From positions 310,001 to 374,000 of the forward strand of contig NZ_VAWF01000002.1 in the NCBI RefSeq assembly GCF_005869845.1: a stretch of DNA of 64,000 bases, given 5' to 3'. This document shows positions 1 to 64,000 of the stretch, piece after piece. Each line of letters opens with the position of its first letter. The first letter of the stretch is position 1. This DNA is from Fodinibius saliphilus (GTDB lineage Bacteria > Bacteroidota > Rhodothermia > Balneolales > Balneolaceae). Made by a program: the position numbers and the translations under genes. Below the pieces are notes generated by a model. That model had not been told where the DNA came from. It did not search any database and saw only the letters and a list, made by a program, of their open reading frames with translations.

Positions 1-833
1 TGAATATCTGCTGCTGCTATCATTGCCAGCTTAGAACCGTCGGGGCTCCAGCTTATATCACCGAGCTTACCTTCATGGTCTACCTCAGTTAATACCTTTT
101 TCCCATGATGACCGGTAATCTTTACCTGCTGATGCATATAATAATCATCTACCAAAGGTGTAGGAGCCACTGCTATAGCTAATTTCTTACCATCGGGACT
201 CCATTGCATCTGGTAAATAGAACCCTCAATCTGTAATCGGTGAGGGTTGTGATCGTCTTTAGACAGGTTTGTAACAAAGCCTCGCCGCTGTTTTAGGTTT
301 TCTTCATACACTTCTGGTTGGTAGGGTAGTGATGATTCGGCAAACTCATTCGTGTCTGCGGCCATAAAAGCCAGATGGTTACCGTCCGAAGCCCATGAAT
401 AATCGGCAATAGAAGTTTTAAAAGAAAAAATCTTTTGGGCCTCTCCACCGTTCAATGGAATTTCATAAAGTGACGTTGTCTCAGAAGAAGAACGATTGCC
501 CAAAAACGTAATCGTTTCATGATTGGGGCGAAATGCAATATTACTTACACTCATTGTCGTCACATAGGGTAGTGAATTACCGGTAGTTAAATCCGCTAAA
601 TACAGATGGTAACTTGCAGGGTTATTCTTTTTGTGTGGATCAGCTTGTACGGCTACCGTATAAGCTGCCTTAACTCCCGATGGAGCAATTGCGATATCTG
701 AAACCTGCTCAACTTTGGCGACATCTTCAGGAGTAAGTCCCTCAAAAGAAGACTGTGCCTGCAAATCAGTTGGCCATATTAATGCAACAAAAATTAATAA
801 CAACAAAGAGTTATTTATCTGTTTTAAAGTCAT
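1..833 (-). CDS. S9-family (prolyl oligopeptidase-type) peptidase, N-terminal part, cut by window edge
   Basis: Reading leftward from an ATG at 833 the frame stays open to the window edge (277 codons), so only the N-terminal part is present. It begins with a hydrophobic signal peptide ending near Leu-Gln-Ala-Gln, then repeated beta-propeller blade motifs of the WSPDGK and SWSPDG type typical of TolB/WD40-like propellers. In S9 peptidases such a propeller precedes a C-terminal alpha/beta-hydrolase domain with a Ser-Asp-His triad; that part would lie left of the window. A TolB-type propeller protein without hydrolase is the alternative. Secreted, probably periplasmic. It is divergent from the ABC genes starting at 1089. 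Confidence 0.75.
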   Translation of the reverse strand, partial: MTLKQINNSLLLLIFVALIWPTDLQAQSSFEGLTPEDVAKVEQVSDIAIAPSGVKAAYTVAVQADPHKKNNPASYHLYLADLTTGNSLPYVTTMSVSNIAFRPNHETITFLGNRSSSETTSLYEIPLNGGEAQKIFSFKTSIADYSWASDGNHLAFMAADTNEFAESSLPYQPEVYEENLKQRRGFVTNLSKDDHNPHRLQIEGSIYQMQWSPDGKKLAIAVAPTPLVDDYYMHQQVKITGHHGKKVLTEVDHEGKLGDISWSPDGSKLAMIAAADI

Positions 834-1088
834 ACCTGTACCCATTTATTCACGGTTATAAAGTTTAAAAATTCTTTGATAGCCTCTTTCTTGTCCTTTG
901 ACAGAATAGCCTGATCTATTTAACCAGCTAAGATGTATTCGGACAATCTTGTCTCATTTGTGGAAAGTATAAAAAGTATTTATGCCAATCTATATTATTT
1001 AGAAATAGACCTGGAATAGTGGTACAGTATCTTTCGTATAATTATTTTTGTAAGCTATCCTCATCACATTTAGCATTACAAACTACTG
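834..1088. promoter_or_regulatory. Divergent intergenic region between S9 peptidase and fetAB-like genes
   Basis: A 255-bp AT-rich spacer between genes transcribed away from each other must carry promoters for both. I see no clear inverted repeat, Fur-like box or riboswitch in it, so no operator is named. Confidence 0.4.
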
Positions 1089-1712
1089 ATGGACACTTGG
1101 CAAAACGACATTTTTTTCCGAAATCTAACCTTCTCTTTTGGAGGAGAAATAGTTCTGAATAACCTTTCCTTTACAATAAACGCAGGAAGTCACACAGTGC
1201 TGAAAGGGGAATCGGGCTCAGGAAAAAGCACCATCCTTCAACTGTTATTGGGGTTCTATACCCCTGATAAAGGGAACATTACGCTTAATGGTGGTACCCT
1301 AAATCCCCAAGAAATAAGAAAACAAACCGCTTGGTTGCCCCAAGACTTGGACCTGGGCAGCAACAGCGTACTTAACGTGATGATGAAACCATTCGAATTC
1401 AGCTGCAATCATAATAAAACGAACTCCGAACAACACAGATTTCAAACCTTACACCGGTTGGGTCTGCCAGCTGATATTCTTGACCAAGCTTTTAGAACAC
1501 TTTCTACAGGACAACGCCAAAGGGTAGGGCTAGCTATCTGCCATTTACTTGATAAACCCATCCTTCTATTGGATGAACCGACCTCAGCTCTTGATAACAG
1601 CTCAAAACAAAAAGCAGCTAACTTATTACTATCCAACAGGGACAAAACTATAATATCAACCTCTCACGATCCTTTTTGGGTCGAAAAAGCGGATAACATC
1701 ATAGAAATTTAA
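1089..1712 (+). CDS. fetA: ABC transporter ATP-binding protein, FetA (YbbL)-like
   Basis: A single 207-residue ABC ATPase domain. Walker A GESGSGKST lies at residues 40-48, the signature is LSTGQRQR, and Walker B is ILLLDEPTSAL followed by a late switch His (STSHD). The gene ends 4 bp before a YbbM/FetB-family permease, the arrangement of the E. coli fetAB system, which exports iron and helps resist peroxide stress. Function here is inferred from this pairing; the metal is not readable from sequence. The ATPase is cytoplasmic and would act as a dimer on the permease. Length matches the family. Confidence 0.8.
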   Translation: MDTWQNDIFFRNLTFSFGGEIVLNNLSFTINAGSHTVLKGESGSGKSTILQLLLGFYTPDKGNITLNGGTLNPQEIRKQTAWLPQDLDLGSNSVLNVMMKPFEFSCNHNKTNSEQHRFQTLHRLGLPADILDQAFRTLSTGQRQRVGLAICHLLDKPILLLDEPTSALDNSSKQKAANLLLSNRDKTIISTSHDPFWVEKADNIIEI

Positions 1713-1716
1713 CCTT

Positions 1717-2508
1717 ATGGAGATTATAGATCTCAGCTGGCTGCAAATTGGTATTGGATTTCTGATTATGCTGATACCGGCCTATATACTCTGGAAATAT
1801 AAAACCGGCTTAAACAAGAAGTTGCTGATTGCCTGTTTACGTATGGTCCTTCAGCTCTTATTTGTAGGGTACTACCTGGAATATTTATTTGAGTACGATA
1901 ACCCCTGGATTAACTCTGCATGGATATTCATTATGGTGTTGGTGGCCGACTTTGCCACCATCGATCGCAGTGATCTCAAACGCAAAACTTCTACTTTGAT
2001 ACCGATATTCGGGGCTACGCTATTGGGAATTATTGTTATTGATTTATTTTTTCTTGAGATCGTAATACAACTACCCAAACTCTTAGCAGCCCAATACACT
2101 ATCCCTATTACGGGAATGGTTCTGGGGAACTGCCTGCGCAGTAATGTTATTGGGATTAACGCCTTTTATTACAGCCTGGCAGAACATAAAGAACGATACC
2201 AGTTTTATTTATCAACCGGTGCCCGACGGAATGAGGCCTTGAAACCCTTTATCAGTAAAGCTTTACAAAAATCGGCAAACCCAACTCTGGCTTCGATGGC
2301 AACGATTGGGCTCGTTTCTTTACCCGGCATGATGACAGGGCAAATCCTTAGTGGAAGTTCACCCCTCATTGCCATTAAATATCAAATAATGATAATGGTT
2401 GCCATCTTTTCGGGCACTATTTTATCTGTTTTTTTAGGAATACTATTTACCAACCAAATGGCATTCAAGGATACCGATATGCTAGATGAGTCGATTTTAA
2501 AAAGGTAG
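1717..2508 (+). CDS. fetB: ABC transporter permease, FetB (YbbM, UPF0014)-like
   Basis: This 263-residue protein has about seven hydrophobic segments and the UPF0014 landmarks: a central AQYTIPITGMVLGN stretch followed by a cytoplasmic STGARRNEA region and the SLPGMMTGQIL segment. It starts 4 bp after the ATPase stop, so the two are almost certainly co-transcribed. By analogy with E. coli FetAB it forms the membrane channel of a metal (iron) exporter. It is followed after 50 bp by an OmpR-type regulator on the same strand; that spacer has its own direct repeats, so the regulator probably has a separate promoter. Confidence 0.8.
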   Translation: MEIIDLSWLQIGIGFLIMLIPAYILWKYKTGLNKKLLIACLRMVLQLLFVGYYLEYLFEYDNPWINSAWIFIMVLVADFATIDRSDLKRKTSTLIPIFGATLLGIIVIDLFFLEIVIQLPKLLAAQYTIPITGMVLGNCLRSNVIGINAFYYSLAEHKERYQFYLSTGARRNEALKPFISKALQKSANPTLASMATIGLVSLPGMMTGQILSGSSPLIAIKYQIMIMVAIFSGTILSVFLGILFTNQMAFKDTDMLDESILKR

Positions 2509-2512
2509 CCAT

Positions 2513-2534
2513 ACTTTGCTTCAACTTTGCTTCA
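2513..2534 (+). promoter_or_regulatory. Perfect 11-bp tandem direct repeat, candidate OmpR-type operator
   Basis: The 11-mer ACTTTGCTTCA occurs twice back to back (2513-2523 and 2524-2534), 24 bp before the response regulator start. An 11-bp period (one helical turn) is the normal spacing of half-sites for OmpR/PhoB-family dimers. The same CTTCA phasing recurs before the outer-membrane protein gene at 4530-4549, so autoregulation by the adjacent regulator is likely but untested. Confidence 0.55.
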
Positions 2535-2558
2535 AAATCATTTGCTATATTTTGATCT

Positions 2559-3236
2559 ATGAAGCTACTGATTGTTGAAGATAATCAAGATTTACTACAG
2601 AATATACATACCTATTTAAAAAAAGAAGGGTATATCTGTGAATCTGCAAAAAACTATGAGCAGGCCTTTCATAAAGTAATGTCATACACCTATGATGTAG
2701 TGCTTATAGATATTATGATTCCCGGAGGATCGGGTCTACAGGTACTTCGTAAACTAAAGGCTGTCAACCCAGAAACAGGCACAATTATTATATCAGCAAA
2801 AAATGCCTTAGATGATAAGGTGGAGGGCCTAGAGCTGGGTGCCGATGACTATGTAACGAAACCTTTTCAGTTGCCCGAGCTACATGCTCGCATTAAAGCC
2901 ATTAACAGGCGTCAACAGCATAACGGGCGGCATGTTATTACCATGAACGAGCTTACCATCAACACCAAAACGATGGAGGTTACCGTTAACGATAATACCG
3001 CTGATTTAACCCCCAAAGAATATGAGCTACTTGTATACTTTACCGCAAACAAAAATCATGTGCTCTCTAAACAAACCATAGCCGAACATTTGTGGGGCGA
3101 CTATGTAGATCATCTGGATAACCTTGATTTTGTTTATCAACACATAAAAAACTTGCGCAAAAAGCTTAAAGCTGCCGGAGCAACTGATTACATAGAAAGT
3201 GTTTATGGAATTGGGTATAAATTTAACGTTTCCTAG
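2559..3236 (+). CDS. OmpR/PhoB-family response regulator
   Basis: A 225-residue two-domain regulator. The receiver has acidic residues E7/D8, phospho-acceptor D51 (VLIDIMIPGGSG), S79 and K101 (DDYVTKPF). The C-terminal winged helix (about 125-225) includes LTPKEYELLVYF and ends IESVYGIGYKF, as in OmpR/PhoB. The kinase gene starts 5 bp downstream, so they form one transcription unit. An 11-bp tandem repeat just upstream and a related repeat before the outer-membrane protein gene at 4617 are its most likely binding sites. The signal is unknown. Confidence 0.9.
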   Translation: MKLLIVEDNQDLLQNIHTYLKKEGYICESAKNYEQAFHKVMSYTYDVVLIDIMIPGGSGLQVLRKLKAVNPETGTIIISAKNALDDKVEGLELGADDYVTKPFQLPELHARIKAINRRQQHNGRHVITMNELTINTKTMEVTVNDNTADLTPKEYELLVYFTANKNHVLSKQTIAEHLWGDYVDHLDNLDFVYQHIKNLRKKLKAAGATDYIESVYGIGYKFNVS

Positions 3237-3241
3237 CTACT

Positions 3242-4513
3242 ATGAGACTCACATCAAAATTTGTTCTCATTTATTTAGTTGTAACCCTCGTAGTATTAGG
3301 GATTGGGGGATATGTATCCTATTTCATCATTAAAGGCGAAATTGACAAAGAACTTAAATGGCGTTTTCTGGATCGCGTAAATCGGGTCACCTACTTGTTG
3401 GAACACGGTCATGACTTCGTTACGGGAAATAGTAATACAGATAGTAGAAATCATAATCATTTATCCATAACACAACTTTCCTCCAATGTAGAGCCTGCTG
3501 TTCAAGTACGTGATACCATGGTATGGAACAGACGACTTCAACAGAAAGAACCCAACCTTAAATTAGTTGCTTTTAGAAACGTTAAAGGAGAGTCTTATCG
3601 TATTACCACCTATGGAGCCCTTGTAGAAACTGATGATATTACCGAAGCAGTGACCAAAATTCTTCTGTGGATTCTGGGAATGCAGATTATTGGGGCAATA
3701 GGGGTAGGATTTATAGCATCAAACAGACTTTTTAAACCCTTTCGCAAAACACTGGGACAAATAAAAAGCTTTTCTTTACACCAAAAAGAGCCTATCAAAG
3801 CTGAAAACACAAACGTAAAGGAGTTTAATGACCTTAATAGGTTTGTTGAGGAGATGACACATAAAGCCGTAGCAGATTACAAGAATTTGAAGGAGTTTGC
3901 TGAGAATGCCTCCCATGAACTGCAAACTCCTCTTTCGGTGGTGAAGGGAAAACTAGAATTACTTACAGAAACAGATCTCTCGCCCCAACAGTACCAGCTT
4001 GTTGAAGGAAGTCAACGATCTATTAAAAAACTTTCCAAACTTAGCGAATCGCTGGCCTTACTTACCAAGATTGAAAACTTTGAATTTACTGATCGAGATG
4101 CTGTTAATATGACACAGCTGATTGAAAATAGCACTCAAATGTTTGATGAGTTTATAGCTCTCAACGGTCTTACTGTAGAAGCTGACCTTCAAGACGATGT
4201 TGTAGTGCAAATCCACACTGTTTTAGCTGATATTCTTTGGACTAACCTTTTTCAAAATGCTATTAAACACAACATTGAAGGTGGGAAAATTCAGATTACG
4301 CTAACCAAAAAGAAACTAGTCATCTCCAATACAGGGCCGGAGCCCACAAAACCTACTCAAGAACTTTTCGAACGTTTTAAAAAAGCGGATAGCAATTCCA
4401 GTTCCATTGGGCTTGGTCTTTCTATCATTAAACGAATTGCAGATCAAAACAATTTTGATATCACTTACACCTACGAACACCAAAAACACATCATCAAGAT
4501 TAATTTTTCCTAA
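3242..4513 (+). CDS. Membrane sensor histidine kinase, partner of the OmpR-type regulator
   Basis: A 423-residue kinase with an N-terminal membrane helix (about 8-30), a periplasmic region of about 105 residues, a second helix (about 138-158) and a cytoplasmic kinase core. The phosphorylated histidine is H225 in the H-box ASHELQTPL. The ATPase domain has an N-box (NLFQNAIKHN) and G2 box (GLGLSII). The G1 box reads ISNTGPEP, with Asn where DxGxG kinases have Asp; this shortened type appears in kinases of this phylum, so I expect it to be active. The gene lies 5 bp after the regulator. The periplasmic domain is not one I recognise. Confidence 0.88.
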   Translation: MRLTSKFVLIYLVVTLVVLGIGGYVSYFIIKGEIDKELKWRFLDRVNRVTYLLEHGHDFVTGNSNTDSRNHNHLSITQLSSNVEPAVQVRDTMVWNRRLQQKEPNLKLVAFRNVKGESYRITTYGALVETDDITEAVTKILLWILGMQIIGAIGVGFIASNRLFKPFRKTLGQIKSFSLHQKEPIKAENTNVKEFNDLNRFVEEMTHKAVADYKNLKEFAENASHELQTPLSVVKGKLELLTETDLSPQQYQLVEGSQRSIKKLSKLSESLALLTKIENFEFTDRDAVNMTQLIENSTQMFDEFIALNGLTVEADLQDDVVVQIHTVLADILWTNLFQNAIKHNIEGGKIQITLTKKKLVISNTGPEPTKPTQELFERFKKADSNSSSIGLGLSIIKRIADQNNFDITYTYEHQKHIIKINFS

Positions 4514-4529
4514 ATCTAATATCTTCAAA

Positions 4530-4549
4530 GTTACTTCAGTTTTATTTCA
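4530..4549 (+). promoter_or_regulatory. Candidate OmpR-type box before the outer-membrane protein gene
   Basis: CTTCA at 4534-4538 and TTTCA at 4545-4549 are 11 bp apart. Aligned with the repeat at 2515-2534, 14 of 20 positions agree, and all mismatches but the first are transitions. It overlaps the left arm of a perfect 10-bp inverted repeat (TTACTTCAGT at 4531-4540, ACTGAAGTAA at 4583-4592). The box lies 67 bp before the start codon, a reasonable activator position. Confidence 0.5.
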
Positions 4550-4616
4550 GTGTTCACACAGATTTACTTTTTACGTTGAAACACTGAAGTAATTTCAACA
4601 CGTCTAAAGAAGTAAC

Positions 4617-7031
4617 ATGAAGAACCTCTATCTGGTACTGATATTTATATTTTGTTCATTTATCCCTTCTCTTTTTGCACAATCTTCTGAAGGAACAATT
4701 GCAGGTAAAGTCATTGATCAACAAGGACAGCCTTTAGCCAGCACATCTATTGCGGTCTATGATTCAACACAGTCGACTATACTTACGGGAGCTTCAAGTG
4801 ATGCAGATGGGGAGTTCAGCATTACTATAAAGCCGGGTAGCTATACTATTAAAATTTCATATATATCCTACAAACCAATTACTAAAAAAGTTGTAGTTAA
4901 CACCAGCCAAACTACGGAGTTGGACGATATTACAATGATGCCCACAGCCGAAAGCCTGGGTAATATTTTTGTGCGCGCCGATAAATCACAGATGCAGTTA
5001 AACTTCGACAAGCGCGTTTTTAATGTTGGTAAAGATATTACCAGCCTAGGGGGGTCGGCCGTTGAAGTTTTAAACAACGTTCCTTCTATAGCTACCGATA
5101 TTGATGGAAATATCAGCCTCAGAGGTAATGAATCTGTTCGCGTACTCATCAACGGTAAACCCTCAAGTATGGTCAGCGGTGATGTTGATGCTCTTCGCAG
5201 TATCCCGTCGACGATGATTAAAGAAGTAGAAATTATTACGAATCCCTCCTCAAAATATGCCGCTGAAGGCTCAGCAGGTATCATTAACATCATTCTGAAA
5301 AAAGAACAGGGACCGGGAATTAATGGAAGTCTGAATGCCGGTGTGGGGCTTCCAGAACAATATGAGGGATCTACAAACCTAAACTACCGGGTGAAAAATA
5401 TTAACTGGTTTATTGATATCGGGGCCGATTATCGATCTGAACCGGAATCCGGCAGCTCCTTCCAACGATATGCAGGACCTGATGCCGGTAACCCCGACAC
5501 GACCTATATGTATCGGGAAAAAACCGAAGCTACTGAATCGGAAATTGACGGTGACCTTCGGTTTGGAGCAGATATACATCTTTCAGACAGTGAAGTGTTA
5601 ACCGCCAGCACCTATCTAAACCTAGAAAAAGAAACCAATAACGAAGACATACGGTACACCGACTACAACTACCGTTTTGGTGCACAAGATGGTACAATCC
5701 AGCAACAGATTATCCGAGATAACGTGGAGGAACAACAGGGCCGCAACATTGACTTCAAACTAAATTACGAAAATAAAATTGACGGCAATGATCATACACT
5801 GGTTGCAGACGCAGGTTTGGATATCAGCCGTGAAGAGGCTGAGTCAGATATTGAGGAAACAGTTCAGCAAGGAAATGCAATTCCTCTTAAACAACGGGCA
5901 GAAGATACGGAAGAAGAAATGGATCTGCGTTTTAATGCTGAATACAAACGCCCACTTGGCAAGGATGGTAAACTCGAAGCCGGCGTCAGAACAGATACCG
6001 AGTGGATGGATAATAGTTATAGTGCAGCAACCCTGGTAAATAATAGTTGGCAAGAAGAACCGGCATATACCCAGAATTTTCTCTACACTGAAAACGTTAA
6101 TGCTGCTTTTTTAATTTTAGGGGGCGAATTTGGTTCACTTTCTGGCCAAGTTGGAATTCGCGCCGAAAACACCAACATCCGCACCGAAATCAAGGGAACA
6201 GGAAATGTAAATACTCAAAATTATATAGATATTTTCCCCAGTATATTTTTAAACTATTCATTTAATGAGCAACAGTCTATTCAGCTAAGTTACAGCCGCC
6301 GACTCAGTCGCCCTTGGTCGCGCTCCCTAATTCCATTTATTGATTTTGATGATCCACGGAGCCAGTATACAGGCAATCCAAACCTAAAACCTGAGTTTAG
6401 CAATTCATATGAAGCCGGCTATTTACACTATTGGGAAAGTGGATCTCTACTTACCAGCTTTTATTACAGGCACCGTACAGATGTCATCGAACGCATTACC
6501 GAACAGCGAAATGGGGTTCTATTTCGTTTTCCAATTAACTTTGCCACTGAAAAATCATGGGGCGTTGAGTTTTCTGCGGACCAAGAAATTGGCAGCAGCC
6601 TAAATCTCACTGCCAATGCCAACCTGTTTCGATCTAACACTGAGGGAACGTATGAAAACCAGATATTTAACAGCGAATCAGAAAATGTTAGAGGACGCAT
6701 GCGTTTACGCTGGGAAATCACTGACGGGTTGAATTACCAAGCCTCTATTCGGTATCGGGGACCCAGCGACACTCCTCAAGGTTCTCGAGAAGGGATGACG
6801 ATGATGGATACCGGTATTAGTTATGACCTGATGGAAGATAGAGCAAAAATATCGCTCAATGTCCGAGATGTATTTGATTCCCAAAACTACAATAATACTG
6901 TAACTACGAATGGTAATCCTGATACCGACTTCTATTCACATCGCGAATTTAGCTGGTCTTCACGCTCTTTCTCCCTAAACTTCCAATACTTTTTTGGGGA
7001 ACAACAAAAGAAAGACAAAGGCAGGAGATAG
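4617..7031 (+). CDS. Outer-membrane beta-barrel protein with carboxypeptidase-like domain (PF14905-type, TonB-dependent-receptor-like)
   Basis: An 804-residue secreted protein: signal peptide (cleavage near LFAQ), a CarboxypepD-regulatory-like Ig fold (about 25-110), a plug-like domain with LINGKPSSM and NPSSKYAAEGSAGIINI (about 130-225), then a long beta-rich barrel. The barrel resembles the OMP_b-brl_3 group, which is related to TonB-dependent receptors but shorter; I see no clear TonB box. It sits downstream of the two-component genes and shares a putative operator with them, so it may be the main target. The substrate is unknown. Confidence 0.82.
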   Translation: MKNLYLVLIFIFCSFIPSLFAQSSEGTIAGKVIDQQGQPLASTSIAVYDSTQSTILTGASSDADGEFSITIKPGSYTIKISYISYKPITKKVVVNTSQTTELDDITMMPTAESLGNIFVRADKSQMQLNFDKRVFNVGKDITSLGGSAVEVLNNVPSIATDIDGNISLRGNESVRVLINGKPSSMVSGDVDALRSIPSTMIKEVEIITNPSSKYAAEGSAGIINIILKKEQGPGINGSLNAGVGLPEQYEGSTNLNYRVKNINWFIDIGADYRSEPESGSSFQRYAGPDAGNPDTTYMYREKTEATESEIDGDLRFGADIHLSDSEVLTASTYLNLEKETNNEDIRYTDYNYRFGAQDGTIQQQIIRDNVEEQQGRNIDFKLNYENKIDGNDHTLVADAGLDISREEAESDIEETVQQGNAIPLKQRAEDTEEEMDLRFNAEYKRPLGKDGKLEAGVRTDTEWMDNSYSAATLVNNSWQEEPAYTQNFLYTENVNAAFLILGGEFGSLSGQVGIRAENTNIRTEIKGTGNVNTQNYIDIFPSIFLNYSFNEQQSIQLSYSRRLSRPWSRSLIPFIDFDDPRSQYTGNPNLKPEFSNSYEAGYLHYWESGSLLTSFYYRHRTDVIERITEQRNGVLFRFPINFATEKSWGVEFSADQEIGSSLNLTANANLFRSNTEGTYENQIFNSESENVRGRMRLRWEITDGLNYQASIRYRGPSDTPQGSREGMTMMDTGISYDLMEDRAKISLNVRDVFDSQNYNNTVTTNGNPDTDFYSHREFSWSSRSFSLNFQYFFGEQQKKDKGRR

Positions 7032-7072
7032 CAGCTAAGTATAACTGAACTATTTTACTATCATTGTTAAAA

Positions 7073-7106
7073 GACCGGGAGAATAGCCTGCTTGTCCCGG
7101 GCTTTT
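7073..7106 (+). terminator. Candidate intrinsic terminator after the barrel protein gene
   Basis: CCGGGA (7075-7080) pairs with TCCCGG (7095-7100), followed by GCTTTTT. The stem is only 6 bp with a 14-base loop, so strength is uncertain. It lies between convergent genes. Confidence 0.5.
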
Positions 7107-7127
7107 TAATTCAGGGTTCCCGAATTA

Positions 7128-8189
7128 TTAATCTTCTGCCGTATTAACGCTATCTTGGTACCGGTTTTTATTGGCGAACTTTACCAATGAAAGCATAATT
7201 GGCACTTCTATGAGCACACCCACAACTGTCGTCAATGCGGCCCCTGACTGTAAACCAAACAAGGCTATAGCTACTGCAACAGCAAGTTCGAAGAAATTAC
7301 TGGCTCCAATCATAGAGGCCGGGGCGCAAACTCGGTACGATAAATTTATCCAACGCCCCCCATACCATGCCAAACCAAAAATGATGTATGTTTGAATAGC
7401 CAGTGGAATCGCTATAAATACAATATCCATTGGTTGTGCTAAAATTCGTTCTCCCTGGTAAGCGAAAAGTAAAACCAACGTAATAAGCAAAGCAGAAATT
7501 GATAGCGGCTCAAACTTGGGTAAGAAAGTCTCTGTATACCACTCTTCTCCTTTTCTGTTCACTAACACTTTATGGGTCAAATAGCCGCCAACTAGCGGAA
7601 TTACCACGAAAGCAACCACCGAAACAATTAAGGTATTATAAGGAATCTGAATATCAGTAATCCCCAGCAACAAACTTACGATCGGAATAAATGCAATTAA
7701 AATTATCAGATCATTAACAGAAACCTGAACTAAAGTATAGTTGGGATCACCATCCGTTAGGTATGACCATACAAAAACCATGGCCGTGCAAGGGGCTGCA
7801 CCCAGTATAATAGCACCTGCAATATATTGATCCGCCAACTCAGGACTGAGCCAAGCTGAATATATCTGGTCAAAGAATAACCATGCAAAAAATGCCATTG
7901 AGAAGGGTTTAACTAACCAGTTAATGATTACCGTCCAGACTACCCCTTTGGGTGACTTTCCAATATTTGAAAGCGACGAAAAATCTATTTTTAGCATCAT
8001 GGGGTATATCATCAACCAAATTAAGATAGCTACCGGAATATTAACCTGGTAAAATGTTAAATCACTTAGCAACTCTATCTGATCACCCAAAATAGCACCA
8101 AGGCCGATGCCTATTGCTATGCACAATAGCACCCATACCGTTAAAAATCGTTCAAAAAAACTCATCGCACTGTTGTTATTTGATCCCAC
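7128..8189 (-). CDS. acr3: ACR3-family arsenite efflux permease
   Basis: A 353-residue protein with about ten membrane helices and ACR3/BASS-superfamily landmarks: LGAAPCTAMVFVWSYL with the conserved cysteine that binds arsenite in characterised ACR3 proteins, and GASNFFELAVAVAIALFG near the C-terminus. It exports As(III) across the inner membrane. It is the last gene of a leftward arsenic operon, 50 bp after the metallophosphoesterase. No arsA or arsC gene is present here, so arsenate reduction must be handled elsewhere. Confidence 0.92.
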   Translation of the reverse strand: MGSNNNSAMSFFERFLTVWVLLCIAIGIGLGAILGDQIELLSDLTFYQVNIPVAILIWLMIYPMMLKIDFSSLSNIGKSPKGVVWTVIINWLVKPFSMAFFAWLFFDQIYSAWLSPELADQYIAGAIILGAAPCTAMVFVWSYLTDGDPNYTLVQVSVNDLIILIAFIPIVSLLLGITDIQIPYNTLIVSVVAFVVIPLVGGYLTHKVLVNRKGEEWYTETFLPKFEPLSISALLITLVLLFAYQGERILAQPMDIVFIAIPLAIQTYIIFGLAWYGGRWINLSYRVCAPASMIGASNFFELAVAVAIALFGLQSGAALTTVVGVLIEVPIMLSLVKFANKNRYQDSVNTAED

Positions 8190-8239
8190 AGTATTCTTTT
8201 ATTGTAAATCTAAGTTGGTGTTATGTAAGAAAGGTGGCT

Positions 8240-9001
8240 TTAATAAGCATGCTGCAACATATCAGCAAATGCATTAGGCAACGCAGAATCTTTAATAGCT
8301 TTCATCGTCTTTTCTATCTCATACCCCACCCTTATAAAAGATACCGAAAACCAATCCGGCTTAGCACAGTCAACTGTTCCATCCCATTCCAACATTGTGT
8401 AACACGCCCTGGAATCACCATCCTTCGGCTTTCCCACGGACCCTATGTTTATAGCATGCTTAAAGGAATCACCATCTTCTATTACTTTATGAAATGGCTT
8501 GTGGGTATGTCCAAAGGCTAATAAACCAGCATTTGAACCTTCCATAATTCGCTTAAAACTTTTATCAGTACGATCTTCAAATAAGTATTCATTTATTTTC
8601 CGGGGACTTCCATGTACCATCAGCATTGAACATTGCTTGGGAGGGTAACCTATTTCCAAACGTATATGAGCAGGAAGGGTTTTTAAAAACGAACGGTTAT
8701 CTTCTGAAATTAACTCATTGGTTAATTTTATAGACTGTTGACCTCGTTCTTTATCTTTCTCTGTTTTATATGCACACCCACAATCATTACTGTTTAAGCC
8801 CACGCCATAATCGTAATTACCGGCAATAGTAGGTATTCGACAGCCTCTTATCTCAGCAATAACTTCATTCGGCCAGGGCGCATATCCAACTAAATCACCC
8901 AAACAATAAACCGCATCCGGGGCTCTTTTTTCTATATCGGATAGAACAGCCTCTAAAGCCGGCAAATTAGCATGGATATCACTCAATAATGCAATTTTCA
9001 T
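8240..9001 (-). CDS. Calcineurin-like metallophosphoesterase in the arsenic operon
   Basis: A 253-residue YfcE/COG0639-like phosphoesterase. The dimetal motifs are in order: SDIHAN (D-x-H), CLGDLVGYAP (GD), GNYD (the usual GNHD with His replaced by Tyr), MVHGSP and FGHTHKPF. It starts 18 bp after arsM and ends 50 bp before acr3, so it is embedded in the operon. Possible roles include hydrolysis of phosphodiesters or arsenylated metabolites, but the substrate cannot be read from sequence. A cyclic-nucleotide or Ap4A hydrolase are other possibilities. Confidence 0.85.
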   Translation of the reverse strand: MKIALLSDIHANLPALEAVLSDIEKRAPDAVYCLGDLVGYAPWPNEVIAEIRGCRIPTIAGNYDYGVGLNSNDCGCAYKTEKDKERGQQSIKLTNELISEDNRSFLKTLPAHIRLEIGYPPKQCSMLMVHGSPRKINEYLFEDRTDKSFKRIMEGSNAGLLAFGHTHKPFHKVIEDGDSFKHAINIGSVGKPKDGDSRACYTMLEWDGTVDCAKPDWFSVSFIRVGYEIEKTMKAIKDSALPNAFADMLQHAY

Positions 9002-9019
9002 AACAATAAGAGCAGTAGC

Positions 9020-9844
9020 TTAATTTTTCTTTTCTGCATAAAGAGTGATCGAAAAAATACCTGTCCCGGACTCTTCAAAGTTCGTTTTCTCTTTTTTACT
9101 TAGGTATTTTTCCAAAATTTCATCTGGAAGTTGAATTCTCTTTTCTTTCTGTATTTTGAGGTTAGTAAATCCGGCATTTCGCACAATTTCCAAATATTCT
9201 TTTTTGTTGATAGCTCCCGCAACACAACCGGCATACATCTCAGCATCTTCTTTGAGACTTTTAGGAAGCTGGCCAGCAAGAACTACATCTGAAATACTAA
9301 AATGTCCGCCCTTTTTCATAATACGATAGGTTTCGCCAAATGCCTTTAATTTATCAGGTACCAGGTTCATTACACAATTGCTAACTACTACATCAGCCAG
9401 TTCATCCTCCAAGGGCATATTTTCGATATCTCCCATTACAAATGATACATTCTCAAAACCCAACTTAAGGGCATTTTTACGAGCCTTTATTATCATTGGC
9501 TTTGTCATATCCAACCCGATAACCTTGCCGGTCTCACCTGCCTGCTGCCGGGCTACGAAACAATCGTTTCCGGCCCCAGATCCCAAGTCAACAACTGTAT
9601 CACCTTCATTGATATGAGCATATTCCGTGGGGAGTCCACAACCCAGCCCTAGGTCGGCCTCTTCACTATAACCTTCCATCTTTGAATAATCATCTGCAAA
9701 AACAGAATAGTCAACGGTATCACATCCACAAGATGTTCCGCAGCAAGAAGCTTGGTTTTCAGACTTCGACTGTTCACTAATAGCAGCATATTTCTGTTTT
9801 ACCGTTTCTTTAAGTTGATCGGACTTCTTTTTATCAGATGCCAT
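9020..9844 (-). CDS. arsM: Arsenite S-adenosylmethionine methyltransferase
   Basis: A 274-residue ArsM. The SAM-binding motif is VVDLGSGAG (84-92). Three cysteines sit where arsenite ligands do in characterised ArsM proteins: C69 in LGLGCGLP, C157 in SNCVMNL and C207 in YAGCVAGA; there is an extra N-terminal cluster C34, C35, C39, C41. It methylates As(III) in steps to methylated and possibly volatile species. The start is 2 bp after the arsR stop, so translation is probably coupled. SAM could come from metK, also in this window. Confidence 0.93.
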   Translation of the reverse strand: MASDKKKSDQLKETVKQKYAAISEQSKSENQASCCGTSCGCDTVDYSVFADDYSKMEGYSEEADLGLGCGLPTEYAHINEGDTVVDLGSGAGNDCFVARQQAGETGKVIGLDMTKPMIIKARKNALKLGFENVSFVMGDIENMPLEDELADVVVSNCVMNLVPDKLKAFGETYRIMKKGGHFSISDVVLAGQLPKSLKEDAEMYAGCVAGAINKKEYLEIVRNAGFTNLKIQKEKRIQLPDEILEKYLSKKEKTNFEESGTGIFSITLYAEKKN

Positions 9845-9846
9845 AA

Positions 9847-10182
9847 TCAGCAGCAGTTTTGAGTTGTTGACATGCTCAATTCTTGAGCAAATGCAGTAAT
9901 AGTATCATTGAATTCTTTCACGACTTCTTCATTCAGGCAATAACAGGTACGTACACCATCAACTTCACCTTTGATAATACCGGACTTTTTAAGCGCTTTT
10001 AGATGCTGAGAGATCGTCGACTGGGCTAAGGGCAACTCATCGGTAATATCCCCACAAATGCAGGTGGCACGTTCGGCAAGAAGCTGTAAAATAGCAATAC
10101 GCGCCGGATGCCCCAGGGCTTTTGCCAATTCAGCAAGCCGTTTTTGTTTGTGATCAAAAAGTTTTGCTTTGGTTATAGCCAT
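9847..10182 (-). CDS. arsR: ArsR-family arsenic-responsive repressor
   Basis: A 111-residue winged-helix repressor. The recognition helix region is LAQSTISQHLKALKKSGII (about 51-70). Candidate metalloid ligands are C41 and C43 (TCICGD), C80 and C82 in the wing, and the C-terminal pair C110/C111. It is the first gene of the operon and is preceded by an inverted repeat within 30 bp of its start. It should repress arsR-arsM-phosphoesterase-acr3 until As(III) or Sb(III) binds. Confidence 0.92.
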   Translation of the reverse strand: MAITKAKLFDHKQKRLAELAKALGHPARIAILQLLAERATCICGDITDELPLAQSTISQHLKALKKSGIIKGEVDGVRTCYCLNEEVVKEFNDTITAFAQELSMSTTQNCC

Positions 10183-10194
10183 AATATATCGTAT

Positions 10195-10210
10195 ATCGTA
10201 ATTTTACGAT
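10195..10210 (-). promoter_or_regulatory. Candidate ArsR operator
   Basis: ATCGTAA (10195-10201) and TTACGAT (10204-10210) are perfect 7-bp arms separated by 2 bp, 13 bp from the arsR start. A further overlapping ATATCGTAT at about 10186-10194 extends the motif. Position and symmetry fit autoregulation. Confidence 0.55.
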
Positions 10211-10464
10211 TAAAATAACCCATTTGTCTTTTCCAGACAAATTATATTTCATGTACAATGCTTTAGAAAGCCTATTAGTAAGGTGATCTCTTTCTTCTTG
10301 TTCTATCTTGCATCATATTATTGAAGGTATACTTGCCTTCAAAATTATCTATCAAATATAGAATCAGGGTTATATCTTCATTATGAATATGTTAAGTATA
10401 AATAAAAACCAGTACTATACTATAGAATTTGATACTCATAGCTTTACCAGTATTGCTTATCTAA

Positions 10465-10703
10465 GGAACAAAAGCATATGAAGGACCGCCAGGGACAGAT
10501 GAATCACTTCGGTATAATTATGTACTGCCACTGAAAACGGCAAATAGCTTAATACCAAGTGCGTTACGTCCTCATTCCCGGTGACCATCACCTAAAAACA
10601 AAAAAACAGTACCAAATTGCCAATAGACCTTGACCACTATCAAGAAATGAAAAAACACTTTGATCAGGAATTAACAAATATGCAATTTTTGTTGATTCCA
10701 TAA
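10465..10703 (+). pseudogene. Possible remnant of an unidentified protein gene
   Basis: Two short reading frames with protein-like composition follow each other in different phases: one open from 10465 to a TGA at 10582 (containing YEGPPGTDESLRYNYVLPLK), the other from 10617 to a TAA at 10701 (containing LPIDLDHYQEMKKHF). Neither has a good start, and the combination reads like a frameshifted gene. I do not recognise the family. The rest of the 10211-10838 spacer shows nothing else. Confidence 0.3.
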
Positions 10704-10838
10704 ATAGCTATTGCCTGATATACAATAACCATCCCTTTTAACTATTATCACCTCTTACTCTTTTCCATTCTATTTTCATAAAGAGTACGATTGTACTTAT
10801 CTTCAGCTAAAGTAACTTCTGGATAAACGATATGTTCC

Positions 10839-11042
10839 GTGATTGACTCCTACAAATTAGGCACTATTAGCGTTGAAATAACTGAAACCGATCATCCCGA
10901 AAAATTACAGGTCACCTGTAATGACGGTAACTATCGATCGGAATTCACTATTAATAAATACGAGTACAAGAACTACAAAAGACATATGAATCAACGTATA
11001 AAAAATGCCTATGACAGCCAGTACACTGATGAAGAAGAATAG
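10839..11042 (+). CDS. Small hypothetical protein (67 aa)
   Basis: A GTG-started frame of 67 codons, with an in-frame TAA only five codons upstream, so GTG at 10839 is the only standard start. The product is soluble, mixed beta/charged, with an acidic tail (YTDEEE); it has no signal peptide or membrane segment. The composition looks like a real protein rather than a chance frame, but I recognise no family. It is followed 81 bp later by the cytochrome gene. Confidence 0.5.
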   Translation: MIDSYKLGTISVEITETDHPEKLQVTCNDGNYRSEFTINKYEYKNYKRHMNQRIKNAYDSQYTDEEE

Positions 11043-11123
11043 GTAGTTCTTTATTTATTCCTTATTCCTGCTATATTAGTCAAATAAATAGAGAGATTAA
11101 TAATAGTTTTAGAGGGATTAGGG

Positions 11124-12113
11124 ATGAAGAAAGTAATTTATACGATACTATTTTTCATTATCATAATTTTAACCAGTGGAGTAAGTTACCTTTATATCGC
11201 CTTACCGGCGGTAGACCCACCACCCGAGATCACAGTTGAAGGCACACCTACACAAATTAAACGCGGTGAATACCTAGCTAAACATGTCTCTGTCTGCATC
11301 GACTGCCACTCTAATCGCGACTGGAGTAAATTCTCCGGCCCAATCATACCCGGAACATACGGAAAGGGGGGAGATAAATTCTCTGAGGAAAATATGGGAG
11401 TCCCAGGTACATTCTATGCTCGCAATATTACTCCTCATAACCTAGGCAATTGGACTGATGGAGAAATATACCGAACCATTACAACCGGTGTAACCAAGGA
11501 AGGACGCCCCATGTTTCCGCTAATGCCCTATCCTGCATATTCAAGGATGGCCCCCAAAGATGTGAAAGCAATCATCGCTTATCTTCGCACTCTTGAACCT
11601 ATCGACTATAGCCCACCTCCTTCCGAGGCTAACTTTCCAATGAACTTAATACTGCGTACTATACCAAAGGAGGCCGAGCCAATAGAAAGGCCATCGCCTG
11701 AAAACCCTCTAGAATATGGAAAATATCTCACCTTAATTGCAGCCTGTGCCGACTGCCACACGCCTCAGCAACAAGGCCAAGATATTGAGGGAATGTATCT
11801 GGCCGGTGGTTTCGAATTTAATCTGCCCCAAGGTACTGTACGATCTGCAAATATCACTCAACATAAAAAAACCGGAATCGGCGGCTGGTCACAACAGGAG
11901 TTTATAGAGAGATTCAAGCAATATGATATACCTGCAGACTCTCTTCCTACAGTCAGCAACGAGCAATTTAATACTATTATGCCCTGGAAAATGTATGCAG
12001 GTATGGCCCAGGAAGATTTGGAAGCTATCTATAGGTATTTAAAAAGTGTTAAGGGTGTCGATAATAAAGTCACCGTTTTTACTCCTAATAAGAATCACAC
12101 AACTGGTGATTAA
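11124..12113 (+). CDS. Dihaem c-type cytochrome, membrane-anchored
   Basis: A 329-residue protein with an uncleaved-looking N-terminal helix (about 3-28) and two covalent haem sites: C58-x-x-C61-H62 (CIDCH) and C208-x-x-C211-H212 (CADCH). Each lies at the start of a cytochrome c domain with downstream Met candidates (RPMFPLMPYP; NTIMPWKMYAGM). The layout resembles the cytochrome subunits of periplasmic dehydrogenases. No dehydrogenase gene is adjacent, so its partner is unknown. It probably shuttles electrons in the periplasm, tethered to the inner membrane. Confidence 0.85.
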   Translation: MKKVIYTILFFIIIILTSGVSYLYIALPAVDPPPEITVEGTPTQIKRGEYLAKHVSVCIDCHSNRDWSKFSGPIIPGTYGKGGDKFSEENMGVPGTFYARNITPHNLGNWTDGEIYRTITTGVTKEGRPMFPLMPYPAYSRMAPKDVKAIIAYLRTLEPIDYSPPPSEANFPMNLILRTIPKEAEPIERPSPENPLEYGKYLTLIAACADCHTPQQQGQDIEGMYLAGGFEFNLPQGTVRSANITQHKKTGIGGWSQQEFIERFKQYDIPADSLPTVSNEQFNTIMPWKMYAGMAQEDLEAIYRYLKSVKGVDNKVTVFTPNKNHTTGD

Positions 12114-12355
12114 CACTCCTTATAACAACAGAAATATCGGAGTTCCAATAATATTCTCATTGATAAAAGATGAACTTATTTGTGAAAAAAATATGTAGCC
12201 AAGCCAAGATTAGGTGATAGCTTTAGCACTTATTATCCAATGCATTACTACACCGGAACTCCCTCGCCGAACGAGGCCTATACATCAACCTGTTTAACAA
12301 ATCCCTAATCGTAGTAAAGCTTTTCAAGCAAAACACTTTCCGGATTCTATTAACT

Positions 12356-12547
12356 CAACAGAAAAATACCTTACCTGACAAAGGTCAAGACATTGTAGCT
12401 TATTACACAAATGCCGGCAGCAATTCCTCACTAAATTTGACAAAGAAACTGCTTGAGATAAGCTACCAAAATATTTGAGATTTTGAATAAGGATTAGCCA
12501 GCTGGCATAATACAGGCTATGAGTTAAAAGGCGACAAAGTAAATTAA
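12356..12547 (+). pseudogene. Decayed rhodanese-domain gene (3' part)
   Basis: One frame ending at TAA 12545 still reads as the C-terminal half of a single-domain rhodanese: LPDKGQDIVAYYTNAG, then TKKLLEISYQNI, a TGA (12476), DFE, a TAA (12488), and GLASWHNTGYELKGDK. Family members have a catalytic Cys in the VAYC position; here it is Tyr. Two in-frame stops and the missing Cys make it non-functional. More remnants probably extend left to about 12265. A good terminator follows. Confidence 0.65.
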
Positions 12548-12566
12548 TGTTATAATTTTATCATTG

Positions 12567-12603
12567 AAGCCGCGGTGTGTTTACATCCTCGCGGCTTTTT
12601 TTA
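12567..12603 (+). terminator. Intrinsic terminator
   Basis: AGCCGCG (12568-12574) and CGCGGCT (12590-12596) form a perfect GC-rich stem with a 15-base loop, followed by a run of seven T. It once ended the rhodanese gene and now may end cytochrome transcripts before the decarboxylase gene. Confidence 0.8.
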
Positions 12604-12655
12604 TTTTGGGATACAGAAAAAGAGTCCGCTATCTAATTAGCCTATAACCCTATCA

Positions 12656-14092
12656 ATGAAGAAACAGATAAATCAGTTAGAATGCCTGGCACGAAAGCTG
12701 GAACCCTCCACAGAGCAACGAAAAAACCTTTTCGAAAAAGCTCAAAAATATGGACAAAACTTTCTGGATAACATTGGCGATCTCCCGGCCTACGAAGTTG
12801 ATGAAAATATGGGAAAAGGGGTTTATGACCTTCCTTTCGAAGATAGCCCAAAAGAGTTAGATACAATCTTGACGCTATTAAAATCTGAGGTAGATCGCTC
12901 GGGACTTAACCCTGCTTCCGGAAAACATGCCGGCTATATTCCGGGCGGAGGTGTATATCCCTCAGCCGTTGCCGATTACCTGGCAGCAGTAACAAACAGG
13001 TATGCCGGAGTATTCTTTTCATCTCCCGGGGCTGTACGTATTGAAAATATGTGTATCCGGTGGATGTGCGACCTCATTGGCTATCCCGATGGAGCATCAG
13101 GAAATTTAACTTCAGGTGGCTCACTTGCTAACCTCATTGGGCTTGTTGTAGCAAGGGATGAAGCTGATATTAAGGCATCAAACTTTAGTCGAGCCGTTAT
13201 CTATACCACCCGCCAAGTACATCACTGTGTTATCAAAGCTATCAATTTTGCGGGGCTTCGTGAAGCAAAGGTACGTACTATTCCCATGGACAACCGCTAC
13301 CGGATGAATGCCAAAGAGCTTAATAAACAGATAGAATCAGATAAAAATGAGGGATTGATCCCCCTGACGATATTTGCCTCAGCTGGCACAACCGACCTTG
13401 GAGCAGTAGATCCGCTTGACAAAATAGGCGATATTGCAGACAAACATGACCTTTGGTTTCATGTCGATGCCGCCTATGGGGGCTTCTTTCTACTAACTGA
13501 TCATGGACAAAAAGTAATGGACGGAATTACAAAATCTGACTCTGTTACCATAGATCCCCATAAAGGTCTGTTTTTACCTTATGGTTCGGGAGCATTGCTT
13601 GTTAAAGACGGACAACAGTTACATGACTCCCAACATATGACGGCCAACTATCTTCAAGATACCCTGAAAGCAACCGAAGAGACCTCACCAGCTGACCTTT
13701 CTCCCGAACTTTCTAAGCACTTTAGAGGCTTGCGTATGTGGCTTCCCCTACAACTATTTGGGGTTCAACCTTTCCGTGCAGCCCTAAATGAAAAATTAAT
13801 GCTTAGCCGTTATTTCTACAGGGAAATACAAAAAATTGATAGTATAGAAGTCGGGCCCGAACCTGAATTATCCGTACTGTTCTTTCGATATCTACCTGAT
13901 AACGGAGATGCCAACACCTTTAATAAGAAACTTACGAATGAAATCCATGACGATGGCAGAGTGTTTTTGTCTTCCACACATATAGATGGGACAGTTTACC
14001 TGCGACTAGCGGTTCTTAACTTCCGCACACATCTGGATGAGATCGAGCTGATGATAAATGTATTAAAAGAGAAAATAGAACTGATACAATAG
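12656..14092 (+). CDS. Group II PLP-dependent amino-acid decarboxylase (aromatic/glutamate-type)
   Basis: A 478-residue enzyme of the pyridoxal-dependent decarboxylase family. It has the substrate-side GGGVYPSAVADY motif, GNLTSGGSLANLIG, VDAAYGG (Asp binds the pyridine N) and the PLP lysine in DPHKGLFLPYGSG. The order and length match aromatic-L-amino-acid decarboxylase/tyrosine decarboxylase relatives. It removes CO2 from an amino acid to give an amine; the exact substrate cannot be told from sequence. Cytoplasmic, single gene, converging with the cyclase gene 1 bp away. Confidence 0.85.
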   Translation: MKKQINQLECLARKLEPSTEQRKNLFEKAQKYGQNFLDNIGDLPAYEVDENMGKGVYDLPFEDSPKELDTILTLLKSEVDRSGLNPASGKHAGYIPGGGVYPSAVADYLAAVTNRYAGVFFSSPGAVRIENMCIRWMCDLIGYPDGASGNLTSGGSLANLIGLVVARDEADIKASNFSRAVIYTTRQVHHCVIKAINFAGLREAKVRTIPMDNRYRMNAKELNKQIESDKNEGLIPLTIFASAGTTDLGAVDPLDKIGDIADKHDLWFHVDAAYGGFFLLTDHGQKVMDGITKSDSVTIDPHKGLFLPYGSGALLVKDGQQLHDSQHMTANYLQDTLKATEETSPADLSPELSKHFRGLRMWLPLQLFGVQPFRAALNEKLMLSRYFYREIQKIDSIEVGPEPELSVLFFRYLPDNGDANTFNKKLTNEIHDDGRVFLSSTHIDGTVYLRLAVLNFRTHLDEIELMINVLKEKIELIQ

Positions 14093-14093
14093 C

Positions 14094-16079
14094 TTAGTCA
14101 GAAGTTTTCATTATACCATAATCCGGCCACTCTAAAGCACGAATAGAAGTATTAAGCCCAATTCTATTTATCAACTGTTTGTACCTTTGATCAGACCTTA
14201 GCGGTTCCCAAACAGGATCAACATTTATAAAAAGTGCTTTTCCAATCTTATCATCTATTGCTCGCTGAAGATGAAAAAAAGCCTCATCAAACTTTTGTAA
14301 CCCTACGTATATTTGTGCTACATCTACTGAGGTTATGTTGTAACGTCCTCCCGTGCTTCCAAGTTGTAGTACATCTAAAAAGTGGGTAGCTATTTCATCC
14401 ATTCCTTTCTTTGCAGCCACATACACAAGTTGAGGTATATTTTCCTGTTCTTGAGATACCAGGTTCTGATAAATATCAAATGTGTAATGTGCTTTTTCCT
14501 CATTCCCCATTGCCATATATGCCCAACCCTTACCGTCAATTGCCGGAAGAAAAGAAGCGTCGAGCTCTAAGGTATAGTCGAATTGTTGAATGGCCTGTTC
14601 ATACTTTTGAGCAAAATAAAAGGTCCTGCCCAACCCTACATTATACATTAAGCTTGCCGGCTTACATTGTAGCGCCAACTCCATCCACTTTATCGCCAAT
14701 TCAGATTTGCCAATCACATTGAGAAAAATCGCATATAGATAATAAGCACGATTATTATTCTCAATGTTTTCAAAACTTTTGGCAAAACTACGATTAGCTT
14801 CCGCAAAGTTATAGTTTAAAAAGAGTTCAATAAAACCGGTTACAGCATGGTACGGTATATTATCACTAAATGCCCGTACTTTCGAGATATATTGCTCTGC
14901 CTTTTCAAACGCTCGCTGAGCAGGGGTCTCTCCCATAATCCCCAAATAACAATTACATAATGCCAGATCAATATATGCCTTCTCTAGATTTGGATCCTGT
15001 TCAATAGCAGCTTTAAATAATTCAATAGCTTTTTGAATTCCAGGAAGGGTAAACTTCTTCTCATAAAAGGTGCCTTCCAGGTAGGTTTTAAAAGCGTCCT
15101 GATCAACAACAGAAGAGGAAGCCTCAACGCCTATATTTTCCTTCTCCTTTGACTTCGGTTTAAACTTCTCTAAAATCTCATTCGAAATCATATCTTGGAT
15201 TTCAAAAATATTATCCAAGTGACCATCAAAAGTTTCCGACCAGAGGTGAAACCCCTGATCCGTCTCTATAAGCTGTGCCGTAACCCGAATCCTACCGTTA
15301 AATTTACGTACGCTTCCTTCGAGTACATGAGATACCGATAGCTGATCCCCAATTTGGCGGATATCTTCGTTGCGACCCTTATAGGCAAAAGCTGAGGTTC
15401 GAGATATAACATCGTAACTTTCAATCTGTGCTAACCCATTGATAATTTCCTCGGTAAGCCCATCACTAAAATGATCAAACTCCACTTCGCTACTCATATT
15501 TACAAAAGGAAGTACCGCAATTTTATTAGATAAGCTACCCGTTTTTTTCTCAATATCTCGAAGTGTTGGCACCTCAATACCATTATTACTTACAGCATAT
15601 AATGATAATGGCTGCCGTACATTTTTTAGCTGATAAGAACCTAACGCTTTTGTTTTAATTTCGGGATGATTTTTAATCTCTTCTTTTACCTTCTCAGATA
15701 TTATGATGCCTCCCGACGATGACAGTGATTCTAAACGGGATGCAATATTTACAGCATCTCCAAAAACCTCATTATCGTTATATGCAATGTCTCCCACATG
15801 AATTCCGATACGAAGAGGAAGACGAGGAGATTTCAGGTCATTCTGAATAGCAATACTACATTGTACTGCATTGCACACGCTGCTAAAAATCGTTAAGGCA
15901 CCATCTCCGAAGTAATGTAATACCTTGCCATCAAACTCATTTGCACGCTGCTCAAGTACCTCTCGATGTCTATTCAGTTGCTCGCTGGCTTTATTCTCAT
16001 CTTCTTGCATTAAGGCAGTATAACCAACTATATCAGTAAATATAACTGCTGCAAGTTGGCGAACCTTATTTGACCTCAT
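14094..16079 (-). CDS. Class III nucleotide cyclase domain fused to TolB-like domain and TPRs
   Basis: A 661-residue cytoplasmic protein. Residues 8-165 are a class III cyclase domain with metal Asp residues D16 (FTDIVGYT) and D59 (YFGDG), and the transition-state pair N111/R115 (GDAVNIASRL); K52 and D108 favour ATP as substrate. Residues about 185-300 resemble the adenylate-cyclase-associated TolB-like segment (IAVLPFVNMSS...GLTEEIINGLAQ). The rest is TPR repeats. All catalytic residues are present, so an active adenylate cyclase is likely. No membrane helix is seen. No cAMP receptor gene is in the window. Confidence 0.87.
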   Translation of the reverse strand: MRSNKVRQLAAVIFTDIVGYTALMQEDENKASEQLNRHREVLEQRANEFDGKVLHYFGDGALTIFSSVCNAVQCSIAIQNDLKSPRLPLRIGIHVGDIAYNDNEVFGDAVNIASRLESLSSSGGIIISEKVKEEIKNHPEIKTKALGSYQLKNVRQPLSLYAVSNNGIEVPTLRDIEKKTGSLSNKIAVLPFVNMSSEVEFDHFSDGLTEEIINGLAQIESYDVISRTSAFAYKGRNEDIRQIGDQLSVSHVLEGSVRKFNGRIRVTAQLIETDQGFHLWSETFDGHLDNIFEIQDMISNEILEKFKPKSKEKENIGVEASSSVVDQDAFKTYLEGTFYEKKFTLPGIQKAIELFKAAIEQDPNLEKAYIDLALCNCYLGIMGETPAQRAFEKAEQYISKVRAFSDNIPYHAVTGFIELFLNYNFAEANRSFAKSFENIENNNRAYYLYAIFLNVIGKSELAIKWMELALQCKPASLMYNVGLGRTFYFAQKYEQAIQQFDYTLELDASFLPAIDGKGWAYMAMGNEEKAHYTFDIYQNLVSQEQENIPQLVYVAAKKGMDEIATHFLDVLQLGSTGGRYNITSVDVAQIYVGLQKFDEAFFHLQRAIDDKIGKALFINVDPVWEPLRSDQRYKQLINRIGLNTSIRALEWPDYGIMKTSD

Positions 16080-16213
16080 AGCAACTATTTAAACTTAAGA
16101 CTAGTGTACTACTGTATTTATCTTTTCATTTATGAAGAATAAAAAGATAACTAATGCTGGATAGAAATGTTGATCAGTCCATATTAAGAAAAATTAATAC
16201 GCCTATTCTTCTT

Positions 16214-16825
16214 TTAAGCAGTAAGCCAATTAAGAATAGTATCCAATATGATGCCTTTTCGACCGGTATTAACACTACCATTGCCAGAATACATACTTCC
16301 CTCAAATAGCGACTGGTTAATCGTATCTGAAAGAACAGGGTAGTAGCAGAGTGAAAAAATATTTAACAGCAGGTTATGAGCATCTACCGAGGCAATCTGA
16401 TAATCTGAAGCTGCCTCTTCGAGTTCTTGCTCAAAGTTTTCTAACTCTAATTTCACCTGTTCATCAAAAATAGGTTTCAGCCATGAAGGCTTACGACTGC
16501 TCTCTGTTATCACAAAAGTAAGCACTTCCGGGTTAGCTTTTGCTTGATTTAAACAAGCCTCAACGAGGTCCTCAATCTTTTTAAACAACGGTAAGCTTTG
16601 ATCAAGCACCTCTCCCAATCCGCCAAAAATATCACGGATAGACTGCGTATATACGTGCTCAAATAGCTCTTTCTTGGTATGAAAATAGTAATGTATCATG
16701 GCCTTCGTAACACCAATCTGATCAGCAATTTTTTGTAATCTTGCCCCCTCGTAACCATGAGCAAAAAACTCATTGCGTGCGGCTTCAATAATTTCAGTAC
16801 GGGTGTCTACTGATTGTTCAGGCAT
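16214..16825 (-). CDS. TetR/AcrR-family transcriptional regulator
   Basis: A 203-residue regulator with an N-terminal TetR HTH (about 8-55, EGARLQKIADQIGVTKAMIHYYF then KKELFEHVY) and an unrecognised ligand-binding domain. A palindrome lies 5 bp before its start, suggesting self-repression. It is divergent from the nfeD-slipin pair, which may be its target; the cyclase gene 134 bp downstream on the same strand could be another. Confidence 0.87.
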   Translation of the reverse strand: MPEQSVDTRTEIIEAARNEFFAHGYEGARLQKIADQIGVTKAMIHYYFHTKKELFEHVYTQSIRDIFGGLGEVLDQSLPLFKKIEDLVEACLNQAKANPEVLTFVITESSRKPSWLKPIFDEQVKLELENFEQELEEAASDYQIASVDAHNLLLNIFSLCYYPVLSDTINQSLFEGSMYSGNGSVNTGRKGIILDTILNWLTA

Positions 16826-16830
16826 ATTAA

Positions 16831-16846
16831 AACTAATTGGTTAGTT
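16831..16846. promoter_or_regulatory. Candidate TetR-family operator
   Basis: AACTAA (16831-16836) and TTAGTT (16841-16846) form a palindrome with a 4-bp centre (TTGG), just upstream of the tetR start and in the divergent spacer before nfeD. Its size is typical of TetR-family operators. Confidence 0.5.
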
Positions 16847-16977
16847 AAAATTACTCAACCCAATATAGTAGAACTGTTTAACAGCAGCAACCCTCATAAA
16901 TTAAGAGTGCAATAAATTAGTTTAGAAATACTGCTTCTTACTGTTGTTTCAATCGGGCTTTTTCATAACATTGTTGT

Positions 16978-18288
16978 ATGAAGTATCTAATCATCATAGC
17001 GTCGTTACCCATATTAGTTTTAAGTAGTTTAACTGCTCAAGATACTCCTACGGTTAGCTCAGTAAACTCTGACCCTGTGGTAACAATGATATCTATTAAC
17101 GGTACGATATCTCCTACTACCACAAACTATATCAATAGAGGTATCCGCATTGCTAAAGAACAAGGAGCGGAGTGTCTCATTATTCAGCTGGACACGCCGG
17201 GCGGACTTTTGGAATCCACAAAAAATATTGTCCAAAGTTTTTTAGACTCGGACGACATGCCCATAGTAGTGTATGTAGCCCCAGAAGGAGCGAGAGCCGC
17301 CAGTGCCGGCACTTTTATTACAATGGCATCCCATATTGCGGTTATGGCTCCTACTACAACTATCGGTGCTGCCTCTCCAGTTCAAATGGGGGGAGGACAA
17401 AGTGATACGGTAATGCAGAAAAAAATATTTAACTACTCTGAAAGCTTTATTGAGAGCATTGCCAACAGGCGCAACCGTAATGCTGAATGGGCTCGTTCGG
17501 CTGTACGAGATGGTAAATCTATTACTGCTGAAAAGGCTCTTGAAATCAATGTGATAGATTATATAACCGACAACAAAGATGAACTGCTCACCCTTATTGA
17601 TGAAGAAATAATAAACGGAGATACCCTACAAACCCAAAAAGCTACAATCAATAACGTTCCTCCCAATCTTGCTGAGAAGTTTTTGGGCTTCATCATACGT
17701 CCCGAGGTAATGCTTATTCTAACTATGATTGCTATTTATGGTATCATAGGGGAGGTTACAAATCCCGGGGCCATTGTACCCGGTGTTGCCGGAATTATTG
17801 CCCTCATCTTAGTACTCTATGCATCGGCAGCAATGCCAATAAATATTGCAGGATTCGCCCTAATCGGTTTGGCTATTATATTATTCATTGCAGAAGCATT
17901 TACCCCCACATTTGGAATACTAATTGCAGGAGGTGCCGTTTCTTTTTTCCTGGGGGCGCTCATGTTATTTCAAGACCTGCCCAAATCAATGGAGTTATCG
18001 TGGGCTTGGCTCATTCCGGCCACCATCTTAACAACGCTGTTCTTTTTATGGATCGTTACAGAAGGAATCCGGGTGCAATTCTCCAATAACCATACCGGTA
18101 AAGAATCAATGATAGGCAAACGTGCTGAGGTAGTGGATGATATTGATGATAGTACTGGAAGGATTTTTATACAAGGTGAATACTGGAATGCTAAAAGCAA
18201 ACACTCCATTACTAAGGGAGAAATATGTGAAATAAAAAATATTGAGGGGTTAACAATAACAGTTGAACCGATTTCTGAATCAGAATAA
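16978..18288 (+). CDS. NfeD-family membrane-bound ClpP-class serine protease (long form)
   Basis: A 436-residue protein: signal peptide, a ClpP-like protease domain with catalytic S109 (ARAASAGTF) and a Lys at 148/149 as expected for the Ser-Lys dyad of the PH1510-type protease, then four to five membrane helices (about 230-360) and a C-terminal OB-fold NfeD domain. The slipin gene follows after 39 bp, the conserved pairing in which the protease cleaves the stomatin-like partner. It likely takes part in membrane quality control or microdomain organisation. Confidence 0.9.
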   Translation: MKYLIIIASLPILVLSSLTAQDTPTVSSVNSDPVVTMISINGTISPTTTNYINRGIRIAKEQGAECLIIQLDTPGGLLESTKNIVQSFLDSDDMPIVVYVAPEGARAASAGTFITMASHIAVMAPTTTIGAASPVQMGGGQSDTVMQKKIFNYSESFIESIANRRNRNAEWARSAVRDGKSITAEKALEINVIDYITDNKDELLTLIDEEIINGDTLQTQKATINNVPPNLAEKFLGFIIRPEVMLILTMIAIYGIIGEVTNPGAIVPGVAGIIALILVLYASAAMPINIAGFALIGLAIILFIAEAFTPTFGILIAGGAVSFFLGALMLFQDLPKSMELSWAWLIPATILTTLFFLWIVTEGIRVQFSNNHTGKESMIGKRAEVVDDIDDSTGRIFIQGEYWNAKSKHSITKGEICEIKNIEGLTITVEPISESE

Positions 18289-18327
18289 GCTTTCTCAAAC
18301 TAACGACTTCAATTAAATGAGACTATT

Positions 18328-19125
18328 ATGGATGATACCAGCTCCTTTTTCGATACTGTGACTTGGATTATTACCATTGCTGTTCTAGCAGCAATTCTAT
18401 TACCGCAAATGTTCAAAATTCTTCGTGAATACGAACGCGCTGTAATCTTTCGGCTCGGTAAATACCTTAAAACTAAAGGACCAGGACTTATTTTCTTGAT
18501 CCCTTTTATTGATAAAATTGAGAGAGTAGACCTTCGCGTCCTAACGATTAATGTAGACCGACAAGAGGTCATAACAAAAGATAATGTTACTGTTCATGTT
18601 GATGCCATAACCTTCTTTCGCGTAGTGGATGCCGAAGAAGCAATTATCCAGGTAGAACGTTACATCGAAGCTACCTCTTGGCTAGCCCAGACTACACTCA
18701 GAAGCATTGTAGGACAGGTAGAATTAGATGAACTATTGGCAAATCGTGACAAAATTAATAAAAAGATCCAAGGCATTATTGATCGGCAAACCGACCCATG
18801 GGGTATAAAAGTAACGGCTGTTGAAGTTAAGGATGTGGTTCTACCAGAAAATATGAAACGTGCCATGGCCCGCCAGGCCGAAACAGAGCGAGACCGTCGA
18901 GCGAAAGTTATTAATGCCGAAGGCGAATACCAGGCTGCCGAAAGACTCGTGGAGGCTGCTACTATGATGCAAGAGACCCCAATGGCTCTGCAGCTGCGTT
19001 ACTTGCAAACAATGAGTGAAGTCAGTGAAGAAAATGCAACGTTTGCCCTGCTTCCGTTACCTCTTGAAATAATGGAAGCCTTCAAAAGTATGGCGAATAC
19101 TACCAACCCCTCGCCTGATGAATAA
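18328..19125 (+). CDS. Slipin (stomatin-like SPFH protein)
   Basis: A 265-residue SPFH protein with one N-terminal membrane hairpin (about 10-28), the signature [14 protein letters not shown], and a coiled-coil-rich C-terminal part. It forms oligomers on the inner membrane. The gene lies 39 bp after nfeD, and in characterised archaeal pairs the stomatin C-terminus is the NfeD protease substrate. The C-terminal hydrophobic stretch [13 protein letters not shown] is consistent with that. Confidence 0.9.
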
Positions 19126-19134
19126 CGGTTAATC

Positions 19135-19171
19135 ACTAAAAGGGCATTGGGGTAAGCCGTGTCCTTTTAGT
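19135..19171. terminator. Candidate terminator between slipin and ydjM-like genes
   Basis: ACTAAAAGG (19135-19143) pairs perfectly with CCTTTTAGT (19163-19171) around a 19-base loop. It sits between convergent genes. The T-rich 3' side is short, so efficiency is uncertain. Confidence 0.5.
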
Positions 19172-19205
19172 TAGTTCATAAACAACATCAAAACCCCTTT
19201 ATTAC

Positions 19206-20231
19206 TTAGTCTCTACCCAATGTCCTGTTAAGCAAATGATTCCACACCTTAGTACGCATATCAAAAGAGGGCTCAAACTGTTCAAAACCAATTACCTTGG
19301 TCGAATCTTCGTTAAAAATAAGCCTGTAATTCCACACAAAAGGTGCAGGCTCATCAGTAAGCCACAAATCGGAACGGCCAAAACGAAGATCATGCACCAA
19401 AAGAGTAGGGGAGTTTTTCTCAACAGCGTAATAGCCTTGTGAGAACCATTTCAGTCGTTCGACAGGAAGCTGTCCTTTGTAGGGTCTCAAAAGCTGTTCA
19501 TTTTGAGGAATGGACTTAAAGTTAAGATTCTGATCATCATCAAATATTGAATACAGAGCCGTATACAACGTATCCCCCTCCTCAGCATAGCCTGTCCATA
19601 AGAAAATGCTAAAGGGAGCAGGAGTAGTCATATACCTTTCGGGAGAGATATTCTGTTTGGCAAAATTTTGGGTATAAACTTGATCTACGTGTGCTTTTAT
19701 CCCAAAACTCACTACCAGATATAACGAACTTATTGCTAAGCCCGTGGTATTGACCCATCTTCTCTTATTACTATTCCTTCTCAAAAACAGGGTAATACCA
19801 ATTCCTGCCATAAGGGGCAGCGTATAAAAAGGATCAATGATAAAAATAGAATTAAAACTCAGCGAATAGTTGCTAAATGGTTGAAGCACCTGCGTGCCGT
19901 AGCTCGTGCAAACATCGATAAAGATATGCGTTATAATAACCATAAATGCCAACACCGACCACTCTCTCCTGCTTACCTCCGACTGTTTATAGTAACGACC
20001 CAATAACCATCCAAATATTGGAGCAGCAACAACACAAAAAAATAACGAATGGGTAAGCCCCCGATGAATGGCCAGCGCTTGCACCTCGGAAACAAAAGGT
20101 GACGCAAGCACATCCAGGTCGGGCAAGAGTCCAAAAAGTGCGCCCCAAGCTGCTGCTTTATTACCAACTTTTTTCCCTAATACAGCTTCACCAACTGCCG
20201 CGCCAAGCGTAATTTGGGTAACAGTATCCAT
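19206..20231 (-). CDS. YdjM-like membrane-bound metal-dependent hydrolase
   Basis: A 341-residue inner-membrane protein of the PF04307 (YdjM) family. Conserved polar motifs near the N-terminus include GLLPDLDVL and HRGLTHSLFF, whose Asp and His residues are thought to bind metal, and a second FIDVCTSYGTQ motif. It has four to six membrane helices followed by a roughly 150-residue soluble tail. The reaction is unknown; the family includes LexA-regulated members. It ends the strand opposite to slipin. Confidence 0.8.
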   Translation of the reverse strand: MDTVTQITLGAAVGEAVLGKKVGNKAAAWGALFGLLPDLDVLASPFVSEVQALAIHRGLTHSLFFCVVAAPIFGWLLGRYYKQSEVSRREWSVLAFMVIITHIFIDVCTSYGTQVLQPFSNYSLSFNSIFIIDPFYTLPLMAGIGITLFLRRNSNKRRWVNTTGLAISSLYLVVSFGIKAHVDQVYTQNFAKQNISPERYMTTPAPFSIFLWTGYAEEGDTLYTALYSIFDDDQNLNFKSIPQNEQLLRPYKGQLPVERLKWFSQGYYAVEKNSPTLLVHDLRFGRSDLWLTDEPAPFVWNYRLIFNEDSTKVIGFEQFEPSFDMRTKVWNHLLNRTLGRD

Positions 20232-20264
20232 CTAAATTATTTAAAGCCTTTAACAGATCAGTTT

Positions 20265-22949
20265 TTAATTTGCAGAAAACCAGTAGGTGAATTTAACACT
20301 AAAGATATTATCACCTGTCTCACCCAACGCATTTACCAGGTCTCCGGGTTCCACAAAACGATTTCTTTCTTCCTCTGTAAATCGATTTTGTTGCCAAACA
20401 AGAAAAAAGGTACTGCCTGGGCGCCATTGATATCGTAAAACCAAACTACTTCGAAAGGATTTCACTAAGAAATCTCTGTCCGGCACCTCAAATCTCGAAC
20501 CATTTCTCTTGATTACATAATCTCCTTTTGCATTTCTGCTATCAATATTATAGCGATCTAATTTATACGATTTAGCTGAAGGTAATTCGCCCGGTTTATA
20601 ATAGTCGCCGGTCGACACAAATGGCTCGGCATATAGCTCAAGCGTTAAATCTGGTGAAAAGGCATAGTTTACGCGCGTCTGTAATGATAAAGTAGAGCGG
20701 TTGATATTCGAAAAAACATACCGTTTGCCATAAGTTTGGGCACTCCCACCTGATAGAGTTGTAATATATTGACGGGTATTTTTTTGCCGTGAATAACGTG
20801 GCTCTATTTCAAATTCCCAACGGTCGCCCGAACTCACCCGTATAGAAGGACTTATTGCAACTTCCCATCCACCAAACTCATCTTCTTCATAGCGTCCAAA
20901 AACCTCTCCAAAGATATTATCACTGCGATTAGTAAATATTCCGCCAAAAATACTATACTTCTCCGGAGATCCCATTAGCGGGCCACCTCTTGTTAACCTA
21001 TCGCTCATAGTCCTCGGGCTGTATCTTACATTAAAAAATGTTCTCCAGAAATTGGCCCATTGGATATTGCTGTCAAATCCGAACCTATTTTCTCGTTGGG
21101 TACCACCGTAGTTCCAGGCTCCATCCCAGCTAATTTCAAACCTATACGACTGATACCATGAACTGGGATCATTTTCACGATAGGTTAGCTCGCCCGTGGT
21201 AGAAATGTTATCAGCTCGAAACAAAATACCGGTATCATTAAGATCAAAGCCCGGTGATTTAACTTTTACCCCCGCTTCCCAGAGCCAATGCTTCCCGGCA
21301 TTTTTAGAAATTTCCAGTGTCCCCCGATAGCCTGAAAGATTTGTTTGGGTGGAATCGAGACTAAGGTGTGAGGCATCAGGCCGTTGATAATAGCGAGCAC
21401 TCGATTGTTGGGCATTTAAGATAGCATCTGTCGAGCCAGATATATAACTGAATCCGGCATCACCGGACACTTCGTATTTTCCATCCTCAAATCTGAGGTT
21501 CCAATCAGATCCACCTGTAAAAGCGGTTTCATTAAGCAGACTATTCAACTTAGTATTTTTTTCTAAATCTCGATATACCCCAGTCATTATAAAGCCTACT
21601 GTTGAAGTATACTCTCCAAATTCTTGTTGAGACCTAAGCACCCCATATGCTGTTGTTGGCTCAACAGTTACTTCATCATAGCTATCAGTATCTGCATTAT
21701 ATACTTCTGCTTTTTCCCGTGCTGTTACAGTGCCCAAACCGCCAACAGAAAGGCCGGAAGGAAATCGCCCTGTTATTTTTGATGCTCCAATGATAGAAGT
21801 ATTTGATATCTCCTCTGCAAAGTCAATATTACTATCCCCTGAAGGACGTAAAGAGGGGGCAGCACCAACACGCCTTGAGTAGAAATAGCGGTCCGAACGT
21901 CCACCACCGGATAAAGCCCGAAATAGTTGCTGATTTTGAGTAAAAAATGGCCTTTTTTCCTCAAAAAAGGTCTCAAATGCGGATAAATTCACCTGTGCAG
22001 GGTCGGCTTCTACTTGCCCGAAATCAGGATTTATAGTTCCGTCAATCTTTAAATTCGGGCCCAGTCCAATTTTAAAGTCACCACCAAACCGGCCTTGCCA
22101 GTTTACATCTTTGCTGAAGGGATTGTCAGAATCAGGATCGCCCTTCAATAAGGTGCTTCCTGCTACGTAAGGCACAAACTCTATTTGGCGTTTTTGTGAT
22201 ATATTCTCAATTCCAGTAAGTAAGCCAAAGCGTGAAGCCCACCCATTTTCATCTTGAGGAACCATCACCCAAAAAGAATCTTCATTTTTCTGCGGGATGT
22301 ATCTATTAATATTTAATCCCCAACGCTGTTTTTTACTATCACTATATCTAAGCTGGGAAAATGGAATGCGAATTTCTGTTGTCCATCCTTTACTATCAAT
22401 ATGGCTTTTTGTCTCCCAAACGGGATTATATGAATAATCTCTATTACGGTAACTCATCTCATCTTCAGGCTGAAAATAATCAGCTCTCACACTAGACGCC
22501 GATACGGCAAAACTCCGGGAAGTCCGCCGATCCAGATAGGTATCCAATGAAATGATTAACCGTTCTGAGTTGCCCATATTATCCCGACGACTCAGTTGGG
22601 CTTTTATCTTATCTGGATTATCACTATACATGCGGGCTCCTATGTATAAAGCATCATCGCTGTAAACAAAAGCCACCTTTGTTGCAGATGTAGCCTCTGC
22701 CCCCTCATTGGGTTCTCGTTGGGTAAATCCCGAAGTATATGAAGCTTTCTTCCATATCTCTTCCTCCAGTTGCCCATCCAAGGTAATATTTTGCTCTTCT
22801 ATATTATGGGCTTTTACATTTCTGTTATTTGCTATGGTATTTGAAGATGGTGGTTCTTGTGATTGGGCTAATAACGGAATATTAGTAATCAGAAGAAAAA
22901 CAATTAACAGGGAGCTTAAATAAAATCTCAATATTGTATTCAACGGCAC
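20265..22949 (-). CDS. DUF5916 outer-membrane protein with CBM9-like N-terminal domain
   Basis: An 894-residue secreted protein: signal peptide (cleavage near LLAQ), a CBM9-like beta-sandwich (about 45-230, ITLDGQLEEEIWKKA and WTTEIRIPFSQLRY), the DUF5916 block (VEADPAQVNLSAFETFFEEKRPFF; positions about 310-340), and a long beta-barrel region ending in a C-terminal aromatic-rich strand (FTYWFSAN). It is commonly found in this phylum; its role is unknown, with surface glycan handling suggested by the CBM9-like part. It has its own transcription unit. Confidence 0.85.
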   Translation of the reverse strand: MPLNTILRFYLSSLLIVFLLITNIPLLAQSQEPPSSNTIANNRNVKAHNIEEQNITLDGQLEEEIWKKASYTSGFTQREPNEGAEATSATKVAFVYSDDALYIGARMYSDNPDKIKAQLSRRDNMGNSERLIISLDTYLDRRTSRSFAVSASSVRADYFQPEDEMSYRNRDYSYNPVWETKSHIDSKGWTTEIRIPFSQLRYSDSKKQRWGLNINRYIPQKNEDSFWVMVPQDENGWASRFGLLTGIENISQKRQIEFVPYVAGSTLLKGDPDSDNPFSKDVNWQGRFGGDFKIGLGPNLKIDGTINPDFGQVEADPAQVNLSAFETFFEEKRPFFTQNQQLFRALSGGGRSDRYFYSRRVGAAPSLRPSGDSNIDFAEEISNTSIIGASKITGRFPSGLSVGGLGTVTAREKAEVYNADTDSYDEVTVEPTTAYGVLRSQQEFGEYTSTVGFIMTGVYRDLEKNTKLNSLLNETAFTGGSDWNLRFEDGKYEVSGDAGFSYISGSTDAILNAQQSSARYYQRPDASHLSLDSTQTNLSGYRGTLEISKNAGKHWLWEAGVKVKSPGFDLNDTGILFRADNISTTGELTYRENDPSSWYQSYRFEISWDGAWNYGGTQRENRFGFDSNIQWANFWRTFFNVRYSPRTMSDRLTRGGPLMGSPEKYSIFGGIFTNRSDNIFGEVFGRYEEDEFGGWEVAISPSIRVSSGDRWEFEIEPRYSRQKNTRQYITTLSGGSAQTYGKRYVFSNINRSTLSLQTRVNYAFSPDLTLELYAEPFVSTGDYYKPGELPSAKSYKLDRYNIDSRNAKGDYVIKRNGSRFEVPDRDFLVKSFRSSLVLRYQWRPGSTFFLVWQQNRFTEEERNRFVEPGDLVNALGETGDNIFSVKFTYWFSAN

Positions 22950-23179
22950 TTTTTATTGTTTTGCACTATTATTCAGCGCATTAAAAATAAGGTATTAACA
23001 TTTACTGATTTCAATTTTGGGATCAAATCCTGGTAAAACCTCATTAAATTTGTAAAATGCTGATAAACAGCTGTCTGCAAGTTTTATCAGATAATGATAT
23101 GGTAAAATTCCATTATTAATTGATGTGTTATTGTAGTAGAAGCAATTGAAACTTCAATAATTATTTACTCAGTCCTATA

Positions 23180-23554
23180 TCACGCAAACATTTTAAACGA
23201 GCCAGTGCCATAACACTTGGGGCTTCAAGGTCTCCAAACATTCAGCAGCTGTAACGCGATGGATGAAACGGGAACAAGTTTAATTACGGAACTCTTTGGT
23301 TCATTCCATACCGATCCAAATGGACTATTTGATCTGCCTAACGGCTTTACCTATAAAATAATTTCAACATATGGAGATAAAGTGAATGATGGATTTTTAG
23401 TACCCCACCGTTCCGATAGAATGGCAACATTCCCGGGACCTGGCGGGCCACTATTCTTATTCAGGACCACGGAGTAAATCCTGCAAGTGGGGATGCTTTG
23501 GGTAAAGGCTTTAAGCTGACTCATAAATTGCAGAACAATGATTTTTACGAATAG
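23180..23554 (+). pseudogene. Decayed PhoX-type (DUF839) phosphatase gene, 5' fragment
   Basis: Segments in successive frames match the N-terminus of PhoX/DUF839 phosphatases: RKHFKRASAITLG (from 23183), then after a frameshift near 23219 GLQTFSSCNA, LFDLPNGFTYKIISTYGD and LVPHRSDRMATFPGPGG, then after another shift near 23455 VNPASGDALGKGFKLTHKL, ending in a TAG at 23552. The rest of the roughly 500-codon gene is missing. PhoX enzymes are Ca/Fe alkaline phosphatases exported by Tat or lipoprotein routes. At least two frameshifts and a 3' deletion make it dead. Confidence 0.65.
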
Positions 23555-23706
23555 GGAAATGATAATAATCCGGAATAGTGCAGCACTACAACCATCGAAA
23601 CTGGGATAATACTACACCATTCATGGTATTCAATATTCTCGCTTAAGCTTGGCTATAACAGGGCCTTAGAATAAAAAAAGCTGAATTCAATTTTGCTCAT
23701 ATTATT

Positions 23707-23737
23707 AAAGGCCCACCAAATAAAGTGGTGGGCCTTT
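23707..23737. terminator. Bidirectional intrinsic terminator
   Basis: AAAGGCCCACC (23707-23717) and GGTGGGCCTTT (23727-23737) form a perfect 11-bp stem with a 9-base loop. It lies 17 bp beyond the doxX stop and beyond the PhoX remnant, so it can serve both strands. Confidence 0.8.
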
Positions 23738-23753
23738 GTAACATACTTCTGGG

Positions 23754-24119
23754 TTATCCTTCTAACTCTGTTTCACTTTCATAGCTGCCCGCAATAAACC
23801 ATGCTCCTCCTGCAAGCGCCAGATCTTTAAGCAAGTTAGTCATACTTGGCTGCATTTGCCCTCCAATGACAGCCGGTAAATGAATACTTAATACATATAT
23901 AAGCAGTAATACACCTAAAAGAATACAGGCAAGGCGTGCCTTTTTCTCAATGATAATACTCACACAGGCAGCTAACATTGCTATCCCTGTCAGGTATACC
24001 CAAAAGCTACCTCCTGGTATGGGAACCATTCCTGCCATTTGTCCTGCTTTCATAAAATGGAACAAACCAAAAATGCCAAATGGTAACGCATATAAATAAC
24101 GACCTATTTTAGAAAACAT
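23754..24119 (-). CDS. DoxX-family small membrane protein
   Basis: A 121-residue protein with four predicted membrane helices. The first contains GIFGLFHFMKAGQMAGMVP, the DoxX/DoxD-type start, and the last LLKDLALAGGAWFIAG. DoxX proteins are linked to respiratory and redox stress functions but have no single established reaction. It is divergent from the porin gene at 24535; a perfect palindrome lies 52 bp before its start. Confidence 0.85.
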   Translation of the reverse strand: MFSKIGRYLYALPFGIFGLFHFMKAGQMAGMVPIPGGSFWVYLTGIAMLAACVSIIIEKKARLACILLGVLLLIYVLSIHLPAVIGGQMQPSMTNLLKDLALAGGAWFIAGSYESETELEG

Positions 24120-24170
24120 ATCTAAGTGTGTTTAGTTAATGGTTACTTAAAACAATATATGTAATATTTA

Positions 24171-24184
24171 GTTCAATATTGAAC
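24171..24184. promoter_or_regulatory. Perfect 14-bp palindrome before doxX, candidate operator
   Basis: GTTCAATATTGAAC is self-complementary along its whole length and lies in the doxX promoter region, 52 bp from the start codon. No matching regulator is adjacent, so the binding protein is unknown. Confidence 0.4.
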
Positions 24185-24254
24185 TACTATATATTGAATC
24201 ATAGCTTCTTCTGTAGCAGCTTATTTTATTTTCAATTATGACGTACTATTAACA

Positions 24255-24291
24255 TTGCAGCGTTGCAATAGGTTTCTTTGCAGTCTTGCAA
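24255..24291. promoter_or_regulatory. Paired TTGCA-N4-TGCAA sites, candidate NtrC-type enhancer
   Basis: Two 14-bp palindromes, 24255-24268 (centre GCGT) and 24278-24291 (centre GTCT), lie 23 bp apart and about 128 bp before the -24/-12-like element at 24419. The same pairing recurs before the YceI gene. A Crp/Fnr-type site is the alternative, since that family also uses 5-4-5 palindromes. Confidence 0.5.
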
Positions 24292-24418
24292 CGAACGGGT
24301 TTTAGACTCCTCACTCCAAATTACCTCTCCCAATTACTTTTATCAAAAGTACCCCTCAATACACTTTAAAGGGCCTTTATACGAATAATTTAAAAAAAAT
24401 TAGATAGTAACCTCATCT

Positions 24419-24434
24419 TGGAACAGATGTTGTA
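24419..24434 (+). promoter_or_regulatory. Candidate sigma-54-like promoter of the porin gene
   Basis: TGGAACAGATGTTGTA has GG and GT separated by exactly 10 bases. Sigma-54 promoters need GG-N10-GC, so the -12 element has one deviation (GT). It lies 101 bp before the start codon. Support comes mainly from the paired upstream sites and the better match at the co-regulated YceI gene. Confidence 0.4.
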
Positions 24435-24534
24435 ATAGTATAATCATGAAGACATACAAAACATCTAATAACAAAAACCACCAATTGTTTAATTCTTAAA
24501 AAAAGTAAAATTCCAACACACATAGGCTACTATT

Positions 24535-25824
24535 ATGAAACTCACTAATAAACATATCACTTTATTCCTCCTGTCCTTCTTTTTGATGGCGGGATCGGCT
24601 TTTGCCCAAGAAACTACTGACCGAGACTTACAATACTTTACCAGTCCAGATCAACGGGGGCTCAATCAATTTGAAGCACCGTTCACTACTGACATTGAAT
24701 TTGACGGTGTACAAGTTCGAATGGGCGGATCAAATGCTCTTCAATTCCAGGGCTTAACTCAAGATAATGATGCCAATGGGCTTACAACACTTGAGTCCAA
24801 CTTCAACCTTGCTACTTCAAACCTAGATCTTGATGTGGGATTGGCAAATGGACTTCGCATGCACTTGCGTACATATTTGACATCTCAACACCATACAGAG
24901 GCATATGTAAAGAGCGGATATATGCAGGTGGATCGCCTTGACTTCATCCAGGAAGGGCTCTTGGGAGGCTTAATGGATAACGTGCGTATAAAAGTAGGTC
25001 ACATGGAGCTTAACTACGGTGACAATCACTTTAGAAGAAGTGACAATGGTTCTGCGATCCATAATCCTTTTGTAGGCAACTATATAATGGACTCCTTTAC
25101 TACAGAAGTAGCGGGTGAGATCTATTATTACTCTGGAGATCTATTTGGGATGATCGGTGTTAGTAATGGTAAACTGAACCAACATGTTACTGATAAAGCA
25201 TCAAATGGCTTTAAAACACATGCTACCATTTATGGTAAGCTTGGATTTGACAGCCAGATCAATGAAGATATGCGATTCCGTCTGACCGGTTCTATCCTGA
25301 ATGTAAGTCAATCTGCGTCCATCTACCTGTATTCAGGTGACCGTGCAGGATCCAGATACTACTCTGTTATGGATGACGGTTTCCGTGCCGGCCGATTTGC
25401 ACCTAGCTTCACTCCCGGATATGGACAGCCTCCTGCTCCCGGTGAAATGACTGCTATCATGATTAACCCATTCCTTAAGTATAATGGACTTGAGTTCTAC
25501 GGTGTATTTGAAAGCACCAGTGGTAACATCAAAGGCAACGACAGCCGTAACTTTACCCAATACGGTGCCGAGCTTCTTTATCGCTTTGGAGCAGAAGAAG
25601 ACTTCTACCTAGGCGGCCGTTATAACTTAGTAAGCGGTGAAATGACCAGTGGAGACATCGACATCGACCGAATCAATATCGGCGGCGGATGGTTCCTCAC
25701 CAAAAACGTAATGGCTAAGCTTGAGTATGTATCTCAAACGTACGACGGAGATGGATATACTGGCACCAAGTATGACGGAGGTAGCTTTAACGGTGTCATG
25801 ATGGAAGCCATAATTAGTTTCTAA
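24535..25824 (+). CDS. Porin-like outer-membrane beta-barrel protein
   Basis: A 429-residue protein with a clear signal peptide (cleavage at AFAQ) and alternating amphipathic strands throughout, ending in Ile-Ile-Ser-Phe, a typical C-terminal barrel strand. It resembles general or phosphate-selective porin-type proteins in length and layout, but I cannot assign a substrate. The long 415-bp upstream region carries paired palindromes and a -24/-12-like element shared with the first YceI gene, so expression is probably conditional. A strong terminator follows. Confidence 0.75.
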   Translation: MKLTNKHITLFLLSFFLMAGSAFAQETTDRDLQYFTSPDQRGLNQFEAPFTTDIEFDGVQVRMGGSNALQFQGLTQDNDANGLTTLESNFNLATSNLDLDVGLANGLRMHLRTYLTSQHHTEAYVKSGYMQVDRLDFIQEGLLGGLMDNVRIKVGHMELNYGDNHFRRSDNGSAIHNPFVGNYIMDSFTTEVAGEIYYYSGDLFGMIGVSNGKLNQHVTDKASNGFKTHATIYGKLGFDSQINEDMRFRLTGSILNVSQSASIYLYSGDRAGSRYYSVMDDGFRAGRFAPSFTPGYGQPPAPGEMTAIMINPFLKYNGLEFYGVFESTSGNIKGNDSRNFTQYGAELLYRFGAEEDFYLGGRYNLVSGEMTSGDIDIDRINIGGGWFLTKNVMAKLEYVSQTYDGDGYTGTKYDGGSFNGVMMEAIISF

Positions 25825-25876
25825 GCATAGACAATAAACTGCCATAACCTCTAGGTTGGTTTATTTTATCCCTAAT

Positions 25877-25912
25877 GCGGTATCGTCATTGACCTGGCGA
25901 TACCGCTTTTTT
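25877..25912 (+). terminator. Intrinsic terminator after the porin-like gene
   Basis: GCGGTATCG (25877-25885) pairs perfectly with CGATACCGC (25898-25906), followed by six T. Confidence 0.88.
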
Positions 25913-26542
25913 ATTGCCCCTCTTTAACAACAATCACTTTAGTTATTTTAAAGAAAAGCACTGATTGTTAGCTAATAATTAGCTTCTCTGCTTTAGCTCT
26001 TCATTAGGTATATCTACCTACCCTTTCTACACCTTGAAAATCACAGAATTAAGGTACGTCTCGGTATTCAAATAATAATTGAGTAATAGGTAAAACAAAC
26101 ACAAAAAAGTTTAAGTTGTATGTGATTCAGCAAAGCTACTAACGAAAAACATCCATGATGTATGCCTCCGATTGGGGTTTACCTCAATCATTGGTTTATC
26201 GGTGGGGTGTACAGGACAAAGTTCACACCATAGCTACTTCCTACAGAAGCTGATTATATAATTTTGTAAGCTCTTCTGCACAGATCGAACTCCATCGCGC
26301 CTAAGCTGAGAAAACTATACTTAGCATGAGACGAGTATTTTTTTCGAAAAGCTATTGATATCTCAGGCAAGACAGGTGAAAGGTTTTTCTATTTATGGAC
26401 AACCAAAAAAACTGTTCTCTATCTGAATTATGTCAAAGGTATTTTGGAGTATTAGTCTGAAATATAAATTATCACTGGTTAACATGGCAACATTGTCATA
26501 CAATCACATTCTGTTTATTTAAACTTTGAATAAGGATACGCA
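25913..26542. other. Gene-free spacer with no intact gene
   Basis: No frame with a convincing start and length is present on either strand. Fragments such as the one starting at about 26154 (MMYASDWGLPQSLVYRWGVQ) look protein-like but end quickly at stops. Together with the remnant to the right this reads as decayed coding DNA. I see no RNA gene or insertion sequence. Confidence 0.4.
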
Positions 26543-26773
26543 GTGGATCTGGAAAACCTCAACCAAACGGTATTACTTCGCATGTATTCATTGTTTTCTT
26601 TGGGTGAAAACCTTGCGTTGAGATAAGCCGTTAGTTGGCATTACCTATTCCATTTCGATCAGAGCTTCTAAAATGTCTCTGAGGCGTTAAGCAAGAAGGC
26701 AAATACCTATCTACTATTCAAAGCTTGAGCTGAAAAAGTAATTCCTGAGATAAATACCTTGGGGACTTTTTAA
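26543..26773 (+). pseudogene. Small gene with three in-frame stops
   Basis: One frame runs from a GTG at 26543, preceded by AAGGA, to a TAA at 26771 with stops only at 26624 (TAA), 26669 (TAA) and 26726 (TGA). Reading the stops as Gln, Gln and Trp, each one transition away, gives a coherent 76-residue protein including VDLENLNQTVLLRMYSL, AVSWHYLFHFDQSF and NVSEALSKKANTYLLFKA. I do not recognise the family. It is a recently decayed small gene, or less likely a chance frame. Confidence 0.45.
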
Positions 26774-26791
26774 TACAATTAAAAATAACTG

Positions 26792-27163
26792 CTATTGATC
26801 AGACAGGATGGAAATTTGCAACTTAATTTTATCAATAAGTTCTTGAAAGTTAAGTGGCTTAACCACGAAGTCGTGAGCTCCAGAGAGAAGTGCCTGTTGT
26901 GTTACATCCACTTCGGCGTAGGTGCTCATAATTATGATACGAACTTGAGGGTCATTCTCTTTAAGAAAATGTAAAAAACCTTTTGAACCCAGAAGATGGC
27001 TGTCAATAACAACCACCCCAATAGATTTAGAAAGTAATATCTCTTTTGCTTCTATATCACCCTCTGCTACCCTACACTCAAATCCCTCTTCCTCTAATAC
27101 CAGATGCAGAGACTCTCGAACGGCCTCTTCTTCATTGATAATAAGAATTGAGTGGGGACACAT
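26792..27163 (-). CDS. Stand-alone response-regulator receiver domain
   Basis: A 123-residue single receiver domain with no output domain. Phospho-acceptor D54 lies in VVVIDSHLLG, the switch is S79 (IIIMS) and the lysine is K102 (VVKPL). The metal-binding acidic residues are E11/E12 in NEEEA instead of the usual DD/ED. It is divergent from the YceI gene at 27555 and close to the NtrC-type system at 28.9-31.5 kb, whose receiver it resembles; it could take phosphate from the same kinase. Confidence 0.85.
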   Translation of the reverse strand: MCPHSILIINEEEAVRESLHLVLEEEGFECRVAEGDIEAKEILLSKSIGVVVIDSHLLGSKGFLHFLKENDPQVRIIIMSTYAEVDVTQQALLSGAHDFVVKPLNFQELIDKIKLQISILSDQ

Positions 27164-27333
27164 GGATCTATTGTTAGCATTAGCAATTACCGGTTTATAC
27201 TATTTACTAATGCAATTATAAGACCAGCTTTAAACGATAATACTAACTTTTTTGAAATCCCTGCTTAATAACTCTCTATGCACATTAGAAGTTTTTTAAA
27301 TATTAAAGACATCCTCATTACAGAAGCACAGCC

Positions 27334-27378
27334 TTGCAGTTGTGCATGAATAGCAGATACCCGTTTGCACTCATGCAA
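27334..27378. promoter_or_regulatory. Paired TTGCA-N4-TGCA(A/T) sites, candidate NtrC-type enhancer
   Basis: Two palindromes, 27334-27347 (centre GTTG; last base T) and 27365-27378 (centre CTCA), lie 31 bp apart and about 111 bp before the -24/-12 element at 27489. This is a usual enhancer distance for sigma-54 activators. They match the pair at 24255-24291 before the porin gene. Confidence 0.55.
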
Positions 27379-27488
27379 CCTTTCAAACCCACCTCATCCT
27401 CTTTAGTCAGCAAACTGACAAAATCCACCTTCAGGCCTCACAAGCGTGCACTTTCTATAAATTAATATCTTGTTTTTGCAAGCATGTT

Positions 27489-27504
27489 TGGTATAGAGTT
27501 TGCA
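27489..27504 (+). promoter_or_regulatory. Sigma-54-type promoter of the yceI pair
   Basis: TGGTATAGAGTTTGCA has the invariant GG (27490-27491) and GC (27502-27503) separated by 10 bases, with a TTGCA -12 box; only the -24 box departs from TGGCAC. Start of transcription would be near 27515, 40 bp before the gene. Confidence 0.6.
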
Positions 27505-27554
27505 GTAATAATAGTAACAACAAGCCAACACATAGAATAAAAAAAGAAGCCATT

Positions 27555-28163
27555 ATGAAATCTTTACTTACCAACTTAGTTTTGATGTTATTTGTAATCA
27601 CAGGATCACTCACAGCCCAATCAACAGATTATGTATTACTGGACAAAAGCACCATGAAAATTGATGGTACTTCTACCATTCATGATTGGACATCTGAAGT
27701 CGAAGAGATCAACACTACTATTAACATAGATAAAGAAGCACTTAAAGAAGACTCCGTTACTACTCCTGTACAGTCTTTTTCTATGAGCATTCCGGTTGAG
27801 TCAATAGAAAGTGGGAAAGGAGGCATGAACAAAAAAACCTATAAAGCATTAAACGAAAAAGACCATCCTAATATCACGTTTAAGCTCACTTCTACTGAGG
27901 TGTTAAACTATAACTCCTCCTCTTCAGAAATGGATCTGAATGTTACCGGTGAATTAAATATCGCTGGCACTACCCAAACAATTTCTTTGCCAGTAGATGG
28001 CAGTATAGAGGATGAAGAAACCTATAAATTTACAGGGAGCTATGAGCTCAACATGAAAGATTATAATGTTGATCCCCCATCTGCCGTTTTTGGAACGATA
28101 AAGAGTGGAGAAAAGGTTACTATTTCCTTTGAACTATACTTCGCTGCTAATAATCCAATGTAA
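27555..28163 (+). CDS. YceI-family secreted lipid-binding protein
   Basis: A 202-residue protein with a signal peptide (cleavage near LTAQ) and the YceI eight-stranded barrel: KIDGTSTIHDWTSEV at the start, PVESIESGKGGMNKKTYKALNEKDHPNITF in the middle (quoted in part as landmarks), and a C-terminal MKDYNVDPPSAVFGTIKSGEKV. YceI proteins bind polyisoprenoid-type lipids in the periplasm. It is the first gene of a likely two-gene operon preceded by a -24/-12 promoter and paired palindromes. Confidence 0.85.
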   Translation: MKSLLTNLVLMLFVITGSLTAQSTDYVLLDKSTMKIDGTSTIHDWTSEVEEINTTINIDKEALKEDSVTTPVQSFSMSIPVESIESGKGGMNKKTYKALNEKDHPNITFKLTSTEVLNYNSSSSEMDLNVTGELNIAGTTQTISLPVDGSIEDEETYKFTGSYELNMKDYNVDPPSAVFGTIKSGEKVTISFELYFAANNPM

Positions 28164-28212
28164 ATAATCACTACTCAAGTTGCGTCTCACTCCATATAAA
28201 ATACAGCTATAT

Positions 28213-28845
28213 ATGATGTTCAAATCAGCTGGTTCGCTCATAATCATCCTTTTGTTATTAATACCCTCTTGGAGTGGGGCGCAATCTCTACCTGGTGAGC
28301 TTACTATTGCTAGAGGCGGGAAAATATGGATCGAGGGGACGGCAGGTCCCGTTGATTTTAACTGCCAAGCTCAAGAACTCTCAGGACAGGGGCAAATCAC
28401 CAACACTTCTGATCCCCAGTCAACCATAAGAGAAAACGGCAAAGTAAATATTTCCGTTTCTTTGCCTGTGCATTCGCTTGACTGTGGCAAGAAAGCCATG
28501 AATAGTGATATGTACAGTGCTCTTAAAGCTGAGAGGCACCCTTCCATCACCTATCAGTTACTAGAAGCCACCCTTGACAAAGAGGCTAAAGCGGATACTG
28601 GAAGCTGGATGCCCATTGTAACACGTGGGATTATGAATATTGCCGGCGTTGCCGACACTACAGAGATCGTAGTAAGTGGAAAAGTACTTGATAACGATCA
28701 TTTCCAGGTTAAAGGGAACAAGATGCTGAATATGGATACCTATAATATTGACCCTCCCAGTAAAATGTTTGGGCTTATTCGTGCCGATAAAAAGCTGGAT
28801 TTACACTTTAATGTTACCGTAGCGCTTAGGTCTAAAAGTAAGTAG
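28213..28845 (+). CDS. Second YceI-family secreted protein
   Basis: A diverged paralogue of the preceding gene, 50 bp downstream and probably in the same operon. A signal peptide starts at the ATG at 28213 (cleavage near WSGAQ); the frame is open to a TTG at 28180 but the ATG puts the hydrophobic core in the right place. YceI landmarks remain: LDCGKKAMNSDMYSALKAERHPSITYQL (read as spaced motifs, not a full match) and MLNMDTYNIDPPSKMFGLIRADKKL. Likely periplasmic lipid carrier. It converges with the NtrC-type gene 4 bp away. Confidence 0.8.
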   Translation: MMFKSAGSLIIILLLLIPSWSGAQSLPGELTIARGGKIWIEGTAGPVDFNCQAQELSGQGQITNTSDPQSTIRENGKVNISVSLPVHSLDCGKKAMNSDMYSALKAERHPSITYQLLEATLDKEAKADTGSWMPIVTRGIMNIAGVADTTEIVVSGKVLDNDHFQVKGNKMLNMDTYNIDPPSKMFGLIRADKKLDLHFNVTVALRSKSK

Positions 28846-28849
28846 TGGA

Positions 28850-30208
28850 TTAATCAGATAGTCCCAGACGTTCCATTTTACGGTACAGTGTGGAAGGATC
28901 AATTCCCAACAGGCGTGCGGCCTCAGATTTATTCCCTTCAGTTCGTTTAAGCATACTTTTAATGTGATGCTTTTCGAATACACGTACGGCCTGATCCAGT
29001 TTCTCGCTGTCCAAATTTATGTCTTCAGAACCCGAAGCGTCTCTAATGGATGCAGGCAAATCCTCTAGCTGCAAATAATTACTATCACTTAAAAGAACCG
29101 ACCGCTCTATCACATTTTCCAGCTCTCGAACTTGTCCCTTCCATTGGTAAGCCATCATCGCGCTCATTGCTTCACTTGAAATACCCTTGAGATTCCTTTT
29201 CAGCTCTTTATTATATTTCTTTAAAAAGTGATGAGCTAAAAGAGGGATATCATCACGTCGCTGCTGTAGGGGAGGCAAGGGAAGCTCAACTACATTGAGA
29301 CGATAATACAGATCATCCCGAAAGTTTCCTTTTTCAACCTCCTCTTCCAGATTCTGATTTGTAGCAGATATGATGCGAGTATCAAAGTTCAGCGTTTTAT
29401 TTGAGCCTACCGGTTTTACTTCCCGCTCTTGAAGTACCCGTAACAAATTCACTTGTAAGTTGAGTGGAATCTCTGCGATTTCATCTAAAAATACAGTACC
29501 TCCATTGGCTGCAACAAAAACACCATCTTTATCTGCTGATGCCCCAGTAAAAGCCCCTTTTTTGTGGCCAAAAAGCTCAGATTCAACAAGATCTTCTGGA
29601 ATAGCCCCACAATTTATTGCCAAAAACGGTTTATCTGAACGGTCACTGCTGGAATGAATGGCTCTTGCAACCAACTCTTTGCCAGTTCCACTTTGGCCTG
29701 TTACCAATACATTACTATTAGCACTACTAACCCTTTCAACCATTTTATAAACTTTTTTCATGGCATCACTTTCGCCAATTATATGATTGAAGTTATACTC
29801 TTGATCGATCTGCTCCCGTAGATACTTATTCTCTTGTATTACATTCTTATGCTCAAGCAGGTTTTCTATACGTATGAGCACCTCATCAAAGTCCAGCGGT
29901 TTTAATATATAGTCTGCGGCCCCTTTGCGGAGTGCACTAATAGCCGTTTCGATGGTAGCATGAGCAGTAATAATTATAGTCAAGGTATCCGAAGAATTCT
30001 GAAGGGCATACTCTAATACATCAAGACCACTTTCATTGGGCATTTTTAAATCTGAAATAATGATATCAAAGCTGTTCTCATCAATGGCTTGTATAGCTTC
30101 TTTTCCATCCTTAACAGCTATACAGTTGTAGCCCTCATCTTCGAGGACAATAGTAAGTGATTCTCTGATACTTGTTTCATCATCTGCTACTAAAATTGAT
30201 CCTGTCAT
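28850..30208 (-). CDS. NtrC-family sigma-54-dependent response regulator
   Basis: A 452-residue activator in the standard order: receiver (5-115; acidic D9/D10, phospho-acceptor D53, LKPLDF lysine), AAA+ domain (about 143-370) with Walker A GQSGTGKE, the sigma-54-contacting KKGAFTGA loop and Walker [12 protein letters not shown], and a Fis-type HTH at the C-terminus ([20 protein letters not shown]). The kinase gene lies 4 bp upstream. The paired palindromes with -24/-12 elements before the porin and YceI genes are its probable targets. Confidence 0.93.
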
Positions 30209-30212
30209 ATCT

Positions 30213-31517
30213 TTATTTTTTTATCGGTAATTCAATAATAAATGTTGCCCCTTCACCCGGCTGTGACTCTACCCAGATAGTGCCATCCATCTTGTTGATG
30301 ATGCCATGACTTACGGAAAGTCCGAGTCCTGTTCCACTGCCTACTTCTTTAGTAGTAAAGAACGGCTCAAATATACGGGATTGTTCTTCTTCTTTTATTC
30401 CTTTTCCAACATCTGCTACTTCTATTCTAATATTATTTTCTTCTCGGCATGTAGTTATGATAACCTTAGGATCAGAAACCTCTTCCATTGCATCTACTGC
30501 ATTAAGAAATAAATTTACCAATACTTGGTGTATTTGGTCGGGCACACAACTAATAGCAGGAAGGTTACTTTCCAGATTCATTTCAAACTCCACATTTCGA
30601 CATCGAGCATCATGTTGTAATAGCCCAACAGCAGAATTGATCTCCTCATTTATCTGTACGTTCTCTGTTTGCATGCTAGATGGACGAGAAAAGTCTACCA
30701 AGTCACGAACAATCTTATTAATTCGCTGTATGTGGTCACGGACTTTTTTAAGCTGATCTTGTAAAAAGTCATCATCAGTTTTACGCTGACACACCTGCAC
30801 AAGTGAAGAGATCGCAGTTAGCGGATTTCCAACCTCATGTGCAACCCCGGCAGCCATATGTCCTACAGTAGCCAACCGCTCAGACTGTTGGATCTGCTCT
30901 TCACGCATTTTAATATCAGTAAGGTCTCGTAATATCTGTGAACGGCCTACAATTTCATCATTCTCATTCCTGATAAATGACTCTGTTAAGTTAACCAATT
31001 TCTTTTCACCTTTATTAGTTAGCCGCTCGGTCTCATAGTTACGAACATGCCCCTTGTACTTGAGCCCAAACTCAATGCATTCTAGTTCTTGCATAGCTAT
31101 TAATTCATCAGGTACAATATAGGAGATGGGCTTGCCAATAATCTCATCGCGCTCCCAGCCCAACATCTCTTCGGCTCCCTGGTTCCAAGAGGTAATTACC
31201 TTTTCTTCATCAATAGCAATAATAGCATCAGCAGAATGCTCAATAATATCTCTGTAACGCAACTTTGTAGCCCTAAGTCGGTCCTCATAATATTCCCGGT
31301 AATTGTATACCGTCCATGCGGCCCATAGCATAAGTACGAGAGCGACAGTAACACCTCTGCTAAAATAAAGCCACTGCATCATCTGCGACGAGGTTTCACT
31401 CAACAGAGTCTGATGAATAATCTCGAAAACTCCAAAACCGATACCTATAATAATCAACGAAGTAAACATGAGGTATCCCACTCGTGCTTCTCGTAAAAAG
31501 CGAAGGATTTCTTTCAT
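30213..31517 (-). CDS. PAS-domain sensor histidine kinase paired with the NtrC-type regulator
   Basis: A 434-residue kinase: two N-terminal membrane helices (about 14-35 and 52-70) with a short loop, a PAS domain (about 88-205, with IIEHSADAIIAIDEE), HisKA with H227 (GVAHEVGNPL), and a complete ATPase domain (N-box NLFLNAVDAM, G1 DVGKG, F-box FEPFFTTKE, G2 GTGLGLSVS). The NtrC-type gene follows 4 bp downstream. The small periplasmic loop suggests the signal is sensed in the membrane or by PAS. Confidence 0.92.
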   Translation of the reverse strand: MKEILRFLREARVGYLMFTSLIIIGIGFGVFEIIHQTLLSETSSQMMQWLYFSRGVTVALVLMLWAAWTVYNYREYYEDRLRATKLRYRDIIEHSADAIIAIDEEKVITSWNQGAEEMLGWERDEIIGKPISYIVPDELIAMQELECIEFGLKYKGHVRNYETERLTNKGEKKLVNLTESFIRNENDEIVGRSQILRDLTDIKMREEQIQQSERLATVGHMAAGVAHEVGNPLTAISSLVQVCQRKTDDDFLQDQLKKVRDHIQRINKIVRDLVDFSRPSSMQTENVQINEEINSAVGLLQHDARCRNVEFEMNLESNLPAISCVPDQIHQVLVNLFLNAVDAMEEVSDPKVIITTCREENNIRIEVADVGKGIKEEEQSRIFEPFFTTKEVGSGTGLGLSVSHGIINKMDGTIWVESQPGEGATFIIELPIKK

Positions 31518-31560
31518 CTTCGAATTGCTAACTTTCAGTTTAATTTCCTGGTCTGTATTA

Positions 31561-32031
31561 CTACCAACTACCTAATAACCTTCGTACTAATACGATTTGA
31601 CCAATATGATAAGCATTATGATCGACAATTAGCATCGCTTCCCGAAATAATGTTTGCCCTTCTCCATGAGTAAAAACCTTTTGCAGTTCACCCTCTGAAT
31701 TTCGAATCAGAGATTTCATTTCATCTATGCCCTCTCGTACTTTTTCCACTGATGCTTGCAACTCCACTTCGCTATTCGGCGATGAGCTTTCTGGCCAATA
31801 CTCATCCGGCCATTCCATTTCTTCATATTCTGGATTCTTACAAAACTCCAGTATATCATCTTGGGCTATTCGAATATGTTCGATGAGTTCCCATATAGTA
31901 TGAGGAACACCCTCTACACTAATACCAGCCTGTTTATACGTTATTCCCTGCACCGCTTGGTTGAAGTCCACATGGGCATTACCGCCATTAAGCTGTTCAA
32001 GAAGAAGCGCATTAACAGATTTCTTAACCAT
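31561..32031 (-). CDS. DinB-like (YfiT/DUF664-type) putative metal-binding protein
   Basis: A four-helix-bundle DinB-superfamily protein. The start chosen is the ATG at 32031 (MVKKSVNALLLEQLNGGNAH), which aligns with family N-termini; the frame is open 16 codons further, to 32079. Landmarks are HTIWELIEHIRIAQDDIL and the C-terminal IVDHNAYHIGQIVLVRR with two of the three His positions typical of metal-binding members (H in HTIW/ELIEH and DHNAYH). Possible thiol-dependent transferase or damage-induced protein; function unknown. It is upstream of (divergent from) the triplicated repeat region. Confidence 0.8.
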   Translation of the reverse strand: MVKKSVNALLLEQLNGGNAHVDFNQAVQGITYKQAGISVEGVPHTIWELIEHIRIAQDDILEFCKNPEYEEMEWPDEYWPESSSPNSEVELQASVEKVREGIDEMKSLIRNSEGELQKVFTHGEGQTLFREAMLIVDHNAYHIGQIVLVRRLLGSW

Positions 32032-32119
32032 AGCTGATATAAAATTAATGAAGAGTGTACTACCAATATTATCTAACAAGGTAATAGGAGATATTAATCG
32101 ATATCAAACAGAAAAAGAA

Positions 32120-32280
32120 GGGAAAAAATATCAATTTGATCTAAAAACGAGAGGGCAAAAAAGAAAAGCCCTGCAAGTGCAGAGCTTTTTTTCAAGTAAC
32201 TATTTACAATATACGATGATTATCCTATACAGAACAACTATTTCTTAAATACATCATTTAATATATAAGTAATATATAAC
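32120..32280. repeat. Tandem repeat unit 1 of 3 (hairpin plus conserved flank)
   Basis: Contains a stem AGCCCTGC (32167-32174) and GCAGAGCT (32179-32186) followed on the plus strand by seven T, then a conserved stretch ending near 32280 (TTTACAATATAC at 32203-32214, CTATACAGAACAACTATTTC at 32225-32244, and an AT-rich tail TATATAAGTAATATATAAC). The same layout recurs at 32.48 and 32.84 kb with 378- and 363-bp spacing. The copy is diverged by scattered substitutions, so the duplication is not recent. Confidence 0.75.
32160..32234 (-). ncRNA. Candidate small RNA from repeat unit 1
   Basis: Read leftward, a first hairpin (arms CTGT and ATAG, inner ATAAT and ATTGT) is followed by a terminator-like stem AGCTCTGC/GCAGGGCT and a U-rich tail. 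The C-A mismatch in this stem on the plus strand becomes a G-U pair on the minus strand, which favours leftward transcription. No ORF is present. Unnamed family; evidence is structural only. Confidence 0.35.
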
Positions 32281-32480
32281 TATATGCATATATTTATAAG
32301 ACTAACCTATTATTAATAATAATATCTAAGAAAAATTATGGTAGTGAAATAATAAACTTTTAATATCTGTTTGTGCGTAATAAGGATTAACAAATCTCAT
32401 CGAGAAGCAGCTAACTAAAACTTAGTAAAAGAAGAAGGCTATATCCTTTTCGTTGAGCAAGAGAAAAACGGACACAGAAT

Positions 32481-32665
32481 GTACTGCGGTTTAGCAATAG
32501 TAAAAGGCAGGGACCAAACTCTTGAACAGAATAGAAATAAAAAAAGCTCTGCCGATGCAGAGCTTTTTTTGAAATCACTGTACACAATATACGGTTATTG
32601 TCCCATACAGAGCAACTATATTCTCTATTTGCTACCCAATATATAAGCAATGTGTAACTAATAGG
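32481..32665. repeat. Tandem repeat unit 2 of 3 (hairpin plus conserved flank)
   Basis: Contains the perfect 8-bp stem AGCTCTGC (32545-32552) and GCAGAGCT (32557-32564) with seven T after it on the plus strand and seven A before it. Left flank shares GCGGTTTAGCAATAG with GCGATTAAGCAATAA in unit 3. Right flank has ACACAATATACGG and CCCATACAGAGCAACTAT matching units 1 and 3, and an AT-rich tail. Confidence 0.75.
32537..32612 (-). ncRNA. Candidate small RNA from repeat unit 2
   Basis: The most regular copy. Leftward, CTGTA pairs with TACAG and the enclosed ACAATA with TATTGT to give a two-part hairpin, followed by AAAAAAGCTCTGC, the perfect terminator stem and UUUUUUU. Upstream on that strand TTG and TATAGTTG are spaced like the -33/-7 elements of Bacteroidota promoters. 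No ORF. Confidence 0.4.
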
Positions 32666-32841
32666 AATTTATAGCAGATTAACCTATAAGCAAGGTGAAG
32701 AATTAGTACCAAATATAGAAGTATACTAGTAAACTAAACGTCTATTTTTGTGCTTAAATAGTATCAAATCATTTTTGGTAAGGGTAAATTTACTAAAGGA
32801 TAAGCGATAGCTACACCCTTCATTAAATAAGGGGAAAAAGA

Positions 32842-33022
32842 GTATTGCGATTAAGCAATAACAAAAGGAGGGGAATCGAACTTATGGATGGGTAAAAAAA
32901 TAGCAAAAGCCCTGCAGTAGCAGAGCTTTTTTCGAATCACTATTTACAATATATGCAAAATACCCCATACGGAACAACTATTTCTCCCATGTACTGCCTA
33001 TTATATAACTAATCTATAATTA
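32842..33022. repeat. Tandem repeat unit 3 of 3 (hairpin plus conserved flank)
   Basis: Stem AGCCCTGC (32908-32915) and GCAGAGCT (32920-32927), followed by six T on the plus strand. The right flank has TATTTACAATATATG and CCCATACGGAACAACTATTTC as in the other units and ends in an AT-rich tail about 95 bp before the HTH gene. Left flank matches unit 2. Confidence 0.75.
32898..32974 (-). ncRNA. Candidate small RNA from repeat unit 3 (degenerate)
   Basis: The terminator-like stem again gains a G-U pair only on the minus strand, but the first hairpin seen in unit 2 is disrupted by several changes. It may be a decaying copy, which would also fit a non-RNA repeat. Confidence 0.28.
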
Positions 33023-33118
33023 AAAATTATTAAGCTTTTTGTAATATGTAGTTATTATTACCTTCTAGATTAACATTTGGAAAAGTAATTAATCTTCAAA
33101 AAGCAGTAATTGTTCACG

Positions 33119-33529
33119 ATGCCCAAACAAGTTGGCGATTTAGTACTATATTCAGTTGATGATCTGCATGAACAGCTGGGGCTTAGTAAAATGACGATCC
33201 GAGCATACCTGAGAGATGGTAAAATTCGTGCACGGAAACTAGGAGTAAAATGGTACGTCACGGAAGATGCATTGCGAGAGTACTTTGGAGAGTCATCCAG
33301 ATCCAACTCAACAAAAGCCCCCAAAAAACCGAAAAATTATCGCTATGTTGTCAAAGGAATTAATGACTTGGTGAGTGAACAGGAGGAGTGTGCAACTATA
33401 CAGGAAACAATTAACTGTATTGAAGAGCAAGCTATTGTAAGCTTATTTCAGGTAGCAATTATGAACCAGGATACCGATGAGGTAGTAGAACTAATTAAGG
33501 CCCGGGATTTCCTAGAACGCCATCAATAA
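33119..33529 (+). CDS. Excisionase/MerR-type helix-turn-helix protein
   Basis: A 136-residue protein from the ATG at 33119 (the frame also has a TTG three codons earlier). Residues about 10-60 form an excisionase-type winged HTH: LYSVDDLHEQLGLSKMTIRAYLRDGKIRARKLGVKWYVTEDALREYF in short landmarks such as LGLSKMTIRAYLRDG and VKWYVTEDALREYF. The C-terminal 60 residues are an acidic helical domain I do not recognise. It directly follows the triplicated repeats, which could be its targets. No integrase or other mobile genes are near. Confidence 0.75.
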   Translation: MPKQVGDLVLYSVDDLHEQLGLSKMTIRAYLRDGKIRARKLGVKWYVTEDALREYFGESSRSNSTKAPKKPKNYRYVVKGINDLVSEQEECATIQETINCIEEQAIVSLFQVAIMNQDTDEVVELIKARDFLERHQ

Positions 33530-33626
33530 AAAGTATGGGTTATAATACAGCCGGAACCTAAGCTAATTGCCCATCCTCCTTCATTAATTAATACGAAATA
33601 TTTACTAATACACACTTAATTACCCT

Positions 33627-33920
33627 ATGCTCGAAAAAGAAGATACAAAACTTGAAATTTTTGGTTTTGGCGATGAAGAAGCTAAAGAAGACACTTTTTA
33701 TTGTCTGGTTAACACCGTCAAAAGTCCAGATGGTATCGACCTTGAAAAACTTTCAAATGCCGATCCCCGAAAGTTTGATGAAGTGCTCAACGAAATGGGC
33801 TGTATACTGCTTTTACGAGGTGACGAAGTAGAAGAACTTATTAATCGGGGAGATATATCTGACTCAGATCTCCATAAATCGATCTATGAGTTAGCAGTAG
33901 AAGAGGAGATTATATCTTAA
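33627..33920 (+). CDS. Small acidic hypothetical protein (97 aa)
   Basis: A 97-residue, strongly acidic soluble protein with an ATG start and a predicted mix of strands and helices (FGFGDEEAKEDTFYCLVNTV; LLLRGDEVEELINRGDI). It follows the HTH gene after 97 bp on the same strand, and the two may be expressed together. No known family. Composition and length argue for a real gene. It converges with the Nudix gene 22 bp away. Confidence 0.6.
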   Translation: MLEKEDTKLEIFGFGDEEAKEDTFYCLVNTVKSPDGIDLEKLSNADPRKFDEVLNEMGCILLLRGDEVEELINRGDISDSDLHKSIYELAVEEEIIS

Positions 33921-33942
33921 CTAGAAGTTCAGAACGTGATAC

Positions 33943-34509
33943 CTAAATATTAAATGGTTGGTGCTGTTGCCACCAGTGCCAGGTTCGCAGTAAAGCTATT
34001 ACCGTTTTACCATCAGTAATTTCACCGCTGTGTACCATATTCACAGCATCCTGAAATGGTATGCGTTCTGTTATTAAAAATTCATCTTCATCTACCGCTT
34101 GCTCAAAAGAAGTAATATCCCAGGCTACATAGCAATGAATTATTTCATCCGAATAGCCAATACCGGGATAGAAATGGCCGACATAATCATACTTTTTACA
34201 CTGGAGTCCAGCCTCCTCTTTAAGTTCGCGCCGGGCTGTTGAATCAGCCGTTTCATCAGGATCAATTTTTCCGGCCGGGACCTCGTAAAATATTTGCGCC
34301 ATTGGGTATCGGAATTGGCGGACAAGCATAATATCTCCATTCCCAAATACCGGAACTACCGCCGAGGCGCCGGGGTGTTTAATCCACTCACGGGTTGCTA
34401 TGGTATCATCAGGAAGTACTACTTCATCAAAATAGAGATGCAGCAGGCGGCCGCTAAAAATTTTAGTGGAGGTAAGAGTTTGCTCAACAAGTTCATGGGA
34501 GTCGTTCAT
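33943..34509 (-). CDS. Nudix hydrolase, ADP-ribose pyrophosphatase-like
   Basis: A 188-residue Nudix protein. The Nudix box runs from G-K-I-D-P-D-E to R-R-E-L-K-E-E-A-G-L (about residues 79-101) and contains REL-x-EE, the metal-binding Glu residues. The upstream VPAGKID and the downstream YPGIGYSDEIIHCY segment resemble ADP-ribose and sugar-nucleotide pyrophosphatases. It would cleave ADP-ribose into AMP and ribose 5-phosphate, in the cytoplasm. Divergent from pgsA. Confidence 0.88.
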   Translation of the reverse strand: MNDSHELVEQTLTSTKIFSGRLLHLYFDEVVLPDDTIATREWIKHPGASAVVPVFGNGDIMLVRQFRYPMAQIFYEVPAGKIDPDETADSTARRELKEEAGLQCKKYDYVGHFYPGIGYSDEIIHCYVAWDITSFEQAVDEDEFLITERIPFQDAVNMVHSGEITDGKTVIALLRTWHWWQQHQPFNI

Positions 34510-34591
34510 AGCAAGATTTTTATGTATCTTTAGCCGTAATTGGATGATCTCCGATTATACATCTAAATAATAACAAAGATATAAGTTTTCG

Positions 34592-35182
34592 TTGTCCGAA
34601 ACATTTAACATCGATCAACAAGATTTCGAGGTAAAGCAAGACCTGTTTACATGGTCAAATGCGATCTCATTTTCAAGAATTCTTATCGCCTTACCGATAG
34701 TATATCTACACTATACTAATGGCCAGAAAATTACGTGGCTCATAACAGCACTGGTCTTATATGGTATCTTTTCGGATTACCTGGATGGCTATATCGCACG
34801 TTTAACAAATAATGTTACTGAATGGGGCAAAATACTGGATCCGGTAGCAGACAAATTCTGCGCCTTTTTCTTGTTTATGTATGCAACCTATATTGGTCTT
34901 ATCCCACTTTGGTTTCTTCTTATAGAAGTTGCCCGCGACGCTATTATTATGGCGGGGTCGTTATATATACGAAAACTGCGCGGCAAAGTAGCTATGGCGG
35001 TAATGTCTGGTAAAATAAGTGTCAATGTATTGGGATTATATTGGCTTTCAGCTTTTTTCTATCCCGAAGCAACTCCAGTTCACCAGATGCTTATGGGAGC
35101 ATCACTGGCACTTATGTTTTTCTCTTTGTTTGATTATCTTCATCGATTCAATCAAATACGAAAGGGCATTGCATTTAATTAA
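34592..35182 (+). CDS. pgsA: CDP-alcohol phosphatidyltransferase, phosphatidylglycerophosphate synthase-like
   Basis: A 196-residue inner-membrane enzyme with about five helices. The CDP-alcohol motif DG-x2-AR-x8-G-x3-D-x3-D is complete: DGYIAR at the start and GKILDPVADK at the end, with all three catalytic Asp. It begins with TTG, the only in-frame start near the conserved N-terminus. It most likely transfers phosphatidyl from CDP-diacylglycerol to glycerol 3-phosphate, but other small alcohols are possible. It precedes ftsY by 134 bp. Confidence 0.85.
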   Translation: MSETFNIDQQDFEVKQDLFTWSNAISFSRILIALPIVYLHYTNGQKITWLITALVLYGIFSDYLDGYIARLTNNVTEWGKILDPVADKFCAFFLFMYATYIGLIPLWFLLIEVARDAIIMAGSLYIRKLRGKVAMAVMSGKISVNVLGLYWLSAFFYPEATPVHQMLMGASLALMFFSLFDYLHRFNQIRKGIAFN

Positions 35183-35316
35183 ACCGCCTTTTCAAGTACG
35201 ATTTACATTTTAGCACAATAGTTCTCCTATTTTGGAGAGAATACCTAAGATTTCCTGAGAAATACTCAGAAATAGATTGGGATGACATTTTATATTTTAA
35301 ATAGGAAGCACGATAT

Positions 35317-36270
35317 ATGGGTTTTTTAGAAAAGATTGGTCTCAAGAAAAAAGAGAAAGTAGAAAAGGGCGTTGAAAAAAGTCGCTCCGGTATCATGAAA
35401 AAAATTGGTAAGGCTATTGCCGGTAAAGATACCGTAGATGCCGCTGTACTCGATGAGCTAGAAGAGATTCTTATCACCTCAGATGTAGGTGTTAAAACAA
35501 CACTCGAAATTATCGACCGCATCGAAAAACGTGTAGCTGAAGATAAATACCTCAATAGTGATGAACTACAGCGTATTTTGCGTGAAGAAATTATTGGCTT
35601 ACTCAAAGATCATTCTGCCGATAAACCAGCTGAGTTTGATGCAGAATTTCCACAAAAACCCCATATCGTAATGGTTGTTGGCGTTAATGGCGTTGGCAAA
35701 ACAACCTCTATCGGTAAACTTGCCTATCTCTATAAAAAAGCGGGCAAAACTGTTATGCTTGGTGCCGCAGATACCTTTAGAGCTGCAGCTGTAGACCAAC
35801 TCAAAGTTTGGAGTGAGCGTGCAGGAGTCCCTATCATCCAACAGGGACAAAACGCGGATCCCGCCGCTGTCGCCTACGATACGGTTGAATCAACTAAAGC
35901 CAAAGGTGCTGATATTGCTTTAGTTGATACGGCCGGACGCCTACATAACAAAAAGTCCTTAATGGAAGAACTTGCCAAAATAAAACGTGTTATGGGCAAA
36001 GTTGTTGATGGCGCTCCCCATGAAGTACTTCTTGTTCTTGATGCCTCTACCGGACAAAATGCCATGCAACAAGCCAAAGCATTCACCGACTTTGTTGATA
36101 TCACCGGCTTGGTACTTACCAAGCTTGATGGCACGGCAAAGGGTGGTATTGTTATTGGGATCTCTAACGAGCTGAATGTGCCGGTAAAATATATAGGAGT
36201 GGGAGAAGAAATTGAAGACCTGCAAGTCTTTGATCGTGAACTATTTGTAAATTCGATGTTTAAGGATTAA
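35317..36270 (+). CDS. ftsY: Signal recognition particle receptor FtsY
   Basis: A 317-residue SRP GTPase: short basic N-terminal A region (KKKEKVEKG), N domain (about 25-100), then the G domain with GVNGVGKTTS (P-loop), DTFRAAAVDQL, DTAGRLHNK and TKLDGTAKGG, and the C-terminal FDRELFVNSMF. It docks ribosome-SRP complexes to the translocon at the inner membrane. The acidic A domain of E. coli FtsY is absent, as in many bacteria. Essential housekeeping gene. Confidence 0.96.
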   Translation: MGFLEKIGLKKKEKVEKGVEKSRSGIMKKIGKAIAGKDTVDAAVLDELEEILITSDVGVKTTLEIIDRIEKRVAEDKYLNSDELQRILREEIIGLLKDHSADKPAEFDAEFPQKPHIVMVVGVNGVGKTTSIGKLAYLYKKAGKTVMLGAADTFRAAAVDQLKVWSERAGVPIIQQGQNADPAAVAYDTVESTKAKGADIALVDTAGRLHNKKSLMEELAKIKRVMGKVVDGAPHEVLLVLDASTGQNAMQQAKAFTDFVDITGLVLTKLDGTAKGGIVIGISNELNVPVKYIGVGEEIEDLQVFDRELFVNSMFKD

Positions 36271-36381
36271 CCCCAAGAGCTCCTATGGCCGTTAAGAAAA
36301 TCATATTTTTAATTTTCAACATTTTTAGTGACTATTGTAGTAATAGCTTAAGGACATCATCTCTAAATAACATCTATCGGT

Positions 36382-39300
36382 TTGGGTTACAGGGCTCTTT
36401 GCAAGCTACTACAATCTATAACTTCGATTGTATTACTTTTTTTATGGTTTCCGACCTGTGGTTGGGCACAACCGAACGGATTACAGGCCCTTCATAAAGC
36501 AGATTCACTGTCTCATGCTGCGCATTACGATTCGGCAAACTACTATTATAAAAAAGCTGTTCCCCTTTTTGAGAAAGAACAACAGTGGAATAAAAAGGCT
36601 TCTGCCCTCTATGCAATTAGCAATAATAAAAGCATTCAAGGCAATCTGGATAAAGCAGAAGAATACCTAAACAAAGCCCGAGCTGTTACCGAACAATACT
36701 TCACCCAAGACCATATCTTGAATGTTCAATACTTATACCTAAAAGCGCAGATTGCAGTAAATAAAGCTAATTACGACACGGCATTAACATATTATCAGCA
36801 AGCCACTGATGTTGTAAGCTCCGTAAACTCTGACAAGCGCTTGGTATGCCAAATTAAAATACTTGCTGGTATAGGAGAAACGTATACCGTAAAAGGTAAA
36901 TATGACTTAGCAATACAGAAGCTTGATCGGGCCGAGGCATTATATCATCAATTCCAGCTGAATAATCCAAGAGTATTAAGTCGTATTTATAACAGTCATG
37001 GCACGGTATATAAAAAGCAAGGGAACTATAACAGATCTCTTGAACACTATCTTACATCTTTACAAATAGATCGTAAAACGCTACCGGACCAACATCCGGA
37101 ATTGGCAAAATCATATAATAATATTGCCATAATCTATTACTATCAAAGTGATTATAAGCGTGCTTTAGACCATATGAAAAGTGCTGTTAGGGTGTTAACC
37201 GGTTTTCATGGTCGCAATCATTGGCTTGTTGCTCGCGGGTATAACAATATCGGTATTGTTTATTCCGAAATGGGGGAACTTGCAAAAGCAACGGAATATC
37301 TTAAAAAAACGCTAAGCGTCAGAAAAAACATTTTAGGAAAAGATCATCCCGAAATTGCCATTGGGTATCAGAACCTGGGGGCCATATTTTATGATCGGAA
37401 CAAATATGAACAGGCCATTGAGAATTATAAAAAAGCACAAGACATACATCTTAAGCACTTCCCGGAAGGACATCCTGAGCTGGCTAATGTGTACGCCAAC
37501 CTGGGCCAGGCTTATGATAAAAAAGGCAATTATAAGAAAGCACTTAATTTCTACCATAAAGATCTTGATATAAACCTTGATCTCTTAAGTAAAAACCATC
37601 CTTTTATTGGAGATACCTATTCCAAGATTGGAAAGACGTACGCTCACATTAATAACTTTGAACAAGCCTTACAATACTTTGAACGTGCTATTTCTATTTT
37701 TGTATCCAATTACAACAAAGAAATTGATATCGGAGAAGTGGTATTGAAAGATGTGTTATACCCCGCTAAACTCTTAGAGGTATTGCAGCTCAAAGGCCAG
37801 ACTATTAAACAACAAGCTGCTAAATCAGCTGATTATCGATCACTGCTAGACCAATCGTTACAAACCTATTTACAGACCGTTCAGCTTATCAATAAGCTAC
37901 AAAAGTCTTACAACCGAGAAGAATCTAAGTTTTTACTCCGAGAACGAACCTCAGTAATTTACAACGAAGGATTTCAAACCGCCTTTCAGCTTTATCAAGA
38001 AACTGGAAATCCCGACTACAAAAAATATGCATTCTATTTCGCAACACAGAGCCAAAGTCAAATTCTGCTGGAACAGATGCAAAAAGATGCGGCACAAAAG
38101 TTTGCAAATATTCCAGACTCACTTATTGCGCGAGAAACTAACCTTCGTAACAAGTTAACAACTTTACAACAGCAGCTTTCAAGTTTAGCTCAGACCCCTA
38201 AACAGACAGATTCTACCAAACAGCTGGCCCTGAAAGACTCCCTTTTCCACCTCCAAAAAACCTTGAGCAGTCATAACCAAACACTGGAGGAAACCTATCC
38301 CAAGTATTATCGCCTTAAATACCAGCCGCTTGTTACCAAGGTTTCCGAAATCCAGAATAAATTTCTGACACCGCAAGAAACAGTTATTCAATATTATTTT
38401 AGTAGCCAAAATTTGTATGCATTTACAATAACCAACTCTACTTTTCAACTCTGGGAAGTTAGTACAGATTCTCTGCTGACAAATAAAGTAAACGCATACC
38501 GCAAGGTACTCACGGAGGATTCTTCAGTATCAGATTTTAGGTCTGGAAGTTATTCCCTTTATCAGCAGCTTATAGAACCTATTAAAGAGGGGATTGATGG
38601 AAATAAGCTTCTCATCATTCCGGATGGAACGTTGCATTATCTGCCCTTTGAAAGCCTGGTAACCGACCCACAAAAGAACCAGAACCCTATACGCTTTTAT
38701 GAACTTCCCTATCTTATTCATGATTATACGGTCAGCTATATGACCTCGGCCAATTATTTTGAGCTGTATCATCAAGAGCAAACCGGCAAATCCGCACCAT
38801 CTAAGGAGTTTCTCGCCTTTGCTCCTGTTTTCTCTGAAATATCAACAGCTGAAAAAAGAGATTTATATCCGGGATATAACCGGCCATTACCTTCTTTACC
38901 GCTCAGCAAACAAGAAGTGCACAAAGTGGAAGAATTAATGAGTTATTCCAGCGGCTTTTGGCCTTTTCGGGATAAAAAAGAAAGTACCATCTTTGTTAAA
39001 GAGGAAGCCACAGAAGAAAATTTTAAAAACCTTCCCCTTAAAGATTATCGTTATATACATTTAGCTACCCATGCTTATGTTTCTGAAGAAAACCCTCACC
39101 AGTCAGGTATTCTATTTAGTGTTAGCCCGGAAGAACCGAAAGGTGGCATATTACATGCTTCTGAGATCTATAACCTTTCACTAAATGCTGAACTTGTTAC
39201 TTTGAGTGCCTGCAAGACGGGGGTGGGAGAAATGGCAAAAGGAGAAGGAATAATAAGTCTGAGCAGAGCATTTCAATATGCGGGTGCTAGAAATCTCCTT

Positions 39301-39480
39301 GTCTCATTATGGAATGTGAATGACCGAGCAACTTCTCGTCTTATGATCAAGTTCTATGAACAATATCAAAATGAAGAATCTATTTCTCTGGCATTACAAC
39401 GAGGCAAAAAAGAGATCATAACAAAGAGACGATATGCTCATCCTAAATATTGGGCTCCCTTTATTTTTATTGGCCAATAA
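36382..39480 (+). CDS. Secreted TPR-CHAT protein (caspase-like peptidase), copy 1
   Basis: A 1032-residue protein starting at TTG (the only in-frame standard start before the signal peptide; cleavage near CGWAQ). Residues about 40-470 are TPR units of the Kinesin-light-chain type, followed by a helical linker and a C-terminal CHAT domain with the caspase-like dyad H897 (LATHA) and C944 (SACKTG) and the conserved ending ARNLLVSLWNVND...WAPFIFIGQ. The dyad is intact, so it may be an active cysteine protease in the periplasm. A paralogue follows 299 bp downstream. Confidence 0.85.
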   Translation: MGYRALCKLLQSITSIVLLFLWFPTCGWAQPNGLQALHKADSLSHAAHYDSANYYYKKAVPLFEKEQQWNKKASALYAISNNKSIQGNLDKAEEYLNKARAVTEQYFTQDHILNVQYLYLKAQIAVNKANYDTALTYYQQATDVVSSVNSDKRLVCQIKILAGIGETYTVKGKYDLAIQKLDRAEALYHQFQLNNPRVLSRIYNSHGTVYKKQGNYNRSLEHYLTSLQIDRKTLPDQHPELAKSYNNIAIIYYYQSDYKRALDHMKSAVRVLTGFHGRNHWLVARGYNNIGIVYSEMGELAKATEYLKKTLSVRKNILGKDHPEIAIGYQNLGAIFYDRNKYEQAIENYKKAQDIHLKHFPEGHPELANVYANLGQAYDKKGNYKKALNFYHKDLDINLDLLSKNHPFIGDTYSKIGKTYAHINNFEQALQYFERAISIFVSNYNKEIDIGEVVLKDVLYPAKLLEVLQLKGQTIKQQAAKSADYRSLLDQSLQTYLQTVQLINKLQKSYNREESKFLLRERTSVIYNEGFQTAFQLYQETGNPDYKKYAFYFATQSQSQILLEQMQKDAAQKFANIPDSLIARETNLRNKLTTLQQQLSSLAQTPKQTDSTKQLALKDSLFHLQKTLSSHNQTLEETYPKYYRLKYQPLVTKVSEIQNKFLTPQETVIQYYFSSQNLYAFTITNSTFQLWEVSTDSLLTNKVNAYRKVLTEDSSVSDFRSGSYSLYQQLIEPIKEGIDGNKLLIIPDGTLHYLPFESLVTDPQKNQNPIRFYELPYLIHDYTVSYMTSANYFELYHQEQTGKSAPSKEFLAFAPVFSEISTAEKRDLYPGYNRPLPSLPLSKQEVHKVEELMSYSSGFWPFRDKKESTIFVKEEATEENFKNLPLKDYRYIHLATHAYVSEENPHQSGILFSVSPEEPKGGILHASEIYNLSLNAELVTLSACKTGVGEMAKGEGIISLSRAFQYAGARNLLVSLWNVNDRATSRLMIKFYEQYQNEESISLALQRGKKEIITKRRYAHPKYWAPFIFIGQ

Positions 39481-39511
39481 AAAAAGGCCCCATACTGTAT
39501 CATGCGGCCTT
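39479..39511 (-). terminator. Intrinsic terminator of the 31-codon minus-strand ORF
   Basis: Read leftward, AAGGCC (39511-39506) pairs with GGCCTT (39489-39484), with further CAT/ATG pairing inside, and is followed by seven T. It overlaps the stop codon of the TPR-CHAT gene on the other strand. Confidence 0.7.
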
Positions 39512-39530
39512 CGAAATTTTAGTTAAAATA

Positions 39531-39626
39531 CTACGTAGCCGTCGTACTATCATCATCGTCAGCTGTTGAGCCATCGTCCTGATCCGGCATTGCTAAAGCT
39601 AATTGCTCTTCGTTGAAATCAAACAT
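39531..39626 (-). CDS. 31-residue acidic small protein between two TPR-CHAT genes
   Basis: ATG at 39626, stop TAG at 39531. An AGGAG lies 7 bases before the ATG, unusually strong in a region where most genes lack one, and an intrinsic terminator lies 20 bp past the stop. The product starts MFDFNEEQLALAMPDQ and ends with a cluster of Asp, Ser and Thr (DDDDSTTAT). It is not secreted by any signal visible. Possible roles: a partner or substrate of the flanking CHAT proteins, or a RiPP-like precursor; neither is shown. No gene-sized modification enzyme is adjacent. Confidence 0.5.
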   Translation of the reverse strand: MFDFNEEQLALAMPDQDDGSTADDDDSTTAT

Positions 39627-39778
39627 AATGATCTCCTGATCTTTTTTGAAAATTAAATGCATTGCGCTCTCTTTATGAAGACGCATAAAAATATGATATA
39701 ATTTGTCCCCAATGACAAACTTTTTAACTTATAACAACAAGCTTTTTACAAAAATCTGATACTGCTTATTACAACGGG

Positions 39779-42712
39779 ATGCATATAAGACGGCTACTTA
39801 TTATCGGGGGTATTGTACTGACAATAATTCCCTGTGCAGCTAGTGGGCAAAGCCTCCAGCTGGCAGACTCTCTCTATCAAGAAGGCAAACAGTACGACAA
39901 AAGGGGACAAGAAAAAAAGTCTGAATTCTACTACCGAGAAGCCTACCATATCTACAGCAATTTCCAAGATACTGCTTCTTTTTTAAAGGCAGGAAAAGAA
40001 TATGCCAGCGCCATGATGTGGCTATCAAAACATGAGGAGGCCTTGGCACTTTATCGGAAACTGCTCGATATCAATCATCCTGCCAACGATGCCTATAACC
40101 GGGGCGATATCTATAATAGTATGGGCTTATCTAATAAAAGGATTGGAAAATTAAATCAAGCCCTCGATTACTATAATAAATCACTTGAATTAGCGAAACA
40201 GTCAGAAGATGCCTTTCTCATTGGGGTTGTATACAGTAATCTGGGGTTGGTTTATAAAACAAAAGGAAATTATACCAAGGCCATGGACTTTTACAAGAAG
40301 TCACTGCCTTATTTTAAGCGCATAGATCGCTCAAAAAATGTGGCTATTACCCTTGGCAATATTGGAAATATTTACAAAGACTTAGCCCTTTATGAGCAGG
40401 CCCTGGAGTTCTTTAACCGGAGCCTGAAGATAATCCAACAAATAGGGGACGTCCGGCAGTTGGCAAATTCATATAGCCTTATAGGAAGTATACAACGGAA
40501 ACGTGGCAACTATGACCAGGCACTGGTTTCTTTTAAAAAAAGCCTAGAATTCAGCCAAAAAGCAGGAACTCCGGGACAGATCTCCAGCGCCCTAAACAAC
40601 ATAGGCTTACTTTATAAACAGTTGGGAGAGTTTGAAAAAGCACTCAGCTATTATCAACAAAGTCTTGCTATTGCCCAAAAAACGGCTGGTCCTTTACAAA
40701 TTGCAAGCAGAGTTAATAATCTTGGACAACTGCTTTGGCAGCAGGGTAAACATCAGCAGGCAAGCGACTATTTTACTAGAGCTTACAAGCTTCGTAAGAA
40801 GGGAGGAAACCCTCATGCTATTTACAGTTCCCTCATTACGATGTGGAAGAACAGCTTCCAAATAAATGATTTTGAGACAGCAAAACACTTTGCCAACCAG
40901 CTTAAAACAATAGGGGATTCGACCGACAGCTACAAAATGCTACTCAAATCTTCTGAGTTATTGGGGCGAATAGAACAAAAAAAAGGGAACGTACAGTCAG
41001 CCCTTACCCATTTTAAAAAAGCATATGCCTACAGCGAGTTTCTGCCTTCAAGTAAGCAACTGAGTGCTGCCAAAAACCTAGGTCGTCTTTATCACAAGCT
41101 GAACTCTGACAGTGCTATAACCTATGGTAAAAAAGCTATTACACTCATTGAAAAACATCGTTCAAATGCCGGTGCTGTCTCAGAACTTAAGTCGGGATAC
41201 TTTGGGCAACACTCCGGTTTCTATACCGAAGTAGCCTCCTGGATTCTAACCTATTCACAAGATCCGGAAGAAGCGTACCAACTGGTAGAGCAAGCCAAGG
41301 CTCGATCATTGAGTGATCAACTGGTGCACGCTTCAGAAAACATTGACAGCCAGTTACCAAAAGAGGTACGTATTAAACGCAGAAAAAAACGTCGTCACAT
41401 TGAAGAGCTCTATTCAACGTTAGAACAAACGGTAGACAAAGAAGAACAAGCTAATATTGAACAAAAAATTCATTCAGCAGAACTTAACTATGCGGCTTAC
41501 GAAAATAAATTACATGAGGAGTATCCTGAATTGAAAGCCCTGCGATCTCCGGAACCCATTTCGTTGCGTCGTGCCCAGACACTGACTGATGAACAAACGG
41601 CGGTACTTGAATATGCACTTGCCGGCAATCAGCTTATTGCCTTTTTAATCAGTTCAGATAATGTTCATGTAGAACAGGTGTCCTTATCCGGAAGCCGACC
41701 ATTAGACGAGCAGCTCACTGACTTAGTAGCAGATTTTAAAGGCAGTATTTTATCAAATGCTCCCCGGGCCCAATTGCGAAACCAATCAACAAAACTGTAC
41801 AACACCTTAATAAAACCTTTTGAGGATGAGCTTGAGCAGTTTTCAAACCTTGTTATTGTACCTGATGGCGCTCTGGCCTACCTTTCCTTTGAGGCTCTTT
41901 CACGTGGAAATCAGTATCTTATTGAAGATTTTAGCATTAAGTATGAACCTTCGCTAACCAGCCTAAGTCTGCTTGAAGATTCTGATAACCTTAAGCGACA
42001 AGACCTGTTGGCCGTTGCAGGGTCAAATATTTCCAATGAAAATGCAAATAACACAAGCTTCAGACAAAGCAACCTTTCTGCGCTGCCTTCAACCCTGATG
42101 GAAATTGATTCTATTGCAACACAATTTTCAGAAACGGCTATTCTTAAAGAAAATGAAGTTTCCGAAGAACGCTTCAAAAAGATGCTTCAGCAGGACCAGT
42201 ATCGCTATATCCATATGGCGACGCACGGTATTATTGACGAAGATCGACCGAGCAGAAGCGGCCTGGCTTTATCCTCAGAAGGGGAACTAACCGCTTCCTC
42301 AAAAGAAGATGGAATGTTACGCAGTTCAGAAATATTTGGCCTTGATATTCAATCTGACATGGTGGTTTTAAGCGCCTGCAATACCGGCCTTGGAAAAGTA
42401 GTGAAAGGAGAGGGCATGCTGGGCATGCAGCGTTCGTTCTTCTATGCGGGTGCCTCAACGGTAGTGGTAAGTCTCTGGAATGTCTACGACCGCTCAACAG
42501 CTTCTTTTATGACTGAATTTTATAAAGCCCTTAAAAACACACCCTCGGATGAAGGCTGGACCGATAGCATGCTCCGCTGGATTGGTTGGAATGAATCTAT
42601 CCCATTTGGCCATAAAGCGAAAGCTATGCGGAAAGCAAAGCTAAAGATGATTAAACACCCCTTGTTTAACCATCCGGTGTATTGGGCACCTTTTGTAGTA
42701 GTAGGTCGTTAG
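39779..42712 (+). CDS. Secreted TPR-CHAT protein (caspase-like peptidase), copy 2
   Basis: A 977-residue paralogue of the previous TPR-CHAT protein: signal peptide (cleavage near AASGQ), eight to ten TPR units (about 25-450; NRGDIYNSMGLSNKRIGKL, ALDYYNKSLELAK), a charged helical linker, and the C-terminal CHAT domain with H816 (MATHG) and C867 (SACNTG), ending WAPFVVVGR. The dyad is intact. The pair likely arose by duplication, but the two are diverged. They have the same strand and are separated only by the antisense small ORF. Confidence 0.85.
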   Translation: MHIRRLLIIGGIVLTIIPCAASGQSLQLADSLYQEGKQYDKRGQEKKSEFYYREAYHIYSNFQDTASFLKAGKEYASAMMWLSKHEEALALYRKLLDINHPANDAYNRGDIYNSMGLSNKRIGKLNQALDYYNKSLELAKQSEDAFLIGVVYSNLGLVYKTKGNYTKAMDFYKKSLPYFKRIDRSKNVAITLGNIGNIYKDLALYEQALEFFNRSLKIIQQIGDVRQLANSYSLIGSIQRKRGNYDQALVSFKKSLEFSQKAGTPGQISSALNNIGLLYKQLGEFEKALSYYQQSLAIAQKTAGPLQIASRVNNLGQLLWQQGKHQQASDYFTRAYKLRKKGGNPHAIYSSLITMWKNSFQINDFETAKHFANQLKTIGDSTDSYKMLLKSSELLGRIEQKKGNVQSALTHFKKAYAYSEFLPSSKQLSAAKNLGRLYHKLNSDSAITYGKKAITLIEKHRSNAGAVSELKSGYFGQHSGFYTEVASWILTYSQDPEEAYQLVEQAKARSLSDQLVHASENIDSQLPKEVRIKRRKKRRHIEELYSTLEQTVDKEEQANIEQKIHSAELNYAAYENKLHEEYPELKALRSPEPISLRRAQTLTDEQTAVLEYALAGNQLIAFLISSDNVHVEQVSLSGSRPLDEQLTDLVADFKGSILSNAPRAQLRNQSTKLYNTLIKPFEDELEQFSNLVIVPDGALAYLSFEALSRGNQYLIEDFSIKYEPSLTSLSLLEDSDNLKRQDLLAVAGSNISNENANNTSFRQSNLSALPSTLMEIDSIATQFSETAILKENEVSEERFKKMLQQDQYRYIHMATHGIIDEDRPSRSGLALSSEGELTASSKEDGMLRSSEIFGLDIQSDMVVLSACNTGLGKVVKGEGMLGMQRSFFYAGASTVVVSLWNVYDRSTASFMTEFYKALKNTPSDEGWTDSMLRWIGWNESIPFGHKAKAMRKAKLKMIKHPLFNHPVYWAPFVVVGR

Positions 42713-43007
42713 GCTGCGAAACCCAAGGTGATTAAAATAAGGGTCTGGGGCGAAAGCTTGGGAAATACGTTTTAGCACAACGACTAATGAGAAAGAGCAA
42801 TCCCTGATTCCCGAATATATACAGAACAAAATCTAACTTTCCCAAGTACTTTTTTGGTTCGTTTTCTGTAACAAAAAAATTGACATCCCAATACAAAGAT
42901 TGTCAGAAATATTCCCCTACTGGAACACCTCTGTAACTTGTGCCAACATGGAAAGGGAGTAACTCCGGACCCACCCCTTTCCTCTTCCTACCAGCAGAAC
43001 AACACGC
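42713..43007. other. Intergenic spacer with weak hairpin
   Basis: Between convergent genes. GGAAAGGG (42950-42957) and CCCTTTCC (42975-42982) can pair with a 17-base loop, but no T-run follows, so I do not call a terminator. No ORF or repeat stands out. Confidence 0.4.
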
Positions 43008-44720
43008 TTAATTATCATCCCCTGTAATCTCTATAAATTCCTGGTTATCTACTTTTGGGGCTTCGTCAGTGTTCGCAATTGTTACCGTAGAGCCATAAAT
43101 GGTACGAACAATATTAGCAAGTTTTTCAAAGCGTATTTTATGCACCTCATCAGATGGTCGATGATAATCTTCATGAACTCCGGTAAAGAAGAAAGCAAAG
43201 GGTACTCCTTTGCGTCCAAAATGCCAATGGTCACTGCGTCGATAAAACTGGTTCGGATCTTGCAGATCATTATACCGGTCACTTAGCGCAATATTGGCAG
43301 TTCGCCTATTCCCAGCATGAATTAAGCTGTCAAGTTGCGAAGAGATAATATCGCCCCCGATAATATAGCTATAGTTTTCAACCCCCTCTTTTTTATGCTT
43401 TTTATCAATACGGCCAATCATATCGATATTAATATTGGCCACTGTCTGATCCATAGGAATTACCGGGTGATCGGAATAATATCGGGATCCCAACAGTCCT
43501 TTCTCTTCTGCCGATACATTTAGAAAAAGTATACTCCGCTTGGGCTTCACCCTGTCTTCTCCGGCCTTTGCAAAAGCCCGTGCCACATTAAGTAACCCTA
43601 TGGTTCCACTTCCATCATCATCAGCCCCATTATAAATACGATCTCCGGTAGAATCAGCGGCCCCAACCCCAACATGGTCGTAATGTGACGTAAGTACGAC
43701 TATCTCTTCTTTCAGTTCAGGATCAACACCTTCGTAAAAAGCTAATACATTTCTCGAAATAACTTCTTTTTCTGATGAATAAGGAATATGGTCAAGCTGA
43801 TAATTCAATTCGCGGGGCTGAAAATCTGTAATGTTTTCAATAGTCTCTTGCCTATATGCTGCAAGCTCTGTTTCAGATTCCAGGCCAAGCACCTTCACAG
43901 CGACTGAAGGCTTTATAATATTATACCCTTTACTAAAACCGCCAGAAGACTCTTCATCCCGATAAGCAAGGCTCAGCCGGCCAACTTTTCCATAATTAGC
44001 TTGCATTTTCTGGGCTCTCTCCTCGAATTCTTCAGAGTTTGCTGCCGGAATAATGAGCATACCCTTTGCGTCTTGCCCCATAATCGTTTGAAAACGGGAA
44101 CGACTATCAATGGCTGCATCTATCAGCGTGTCGCCATCCACTACATTCGGAATCTCTTCAAATACCATAACCCATTTGTCTTTCAACGTAATATCCTTGA
44201 GATGTTGAACACCAAAAGAATCATCGTTAACTCCAAATCCTGCAAACACAATATCTGCCTTCAGGGTATCTGTTCCTCCAAAACGACGAATAAAATGTGC
44301 TTTAGAATCTTTACCGGCAGTAGACCTGTCAACAAGCTCCTTTTGATTATTTTGGGTATTATAGAGATTAAAAACTACGCTATCGCTCTTTGCTTCTGCC
44401 AGTTTAAAGTTCTGGAAATAAGTATTGTTATCGCCCGCCGGTTCCAGCCCAATCTGTTGGTACTCTTCAGCAAGATAATCAGCTGCCTTTTTCTCTGCAG
44501 GGGTCCCCGCTTCGCGACCTTTCATTGAATCAGCAGCAAATATTGTTAAATGCTTTTTTAAATAGGATACAGATATTTCATCTTGGTATTCTATAAGTGC
44601 CTCACTACTGGTATTGGGCGCCTCTGTAGATGGGTTTTCTTCTATAGAGGATTGGGAGGCCGTGCAGCCAGAAAATAGGATAGCCAATACCAGGGATAGT
44701 ACGATGGTTCTTGCATTCAT
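43008..44720 (-). CDS. M28-family zinc aminopeptidase, lipoprotein
   Basis: A 570-residue secreted lipoprotein: lipobox LFSGC with C19, a PA-type insert in the middle, and an M28 peptidase domain with all expected zinc and catalytic residues: SHYDHVG, NGADDDGSGT, SAEEKGLLGS (Glu-Glu), NIDMIGR and GVHEDYHRPSDE. It would trim N-terminal residues from peptides outside the cytoplasm. It belongs to a set of four secreted peptidases and peptidase-like proteins in this window, suggesting a protein-degrading lifestyle. It starts 22 bp after the scpA stop on the same strand. Confidence 0.9.
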   Translation of the reverse strand: MNARTIVLSLVLAILFSGCTASQSSIEENPSTEAPNTSSEALIEYQDEISVSYLKKHLTIFAADSMKGREAGTPAEKKAADYLAEEYQQIGLEPAGDNNTYFQNFKLAEAKSDSVVFNLYNTQNNQKELVDRSTAGKDSKAHFIRRFGGTDTLKADIVFAGFGVNDDSFGVQHLKDITLKDKWVMVFEEIPNVVDGDTLIDAAIDSRSRFQTIMGQDAKGMLIIPAANSEEFEERAQKMQANYGKVGRLSLAYRDEESSGGFSKGYNIIKPSVAVKVLGLESETELAAYRQETIENITDFQPRELNYQLDHIPYSSEKEVISRNVLAFYEGVDPELKEEIVVLTSHYDHVGVGAADSTGDRIYNGADDDGSGTIGLLNVARAFAKAGEDRVKPKRSILFLNVSAEEKGLLGSRYYSDHPVIPMDQTVANINIDMIGRIDKKHKKEGVENYSYIIGGDIISSQLDSLIHAGNRRTANIALSDRYNDLQDPNQFYRRSDHWHFGRKGVPFAFFFTGVHEDYHRPSDEVHKIRFEKLANIVRTIYGSTVTIANTDEAPKVDNQEFIEITGDDN

Positions 44721-44742
44721 AGTTAATTATTTGAAAATGAGA

Positions 44743-45483
44743 TTAACTGGTTCCAATAATTTCGTCTACGGGCTTTAGGTCGAGATAAAAAGAAGTAGGA
44801 TCATCATCAACATAGAGGTTGATCTGCCGTTCTTTTAACATCTCTAACACTGCAAGGAAGGTTACTACAATTTTCGCTCTTGTTTGCAACTCCATGCAAA
44901 AATCATAAAATGATGTGCGTCCCTTTTGTTGCAATCGCTCTAATACGTATTCAGTTTGATCCTCAATAGAGTGCTCGATTTTTTCAACATGATGGACCGC
45001 CTCCTGCCTTTTAATATCTGTTAGCACCTTTTTAAAAGCAGCCATCAAATCAAACATTGTTACATCCTGGAGGGCCTCACCGCTTGCTTGCTTCTCAACC
45101 TGATCGACTTCATGATAACCACGAAAGCGCTTTTTCTGTGCTTCCTCTTCAATATTTTCCATTTTGGAAGCCATCTCTTTATAGCGCTTATACTCCAATA
45201 GCTGTTGTACAAGCTCGTAACGTGGATCGTGCTCATCCAGCTCATCCCCACTTTCTTCCTGAGGCAGCATCATCTTCGCCTTGATCGACATAAGCATGCT
45301 TGCCATCAGTATAAATTCGCTGGCTACATCCAGATCCAGCTCCTCCATCAGGGTAATATATTCTAAAAACTGGTTGGTAATATAGGAGATAGGTATATCG
45401 TAGATATCGAGCTCATCTCTTTTGATAAAGAAAAGCAATAGATCCAGTGGACCTTCAAAATTTTTGAGTTGAACGCGATACAT
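44743..45483 (-). CDS. scpA: Segregation and condensation protein A
   Basis: A 246-residue kleisin: N-terminal YRVQLKNFEGPLDLLLFFIKRDELDIYDIPI landmarks (seen as short motifs FEGPLDLLLFFI and ELDIYDIPI), a helical middle and the C-terminal winged helix (FYDFCMELQTRAKIVVTFLAVLEM...LYVDD). With SMC and ScpB it forms the bacterial condensin. No scpB or smc gene is next to it; scpB, usually downstream, is replaced by the M28 peptidase gene. Length fits the family. Confidence 0.93.
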   Translation of the reverse strand: MYRVQLKNFEGPLDLLLFFIKRDELDIYDIPISYITNQFLEYITLMEELDLDVASEFILMASMLMSIKAKMMLPQEESGDELDEHDPRYELVQQLLEYKRYKEMASKMENIEEEAQKKRFRGYHEVDQVEKQASGEALQDVTMFDLMAAFKKVLTDIKRQEAVHHVEKIEHSIEDQTEYVLERLQQKGRTSFYDFCMELQTRAKIVVTFLAVLEMLKERQINLYVDDDPTSFYLDLKPVDEIIGTS

Positions 45484-45639
45484 ATAATAATTATCTAACT
45501 ATAATGAGTTGTCGCAAATATAAGCTGTTATGCCCCAAAAAAGTAAATATTTCCCGCATTTACTATAAAAGTTTAATACTTATGATTATTAGCAACTAAA
45601 TCTTTATACTCTGCTAACAAACTGGTAAAGATTTTATAC

Positions 45640-46185
45640 ATGGACTATTCTGACTTAGTAAATGCACTGCAAGAGAACGACACGAAAAAAGCGAATGAGC
45701 TCATTACAGCTCTTCGCCCTCGCCTTATTGCTTTTTTACGCATTCATATGAATGCTACACAAGCAGATGCTGAAGATTGTGCTCAAGATGCGCTCTTAAA
45801 TTCTATTGAAATCATCAACGAAGACCGAATTGAAAAACCCGAACAGGTTGTTTCTTATATTCTTTCTACCTGTAGAAATACATACCTGAAGATGCAAAAG
45901 AAGAAACGTCCGGAAGCTGTTGAAGATATTTCCACAAGAAACCAACAAGACCCGCGTCAACTCCAGTCATTGCTGGATAAAGAACAGAAGAGGTTACTTA
46001 AGTTGTGTATGGAACAACTAAAGGAAAAATACCAGACATTCATGCAGTATTGGTTTGACCACCCCGATGCCCAGGCAAAAAAAGTAGCAAACCACTTTGA
46101 TATCAGTGTGAGTAATACCTGGACTCGTAAACATCGTATCATTAAAAAGTTAAATGAGTGCTATACCAAAAAAAGCAAATTATAA
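45640..46185 (+). CDS. ECF-type RNA polymerase sigma factor
   Basis: A 181-residue sigma-70-family protein with region 2 (about 22-90, AEDCAQDALLNSIEII and SYILSTCRNTYLKMQKK) and region 4 (about 125-175, LKEKYQTFMQYWFDHPDAQAKKVANHFDISVSNTWTRKHRI in landmarks ANHFDISVSNTWTRKHRI). The next gene encodes a single-pass membrane TPR protein, a likely regulator. A two-hairpin segment separates them. ECF factors of this type pair with CHAT genes in related genomes; the two CHAT genes 3 kb away are possible targets, but no promoter match is seen. Confidence 0.87.
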   Translation: MDYSDLVNALQENDTKKANELITALRPRLIAFLRIHMNATQADAEDCAQDALLNSIEIINEDRIEKPEQVVSYILSTCRNTYLKMQKKKRPEAVEDISTRNQQDPRQLQSLLDKEQKRLLKLCMEQLKEKYQTFMQYWFDHPDAQAKKVANHFDISVSNTWTRKHRIIKKLNECYTKKSKL

Positions 46186-46204
46186 TGTAAGGATTTGACT
46201 TCCC

Positions 46205-46254
46205 GAGGGTCTTACCTAACAGACCCTTGACACTAAATTGCTTATAAAGCAATT
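46205..46254 (+). promoter_or_regulatory. Two hairpins between sigma factor and partner gene
   Basis: AGGGTCT (46206-46212) pairs with AGACCCT (46221-46227) and, 9 bp later, AATTGCTT (46236-46243) with AAGCAATT (46247-46254). The second ends 25 bp before the partner start. Neither is followed by a T-run, so an attenuator or mRNA-processing structure is more likely than a terminator. Confidence 0.4.
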
Positions 46255-46278
46255 CAAGCGCGAAATAAACCTTTTTTC

Positions 46279-47106
46279 ATGAACAATATTTCAAGAGACA
46301 TAGAACTGGAAAAGCAAATAGATGCCTATGTAAAAGGAAAGCTCACTGAAGAGCAGGTAGAAGCCTTATGGGAAAAACTTCTGTTGCGTCCAGACTATAT
46401 TAAACTGTTAGAAACTGAATTAGGTGTACAATCGATTCTAGAAGAAACCTCTTCTGATGATGAGAGCTCAACGGAAGTAAATGACAAAGATACCATTTAT
46501 TCCTTCAAGCAATCATGGAAGTGGATTGCTGCTGCAGCCTCAGTTGCAATTTTAGTGGTAGCTATTAATTTTTTGCAACAGGATACGAGTCAATCAATCC
46601 AAGAGATGGCTTTAAAGAATATAGATGTTTCTACAAATATTTCTTCTGCTCCTGTTCTGCGATCACAAAAAGCCACTATCGCTCCAGCCGATTCACTATT
46701 AAATCGAGGATTTCAAGCAACAATTTCCGGTAATGTAAAAGAAGCAATGCAATTCTATGAGAAAATTATCACCCAGTATCCTGATGAAACAGCTGCTGTA
46801 AAAGCTTATCTCAACAAGGGTATTATTCAATACAATTCCGGAGAATTTAAGTCTTCAATCAGTTCCTTTGTGGAAGTTGTCGAAAATGTAGAGGAAAATC
46901 CGGTTACCGAAGAGAAAGCATATTGGTATATGGGCAATGCCTATATCAATTTGGAGAAACTTTCAAAAGCGCGAGAAGCTATTCATACCGCTTATTCTAT
47001 GGATGGGATCTATCGAAAACCGGCCTACCGTATCTTGCGAAAACTGGACCATGAGCTTGGCAATGTCGATTTCGATGATTTTGACCAGCAAATGAAAGAA
47101 GGATAA
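46279..47106 (+). CDS. Membrane-anchored TPR protein, candidate anti-sigma factor
   Basis: A 275-residue single-pass membrane protein: an N-terminal cytoplasmic domain (about 1-85) with a hydrophilic helical start, a membrane helix (about 90-108, WIAAAASVAILVVAINFL), and a periplasmic part with TPR-like repeats (about 150-260). Located 93 bp after the ECF sigma gene on the same strand, it is a probable regulator that holds the sigma factor at the membrane. There is no zinc-binding HxxxCxxC motif, so it is not a ZAS-type anti-sigma. Confidence 0.65.
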   Translation: MNNISRDIELEKQIDAYVKGKLTEEQVEALWEKLLLRPDYIKLLETELGVQSILEETSSDDESSTEVNDKDTIYSFKQSWKWIAAAASVAILVVAINFLQQDTSQSIQEMALKNIDVSTNISSAPVLRSQKATIAPADSLLNRGFQATISGNVKEAMQFYEKIITQYPDETAAVKAYLNKGIIQYNSGEFKSSISSFVEVVENVEENPVTEEKAYWYMGNAYINLEKLSKAREAIHTAYSMDGIYRKPAYRILRKLDHELGNVDFDDFDQQMKEG

Positions 47107-47129
47107 ACTGGCTTCGATACTTTGCAAAT

Positions 47130-47171
47130 AATGAGTTAATTTTGCCTGTTGGAATACGTCCTTAACTCATT
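47130..47171 (+). promoter_or_regulatory. Perfect 10-bp inverted repeat just before ruvB
   Basis: AATGAGTTAA (47130-47139) and TTAACTCATT (47162-47171), with a 22-base loop, end 12 bp before the ruvB start. It may mark the end of the partner-gene transcript or shape the ruvB leader. No U-run follows. Confidence 0.45.
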
Positions 47172-47183
47172 AGGTTTACTATT

Positions 47184-48188
47184 TTGCAAAACCCTCTATT
47201 AGATGCTTCCGATAGCGACAGAGATTTTGAGCAAAACCTCCGCCCTACTCGTATAAGCGAGTTTATAGGACAAAAAAAGGTTGTTCGAAATCTTTCTGTA
47301 TTTATACAAGCTGCCCAAAAACGAGACGAGGCACTAGACCATGTAATTCTCTCGGGACCTCCGGGACTTGGAAAAACTACTCTGGCCCATATCATCGCAA
47401 ACGAGATGGGGGTTCAAATAAAGCCTACTACCGGTCCTGTACTTGAAAAGCCGGGCGATTTGGCAGGCATGCTTACTAATCTCGAAGAAGGAGATGTGCT
47501 TTTTATCGATGAGATCCACCGACTTAACCCGGTTGTAGAAGAGTACCTTTATTCCGCGATGGAAGACTACAAGCTAGATATTGTTATTGACTCGGGGCCG
47601 AATGCCCGAAGTATACAGATTGAACTAAACCGGTTTACACTAGTAGGGGCCACCACTCGCAAGGGACTGCTAACCGCACCGCTACGAGCTCGTTTTGGTA
47701 TTGACATGAGACTGGATTATTATGACGTGGAGCTGTTACAACGTATTGCTCTACGTACAGCAGCAATTCTGAATATGGGTATTACTGACACCGGGGCCCA
47801 CGAAATAGCGCGCCGTAGCCGAGGCACACCACGTATTGTAAACAAACTTCTTCGGCGTACTCGCGACTTTGCCCAAGTTGAAAATATGGACACCATCAAC
47901 GATGCTATTGCCGATAAAGCTCTGAATGCTCTTGATGTAGATCAAAATGGTTTTGACGAAATGGATATCCGCATACTCAAAGCTATTATCGAAAATTATG
48001 ATGGGGGGCCGGTAGGGCTGGGTACTCTTGGTGTTGCTGTTGGCGAAGACAAGGGGACTATTGAAGAGGTCTATGAACCCTACCTTATTAAAGAAGGATT
48101 CTTGCAACGTACTCCCAAAGGGCGTATTACTACCCGTAAAGCGTTTGAATATTTGGGTGTAACTCCTCCTGAAGAAGAAAATGAATAG
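47184..48188 (+). CDS. ruvB: Holliday junction branch migration ATPase RuvB
   Basis: A 334-residue AAA+ protein beginning at TTG (MQNPLLDASD; LRPTRISEFIGQKK follows). Walker A is GPPGLGKTT, Walker B FIDEIHRLN, with the arginine finger ATTRKGLLTAPLRARFG and the C-terminal winged helix RTPKGRITTRKAF. It drives branch migration with RuvA; ruvA and ruvC are not in the window. It is preceded by a 10-bp inverted repeat. Housekeeping gene. Confidence 0.95.
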   Translation: MQNPLLDASDSDRDFEQNLRPTRISEFIGQKKVVRNLSVFIQAAQKRDEALDHVILSGPPGLGKTTLAHIIANEMGVQIKPTTGPVLEKPGDLAGMLTNLEEGDVLFIDEIHRLNPVVEEYLYSAMEDYKLDIVIDSGPNARSIQIELNRFTLVGATTRKGLLTAPLRARFGIDMRLDYYDVELLQRIALRTAAILNMGITDTGAHEIARRSRGTPRIVNKLLRRTRDFAQVENMDTINDAIADKALNALDVDQNGFDEMDIRILKAIIENYDGGPVGLGTLGVAVGEDKGTIEEVYEPYLIKEGFLQRTPKGRITTRKAFEYLGVTPPEEENE

Positions 48189-48201
48189 CGTATTTAGCAG
48201 C

Positions 48202-48233
48202 GGCGTTGTGTTTTTATAAATCCAAACAACGCC
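48202..48233 (+). terminator. Hairpin after ruvB, weak terminator
   Basis: GGCGTTGT (48202-48209) pairs perfectly with ACAACGCC (48226-48233) in a 16-base loop that includes TTTTTAT. It lacks a T-run after the stem, so it may be a processing hairpin or weak terminator. Confidence 0.4.
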
Positions 48234-48365
48234 ATCATCCGGTTCTTATGAGTTATTAAAAGTGCTCTATTAATTCTAATGGCAATTTATCTGCAACATT
48301 AAAGAGTTTTTTGTAGCTTCAAGGGCTTTATAACTGACAACCTTTTCACGAATTTTGTATTAATA

Positions 48366-49514
48366 ATGAAGAACCTCTTTACCTCTGAATCTGTCTCTGA
48401 GGGACATCCTGATAAAGTTGCTGATCAAATTTCTGACTCTATTCTTGATGCCATGCTTTCGCAGGATCCCGAATCTAGAGTAGCAGTAGAAACATTAGTA
48501 ACAACCGGACTTGCAGTAATCTCCGGCGAAGTTACTACTGACGCTTATGTAGATGTACAAGAGATAGCCCGACAAGTCATACGCGACATTGGATATACGA
48601 AAAACTCATACCGGTTTGATTCGGAGTCTTGTGGTGTTTTAACCACAATCCACCAACAAAGTCCTGATATTGCTCAAGGAGTGGATGAAGGAGATGACAA
48701 GAAAATGGGTGCCGGTGATCAGGGAATGATGTTCGGCTATGCTACAACAGAAACCGATACCTATATGCCAATGAGCCTGCAGTATTCCCACGATCTGCTG
48801 CGCAAACTCGCTCACATTCGTAAAAACACGACCCTTCTACCATATCTGGCACCCGACAGTAAAAGCCAGGTTACGGTTGAATATGATGAAAATGGTGACC
48901 CCAAGCGTATTGATACCATCGTTATTTCTACGCAACATGATGAAGATGTTTCTCAACCCCAAATCAAACAGGACTTAAAGAAACATCTTATTCCAGAAGT
49001 AATTTCTGAAGAACTAATGGATCCAGAAACAATTCTGCATGTTAACCCTACAGGTAAATTTGTAATTGGCGGCCCACATGGCGACACCGGCCTTACAGGT
49101 CGTAAGATCATTGTTGATACCTACGGTGGACGAGGAGGTCACGGTGGAGGTGCTTTTTCCGGAAAAGATCCTTCTAAGGTAGACCGCAGTGCAGCATATG
49201 CATCACGGCATATCGCAAAAAATATTGTAGGTGCCGGTCTTGCTGATGAATGCTTGGTACAGCTGGCCTACGCTATTGGCATTGCAGAACCGGTTTCTGT
49301 GAATGTTGATACCTATGGTACGGGCAAAGTTGAAGATATTAAATTGGCTGATGCCATTAAGAAAACATTTGACCTAACCCCAAGTGGCATCATAAGTAGA
49401 TTTGATTTGCTGCGTCCCATTTATTCAAAAACAGCAGCATACGGGCACTTTGGACGCGAAGAGTTTCCGTGGGAAAAGCTGGATTATACCGACAAGATCC
49501 AAAATGCTCTTTAA
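48366..49514 (+). CDS. metK: S-adenosylmethionine synthetase
   Basis: A 382-residue MetK with [14 protein letters not shown] at the start, [12 protein letters not shown] in the middle, [14 protein letters not shown] and [16 protein letters not shown], all family hallmarks. It makes S-adenosylmethionine from ATP and methionine in the cytoplasm; in this window it supplies the cofactor used by ArsM. I see no SAM riboswitch signature in the 177-bp leader. A strong terminator follows. Confidence 0.97.
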
Positions 49515-49531
49515 TCCTTTTCAGACAATAA

Positions 49532-49566
49532 AAAAGGAGTCATCTCCAAACGGGATGACTCCTTTT
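49532..49566. terminator. Intrinsic terminator after metK
   Basis: AAAAGGAGTCAT (49532-49543) pairs perfectly with ATGACTCCTTTT (49555-49566), a 12-bp stem with an 11-base loop, followed by CTTTTTT. Confidence 0.9.
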
Positions 49567-49588
49567 CTTTTTTAAGACTAAAATCTTG

Positions 49589-50251
49589 TTAGCCGTCCAA
49601 TAACTCTTTGACAGTATCTTTCGCTTCATCCATCAGCCCTTGTTTAATTGCTTCTTTAGTAGCTTCTTCAAGAATCGGTTTAAGAATCTGTTCCACGACC
49701 TGCTCCATTGTATCATTTCCTTCTTTTCCGATGCCTTCAATTTCAATTTTAGAAAAAGCACCCTGAACTGATTTTTCTTCACCTATATCTGTTGTTAATG
49801 TTAACCGGCCATCTTCTATCAAAAGGTGATCAACAATTACGTTTGTATCTGAAGAGGAGTCCCCTCCCAACTCATCACTTAACGCATTGAGATTACTACC
49901 GATTACCTTTTGTTCAAAATAAAGTTCTGGGTTTTCAATACGAATTTCTTTAACCCTCACCGTTTCTGAAAAAAGCGAATAAGGGTCAATTTCCAACGTT
50001 ATTTGCTGCAACTTAACAGCAGGGTTTTCACTAAATCCCTCTGGATTATGAATGGTAATACCCTTGATTGAACCCTTCCCATTTAATATTGAAATGGTCA
50101 CATCCTCTACCTCTACAGATGTATCTAACATTTCTGAGGTAGTACTTTCAATATTGGACTTAACCATACTGTCAACACTGAGAGAAAGAATAACGGCCCC
50201 AATAGTTGCAGTAATTATTAAGCCAAAAAGAACTTGAAAAACTGGTTTCAT
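49589..50251 (-). CDS. AsmA-like membrane-anchored protein
   Basis: A 220-residue protein with one N-terminal membrane helix (about 5-27) and a beta-rich periplasmic domain with AsmA/DUF748-type motifs (SILNGKGSIKGITIHNPEGF; LEIDPYSLFSETVRVKEIRIENPELYFE in short pieces, such as IRIENPELYFE). AsmA-like proteins help move lipids between membranes, though this one is very short. The acidic C-terminal tail is unusual. It converges with metK and precedes the M14 gene on its strand. Confidence 0.72.
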   Translation of the reverse strand: MKPVFQVLFGLIITATIGAVILSLSVDSMVKSNIESTTSEMLDTSVEVEDVTISILNGKGSIKGITIHNPEGFSENPAVKLQQITLEIDPYSLFSETVRVKEIRIENPELYFEQKVIGSNLNALSDELGGDSSSDTNVIVDHLLIEDGRLTLTTDIGEEKSVQGAFSKIEIEGIGKEGNDTMEQVVEQILKPILEEATKEAIKQGLMDEAKDTVKELLDG

Positions 50252-50341
50252 AAAAACGGATTATTGAAAATTAAGGTAATATTGTTTCATTTCTCTGCTC
50301 CCCAAATATAAGAGGGTTAGACCAAAGTATTGAAAAATAAA

Positions 50342-50376
50342 AAGGGCATAGAATTAAGATTTAATTCTATGCCCTT
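50342..50376 (-). terminator. Terminator of the M14 peptidase gene
   Basis: AAGGGCATAGAATTAA (50342-50357) and TTAATTCTATGCCCTT (50361-50376) form a perfect 16-bp stem with a 3-base loop. Read leftward it is followed by TTTATTTTTC, so it ends the gene whose stop is at 50398. Confidence 0.85.
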
Positions 50377-50397
50377 ACTGCTGTAAAAAACTATCAG

Positions 50398-53013
50398 TTA
50401 GTTTCCAGAACTTCCATCAATCGTTTGGCCGAAAAAGACCGCATTCATAAATAGTTTATTAGTGCCATACCAAAAGGCACGAAAGTTAGGGTTATCGGTC
50501 ATTGAAATAACGCGACCGCTTCCTACATCACTGACAATAATAGCAGCTGTTCCGGATAGATTTTCTAAGTTCTCTTCCGAAATATATCCACTGGCCAACG
50601 GATTTTCGGTGTAATAGAGAGGCGTTGCATATGGGTTTTCTGCCTTTTCTAAGAACAAGGTGCTATTTCTAAATACCGTCAAATCATCATCGTTATAGCC
50701 ATATCCCAAGGGATGTGTTAAATCTAACTTTGTATTAAAAATGCTACCTCCGATATACTGAGCACCGCGTGCTTTATCCATCTCTGCATACGGTTTGGGA
50801 GTCACATTCTTTCCTTCATCTTCCGACTCATCTTCTTTAGCAAATTCAATATTTGCCAACTCATTTCTCTTGGCCCAATTATTAGCATACTTAGTGGTAA
50901 TGAGTGTTCCACCATTTTGTATCCATTGTTTTATTTGGCTAACAGCTTGCTTAGATATGTTCCCATATCCACCATTAACCATAACAATAACATTATACCG
51001 GCTGAGATCTGCGAAGTTAAGACGGTCCGGGGGGAAAAGGGTGGGAGTCATATCATAACGCTGATCCAGCAGATGCCAGACTTCACCCACTTCATATGAA
51101 CTTGCCCCTTCTCCGGCTAGTACTGCCACTTCGGGTTGTTCCAGATCTTCAAAAGAACCACTGCCGAGATCAATACCGCGGGGGGTGAGCCCACTGTCAA
51201 CGGCATATACGGTCAATCCATCTTTATTCGCAGCTTTTTTCATCAGAGCATGGATTTCTGAACTATCCAAATATTGCGGGCCTACCGGCACCAGCACGGT
51301 TCCATAGTCAAACTTTTGGGTACCATTAGCAGTAATAGCAGTAAACGGCTTGGATGCTACCTTCGTACGCACTCCTGCTTCCTGCAGGCGATTTAAAGCC
51401 CTGGGCGCATAATACTCATCCCATTCAAACACATAAGAATACTCACTTCTATCACCTACTATTTGCCCTTCCGGAAACTCCGGAAGTCCCTCTACTTTCT
51501 TACCAAGAAAATTATCACTGTAATCACGGCCCTCAAGTTCGGCAAATGGCAAATTAAAAGCATAGGGCATCGTCCATGTAGAAACATCATAAAATAGACT
51601 ATCAGAAAATGAAGTACGGCGTTCAAATAGTGCCTTCACAAATCTATACTGTTTCTGATCCGAAGGAATAACAAAAGAAGAGTTTGCCTCAAATGACTCT
51701 CCATCTGTTTTAATATTCTTTGCTAACCTATAAAGCTCCACCTTGTGTCGCTTTAGCATCTCTACGAAATGATGGGTCCGGGCATTATCATGGGGCGTTC
51801 CAAAAACGTATCCTTCAATGTCAGCATTTTCTCCCTTTCGCTTGGACTCCTGGAAGAAACTCCGCTGATAGTTCAAAATTTCCTGGCGTAAATTCTGAGC
51901 TGCTTCCAAGGTTGAAAGTGAAGTCAGGAATTGATTTTTAATAGTAAAAGGGAACTTCAATTCTCCATGCACACTCTCTTGGGCATGTCCCCGAGAACTG
52001 GCCTGCTCAAATAAGATACCGATCCCACCATTGACATCTGGGTAAGTGGAGCCTTTTCCATAGTAAAAGTCATCAAAACTTTCTTGTGAGTAATACAGTC
52101 GCTTCTCATTATCCAGCTGTTCGGCGTGATAATCAGCAATTGCTTTGGTTAAACTCTGATTTTGCTCCGGGGTAATAGGATGAGTCCGTGACTGTATTCC
52201 CGGCTGAAAAAAGAAGGTAGAGTTGGTCCCCATCTCGTGGTGATCAGTCAAAATATTGGGTTTCCACTTATGGAAGTTATCAATACGTCCTTGACTCTCG
52301 GGATGCTGTACCAACATCCAGTCGCGGTTTAGGTCAAACCAGTAGTGATTTGTACGCCCGCTTGGCCACCGTTGGTTTAGCTCCAAGCTATTAGGATCAC
52401 TTACCAGATTTTTACTTTTGTGCGTATTCGCCCAGCTGGCAAACCGATTAAGTCCATCGGGGTTTAGACTTGGGTCTAATAATATTACACTGTTTTTAAG
52501 CTTTTGTTCAATCTCTTTGCCCTGGGCTGCTGCCAAATAATAAGCCACTAACAAAGAAGCATTTGAACCGCTTGATTCATCTCCGTGAATACTATATCCC
52601 CAATACATTACAATCGGCATATTTTCAGTATCCAATTGCTCCGAACGCCCAGGATCTGTGAGTGCTACATGGTTCTTTCTAATTTGTTCAATATTCTGGT
52701 GATTTGAAGCTGAAGTAATTGTCAAATAGATCAGAGGACGGTCTTCGTACGTTTTTGCAAATTTGTGCAGTGTAACACGGTCAGAAGCCTCAGCTACAGA
52801 TCGCATATACTTTACAAGCTGGTCGTGGCGTACATGCCATTTCCCAGGTACTGTTCCTAGCACCTCTTCCGGAGTAGGTATTTCAGCATTATATGTTACA
52901 TCCTGTGGTAAATAATAGTCCATGGAGGCTTCAGCCTCAGCAGGATTCTGTGCATACACACTTGTAGAAAGCAGTAGAGTGAAAAAGCCAAGCAAAAGCG
53001 TATAAAATCTCAT
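50398..53013 (-). CDS. Secreted M14-family zinc carboxypeptidase-like protein
   Basis: An 871-residue protein with a signal peptide (cleavage near SVYAQ) and an M14 domain (about 55-400). Zinc ligands are H and E in IHGDES (HxxE) and a later His in TDHHEMG; an active-site Glu candidate is in LFEQASSRGH. The long C-terminal half is a glutamine-amidotransferase-like domain (VAVLAGEGASSYEVGEVWHLL) as in many M14 proteins of this phylum. It would trim peptides or peptidoglycan in the periplasm; the substrate is unknown. Confidence 0.88.
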   Translation of the reverse strand: MRFYTLLLGFFTLLLSTSVYAQNPAEAEASMDYYLPQDVTYNAEIPTPEEVLGTVPGKWHVRHDQLVKYMRSVAEASDRVTLHKFAKTYEDRPLIYLTITSASNHQNIEQIRKNHVALTDPGRSEQLDTENMPIVMYWGYSIHGDESSGSNASLLVAYYLAAAQGKEIEQKLKNSVILLDPSLNPDGLNRFASWANTHKSKNLVSDPNSLELNQRWPSGRTNHYWFDLNRDWMLVQHPESQGRIDNFHKWKPNILTDHHEMGTNSTFFFQPGIQSRTHPITPEQNQSLTKAIADYHAEQLDNEKRLYYSQESFDDFYYGKGSTYPDVNGGIGILFEQASSRGHAQESVHGELKFPFTIKNQFLTSLSTLEAAQNLRQEILNYQRSFFQESKRKGENADIEGYVFGTPHDNARTHHFVEMLKRHKVELYRLAKNIKTDGESFEANSSFVIPSDQKQYRFVKALFERRTSFSDSLFYDVSTWTMPYAFNLPFAELEGRDYSDNFLGKKVEGLPEFPEGQIVGDRSEYSYVFEWDEYYAPRALNRLQEAGVRTKVASKPFTAITANGTQKFDYGTVLVPVGPQYLDSSEIHALMKKAANKDGLTVYAVDSGLTPRGIDLGSGSFEDLEQPEVAVLAGEGASSYEVGEVWHLLDQRYDMTPTLFPPDRLNFADLSRYNVIVMVNGGYGNISKQAVSQIKQWIQNGGTLITTKYANNWAKRNELANIEFAKEDESEDEGKNVTPKPYAEMDKARGAQYIGGSIFNTKLDLTHPLGYGYNDDDLTVFRNSTLFLEKAENPYATPLYYTENPLASGYISEENLENLSGTAAIIVSDVGSGRVISMTDNPNFRAFWYGTNKLFMNAVFFGQTIDGSSGN

Positions 53014-53092
53014 AAGTCTGCTATTTTAAAATTTTGAACAAAAGTTAGTTTTCCCTTTAGTGTAAAGGTTATAAATGAAAAATGTTTTAAAA

Positions 53093-53132
53093 AATAAAAG
53101 GACACCGCCCGTTAAGACAATGCCCTTTTATT
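53093..53132 (-). terminator. Candidate terminator of the baeRF-like gene
   Basis: AATAAAAGG (53093-53101) and CCTTTTATT (53124-53132) form a 9-bp stem around a 22-base loop. On the minus strand the 3' arm is T-rich. It lies 20 bp beyond the stop codon at 53153. Confidence 0.6.
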
Positions 53133-53152
53133 CTAAAAACTATTTTTTATTA

Positions 53153-54283
53153 CTAAGCATACCTGAAGATAGCTGCGATTGAAGAATCATTTGGCATATC
53201 TTCTTTATCTAAGGCATAAACATTACCACTTTGGGTAAGAGTCTTAATAGCTGCCATATTAATCAGGTCGTGTTCACCGTTCTTGGGCTTAGGACTGTGA
53301 TGTACAACATCGCGTTCAGTATCAAACCAGCCCCAGCTATGCTCACCGATTGGAACGAAGAGAGACTCCACTTTACCATAATAAGCAGCCTCAACAATTT
53401 TTGTAAGATTATCTGACTGTTTGTCGGATCCAGATAAATCCCCAAAGCGTTTGATATCATCATACATATCTTTCAAGAAATATGATTGAATTATCTCCCA
53501 CCCCTCGTCCTTTATTTCCTCATTACTTTTAGGATCTGGATTACCAGAAATAGTCTCATCCATTATTCGGCTATAATGGTTTGCCTTTCGATATAGTGCC
53601 ACAGCCTCATTGATACCTGTTAATACCAACGGATCGTTTCGCTTTCGCAATATAGAGGTAACTTCATTTTCAATGGTTTTTAAATAGTTTTCGACATAGT
53701 CTGTTTCTACCGATCCGTCTCCCCAGCCGTGGAACATGCTTTCGGACCCTCCACTGCCTGCTGATGTAATATTTTTCTCATATACATCATACTTTTTGAA
53801 CTCTTCCATATTTTTGGGAGAGTCTTCCAACTCAATTTCCGTCACCTCAGCCCGAGAACACCGCAGCAATCGCACCTTCTTTTGACTCAGAGCCAATATG
53901 CAAAAGGAGCCTTCTAATGATATCATAGGTACCAATGGAGTAATAAGGAAATGGTCATCCACCATCACCCGTTCTTTAAAGCTGTGAGGTACCCGGTGAT
54001 ATTCGAAATCATCCTCGGTTATAAATAGGGCCAATCCTTTATCATTATGTTGCCAGAACATTGGTTTATCTAGCAGGTCTGTTGGTTCTTTGAGTACGTT
54101 TTTTATACGTTGCTCTTTTACTTTATGCTCCTTGAGCTGTTCTTTTGCCTCAGTTAATAAATTTTTTAATCGAATAGGATCCTGTTGCACTTCTTCGCCC
54201 ATTTTGTGCGTAGGCAAATAGATAGAAATGCATATATCTTGTTCTTTTTCGGCAAGATTGAGGATGTCTTCACGAGTAATCAT
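53153..54283 (-). CDS. baeRF-family (bacterial release-factor-like) protein
   Basis: A 376-residue protein of the baeRF (bacterial archaeo-eukaryotic release factor) superfamily, judged by ISIYLPTHKMGEEVQQDPIRLKNLL in short pieces (ISIYLPTH; DPIRLKNLL) and the C-terminal VESLFVPIGEHSWGWFD segment. The start chosen is the ATG at 54283, 5 bp after a GGAGG; the frame extends to a TTG at 54298 but that would bury the ribosome binding site. Members are thought to act in ribosome rescue or hibernation; function is not established. Confidence 0.72.
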   Translation of the reverse strand: MITREDILNLAEKEQDICISIYLPTHKMGEEVQQDPIRLKNLLTEAKEQLKEHKVKEQRIKNVLKEPTDLLDKPMFWQHNDKGLALFITEDDFEYHRVPHSFKERVMVDDHFLITPLVPMISLEGSFCILALSQKKVRLLRCSRAEVTEIELEDSPKNMEEFKKYDVYEKNITSAGSGGSESMFHGWGDGSVETDYVENYLKTIENEVTSILRKRNDPLVLTGINEAVALYRKANHYSRIMDETISGNPDPKSNEEIKDEGWEIIQSYFLKDMYDDIKRFGDLSGSDKQSDNLTKIVEAAYYGKVESLFVPIGEHSWGWFDTERDVVHHSPKPKNGEHDLINMAAIKTLTQSGNVYALDKEDMPNDSSIAAIFRYA

Positions 54284-54553
54284 AGATACCTCCAACAATA
54301 ATTAAATATTAACACCTTGCTGATTTGATAAAAACAGTTCTTCAGAAGTAAAGATTCACATTTATCTTAACTAAATTTTGAACATTTTTTTATCAGCTGC
54401 GATAGTATTATAACGAATAAGCCAGTACATATTACAATGTATTTAATGAGAAAAAAGGAAAATTTTTCAGCATATAAATAGATCCAAATTTAATTTTGCC
54501 TCCAATTTTATTATCGTTGTTTTCAACGTCGGCCAATTTAAAAAATATTCAAT

Positions 54554-55855
54554 ATGGAGGACTCTCAAAACAATCCTGTTCAAGAAAAGAAACTAGAGAT
54601 TAAGCCGTGGGATGGAATAAAGCAAAGCCTGGGACCGGGCTTGCTTATGGCTGCAGCTGCAATTGGTGTGTCTCATCTAGTGCAATCTACGCGGGCAGGG
54701 GCTTCATACGGTTTTGCCCTCATTTGGGCCGTAGTATTAGCGAATATTTTTAAGTATCCTTTTCTTGAGTACGGTCCCCGCTATGCCATTGCCACCGGCG
54801 AAAGTATGATTGAAGGCTATAAACGACTGGGAAACTGGGCAATTGGCATTTTTGTAGCCTTTACTATCGGGACAATGTTTGCTGTTCAAGCAGCTGTTAC
54901 GATCGTAAGTGCCAGCCTTGCAGCTGAACTTACCGGCATAGCGCTAACTCCCGTACTCTGGAGCGCTATCTTACTGGCAATCTGTATTCTACTTCTTATG
55001 TCAGGGCAATATTCGGCACTTGATGGTGCAATAAAATTAATTATGATTGTACTTGCCCTTTCTACTGTTGTTGCGGTAGGTGCTGCCTTGTTTCAGGGGG
55101 GACAGCAACAAGTAGCCGATTACTACCCAAGTATATGGGATATAGCCGGAGTCTCTTTCCTTATTGCCCTTATGGGGTGGATGCCTATTCCTATTGACGC
55201 CTCGGCCTGGCATTCACTATGGACCCTGGAACGCGAAAAGCAAACCCAGTACCGGCCCAAACTAAAAGAATCCCTGCTTGATTTTAATATAGGATATATA
55301 GGAGCAGCTGTACTGGCATTGGGCTTCCTACTACTGGGCGCTCTCGTGATGTATGGCAGCGGCGAAGAATACGCCAGCAGTGGAGCCGTCTTTGCTGGCC
55401 AACTCATTGGACTCTATACCGAAAGCCTCGGAAATTGGGCATATACCGTCATTATTATTGCTGCCTTCACTACCATGTTTAGCACTACACTAACTGTTAC
55501 CGATGCCTATCCCCGCGTAAGTCGGCGCATGCTGGAAGTACTTATGCCCCAAACTTTTGATGAAAAAGATAACCTTAGGCTATATCGACTCTTACTAATT
55601 ATCATATCAGCTCTTTCTCTGGGTGTGCTGTATTTTCTGGGCGACTCCTTTACTTTGATGGTAGATTTGGCAACCACGCTTTCGTTCTTAACCGCCCCCG
55701 TACTGGCATACCTTAACTACCGTTTAGTAACAGCTGAACATATGCCAGCTGACTGCAAACCCAAACCATGGCTCAAGTGGTTAAGTTGGAGTGGCATTAT
55801 TTTCCTCACCGGCTTTGCTCTGCTTTATATTTATTGGATTATACGCTTTGGATAA
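54554..55855 (+). CDS. Nramp-superfamily transporter lacking canonical metal ligands
   Basis: A 433-residue inner-membrane protein with about eleven helices and the Nramp start SLGPGLLMAAAA. In standard Nramp proteins helix 1 has DPGN and helix 6 has MPHN-type residues that bind Mn or Fe. Here the helix 1 site reads G38-V-S-H and helix 6 GWMPIPIDASAWHS, so the Asp and Asn are absent and only the Met remains. It may carry Mg, protons or another substrate, as known for divergent clades. The next gene starts inside its end. Confidence 0.72.
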   Translation: MEDSQNNPVQEKKLEIKPWDGIKQSLGPGLLMAAAAIGVSHLVQSTRAGASYGFALIWAVVLANIFKYPFLEYGPRYAIATGESMIEGYKRLGNWAIGIFVAFTIGTMFAVQAAVTIVSASLAAELTGIALTPVLWSAILLAICILLLMSGQYSALDGAIKLIMIVLALSTVVAVGAALFQGGQQQVADYYPSIWDIAGVSFLIALMGWMPIPIDASAWHSLWTLEREKQTQYRPKLKESLLDFNIGYIGAAVLALGFLLLGALVMYGSGEEYASSGAVFAGQLIGLYTESLGNWAYTVIIIAAFTTMFSTTLTVTDAYPRVSRRMLEVLMPQTFDEKDNLRLYRLLLIIISALSLGVLYFLGDSFTLMVDLATTLSFLTAPVLAYLNYRLVTAEHMPADCKPKPWLKWLSWSGIIFLTGFALLYIYWIIRFG

Positions 55856-56396
55856 AAAAACATACATAGCATTTCTTCGCGGTATCAACGTTGGCGGGCA
55901 TCGACCACTGAAAATGGAAGACCTGCGACAGATGTTTTTGCTGTTGGGATTTAAAAAGGTTGAGACCTATATACAAAGTGGTAATGTGCTCTTCGATGTT
56001 TCAGATTCTCATCAAACCGATCAACTTGGCCATCTCATACAAGAGCAAATTAAAGAATCATTTGGCTATGAGGTACCGGTTATTATTAGATCCTTTTCTA
56101 CACTGAAAAAAATTCGAGCCGATTTTCCTTTTGATATTAAAGAAGACTGGAAAGGATATATCACATTTCTTGCCCAAAAACCTGATGATGAGTCTAAAGA
56201 TCAATTGGAGAGTCAGTCCAATGACGTTGAAACCTTTAAAGTGGTTGGTTCTGAGGTCTATAGCATTATAAATAAAAAAGCGGACCGAAAGCCGCAGTTT
56301 TCAAATCGATTTATGGAGAAACAACTGAGCGTTGCAGGAACCAACAGAAACCTGCGCACCATTAGTAAAGTTTTGAACTTAGTCTCATCTGAATAA
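55848..56396 (+). CDS. DUF1697-family protein
   Basis: A 182-residue DUF1697 protein (TYIAFLRGINVGGHRPLKMEDLRQMF in short landmarks FLRGINVGGHRP and DLRQMF; KVETYIQSGNVLF). The start is a TTG at 55848 that overlaps the transporter stop by a few bases (TTTGGATAA), so translation is probably coupled. The frame opens upstream to 55791 but that is inside the transporter. Biochemical function is not known. Confidence 0.8.
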   Translation: MDKKTYIAFLRGINVGGHRPLKMEDLRQMFLLLGFKKVETYIQSGNVLFDVSDSHQTDQLGHLIQEQIKESFGYEVPVIIRSFSTLKKIRADFPFDIKEDWKGYITFLAQKPDDESKDQLESQSNDVETFKVVGSEVYSIINKKADRKPQFSNRFMEKQLSVAGTNRNLRTISKVLNLVSSE

Positions 56397-56408
56397 CGGT
56401 AGTTTGCT

Positions 56409-57368
56409 ATGAATAGAATTGACCGGCTTACTGCAATTATCATATATCTGCAGGGACGAAAACGTGTAACAGTAGAAGAACTGGCCGAACGATATGATAT
56501 CAGTAATCGTACGGTTTACCGCGATCTGCGTGCTCTGCAAGAAGCCGGAGTGCCTATTGGTTCGGAACAGGGAAGAGGTTATTTTATTGTTAAAGGGTAT
56601 CACCTGCCCCCAGTAATGTTTAATAAACAAGAAGCTGCCGCTTTACTATCTGGAGAACGACTAATGCAAAAGTGGCGTGACACCCAGCTGGGTGAATCCT
56701 ACACCTCTGCCCTGGATAAAATACGTTCGGTATTACGAAACCAAGAGAAAGAATACCTCGATACCCTGGACCAGCGTATCAAAACACTGCCATATCATGA
56801 TAAAAAACCAACCAATACACACCACCGTGTCTTTAGCTTTTTACAAGATGCCCTTGTTAAAAAACAGGTTGTAAGCATTAATTACTACTCTCCCTATAAA
56901 GATCAAAACACGCGTCGCAATGTAGAACCGCTGGGTTTATTACTGCGAAGTAACCATTGGTACTTTGCTGCCTGGTGTCGGCTGCGTAAGGACTACCGTA
57001 TGTTTCGTATTGACCGGATTAAGGAGTTTAAAAAAACCTCAAAAGAAATCCCCGACCCTTCACCCCATACACTAAAAGAGTTTTCGGAACAAAGTCTTCG
57101 AAAACAAGAAGACTTAGATGAAGTTAAAGTATTATTTAATAATAAGATGATACGCTATATGGGCGATCAAAAGTATTATCACGGGTGGACATCAGAAGTA
57201 ACGGTAGAGGAGGGCGTCCTTATGACTTTCCTGATTTCATCAATGGAGTACTTTGCCCGCTGGCTGTTGGTATGGGGCAAAGGTGCTACCATTCAAGAGC
57301 CCAATAGTCTCAAAGAAAAGATCAAAAAATTGAGTAAAGGGCTGTATCAACACCATAATGCTAAATAA
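56409..57368 (+). CDS. WYL-domain transcriptional regulator (YafY-type)
   Basis: A 319-residue regulator: N-terminal winged HTH (VTVEELAERYDISNRTVYRDLRALQ, about 15-50), a helical linker, the WYL domain (about 150-225, with HWYFAAWC as the W-Y-x motif) and a C-terminal winged WCX-type extension. WYL proteins sense nucleotides or DNA ends. It follows DUF1697 after 12 bp on the same strand; whether they form an operon is unclear. Confidence 0.85.
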   Translation: MNRIDRLTAIIIYLQGRKRVTVEELAERYDISNRTVYRDLRALQEAGVPIGSEQGRGYFIVKGYHLPPVMFNKQEAAALLSGERLMQKWRDTQLGESYTSALDKIRSVLRNQEKEYLDTLDQRIKTLPYHDKKPTNTHHRVFSFLQDALVKKQVVSINYYSPYKDQNTRRNVEPLGLLLRSNHWYFAAWCRLRKDYRMFRIDRIKEFKKTSKEIPDPSPHTLKEFSEQSLRKQEDLDEVKVLFNNKMIRYMGDQKYYHGWTSEVTVEEGVLMTFLISSMEYFARWLLVWGKGATIQEPNSLKEKIKKLSKGLYQHHNAK

Positions 57369-57733
57369 ATAAGTTACTACTCCTTCCTGTTACAATTTAT
57401 CTCTTCTTGTTCAGTCCAATAACTGCTGACTAGCATTTGTCACATGCCGACTTGCTGTCTAGTCTTAGTAGTAGAAAATAAAACTGCTAATATAAAACTA
57501 TCACGAAACCATGGGTAATCAACTTCAAACAGTAAAAGGAACCCGATAAAAACCTATTGGAAACGGTGAAACTCAGAGTACTTTTGTAGTTTTAAATTCC
57601 CAAAAATTAACCATTCCAATAATGACGTTTCCCCCTTTAAAAAATATATCGGCATTGACATAGGGTTGTCATAACTGGCTATTATGTTCAAGGCAACAAC
57701 TAATTATTTAAATTAAAATACAATCCTATACCA
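57369..57733. other. Spacer with decayed fragment
   Basis: 365 bp without an intact gene; it contains a short frame interrupted by one stop (see separate entry). No terminator with a T-run and no RNA gene were seen. Confidence 0.4.
57511..57663 (+). pseudogene. Short frame with one internal stop, probable gene fragment
   Basis: From an ATG at 57511 one phase reads MGNQLQTVKGTR, a TAA at 57547, then KPIGNGETQSTFVVLNSQ and more up to a TAG at 57661. TAA could derive from CAA. Too short to identify; it may also be chance. Confidence 0.22.
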
Positions 57734-58231
57734 ATGGAATTGATACCCTTATTTATCCAAGAACTTGAGCAAGAAGTAAAAGTTACCCGCCAGTTTCTGG
57801 AAGCTGTACCTGTTGACAAATTTGACTGGAAACCACATGATAAAAGCATGTCTATGCAACGACTGGCAATCCATATAGCAGAAATACCAGGTTGGATAGA
57901 AACTGCATTAACTACCCGAGTGCTGGACTTTGCAGAAGATGAATATGAACCTACTCCTGTTAAGGATACTAATGGATTGCTGTCCCTTCTCGAAGAATCT
58001 GTAGCAAAAGCAAATAAGGCACTGGAAAACGCAATTGAAGAAGACCTCTTACCAACATGGACCATGTGCAACGGTGACCAAGTACTCATAGAACTGCCCA
58101 AGCATGGCGTTATCCGACACTCTTTTAACCAGATAATTCACCACAGGGCCCAACTGGGTGTTTATTTCCGATTGCTGGATATTCCAGTTCCAAACAGTTA
58201 TGGTCCCACAGCGAATAATCAAGAATTTTAA
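57734..58231 (+). CDS. DinB-superfamily protein
   Basis: A 165-residue four-helix protein of the DinB superfamily, of the YfiT/DUF664 type: N-terminal TRQFLEAVPVDKFDWKPHDKSMSMQRLAIHIAE (landmarks DWKPHDKSMS and RLAIHIAE) and the C-terminal NQIIHHRAQLGVYFRLLDIPVP. Three His positions (IHIA, IHHRAQ) are typical of the metal site. It is the second DinB protein in the window, on the other strand from the first. Function unknown, possibly thiol-transferase-like detoxification. Confidence 0.85.
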   Translation: MELIPLFIQELEQEVKVTRQFLEAVPVDKFDWKPHDKSMSMQRLAIHIAEIPGWIETALTTRVLDFAEDEYEPTPVKDTNGLLSLLEESVAKANKALENAIEEDLLPTWTMCNGDQVLIELPKHGVIRHSFNQIIHHRAQLGVYFRLLDIPVPNSYGPTANNQEF

Positions 58232-58677
58232 TATTCTTTCTTGCAAGACTCTTCACTTTTCGTTCTCACAACTGGTTCAAGTCTGTGGTTTGGACCAGTT
58301 TTCTATCAACCATCCTCAAAACGGTACTCTTAATACTTCAGTATCAGAAAATAGTAATTCCCGTCACCTATCATCACGGAAATTAAACGGGCATGCTTGG
58401 TCAGCAGAGACACCCCGCCATGCAAACTAACTTTGTTTTTTATCTCTATGAGATTGCTTAAACTTTACTTTAGTACCGCAATTCTTCATACTATAAAACT
58501 ATCAAAAGCTTTGGAGGGCCATTTTTTCTAAACCTGAAGTTTCCTAAATACACCTGCGTCATAGATTATTTAAACTAACAACCTTGTTATCCTGATCTTG
58601 TTTCAGGGCTTGAACATGGCATCGATGGTTGTTGTCTATTTCAAATTGAACGCCTGAACTGATAAGTTGATTTCCTT
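58232..58677. other. Spacer without a recognisable gene
   Basis: 446 bp with no convincing ORF. A frame overlapping the end of the DinB gene is compositionally poor and is not called. It contains one short dispersed-type repeat near 58.6 kb. Confidence 0.4.
58584..58609. repeat. Short palindromic TCCTGA-N-TCAGG element
   Basis: CCTGA (58591-58595) and TCAGG (58603-58607) surround TCTTGTT. This wording, often CATCCTGAACTTGTTTCAGG, is a very common dispersed repeat core in many bacterial genomes. A single copy is in the window, so nothing is inferred beyond that. Confidence 0.35.
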
Positions 58678-59298
58678 ATGTACACGCCCAAACACTACAA
58701 CCAAGACGACTGGGATGAACTCCAGCAATTTATTAAAACGTATAGCTTTGCAACCTTAGTAAGTATAGGCGATGTGTATCCCGTTGCTTCTCATATCCCT
58801 ATTGAACTGGAAACTAATTTAGATGGTGATACCGTACTTTGGGGACATTTGGCGCGGGGCAACCGACAATGGAAAACATTTGAAAAGCATCATGATGTAT
58901 TAGCAATATTTAAAGATCATGACAGCTATATCTCCTCCTCGTGGTATCAAGAACCGGAAGTGCCTACCTGGAATTACCGGGCTGTACATATTTATGGCGA
59001 ATTAACGGAACTCACTGAGGATACCTTACGAGAATCGCTACGACGATTAATAGATAAATATGAACAAAACTCAGAATGTCCAGTTTCTATGGAATCATTG
59101 CCGGACAAGGTAGTGGAACCGCAGCTAAAAGGAATCTTTGGGTTTGAAATATCGATCGATATGATTGAGGCTTCATACAAGTTGAGTCAAAATAAAAGTG
59201 AAGAAGATCATAATAACATCATTAAAAAATTAATGGAAAGGGGGGACCACCAGAGTCGGGGAGTGGCAAAAGCTATGAAAAGGTCACAAAATGATTAA
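58678..59298 (+). CDS. FMN-binding PaiB-family protein
   Basis: A 206-residue PaiB-like protein of the FMN-binding split-barrel fold: TPKHYNQDDWDELQQFIKTYSFATLVSI landmarks (DELQQFIKTYSFATL), SHIPIELE, GHLARGNRQWKTF, SSSWYQEPEVPTWNYRAVHIYGE (seen as YQEPEVPTWNY). Named after a B. subtilis transcriptional regulator; many relatives are probably FMN-dependent oxidoreductases. It precedes the HTH-MGMT gene by 61 bp on the same strand. Confidence 0.85.
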   Translation: MYTPKHYNQDDWDELQQFIKTYSFATLVSIGDVYPVASHIPIELETNLDGDTVLWGHLARGNRQWKTFEKHHDVLAIFKDHDSYISSSWYQEPEVPTWNYRAVHIYGELTELTEDTLRESLRRLIDKYEQNSECPVSMESLPDKVVEPQLKGIFGFEISIDMIEASYKLSQNKSEEDHNNIIKKLMERGDHQSRGVAKAMKRSQND

Positions 59299-59359
59299 TC
59301 TGAGTAAAAGCGCAAGAATCGGATTTTAACTTTGCATAATCTGCTTAATTTGATGTGAA

Positions 59360-60208
59360 ATGGCAACAAGGTTTACAACAATGATCAATTATGAACGTGT
59401 GGGTAAGGCCATCAAATATATTAACGAACATGCCAACGAGCAGCCGAACCTGGATGATATAGCCGAAGCCATAAACCTAAGTCCCTATCACTTTCACAGA
59501 ATGTTTAAAAAATGGGCTGGGATAACGCCAAAAAAATTCCTACAGTATATCAGTATAAATCATGCCAAAGAAATACTGCAAAATGATAAGACGATTGCAG
59601 AAGCTACTTTTCAGACCGGACTTTCAAGCAGCAGCCGCCTACACGACCTATTCGTAAAAATTGAAGGGATGACACCCGGTGAGTATAAAGAGGAGGGAAA
59701 GGCACTTAATATTCATTATCAGTTCGGAGAAAGCTTATTTGGTCCCACTTTAATAGCCTCCACCGGTAAAGGCATTTGCCATCTCAGTTTTGTTGATGAT
59801 GAGGACCGTGCCTTAAAACAACTTGCAATGCGTTGGGCCAATGCACGCATCGGGGAGGCAAAGGATGAACACATTGAAAATTTGCAGCACGGATTAACGA
59901 GTCACCAAGGAAACCTCAACAAAGTAAAAGCTCATATCCGGGGCACTGATTTTCAACTGAAGGTCTGGGAGGCCCTCCTAAAAATCCCGGTGGGACAATT
60001 GGCCTCTTACTCTGATGTTGCCCGTGCCATCAATAAACCAAAAGCCTCACGCGCCGTTGGTACGGCCCTTGCTAACAACCCCGTGGCCTACCTAATACCC
60101 TGTCACCGGGTCATTCGCAAAGTTGGCAAGATAGGGCAATACCGATGGGGGAGTACCCGCAAGCAGGCCATTATCGGCTGGGAGTTGGCAGCAAGCCAAC
60201 GCTCATAG
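59360..60208 (+). CDS. AraC-type HTH fused to O6-methylguanine-DNA methyltransferase
   Basis: A 282-residue fusion: an AraC-type double HTH (about 10-108; LSPYHFHRMFKKWAGITPKKFLQYI) followed by a methyltransferase N-terminal ribonuclease-like region and the MGMT domain with the acceptor C248 in LIPCHRVI. This is Ada without the N-terminal Zn-binding methyl-phosphotriester domain (no CxxC sites), so it can repair O6-methylguanine but should lack phosphotriester sensing. The HTH may respond to other signals. Confidence 0.88.
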   Translation: MATRFTTMINYERVGKAIKYINEHANEQPNLDDIAEAINLSPYHFHRMFKKWAGITPKKFLQYISINHAKEILQNDKTIAEATFQTGLSSSSRLHDLFVKIEGMTPGEYKEEGKALNIHYQFGESLFGPTLIASTGKGICHLSFVDDEDRALKQLAMRWANARIGEAKDEHIENLQHGLTSHQGNLNKVKAHIRGTDFQLKVWEALLKIPVGQLASYSDVARAINKPKASRAVGTALANNPVAYLIPCHRVIRKVGKIGQYRWGSTRKQAIIGWELAASQRS

Positions 60209-60248
60209 TCCTATGCCAGGAGACCGTACATATATATCTAACCAGACA

Positions 60249-61787
60249 TTATGCCAGCTCATCGGAAACCAACTTATACTTAGGATCTTCCCAGTAGTTA
60301 ACATCAATAATGGCCGAAGCATTGTCGAGCATGTCTCGGCAGTCTGAGCTAAGGTGCTTTAAGTGCACTTTCTTACCCACCTTGGCATAGCGTTCTGTTA
60401 CTTTATTAAGTGCTTCAATAGCTGAGTGATCCACAACCCGAGACTCTTCGAAATCGATAATCACTTCATCGGGATCATCCTCAATTTTAAACTTCTCCTG
60501 AAAGAGTCCTACCGATCCGAAAAATAATGGACCGTAAATTTCATAGTGCTTTATCCCGTCATCATCAATTCGTTTACGTGCCCGAATACGAAGAGCATTT
60601 TCCCAAGCAAACTTAAGAGCCGAAATCACGACTCCAATTAATACAGCAACAGCTAGGTTATGAAAGAAAATCGTAACCAGGGCCACAGTAATCATCACTA
60701 TAAAATCAGTATGAGGCACATTCTTAAACATTCGTAGGCTGGCCCACTCAAATGTTCCGATGGCTACCATAAACATAAGGCCTACCAGCGCTGCCATGGG
60801 TACCTGCTCGATCAAAGAAGATCCCATTAACACAAATAATAATAATGCCACTGCTGCTACTACACCTGAAATACGGTTACGCCCACCGGAGCTCACATTA
60901 ATAATACTCTGACCAATCATTGCACAACCGCCCATACCTCCAAAGAAGCCACAAACAGTGTTAGCAATGCCTTGAGCTACACTTTCTTTATTACCACGTC
61001 CCCGGGTTTCCGTCATCTCATCAACCACAGCTAGGGTTAACAAACTCTCAATAAGTCCCACCAGTGCCATAATTAACGAATAGGGAAAAACGATCATCAA
61101 CGTTTCCAGGTTAAAGGGAATATCTGGGATATGGAAAGAAGGGAGACCACCTGAAATTGAAGCAATATCACCTACCGTTTTAGTAGGTATATCTAATGAA
61201 ATAATAATACCGGAAACAACGAGGATTGCAGCTAAAGATGCCGGTACTGCCTTTGTTAATTTGGGCAGAAAGTGAATAATAGCCATTGTCAGTAACACAA
61301 ATCCTAACATGATTATCAACGGCATACCGGTAATCCAATGCATCACACCACCAGCAGCCTCATACTGGAACTGCTTAAACTGCGCCATAAATATGACGGC
61401 AGCCAATCCATTTACAAAACCATACATTACTGCATGCGGTACCAGTCGAATAAATTTCCCCAGTCGTAATACCCCAATTAAAATTTGAATAGCTCCCATG
61501 AGTACTACTGCTGCAAACAAGTACTCAATACCATGACGCGCTACTAAACTTACCACTACTACGGCAATAGCACCGGTAGCTCCTGATATCATACCGGGCC
61601 GTCCACCTAAAACAGCTGTAATCAATCCAATTATAAATGCTGAGTATAACCCCACAAGCGGACTTACTTCAGCCATCAATGAGAACGCAACTGCTTCGGG
61701 TACCAGCGCCAGAGAAACAGTTAAGCCTGAAAGTACTTCATTCTTAAGGTTAAACTCTTTGTTTTTAAGTTGATCAATAAATACCAT
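60249..61787 (-). CDS. SulP-family anion transporter with STAS domain
   Basis: A 512-residue transporter: about 12-14 helices (residues 15-390) with SulP signatures such as GLTVSLALVPEAVAFSLMAEVSPLVGLY (landmark VPEAVAFSLMA) and GMISGATGAIAVVV, then a STAS domain (about 400-500, with VIIDFEESRVVDHSAIEALN). It probably takes up sulfate or bicarbonate. It is followed on the left by the HTH-MGMT gene, converging 40 bp away. Standing alone; no carbonic anhydrase gene is adjacent. Confidence 0.9.
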   Translation of the reverse strand: MVFIDQLKNKEFNLKNEVLSGLTVSLALVPEAVAFSLMAEVSPLVGLYSAFIIGLITAVLGGRPGMISGATGAIAVVVVSLVARHGIEYLFAAVVLMGAIQILIGVLRLGKFIRLVPHAVMYGFVNGLAAVIFMAQFKQFQYEAAGGVMHWITGMPLIIMLGFVLLTMAIIHFLPKLTKAVPASLAAILVVSGIIISLDIPTKTVGDIASISGGLPSFHIPDIPFNLETLMIVFPYSLIMALVGLIESLLTLAVVDEMTETRGRGNKESVAQGIANTVCGFFGGMGGCAMIGQSIINVSSGGRNRISGVVAAVALLLFVLMGSSLIEQVPMAALVGLMFMVAIGTFEWASLRMFKNVPHTDFIVMITVALVTIFFHNLAVAVLIGVVISALKFAWENALRIRARKRIDDDGIKHYEIYGPLFFGSVGLFQEKFKIEDDPDEVIIDFEESRVVDHSAIEALNKVTERYAKVGKKVHLKHLSSDCRDMLDNASAIIDVNYWEDPKYKLVSDELA

Positions 61788-62348
61788 GTGCTGTACTAAA
61801 AGAAATAAAAATTAAAAATTACCTATTCTGATGTAGATCCTCCGCTCTTATAGAAAGGACTAGTTTTAACGAATTTTTTATCGCTAAGGGGTTAAAAAAG
61901 AGGTGGGATAAGAGGCGAGCAAAGATATGGATTATTCTAAGCAAAGACTACTTAGAATTACATTAAATTTCTCTCTTGGTTTCTTATATACAATATTTTG
62001 CATATATGCCGCAAAATATTTCAGCATGGAATGTACAATGTTAAAAAATCACTTTTTGCACTAAGCAAACAGAAACAGCCACTCAACCCCAAGAGTACCA
62101 TATATTCATTCTTCTGCAATGCTATTGTTAGTATACTCTGCGATGCAAACTCCCAAGCTGAATTACTTTACGGAAATCCTTTTTTATTACATTTTAATTT
62201 TAATAAAAAAACTTGTTCCCGTATTACCAATAGAAAAACTGATAAAATAGCTTCAAAACTGCATCAAAAGGGAAAAATAGATCAAAAATAACCTATTCCA
62301 CATGAATAAAATTCAATAGTTGCTTAGTACACGGTGATCACCTAATCA
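61788..62348. other. Gene-free spacer with a hairpin
   Basis: 561 bp with no convincing gene. A plus-strand frame of 97 codons (61998-62291) has low-complexity, Lys/Asn/Ser-rich content without family features and is not called. The only clear structure is the hairpin at 61992-62020. Confidence 0.45.
61992..62020. promoter_or_regulatory. Perfect 10-bp inverted repeat upstream of the SulP gene
   Basis: AATATTTTGC (61992-62001) and GCAAAATATT (62011-62020) with a 9-base loop. It lies 205 bp before the SulP start. No T-run follows. It may be an operator or a transcript end. Confidence 0.4.
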
Positions 62349-63245
62349 TCAAAACAGTTTGCCCTGATCTCCATTACCATTAACATCTGGCAGATCCAGC
62401 TCTGTATTCAGTTCCTTATTGAGTTCATTAATAAAATGGGCTGCTAACTCTGGCGATTTCTTCTCTTTATTCTGATGCACAAAGAAGTAAATATTTTCCA
62501 GACCCTGTTCATACCAGATTTTGAGACGCTCTACCCACTCATCCAAACGAGGCACATCGGTAGGATGGTTTGCACCTACATACCGGATAAAAGCTTCGTT
62601 ACTGGTAAGTCGCATGTGCAGCAAGTCGCGACGCCCAGCGGTATCGGTGATTACATTAGCTACATTGTTTTCCTCAAAAAGGGCATATAATTCATCAGCT
62701 ATACTTTTATCATCAAACCAATCGGGGTGCCGAAACTCTACGGCCAACGGTATTCCCTCCGGCCAGTACTCCACAAAGTTTTGTACGCGATCAAAGAATT
62801 TTGGCTTAAAATTACCGCGTAACTGCAAGAAAACAGTTCCCAGCTTCTTCTTAAAATGCACAATGCTATCAATAAAATCATCCGTGCGCTTTTCAATGCC
62901 ATTGAGCCACTTAAGATGACTGATATAACGATTTACCTTAGGAAAGAATTTGAAATTGCCCGGTACCCTGTCATGCCATTTCTTAACCTGATCTTCATCA
63001 AAGATGTTATAAAAAGTGGCGTTAAGCTCTACACAATTAAACTGCCTGCTGTAATAGGTCAGCTCATCACTGGTTCCTTTGGGATAAAAGCCCTTTAAAT
63101 CTTTCCGATTCCACTTGGCACATCCCACATAAATATCAGGATCTGCTGAATTGCCGTTTTCATTGAGAACGATCTTTGTTTCAGGATGATCTTTTGGGAG
63201 TGCAAAATCAATTTGTCCCGGGTCGTCAACGGTACCAAATTTCAT
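62349..63245 (-). CDS. DUF72 (YecE-like) protein
   Basis: A 298-residue DUF72 TIM-barrel protein: YVGCAKWNRKDLKGFYPKG near the N-terminus, FPKVNRYISHLKWL, FLQLRGNFKPKF, AVEFRHPDWFDD, DTAGRRDLLHMRLT and YIRYVGAN-like AFIRYVGANH in order. Family function is not firmly known. It starts at an ATG at 63245. Single transcription unit between the SulP gene and a small membrane protein gene. Confidence 0.9.
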   Translation of the reverse strand: MKFGTVDDPGQIDFALPKDHPETKIVLNENGNSADPDIYVGCAKWNRKDLKGFYPKGTSDELTYYSRQFNCVELNATFYNIFDEDQVKKWHDRVPGNFKFFPKVNRYISHLKWLNGIEKRTDDFIDSIVHFKKKLGTVFLQLRGNFKPKFFDRVQNFVEYWPEGIPLAVEFRHPDWFDDKSIADELYALFEENNVANVITDTAGRRDLLHMRLTSNEAFIRYVGANHPTDVPRLDEWVERLKIWYEQGLENIYFFVHQNKEKKSPELAAHFINELNKELNTELDLPDVNGNGDQGKLF

Positions 63246-63463
63246 GATAATATGTTTTTAATTTCACAATTTCCTGTAAATGCAGTTCGTAAGAACCGGT
63301 TCGATGATCGTTTATTAAAGCACTGGAAATTACTGGACTTATCTGCTTCCATAACCATTGCTCATTGATGGTTTTGCCTCACTTGACTATCCATTCCTAT
63401 TTATGTAACAAGCCTATGATAAAAAACCACTCTGAGCCATTTGTAGTACTTTTGACAAAAAGT

Positions 63464-63895
63464 CTAAGTGGTTAATTTTGGATGTTGGTAGGTAGCAGCA
63501 ATGCCCAGTATTCCTGCTATAAACAGAATCCCCGGTGCTAAAAAAGGATAAGATCCAGTCATCGCCGGCCAGATAGCCTCCGTCCAAGTCATTGATGGAT
63601 TAATTTCCAAGGTAAACATAAAGTTTCCTGAAAAATGATAGTACATACCCAAGAAAGACACCAGGCATATACCTCCCATGACCCATCGCAGGGTCTTAAG
63701 TGAATTTTCAGATGCACTCTTCCATACCCATCCGACTATCACTAAACCAACAAAAGATGCCAGAAAGGGAGTCCATTGCTTGCTTTCTTCAGTATGACCA
63801 AGCAAGATAAGCTCAAAAGCTGTCCCTATAAAAATAGCAGCGACTATAAGCAGTAAAAACTGCCGTAGTCGCTGTAATGTATATTCTGCTGACAT
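63464..63895 (-). CDS. Small four-helix membrane protein
   Basis: A 143-residue protein with four predicted membrane helices (FLLLIVAAIFIGTAFELIL; WTPFLASFVGLVIVGWVW; WVMGGICLVSFLGMYYHF; SYPFLAPGILFIAGILGIAA) and short loops. I recognise no family. The ATG at 63895 follows immediately after the stop codon of the gene to the right (TAGATG), so the two are translationally coupled and functionally linked. Confidence 0.75.
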   Translation of the reverse strand: MSAEYTLQRLRQFLLLIVAAIFIGTAFELILLGHTEESKQWTPFLASFVGLVIVGWVWKSASENSLKTLRWVMGGICLVSFLGMYYHFSGNFMFTLEINPSMTWTEAIWPAMTGSYPFLAPGILFIAGILGIAATYQHPKLTT

Positions 63896-64000
63896 CTATT
63901 CTTCAGCTTTTACATACTTTTTCGCTGTCTTCATTTGCTCTTCATTGAGATGTGAAGAGAGAGCCTCAAAAAATGCTTCATTTGTTTCAAACGAACGTCC
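63896..64000 (-). CDS. C-terminal end of an unidentified protein, cut by window edge
   Basis: The last 34 codons of a minus-strand gene plus TAG at 63896. The visible end is hydrophilic and helical (ALSSHLNEEQMKTAKKYVKAEE). Too short to identify. It overlaps no other gene and immediately precedes the membrane protein start, suggesting an operon of at least two genes. Confidence 0.6.
   Translation of the reverse strand, partial: GRSFETNEAFFEALSSHLNEEQMKTAKKYVKAEE

Follow-up and report, generated by a model that had tools for sequence, protein, structure and literature searches.

CHAT proteases are widespread in bacteria, but apart from the CRISPR-linked Craspase and a few other cases we know of none whose natural partner has been identified. 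A developmental role is fulfilled by HetF of heterocystous cyanobacteria, a CHAT-domain protein that is likened to the protein described here by description only and for which we know of no tiny adjacent partner. Short peptides encoded beside a large TPR protein are characteristic of the FxSxx-COOH/HaaA cyclophane RiPP systems. With respect to Craspase (type III-E CRISPR), a passage of PMC11106740 reports for its orthologs that the cut site in the client Csx30 is not conserved. The criteria for RRNPP systems, e.g., Rap-Phr and NprR-NprX, are given in a part of PMC10075063 as a TPR receptor of 250 to 500 aa, an adjacent small peptide gene, and a secretion signal, and some RRNPP peptides are described there as using an exporter other than Sec.

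The current study deals with a gene for a 31-aa peptide and the neighboring gene for the 977-aa TPR-CHAT protease CHAT2, located in a window of 64,000 nucleotides (the whole stretch of DNA that was analyzed) from Fodinibius saliphilus. As in Craspase, where Csx29 is the protease, CHAT2 is a TPR-CHAT protease of apparently the same fold, and a candidate dedicated partner is recognizable here by linkage only; in contrast to Craspase, CHAT2 has a signal-like N-terminus, the partner comprises only 27 to 49 aa, and the two genes are divergent. Neither Cas7-11 (gRAMP) nor any other Cas protein was found among the 20 ORFs between 24.5 and 53.0 kb of the window that were searched against Pfam (among them CHAT1 and CHAT2; two ORFs without a match, a few smaller ORFs left out), and no CRISPR array was indicated by direct repeats of at least 22 bases within 120 bases between 24 and 56 kb. 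By analogy, the peptide and CHAT2 may resemble the protease-client half of Craspase. The RRNPP systems share with this locus the small peptide gene adjoining that of a TPR protein, and the CHAT2 solenoid resembles NprR and RapF, but CHAT2 exceeds the receptor size, contains a protease domain, and carries the signal-like N-terminus itself, whereas a Sec signal is missing from the peptide. The NCBIfam TPR models of the FxSxx-COOH/HaaA systems match the CHAT2 solenoid weakly and far below their cut-offs (71.8 of 1125 bits for HaaT and 45 of 300 bits for FxSxx), and in contrast to these systems no radical-SAM enzyme is present among the 20 ORFs near CHAT2. A pairing of a TPR-CHAT protein with a small peptide was not found described in the open-access literature, subscription journals and preprints being outside the scope of the search.

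The peptide gene and its conservation

The minus-strand ORF encodes the sequence MFDFNEEQLALAMPDQDDGSTADDDDSTTAT, followed by a stop codon; it converges on CHAT1, the gene of a second TPR-CHAT protein, and is divergent from and head-to-head with CHAT2, the two start codons being separated by 152 bp (Table 1). A first-pass annotation had described a 31-codon ORF antisense between two TPR-CHAT genes, which was borne out by the plus-strand orientation and the Pfam CHAT matches of both neighbors. It had also noted an AGGAG motif 7 bases from the ATG, of which the motif but not the spacing was confirmed, and a terminator 20 bp past the stop, close to where a terminator-like hairpin with a T-run does begin.

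Table 1. Features of the peptide-CHAT2 locus (positions in the window)
Feature	Position	Strand	Remarks
ftsY, left anchor	35317..36270	+	Pfam SRP54; present in 19/20 wider loci
CHAT1, second TPR-CHAT gene, converging on that of the peptide	36382..39480	+	Pfam CHAT 9.1e-64
Intrinsic-terminator-like hairpin and T-run, peptide transcript	39477..39512	-	starts ~18 nt past the stop
Putative partner peptide gene, 31 aa	39531..39626	-	N-terminal segment, PDQD motif, acidic Ser/Thr tail
Shine-Dalgarno AGGAG, inside leader ATCAGGAGATCATT	39633..39637	-	6 nt between AGGAG and ATG
Probable promoter of the peptide gene	39687..39727	-	TTAAAAAGTTTG block 39727-39716; AT-rich block 39700-39687
CHAT2, TPR-CHAT protease, 977 aa, signal-like N-terminus, presumed His816/Cys867 dyad	39779..42712	+	Pfam CHAT 6.6e-66
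M28 peptidase, right anchor	43008..44720	-	Pfam Peptidase_M28; present in 18/20 wider loci

The list of ORFs contains a 51-aa form that starts from an upstream ATG, but the homology of the peptides begins at the ATG 3' of the Shine-Dalgarno sequence. Ahead of this start, ATCAGGAG is present in 10 of the 12 genomes of the genus (not in G001 and G011) and additionally in G021. The TTAAAAAGTTTG block, the AT-rich block, and the Shine-Dalgarno sequence are kept in an alignment of the divergent intergenic region from 9 of the 12 genomes of the genus, and the former two blocks probably represent the promoter of the peptide gene. Downstream, the 60 nt past the stop fold with -16.1 kcal/mol, and the hairpin is absent from the list given by a simple terminator scan; a hairpin before a T-run was found 3' of the peptide gene in 34 of 41 genomes versus 2.65 expected from mononucleotide shuffles. 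Together with the promoter-like block and the kept Shine-Dalgarno sequence, this points to a separate transcription unit for the peptide.

Orthologs of CHAT2 are present, one each, in 41 of 92 genomes of the Balneolaceae (E below 1e-100), e.g., with 79% identity in Fodinibius halophilus. A DNA search in 58 related genomes resulted in matches from several genomes of the genus that overlap the peptide ORF, and reading of these loci revealed the same peptide with a common leader. A seven-member profile detected the peptide at the CHAT2 site in 10 of the 12 genomes of the genus and, outside it, in a single further genus, while in the two remaining genomes it is present and beyond the reach of the profile through divergence. 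In 128 genomes of the order, the profile search yielded 11 matches at the CHAT2 site; of a further 22 weaker matches, five loci were read (L028, L033, L034, L035, and L043); a 33-aa ORF with the motif MPDPDP, lying antisense within a 320-aa ORF at L043, was judged to be a chance match.

Independent of the profile, a strict filter was used that accepts ATG ORFs of 24 to 60 aa located at most 700 bp upstream of CHAT2, the last 22 residues of which consist of at least 60% D/E/G/S/T and include at least four acidic ones. It recognized an antisense ORF at 30 of 39 CHAT2 loci and a sense ORF at none of the 39, and 0.06% of dinucleotide shuffles contained one, so that the occurrence greatly exceeds chance; at the other nine loci, an ORF of this kind was accepted by eye under a looser rule. 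In the last two CHAT2 genomes it was found with a relaxed filter (G075) or by eye where the relaxed filter had missed it (G059), and by strict rules, looser rules, or eye, an antisense upstream ORF of the peptide kind accompanies all 41 CHAT2 orthologs. Since the strict filter missed nine loci and the relaxed one missed G059, the filters are not fully sensitive, and negative counts obtained with them are no proof of absence. The start codons of the peptide gene and CHAT2 are separated by a median of 85 bp (25 to 587 bp in 41 genomes, starts partly estimated).

The 41 peptides have a length of 27 to 49 aa, are free of Cys in 40 cases, and share a layout in which a short N-terminus is usually followed by P-D (35/41; P-D or P-G, 38/41) and then by a D/G/S/T/P-rich tail, which outside the genus is richer in Pro and Gly. 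The peptide is probably disordered and acidic. The first-pass annotation had made its proposal dependent on a reading frame kept in close relatives, and the frame is conserved. Pooled Nei-Gojobori pN/pS values of the peptide were 0.36 (2 genomes), 0.41 (4), 0.47 (6), 0.45 (4), and 0.45 (6), the 0.47 group containing the 0.36 and 0.41 groups and pairs inside a group not being independent. The comparison of codons indicates that the peptide frames are under purifying selection and that the peptide evolves faster than CHAT2, whose values are 0.17 to 0.31 in four nearly matching groups. The ORF is almost certainly a real gene, and it is presumably translated.

It is extremely improbable that the ORF acts as a regulatory leader or the unit as a small RNA, with a conserved frame that would be incidental, even if the Shine-Dalgarno leader is strongly conserved in the genus and the short unit has its own terminator-like hairpin. 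Selection acts at the amino acid level in five groups, composition and frame are kept across genera despite very different peptides, no Rfam match was found for positions 39300 to 40000 up to an E value of 1, and a divergent unit would be unable to attenuate CHAT2 in cis. A small RNA was rejected on the basis of the Rfam result and the selection on amino acids.

Linkage of the peptide to CHAT2

In CHAT2-less genomes of the family, 20 of 51 of which were examined downstream of ftsY with the relaxed filter, the peptide was found in none, some of the loci being short (678 bases past ftsY in L236). The only filter match (L235) corresponded to the end of scpA and was discarded. M28 or scpA follows ftsY within about 160 bp in 11 of the 20 loci, and in four of them (L225, L238, L239, and L241) another CHAT gene is located after ftsY without the peptide, as is also the case directly after ftsY in the order-level loci L113 and L118. 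A divergent upstream peptide was likewise recognized by the relaxed filter at none of 38 other TPR-CHAT loci, mostly of the CHAT1 type or from other families, among which L106 has a candidate truncated at an assembly gap and L133 offers hardly any upstream sequence. In 70 of the 77 loci of a genome collection, the same filter gave six upstream antisense matches, four of which represent Balneolaceae CHAT2; the fifth (L194) was judged spurious, the sixth (L202) carries a double-glycine (GG) leader, and L153 and L157 were missed. Two observations were left out of the counts. A possible start of a leaderless peptide, MKKAKYPNFLFIRGNHADPDTEE, lies between ftsY and the CHAT gene of a Rhodothermaceae bin (G053; L106/L157) and is interrupted by a run of N, and a 39-aa acidic ORF of similar composition, MKMNDLHYHAMLQLNPNGHDELKEEDSGDEGTEPGEKDD, lies on the opposite strand 3' of a CHAT gene at L108 (G124).

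CHAT1 was considered as the partner and discarded, since the peptide is retained in genomes lacking CHAT1 and since, according to the relaxed filter, loci of the CHAT1 type in the sister genus are without such a peptide. Of the 41 CHAT2 genomes, no more than nine show a second CHAT match (E ≤ 1e-30), a CHAT1 homolog beside the CHAT2 gene was seen only at L076 among the 20 wider loci, and for CHAT1 no tiny partner of its own was found. The constant partner of the peptide is the downstream CHAT2, and CHAT1 is not obligate. Since the peptide accompanies CHAT2 in 41 of 41 genomes and was detected in none of the 20 CHAT2-less ones, the two behave as one module, and the peptide is very probably a functional partner of CHAT2, whatever its role. 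The tie of the short gene to a TPR-CHAT protease, which the first-pass annotation had proposed by analogy to Craspase, is corroborated by all 41 CHAT2 loci.

Tiny neighbors of other TPR-CHAT genes

The genome, which is 98.7% complete, contains three CHAT genes at E ≤ 1e-10. The third one, CHAT3, is conserved in the Balneolaceae, and in front of it the same strand carries genes for two near-identical small proteins of 65 aa that possess a lipobox and an acidic tail (L293:1818-2258; G000:C1). Among 29 of 30 CHAT3 loci fetched (L294-L323), one to five tandem copies of such lipoproteins are present in 20 and at least two copies in 13, with chance antisense or unrelated ORFs uncounted (L296, L298, L299, L308, and L318) and L305 left out owing to an internal stop. 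The lipoproteins have a length of 59 to 86 aa, the copies are near-identical, and those of the genus end like M..I.DKPE. In the other 9 of 29 loci the upstream sequence comprises at most 408 bp, and in at least three of them (G010, G005, and G077) the contig starts right there. Draft contigs that start just upstream of CHAT3 were observed at L296, L297, L298, and L314; we infer that these breaks are consistent with near-identical tandem repeats. No Pfam or NCBIfam match was obtained for two scanned lipoproteins, and no PADLOC match for one.

Peptides of another type are encoded beside TPR-CHAT genes outside the Balneolaceae. In Marinifilum, the TPR-CHAT gene is divergent from four to five tandem genes for near-identical 30-aa GG-leader peptides and one diverged copy (L182:1907-2669 and L203:2070-2668). 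At least one GG-leader peptide is encoded divergently from the TPR-CHAT gene of Labilibaculum (L207:50-151 and L213:3-104), the two Labilibaculum peptides exceeding the NCBIfam bacteriocin-leader cut-off, and one is located in the same orientation in "Bacteroides sp. SM23_62" (L202:1799-1921). Most other TPR-CHATs that were checked showed no tiny neighbor.

The first-pass annotation had raised a crosslinked peptide precursor. The GG leaders bear on the possibility that the peptide of F. saliphilus is the precursor of a RiPP, e.g., of an ester- or amide-crosslinked one, with CHAT2 as the maturation protease, and the tail of Asp and Ser/Thr residues would suit such a precursor. In agreement with the remark of the same annotation that no modifying enzyme is adjacent, however, no ATP-grasp, lanthionine, radical-SAM, or YcaO enzyme was present among the 20 ORFs scanned, and the four of the 41 peptides that were scanned had no match to NCBIfam (including its RiPP leader models) or Pfam up to an E value of 10. 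The Pro/Gly-rich tails of other genera and the lack of Cys in nearly all peptides also argue against it, and a RiPP precursor was rejected as highly unlikely on the grounds that the ORFs and peptides scanned yielded neither a modification enzyme nor a leader match. In a word search, the main text of a graspetide survey (PMC8939145) contained neither CHAT nor caspase.

The exported, caspase-like TPR-CHATs might include a class of extracytoplasmic proteolytic signaling systems, in which the gene of a protease adjoins that of a miniature partner which the protease cuts or senses; we regard this reading as plausible rather than probable. Within that class, the partner would vary by lineage and paralog, i.e., a leaderless acidic peptide for CHAT2, tandem lipoproteins for CHAT3, and GG-leader peptides in Marinifilum. 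The CHAT3 lipoproteins and the Marinifilum arrays suggest a wider rule, with the proviso that such a neighbor was not seen for most other TPR-CHATs checked.

The CHAT2 protein and the role of the peptide

The CHAT domain of CHAT2 (PF12770) scored 223 bits versus a curated cut-off of 24, and His816 and Cys867, which we take to be the catalytic dyad, occur without exception in the 39 orthologs compared. A role in anti-phage defense was considered and set aside; PADLOC matched CHAT2 to TPR models and weakly to BovA (19.9 bits), and the peptide to nothing. The AlphaFold2 model of CHAT2 (pLDDT 81, pTM 0.73) had separase as its best Foldseek match and was superimposed on Csx29 (7y9x_B) with a Z score of 26.9 and an rmsd of 8.5 over 573 residues (model range 220 to 977), which indicates a Csx29/separase-like fold of the modeled protein. 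A hydrophobic N-terminal segment is found in 39 of 39 CHAT2 proteins, based on an 11-residue hydrophobicity measure and not on a dedicated signal predictor, versus 1 of 41 peptides (G001). CHAT2 thus probably works outside the cytoplasm, and there is good support for the peptide being a partner dedicated to an exported protease. What the data demonstrate is a pair of genes and not a biochemical reaction.

As the best explanation overall, which we favor tentatively, the ORF encodes a translated tiny acidic peptide that is a client of CHAT2. Peptide and CHAT2 would form a divergently transcribed two-gene module, in which the N-terminal 10 to 15 residues of the dedicated client might dock on the TPR/CHAT protein; CHAT2 would cut near the P-D boundary, and cleavage would free the acidic tail or the N-terminal fragment, either of which would then serve as signal or effector. 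A substrate of CHAT2 is our preferred role for the peptide, held with less than even confidence. It is consistent with the intact dyad and the Csx29-like fold of CHAT2 and with the tandem copies at CHAT3 and in Marinifilum, which would suit clients or signals better than inhibitors, and the absence of a conserved cut site has its analogy in the Craspase orthologs, which likewise cut a dedicated client. Against it stand that no cleavage site is legible in the alignment apart from the frequent P-D or P-G, that the CHAT genes following ftsY at L113, L118, and in 4 of the 20 CHAT2-less loci have no peptide, and that no tiny partner was seen for CHAT1. Moreover, CHAT2 has the signal segment and 40 of 41 peptides have none, so that for the presumed interaction and cleavage the leaderless peptide would have to reach the exported enzyme by some other route.

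The lack of a signal peptide would be the very point if the peptide were a cytoplasmic safety inhibitor or folding guard that blocks those CHAT2 molecules which fold before export and so prevents their premature activity. Staphostatins are comparable inhibitors of staphopains. The distribution of the hydrophobic segment, the co-inheritance with CHAT2, and the acidic tail and variable sequence, which would suit a co-evolving pseudo-substrate, all agree with such an inhibitor, but the tiny neighbors at CHAT3 (lipoproteins) and in Marinifilum (GG leader) are of an exported type, and arrays of copies would be ill suited to it. On this evidence, an inhibitor is unlikely but deserves serious attention.

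The structural matches of the solenoid point to a further role, in which the exported peptide or a fragment binds the TPR solenoid as an activating ligand or cell-cell signal and turns the protease on, similar to what is known for the peptide-binding TPR receptors Rap and NprR. The solenoid matches NprR (Z score, 28.1; rmsd, 5.6; 341 residues) and RapF with peptide (Z score, 25.3; rmsd, 7.1; 341 residues), both also by sequence, and adjacent genes with a faster-evolving peptide would be compatible with a ligand. TPRs of many functions also match, however, such as LGN (Z score, 28.4; likewise peptide-binding), O-GlcNAc transferase, and kinesin light chain; the topology would be reversed, the signal-like segment being on the receptor and not on the peptide, and no conserved short mature signal is visible at the peptide C-terminus. 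An activating ligand is accordingly rather improbable.

For the preferred client as for any other role, the gene pair has been kept through much of the family and the partner is short enough to be synthesized, which makes the targets of non-CRISPR TPR-CHATs directly testable. Gene callers often skip ORFs of 27 to 49 aa, and since the homologs fall into this size range, such partners could escape annotation.

Sigma factor-like ORFs were noticed by eye beyond the TPR-CHAT gene and peptide array of Marinifilum and also adjoining TPR-CHAT genes of Bacteroidales. In the window, a protein with a weak sigma-70 region 2 match and a TPR protein are encoded at 45640-47106, and homologs of these occur in the vicinity of CHAT2 at many of the 20 wider loci.
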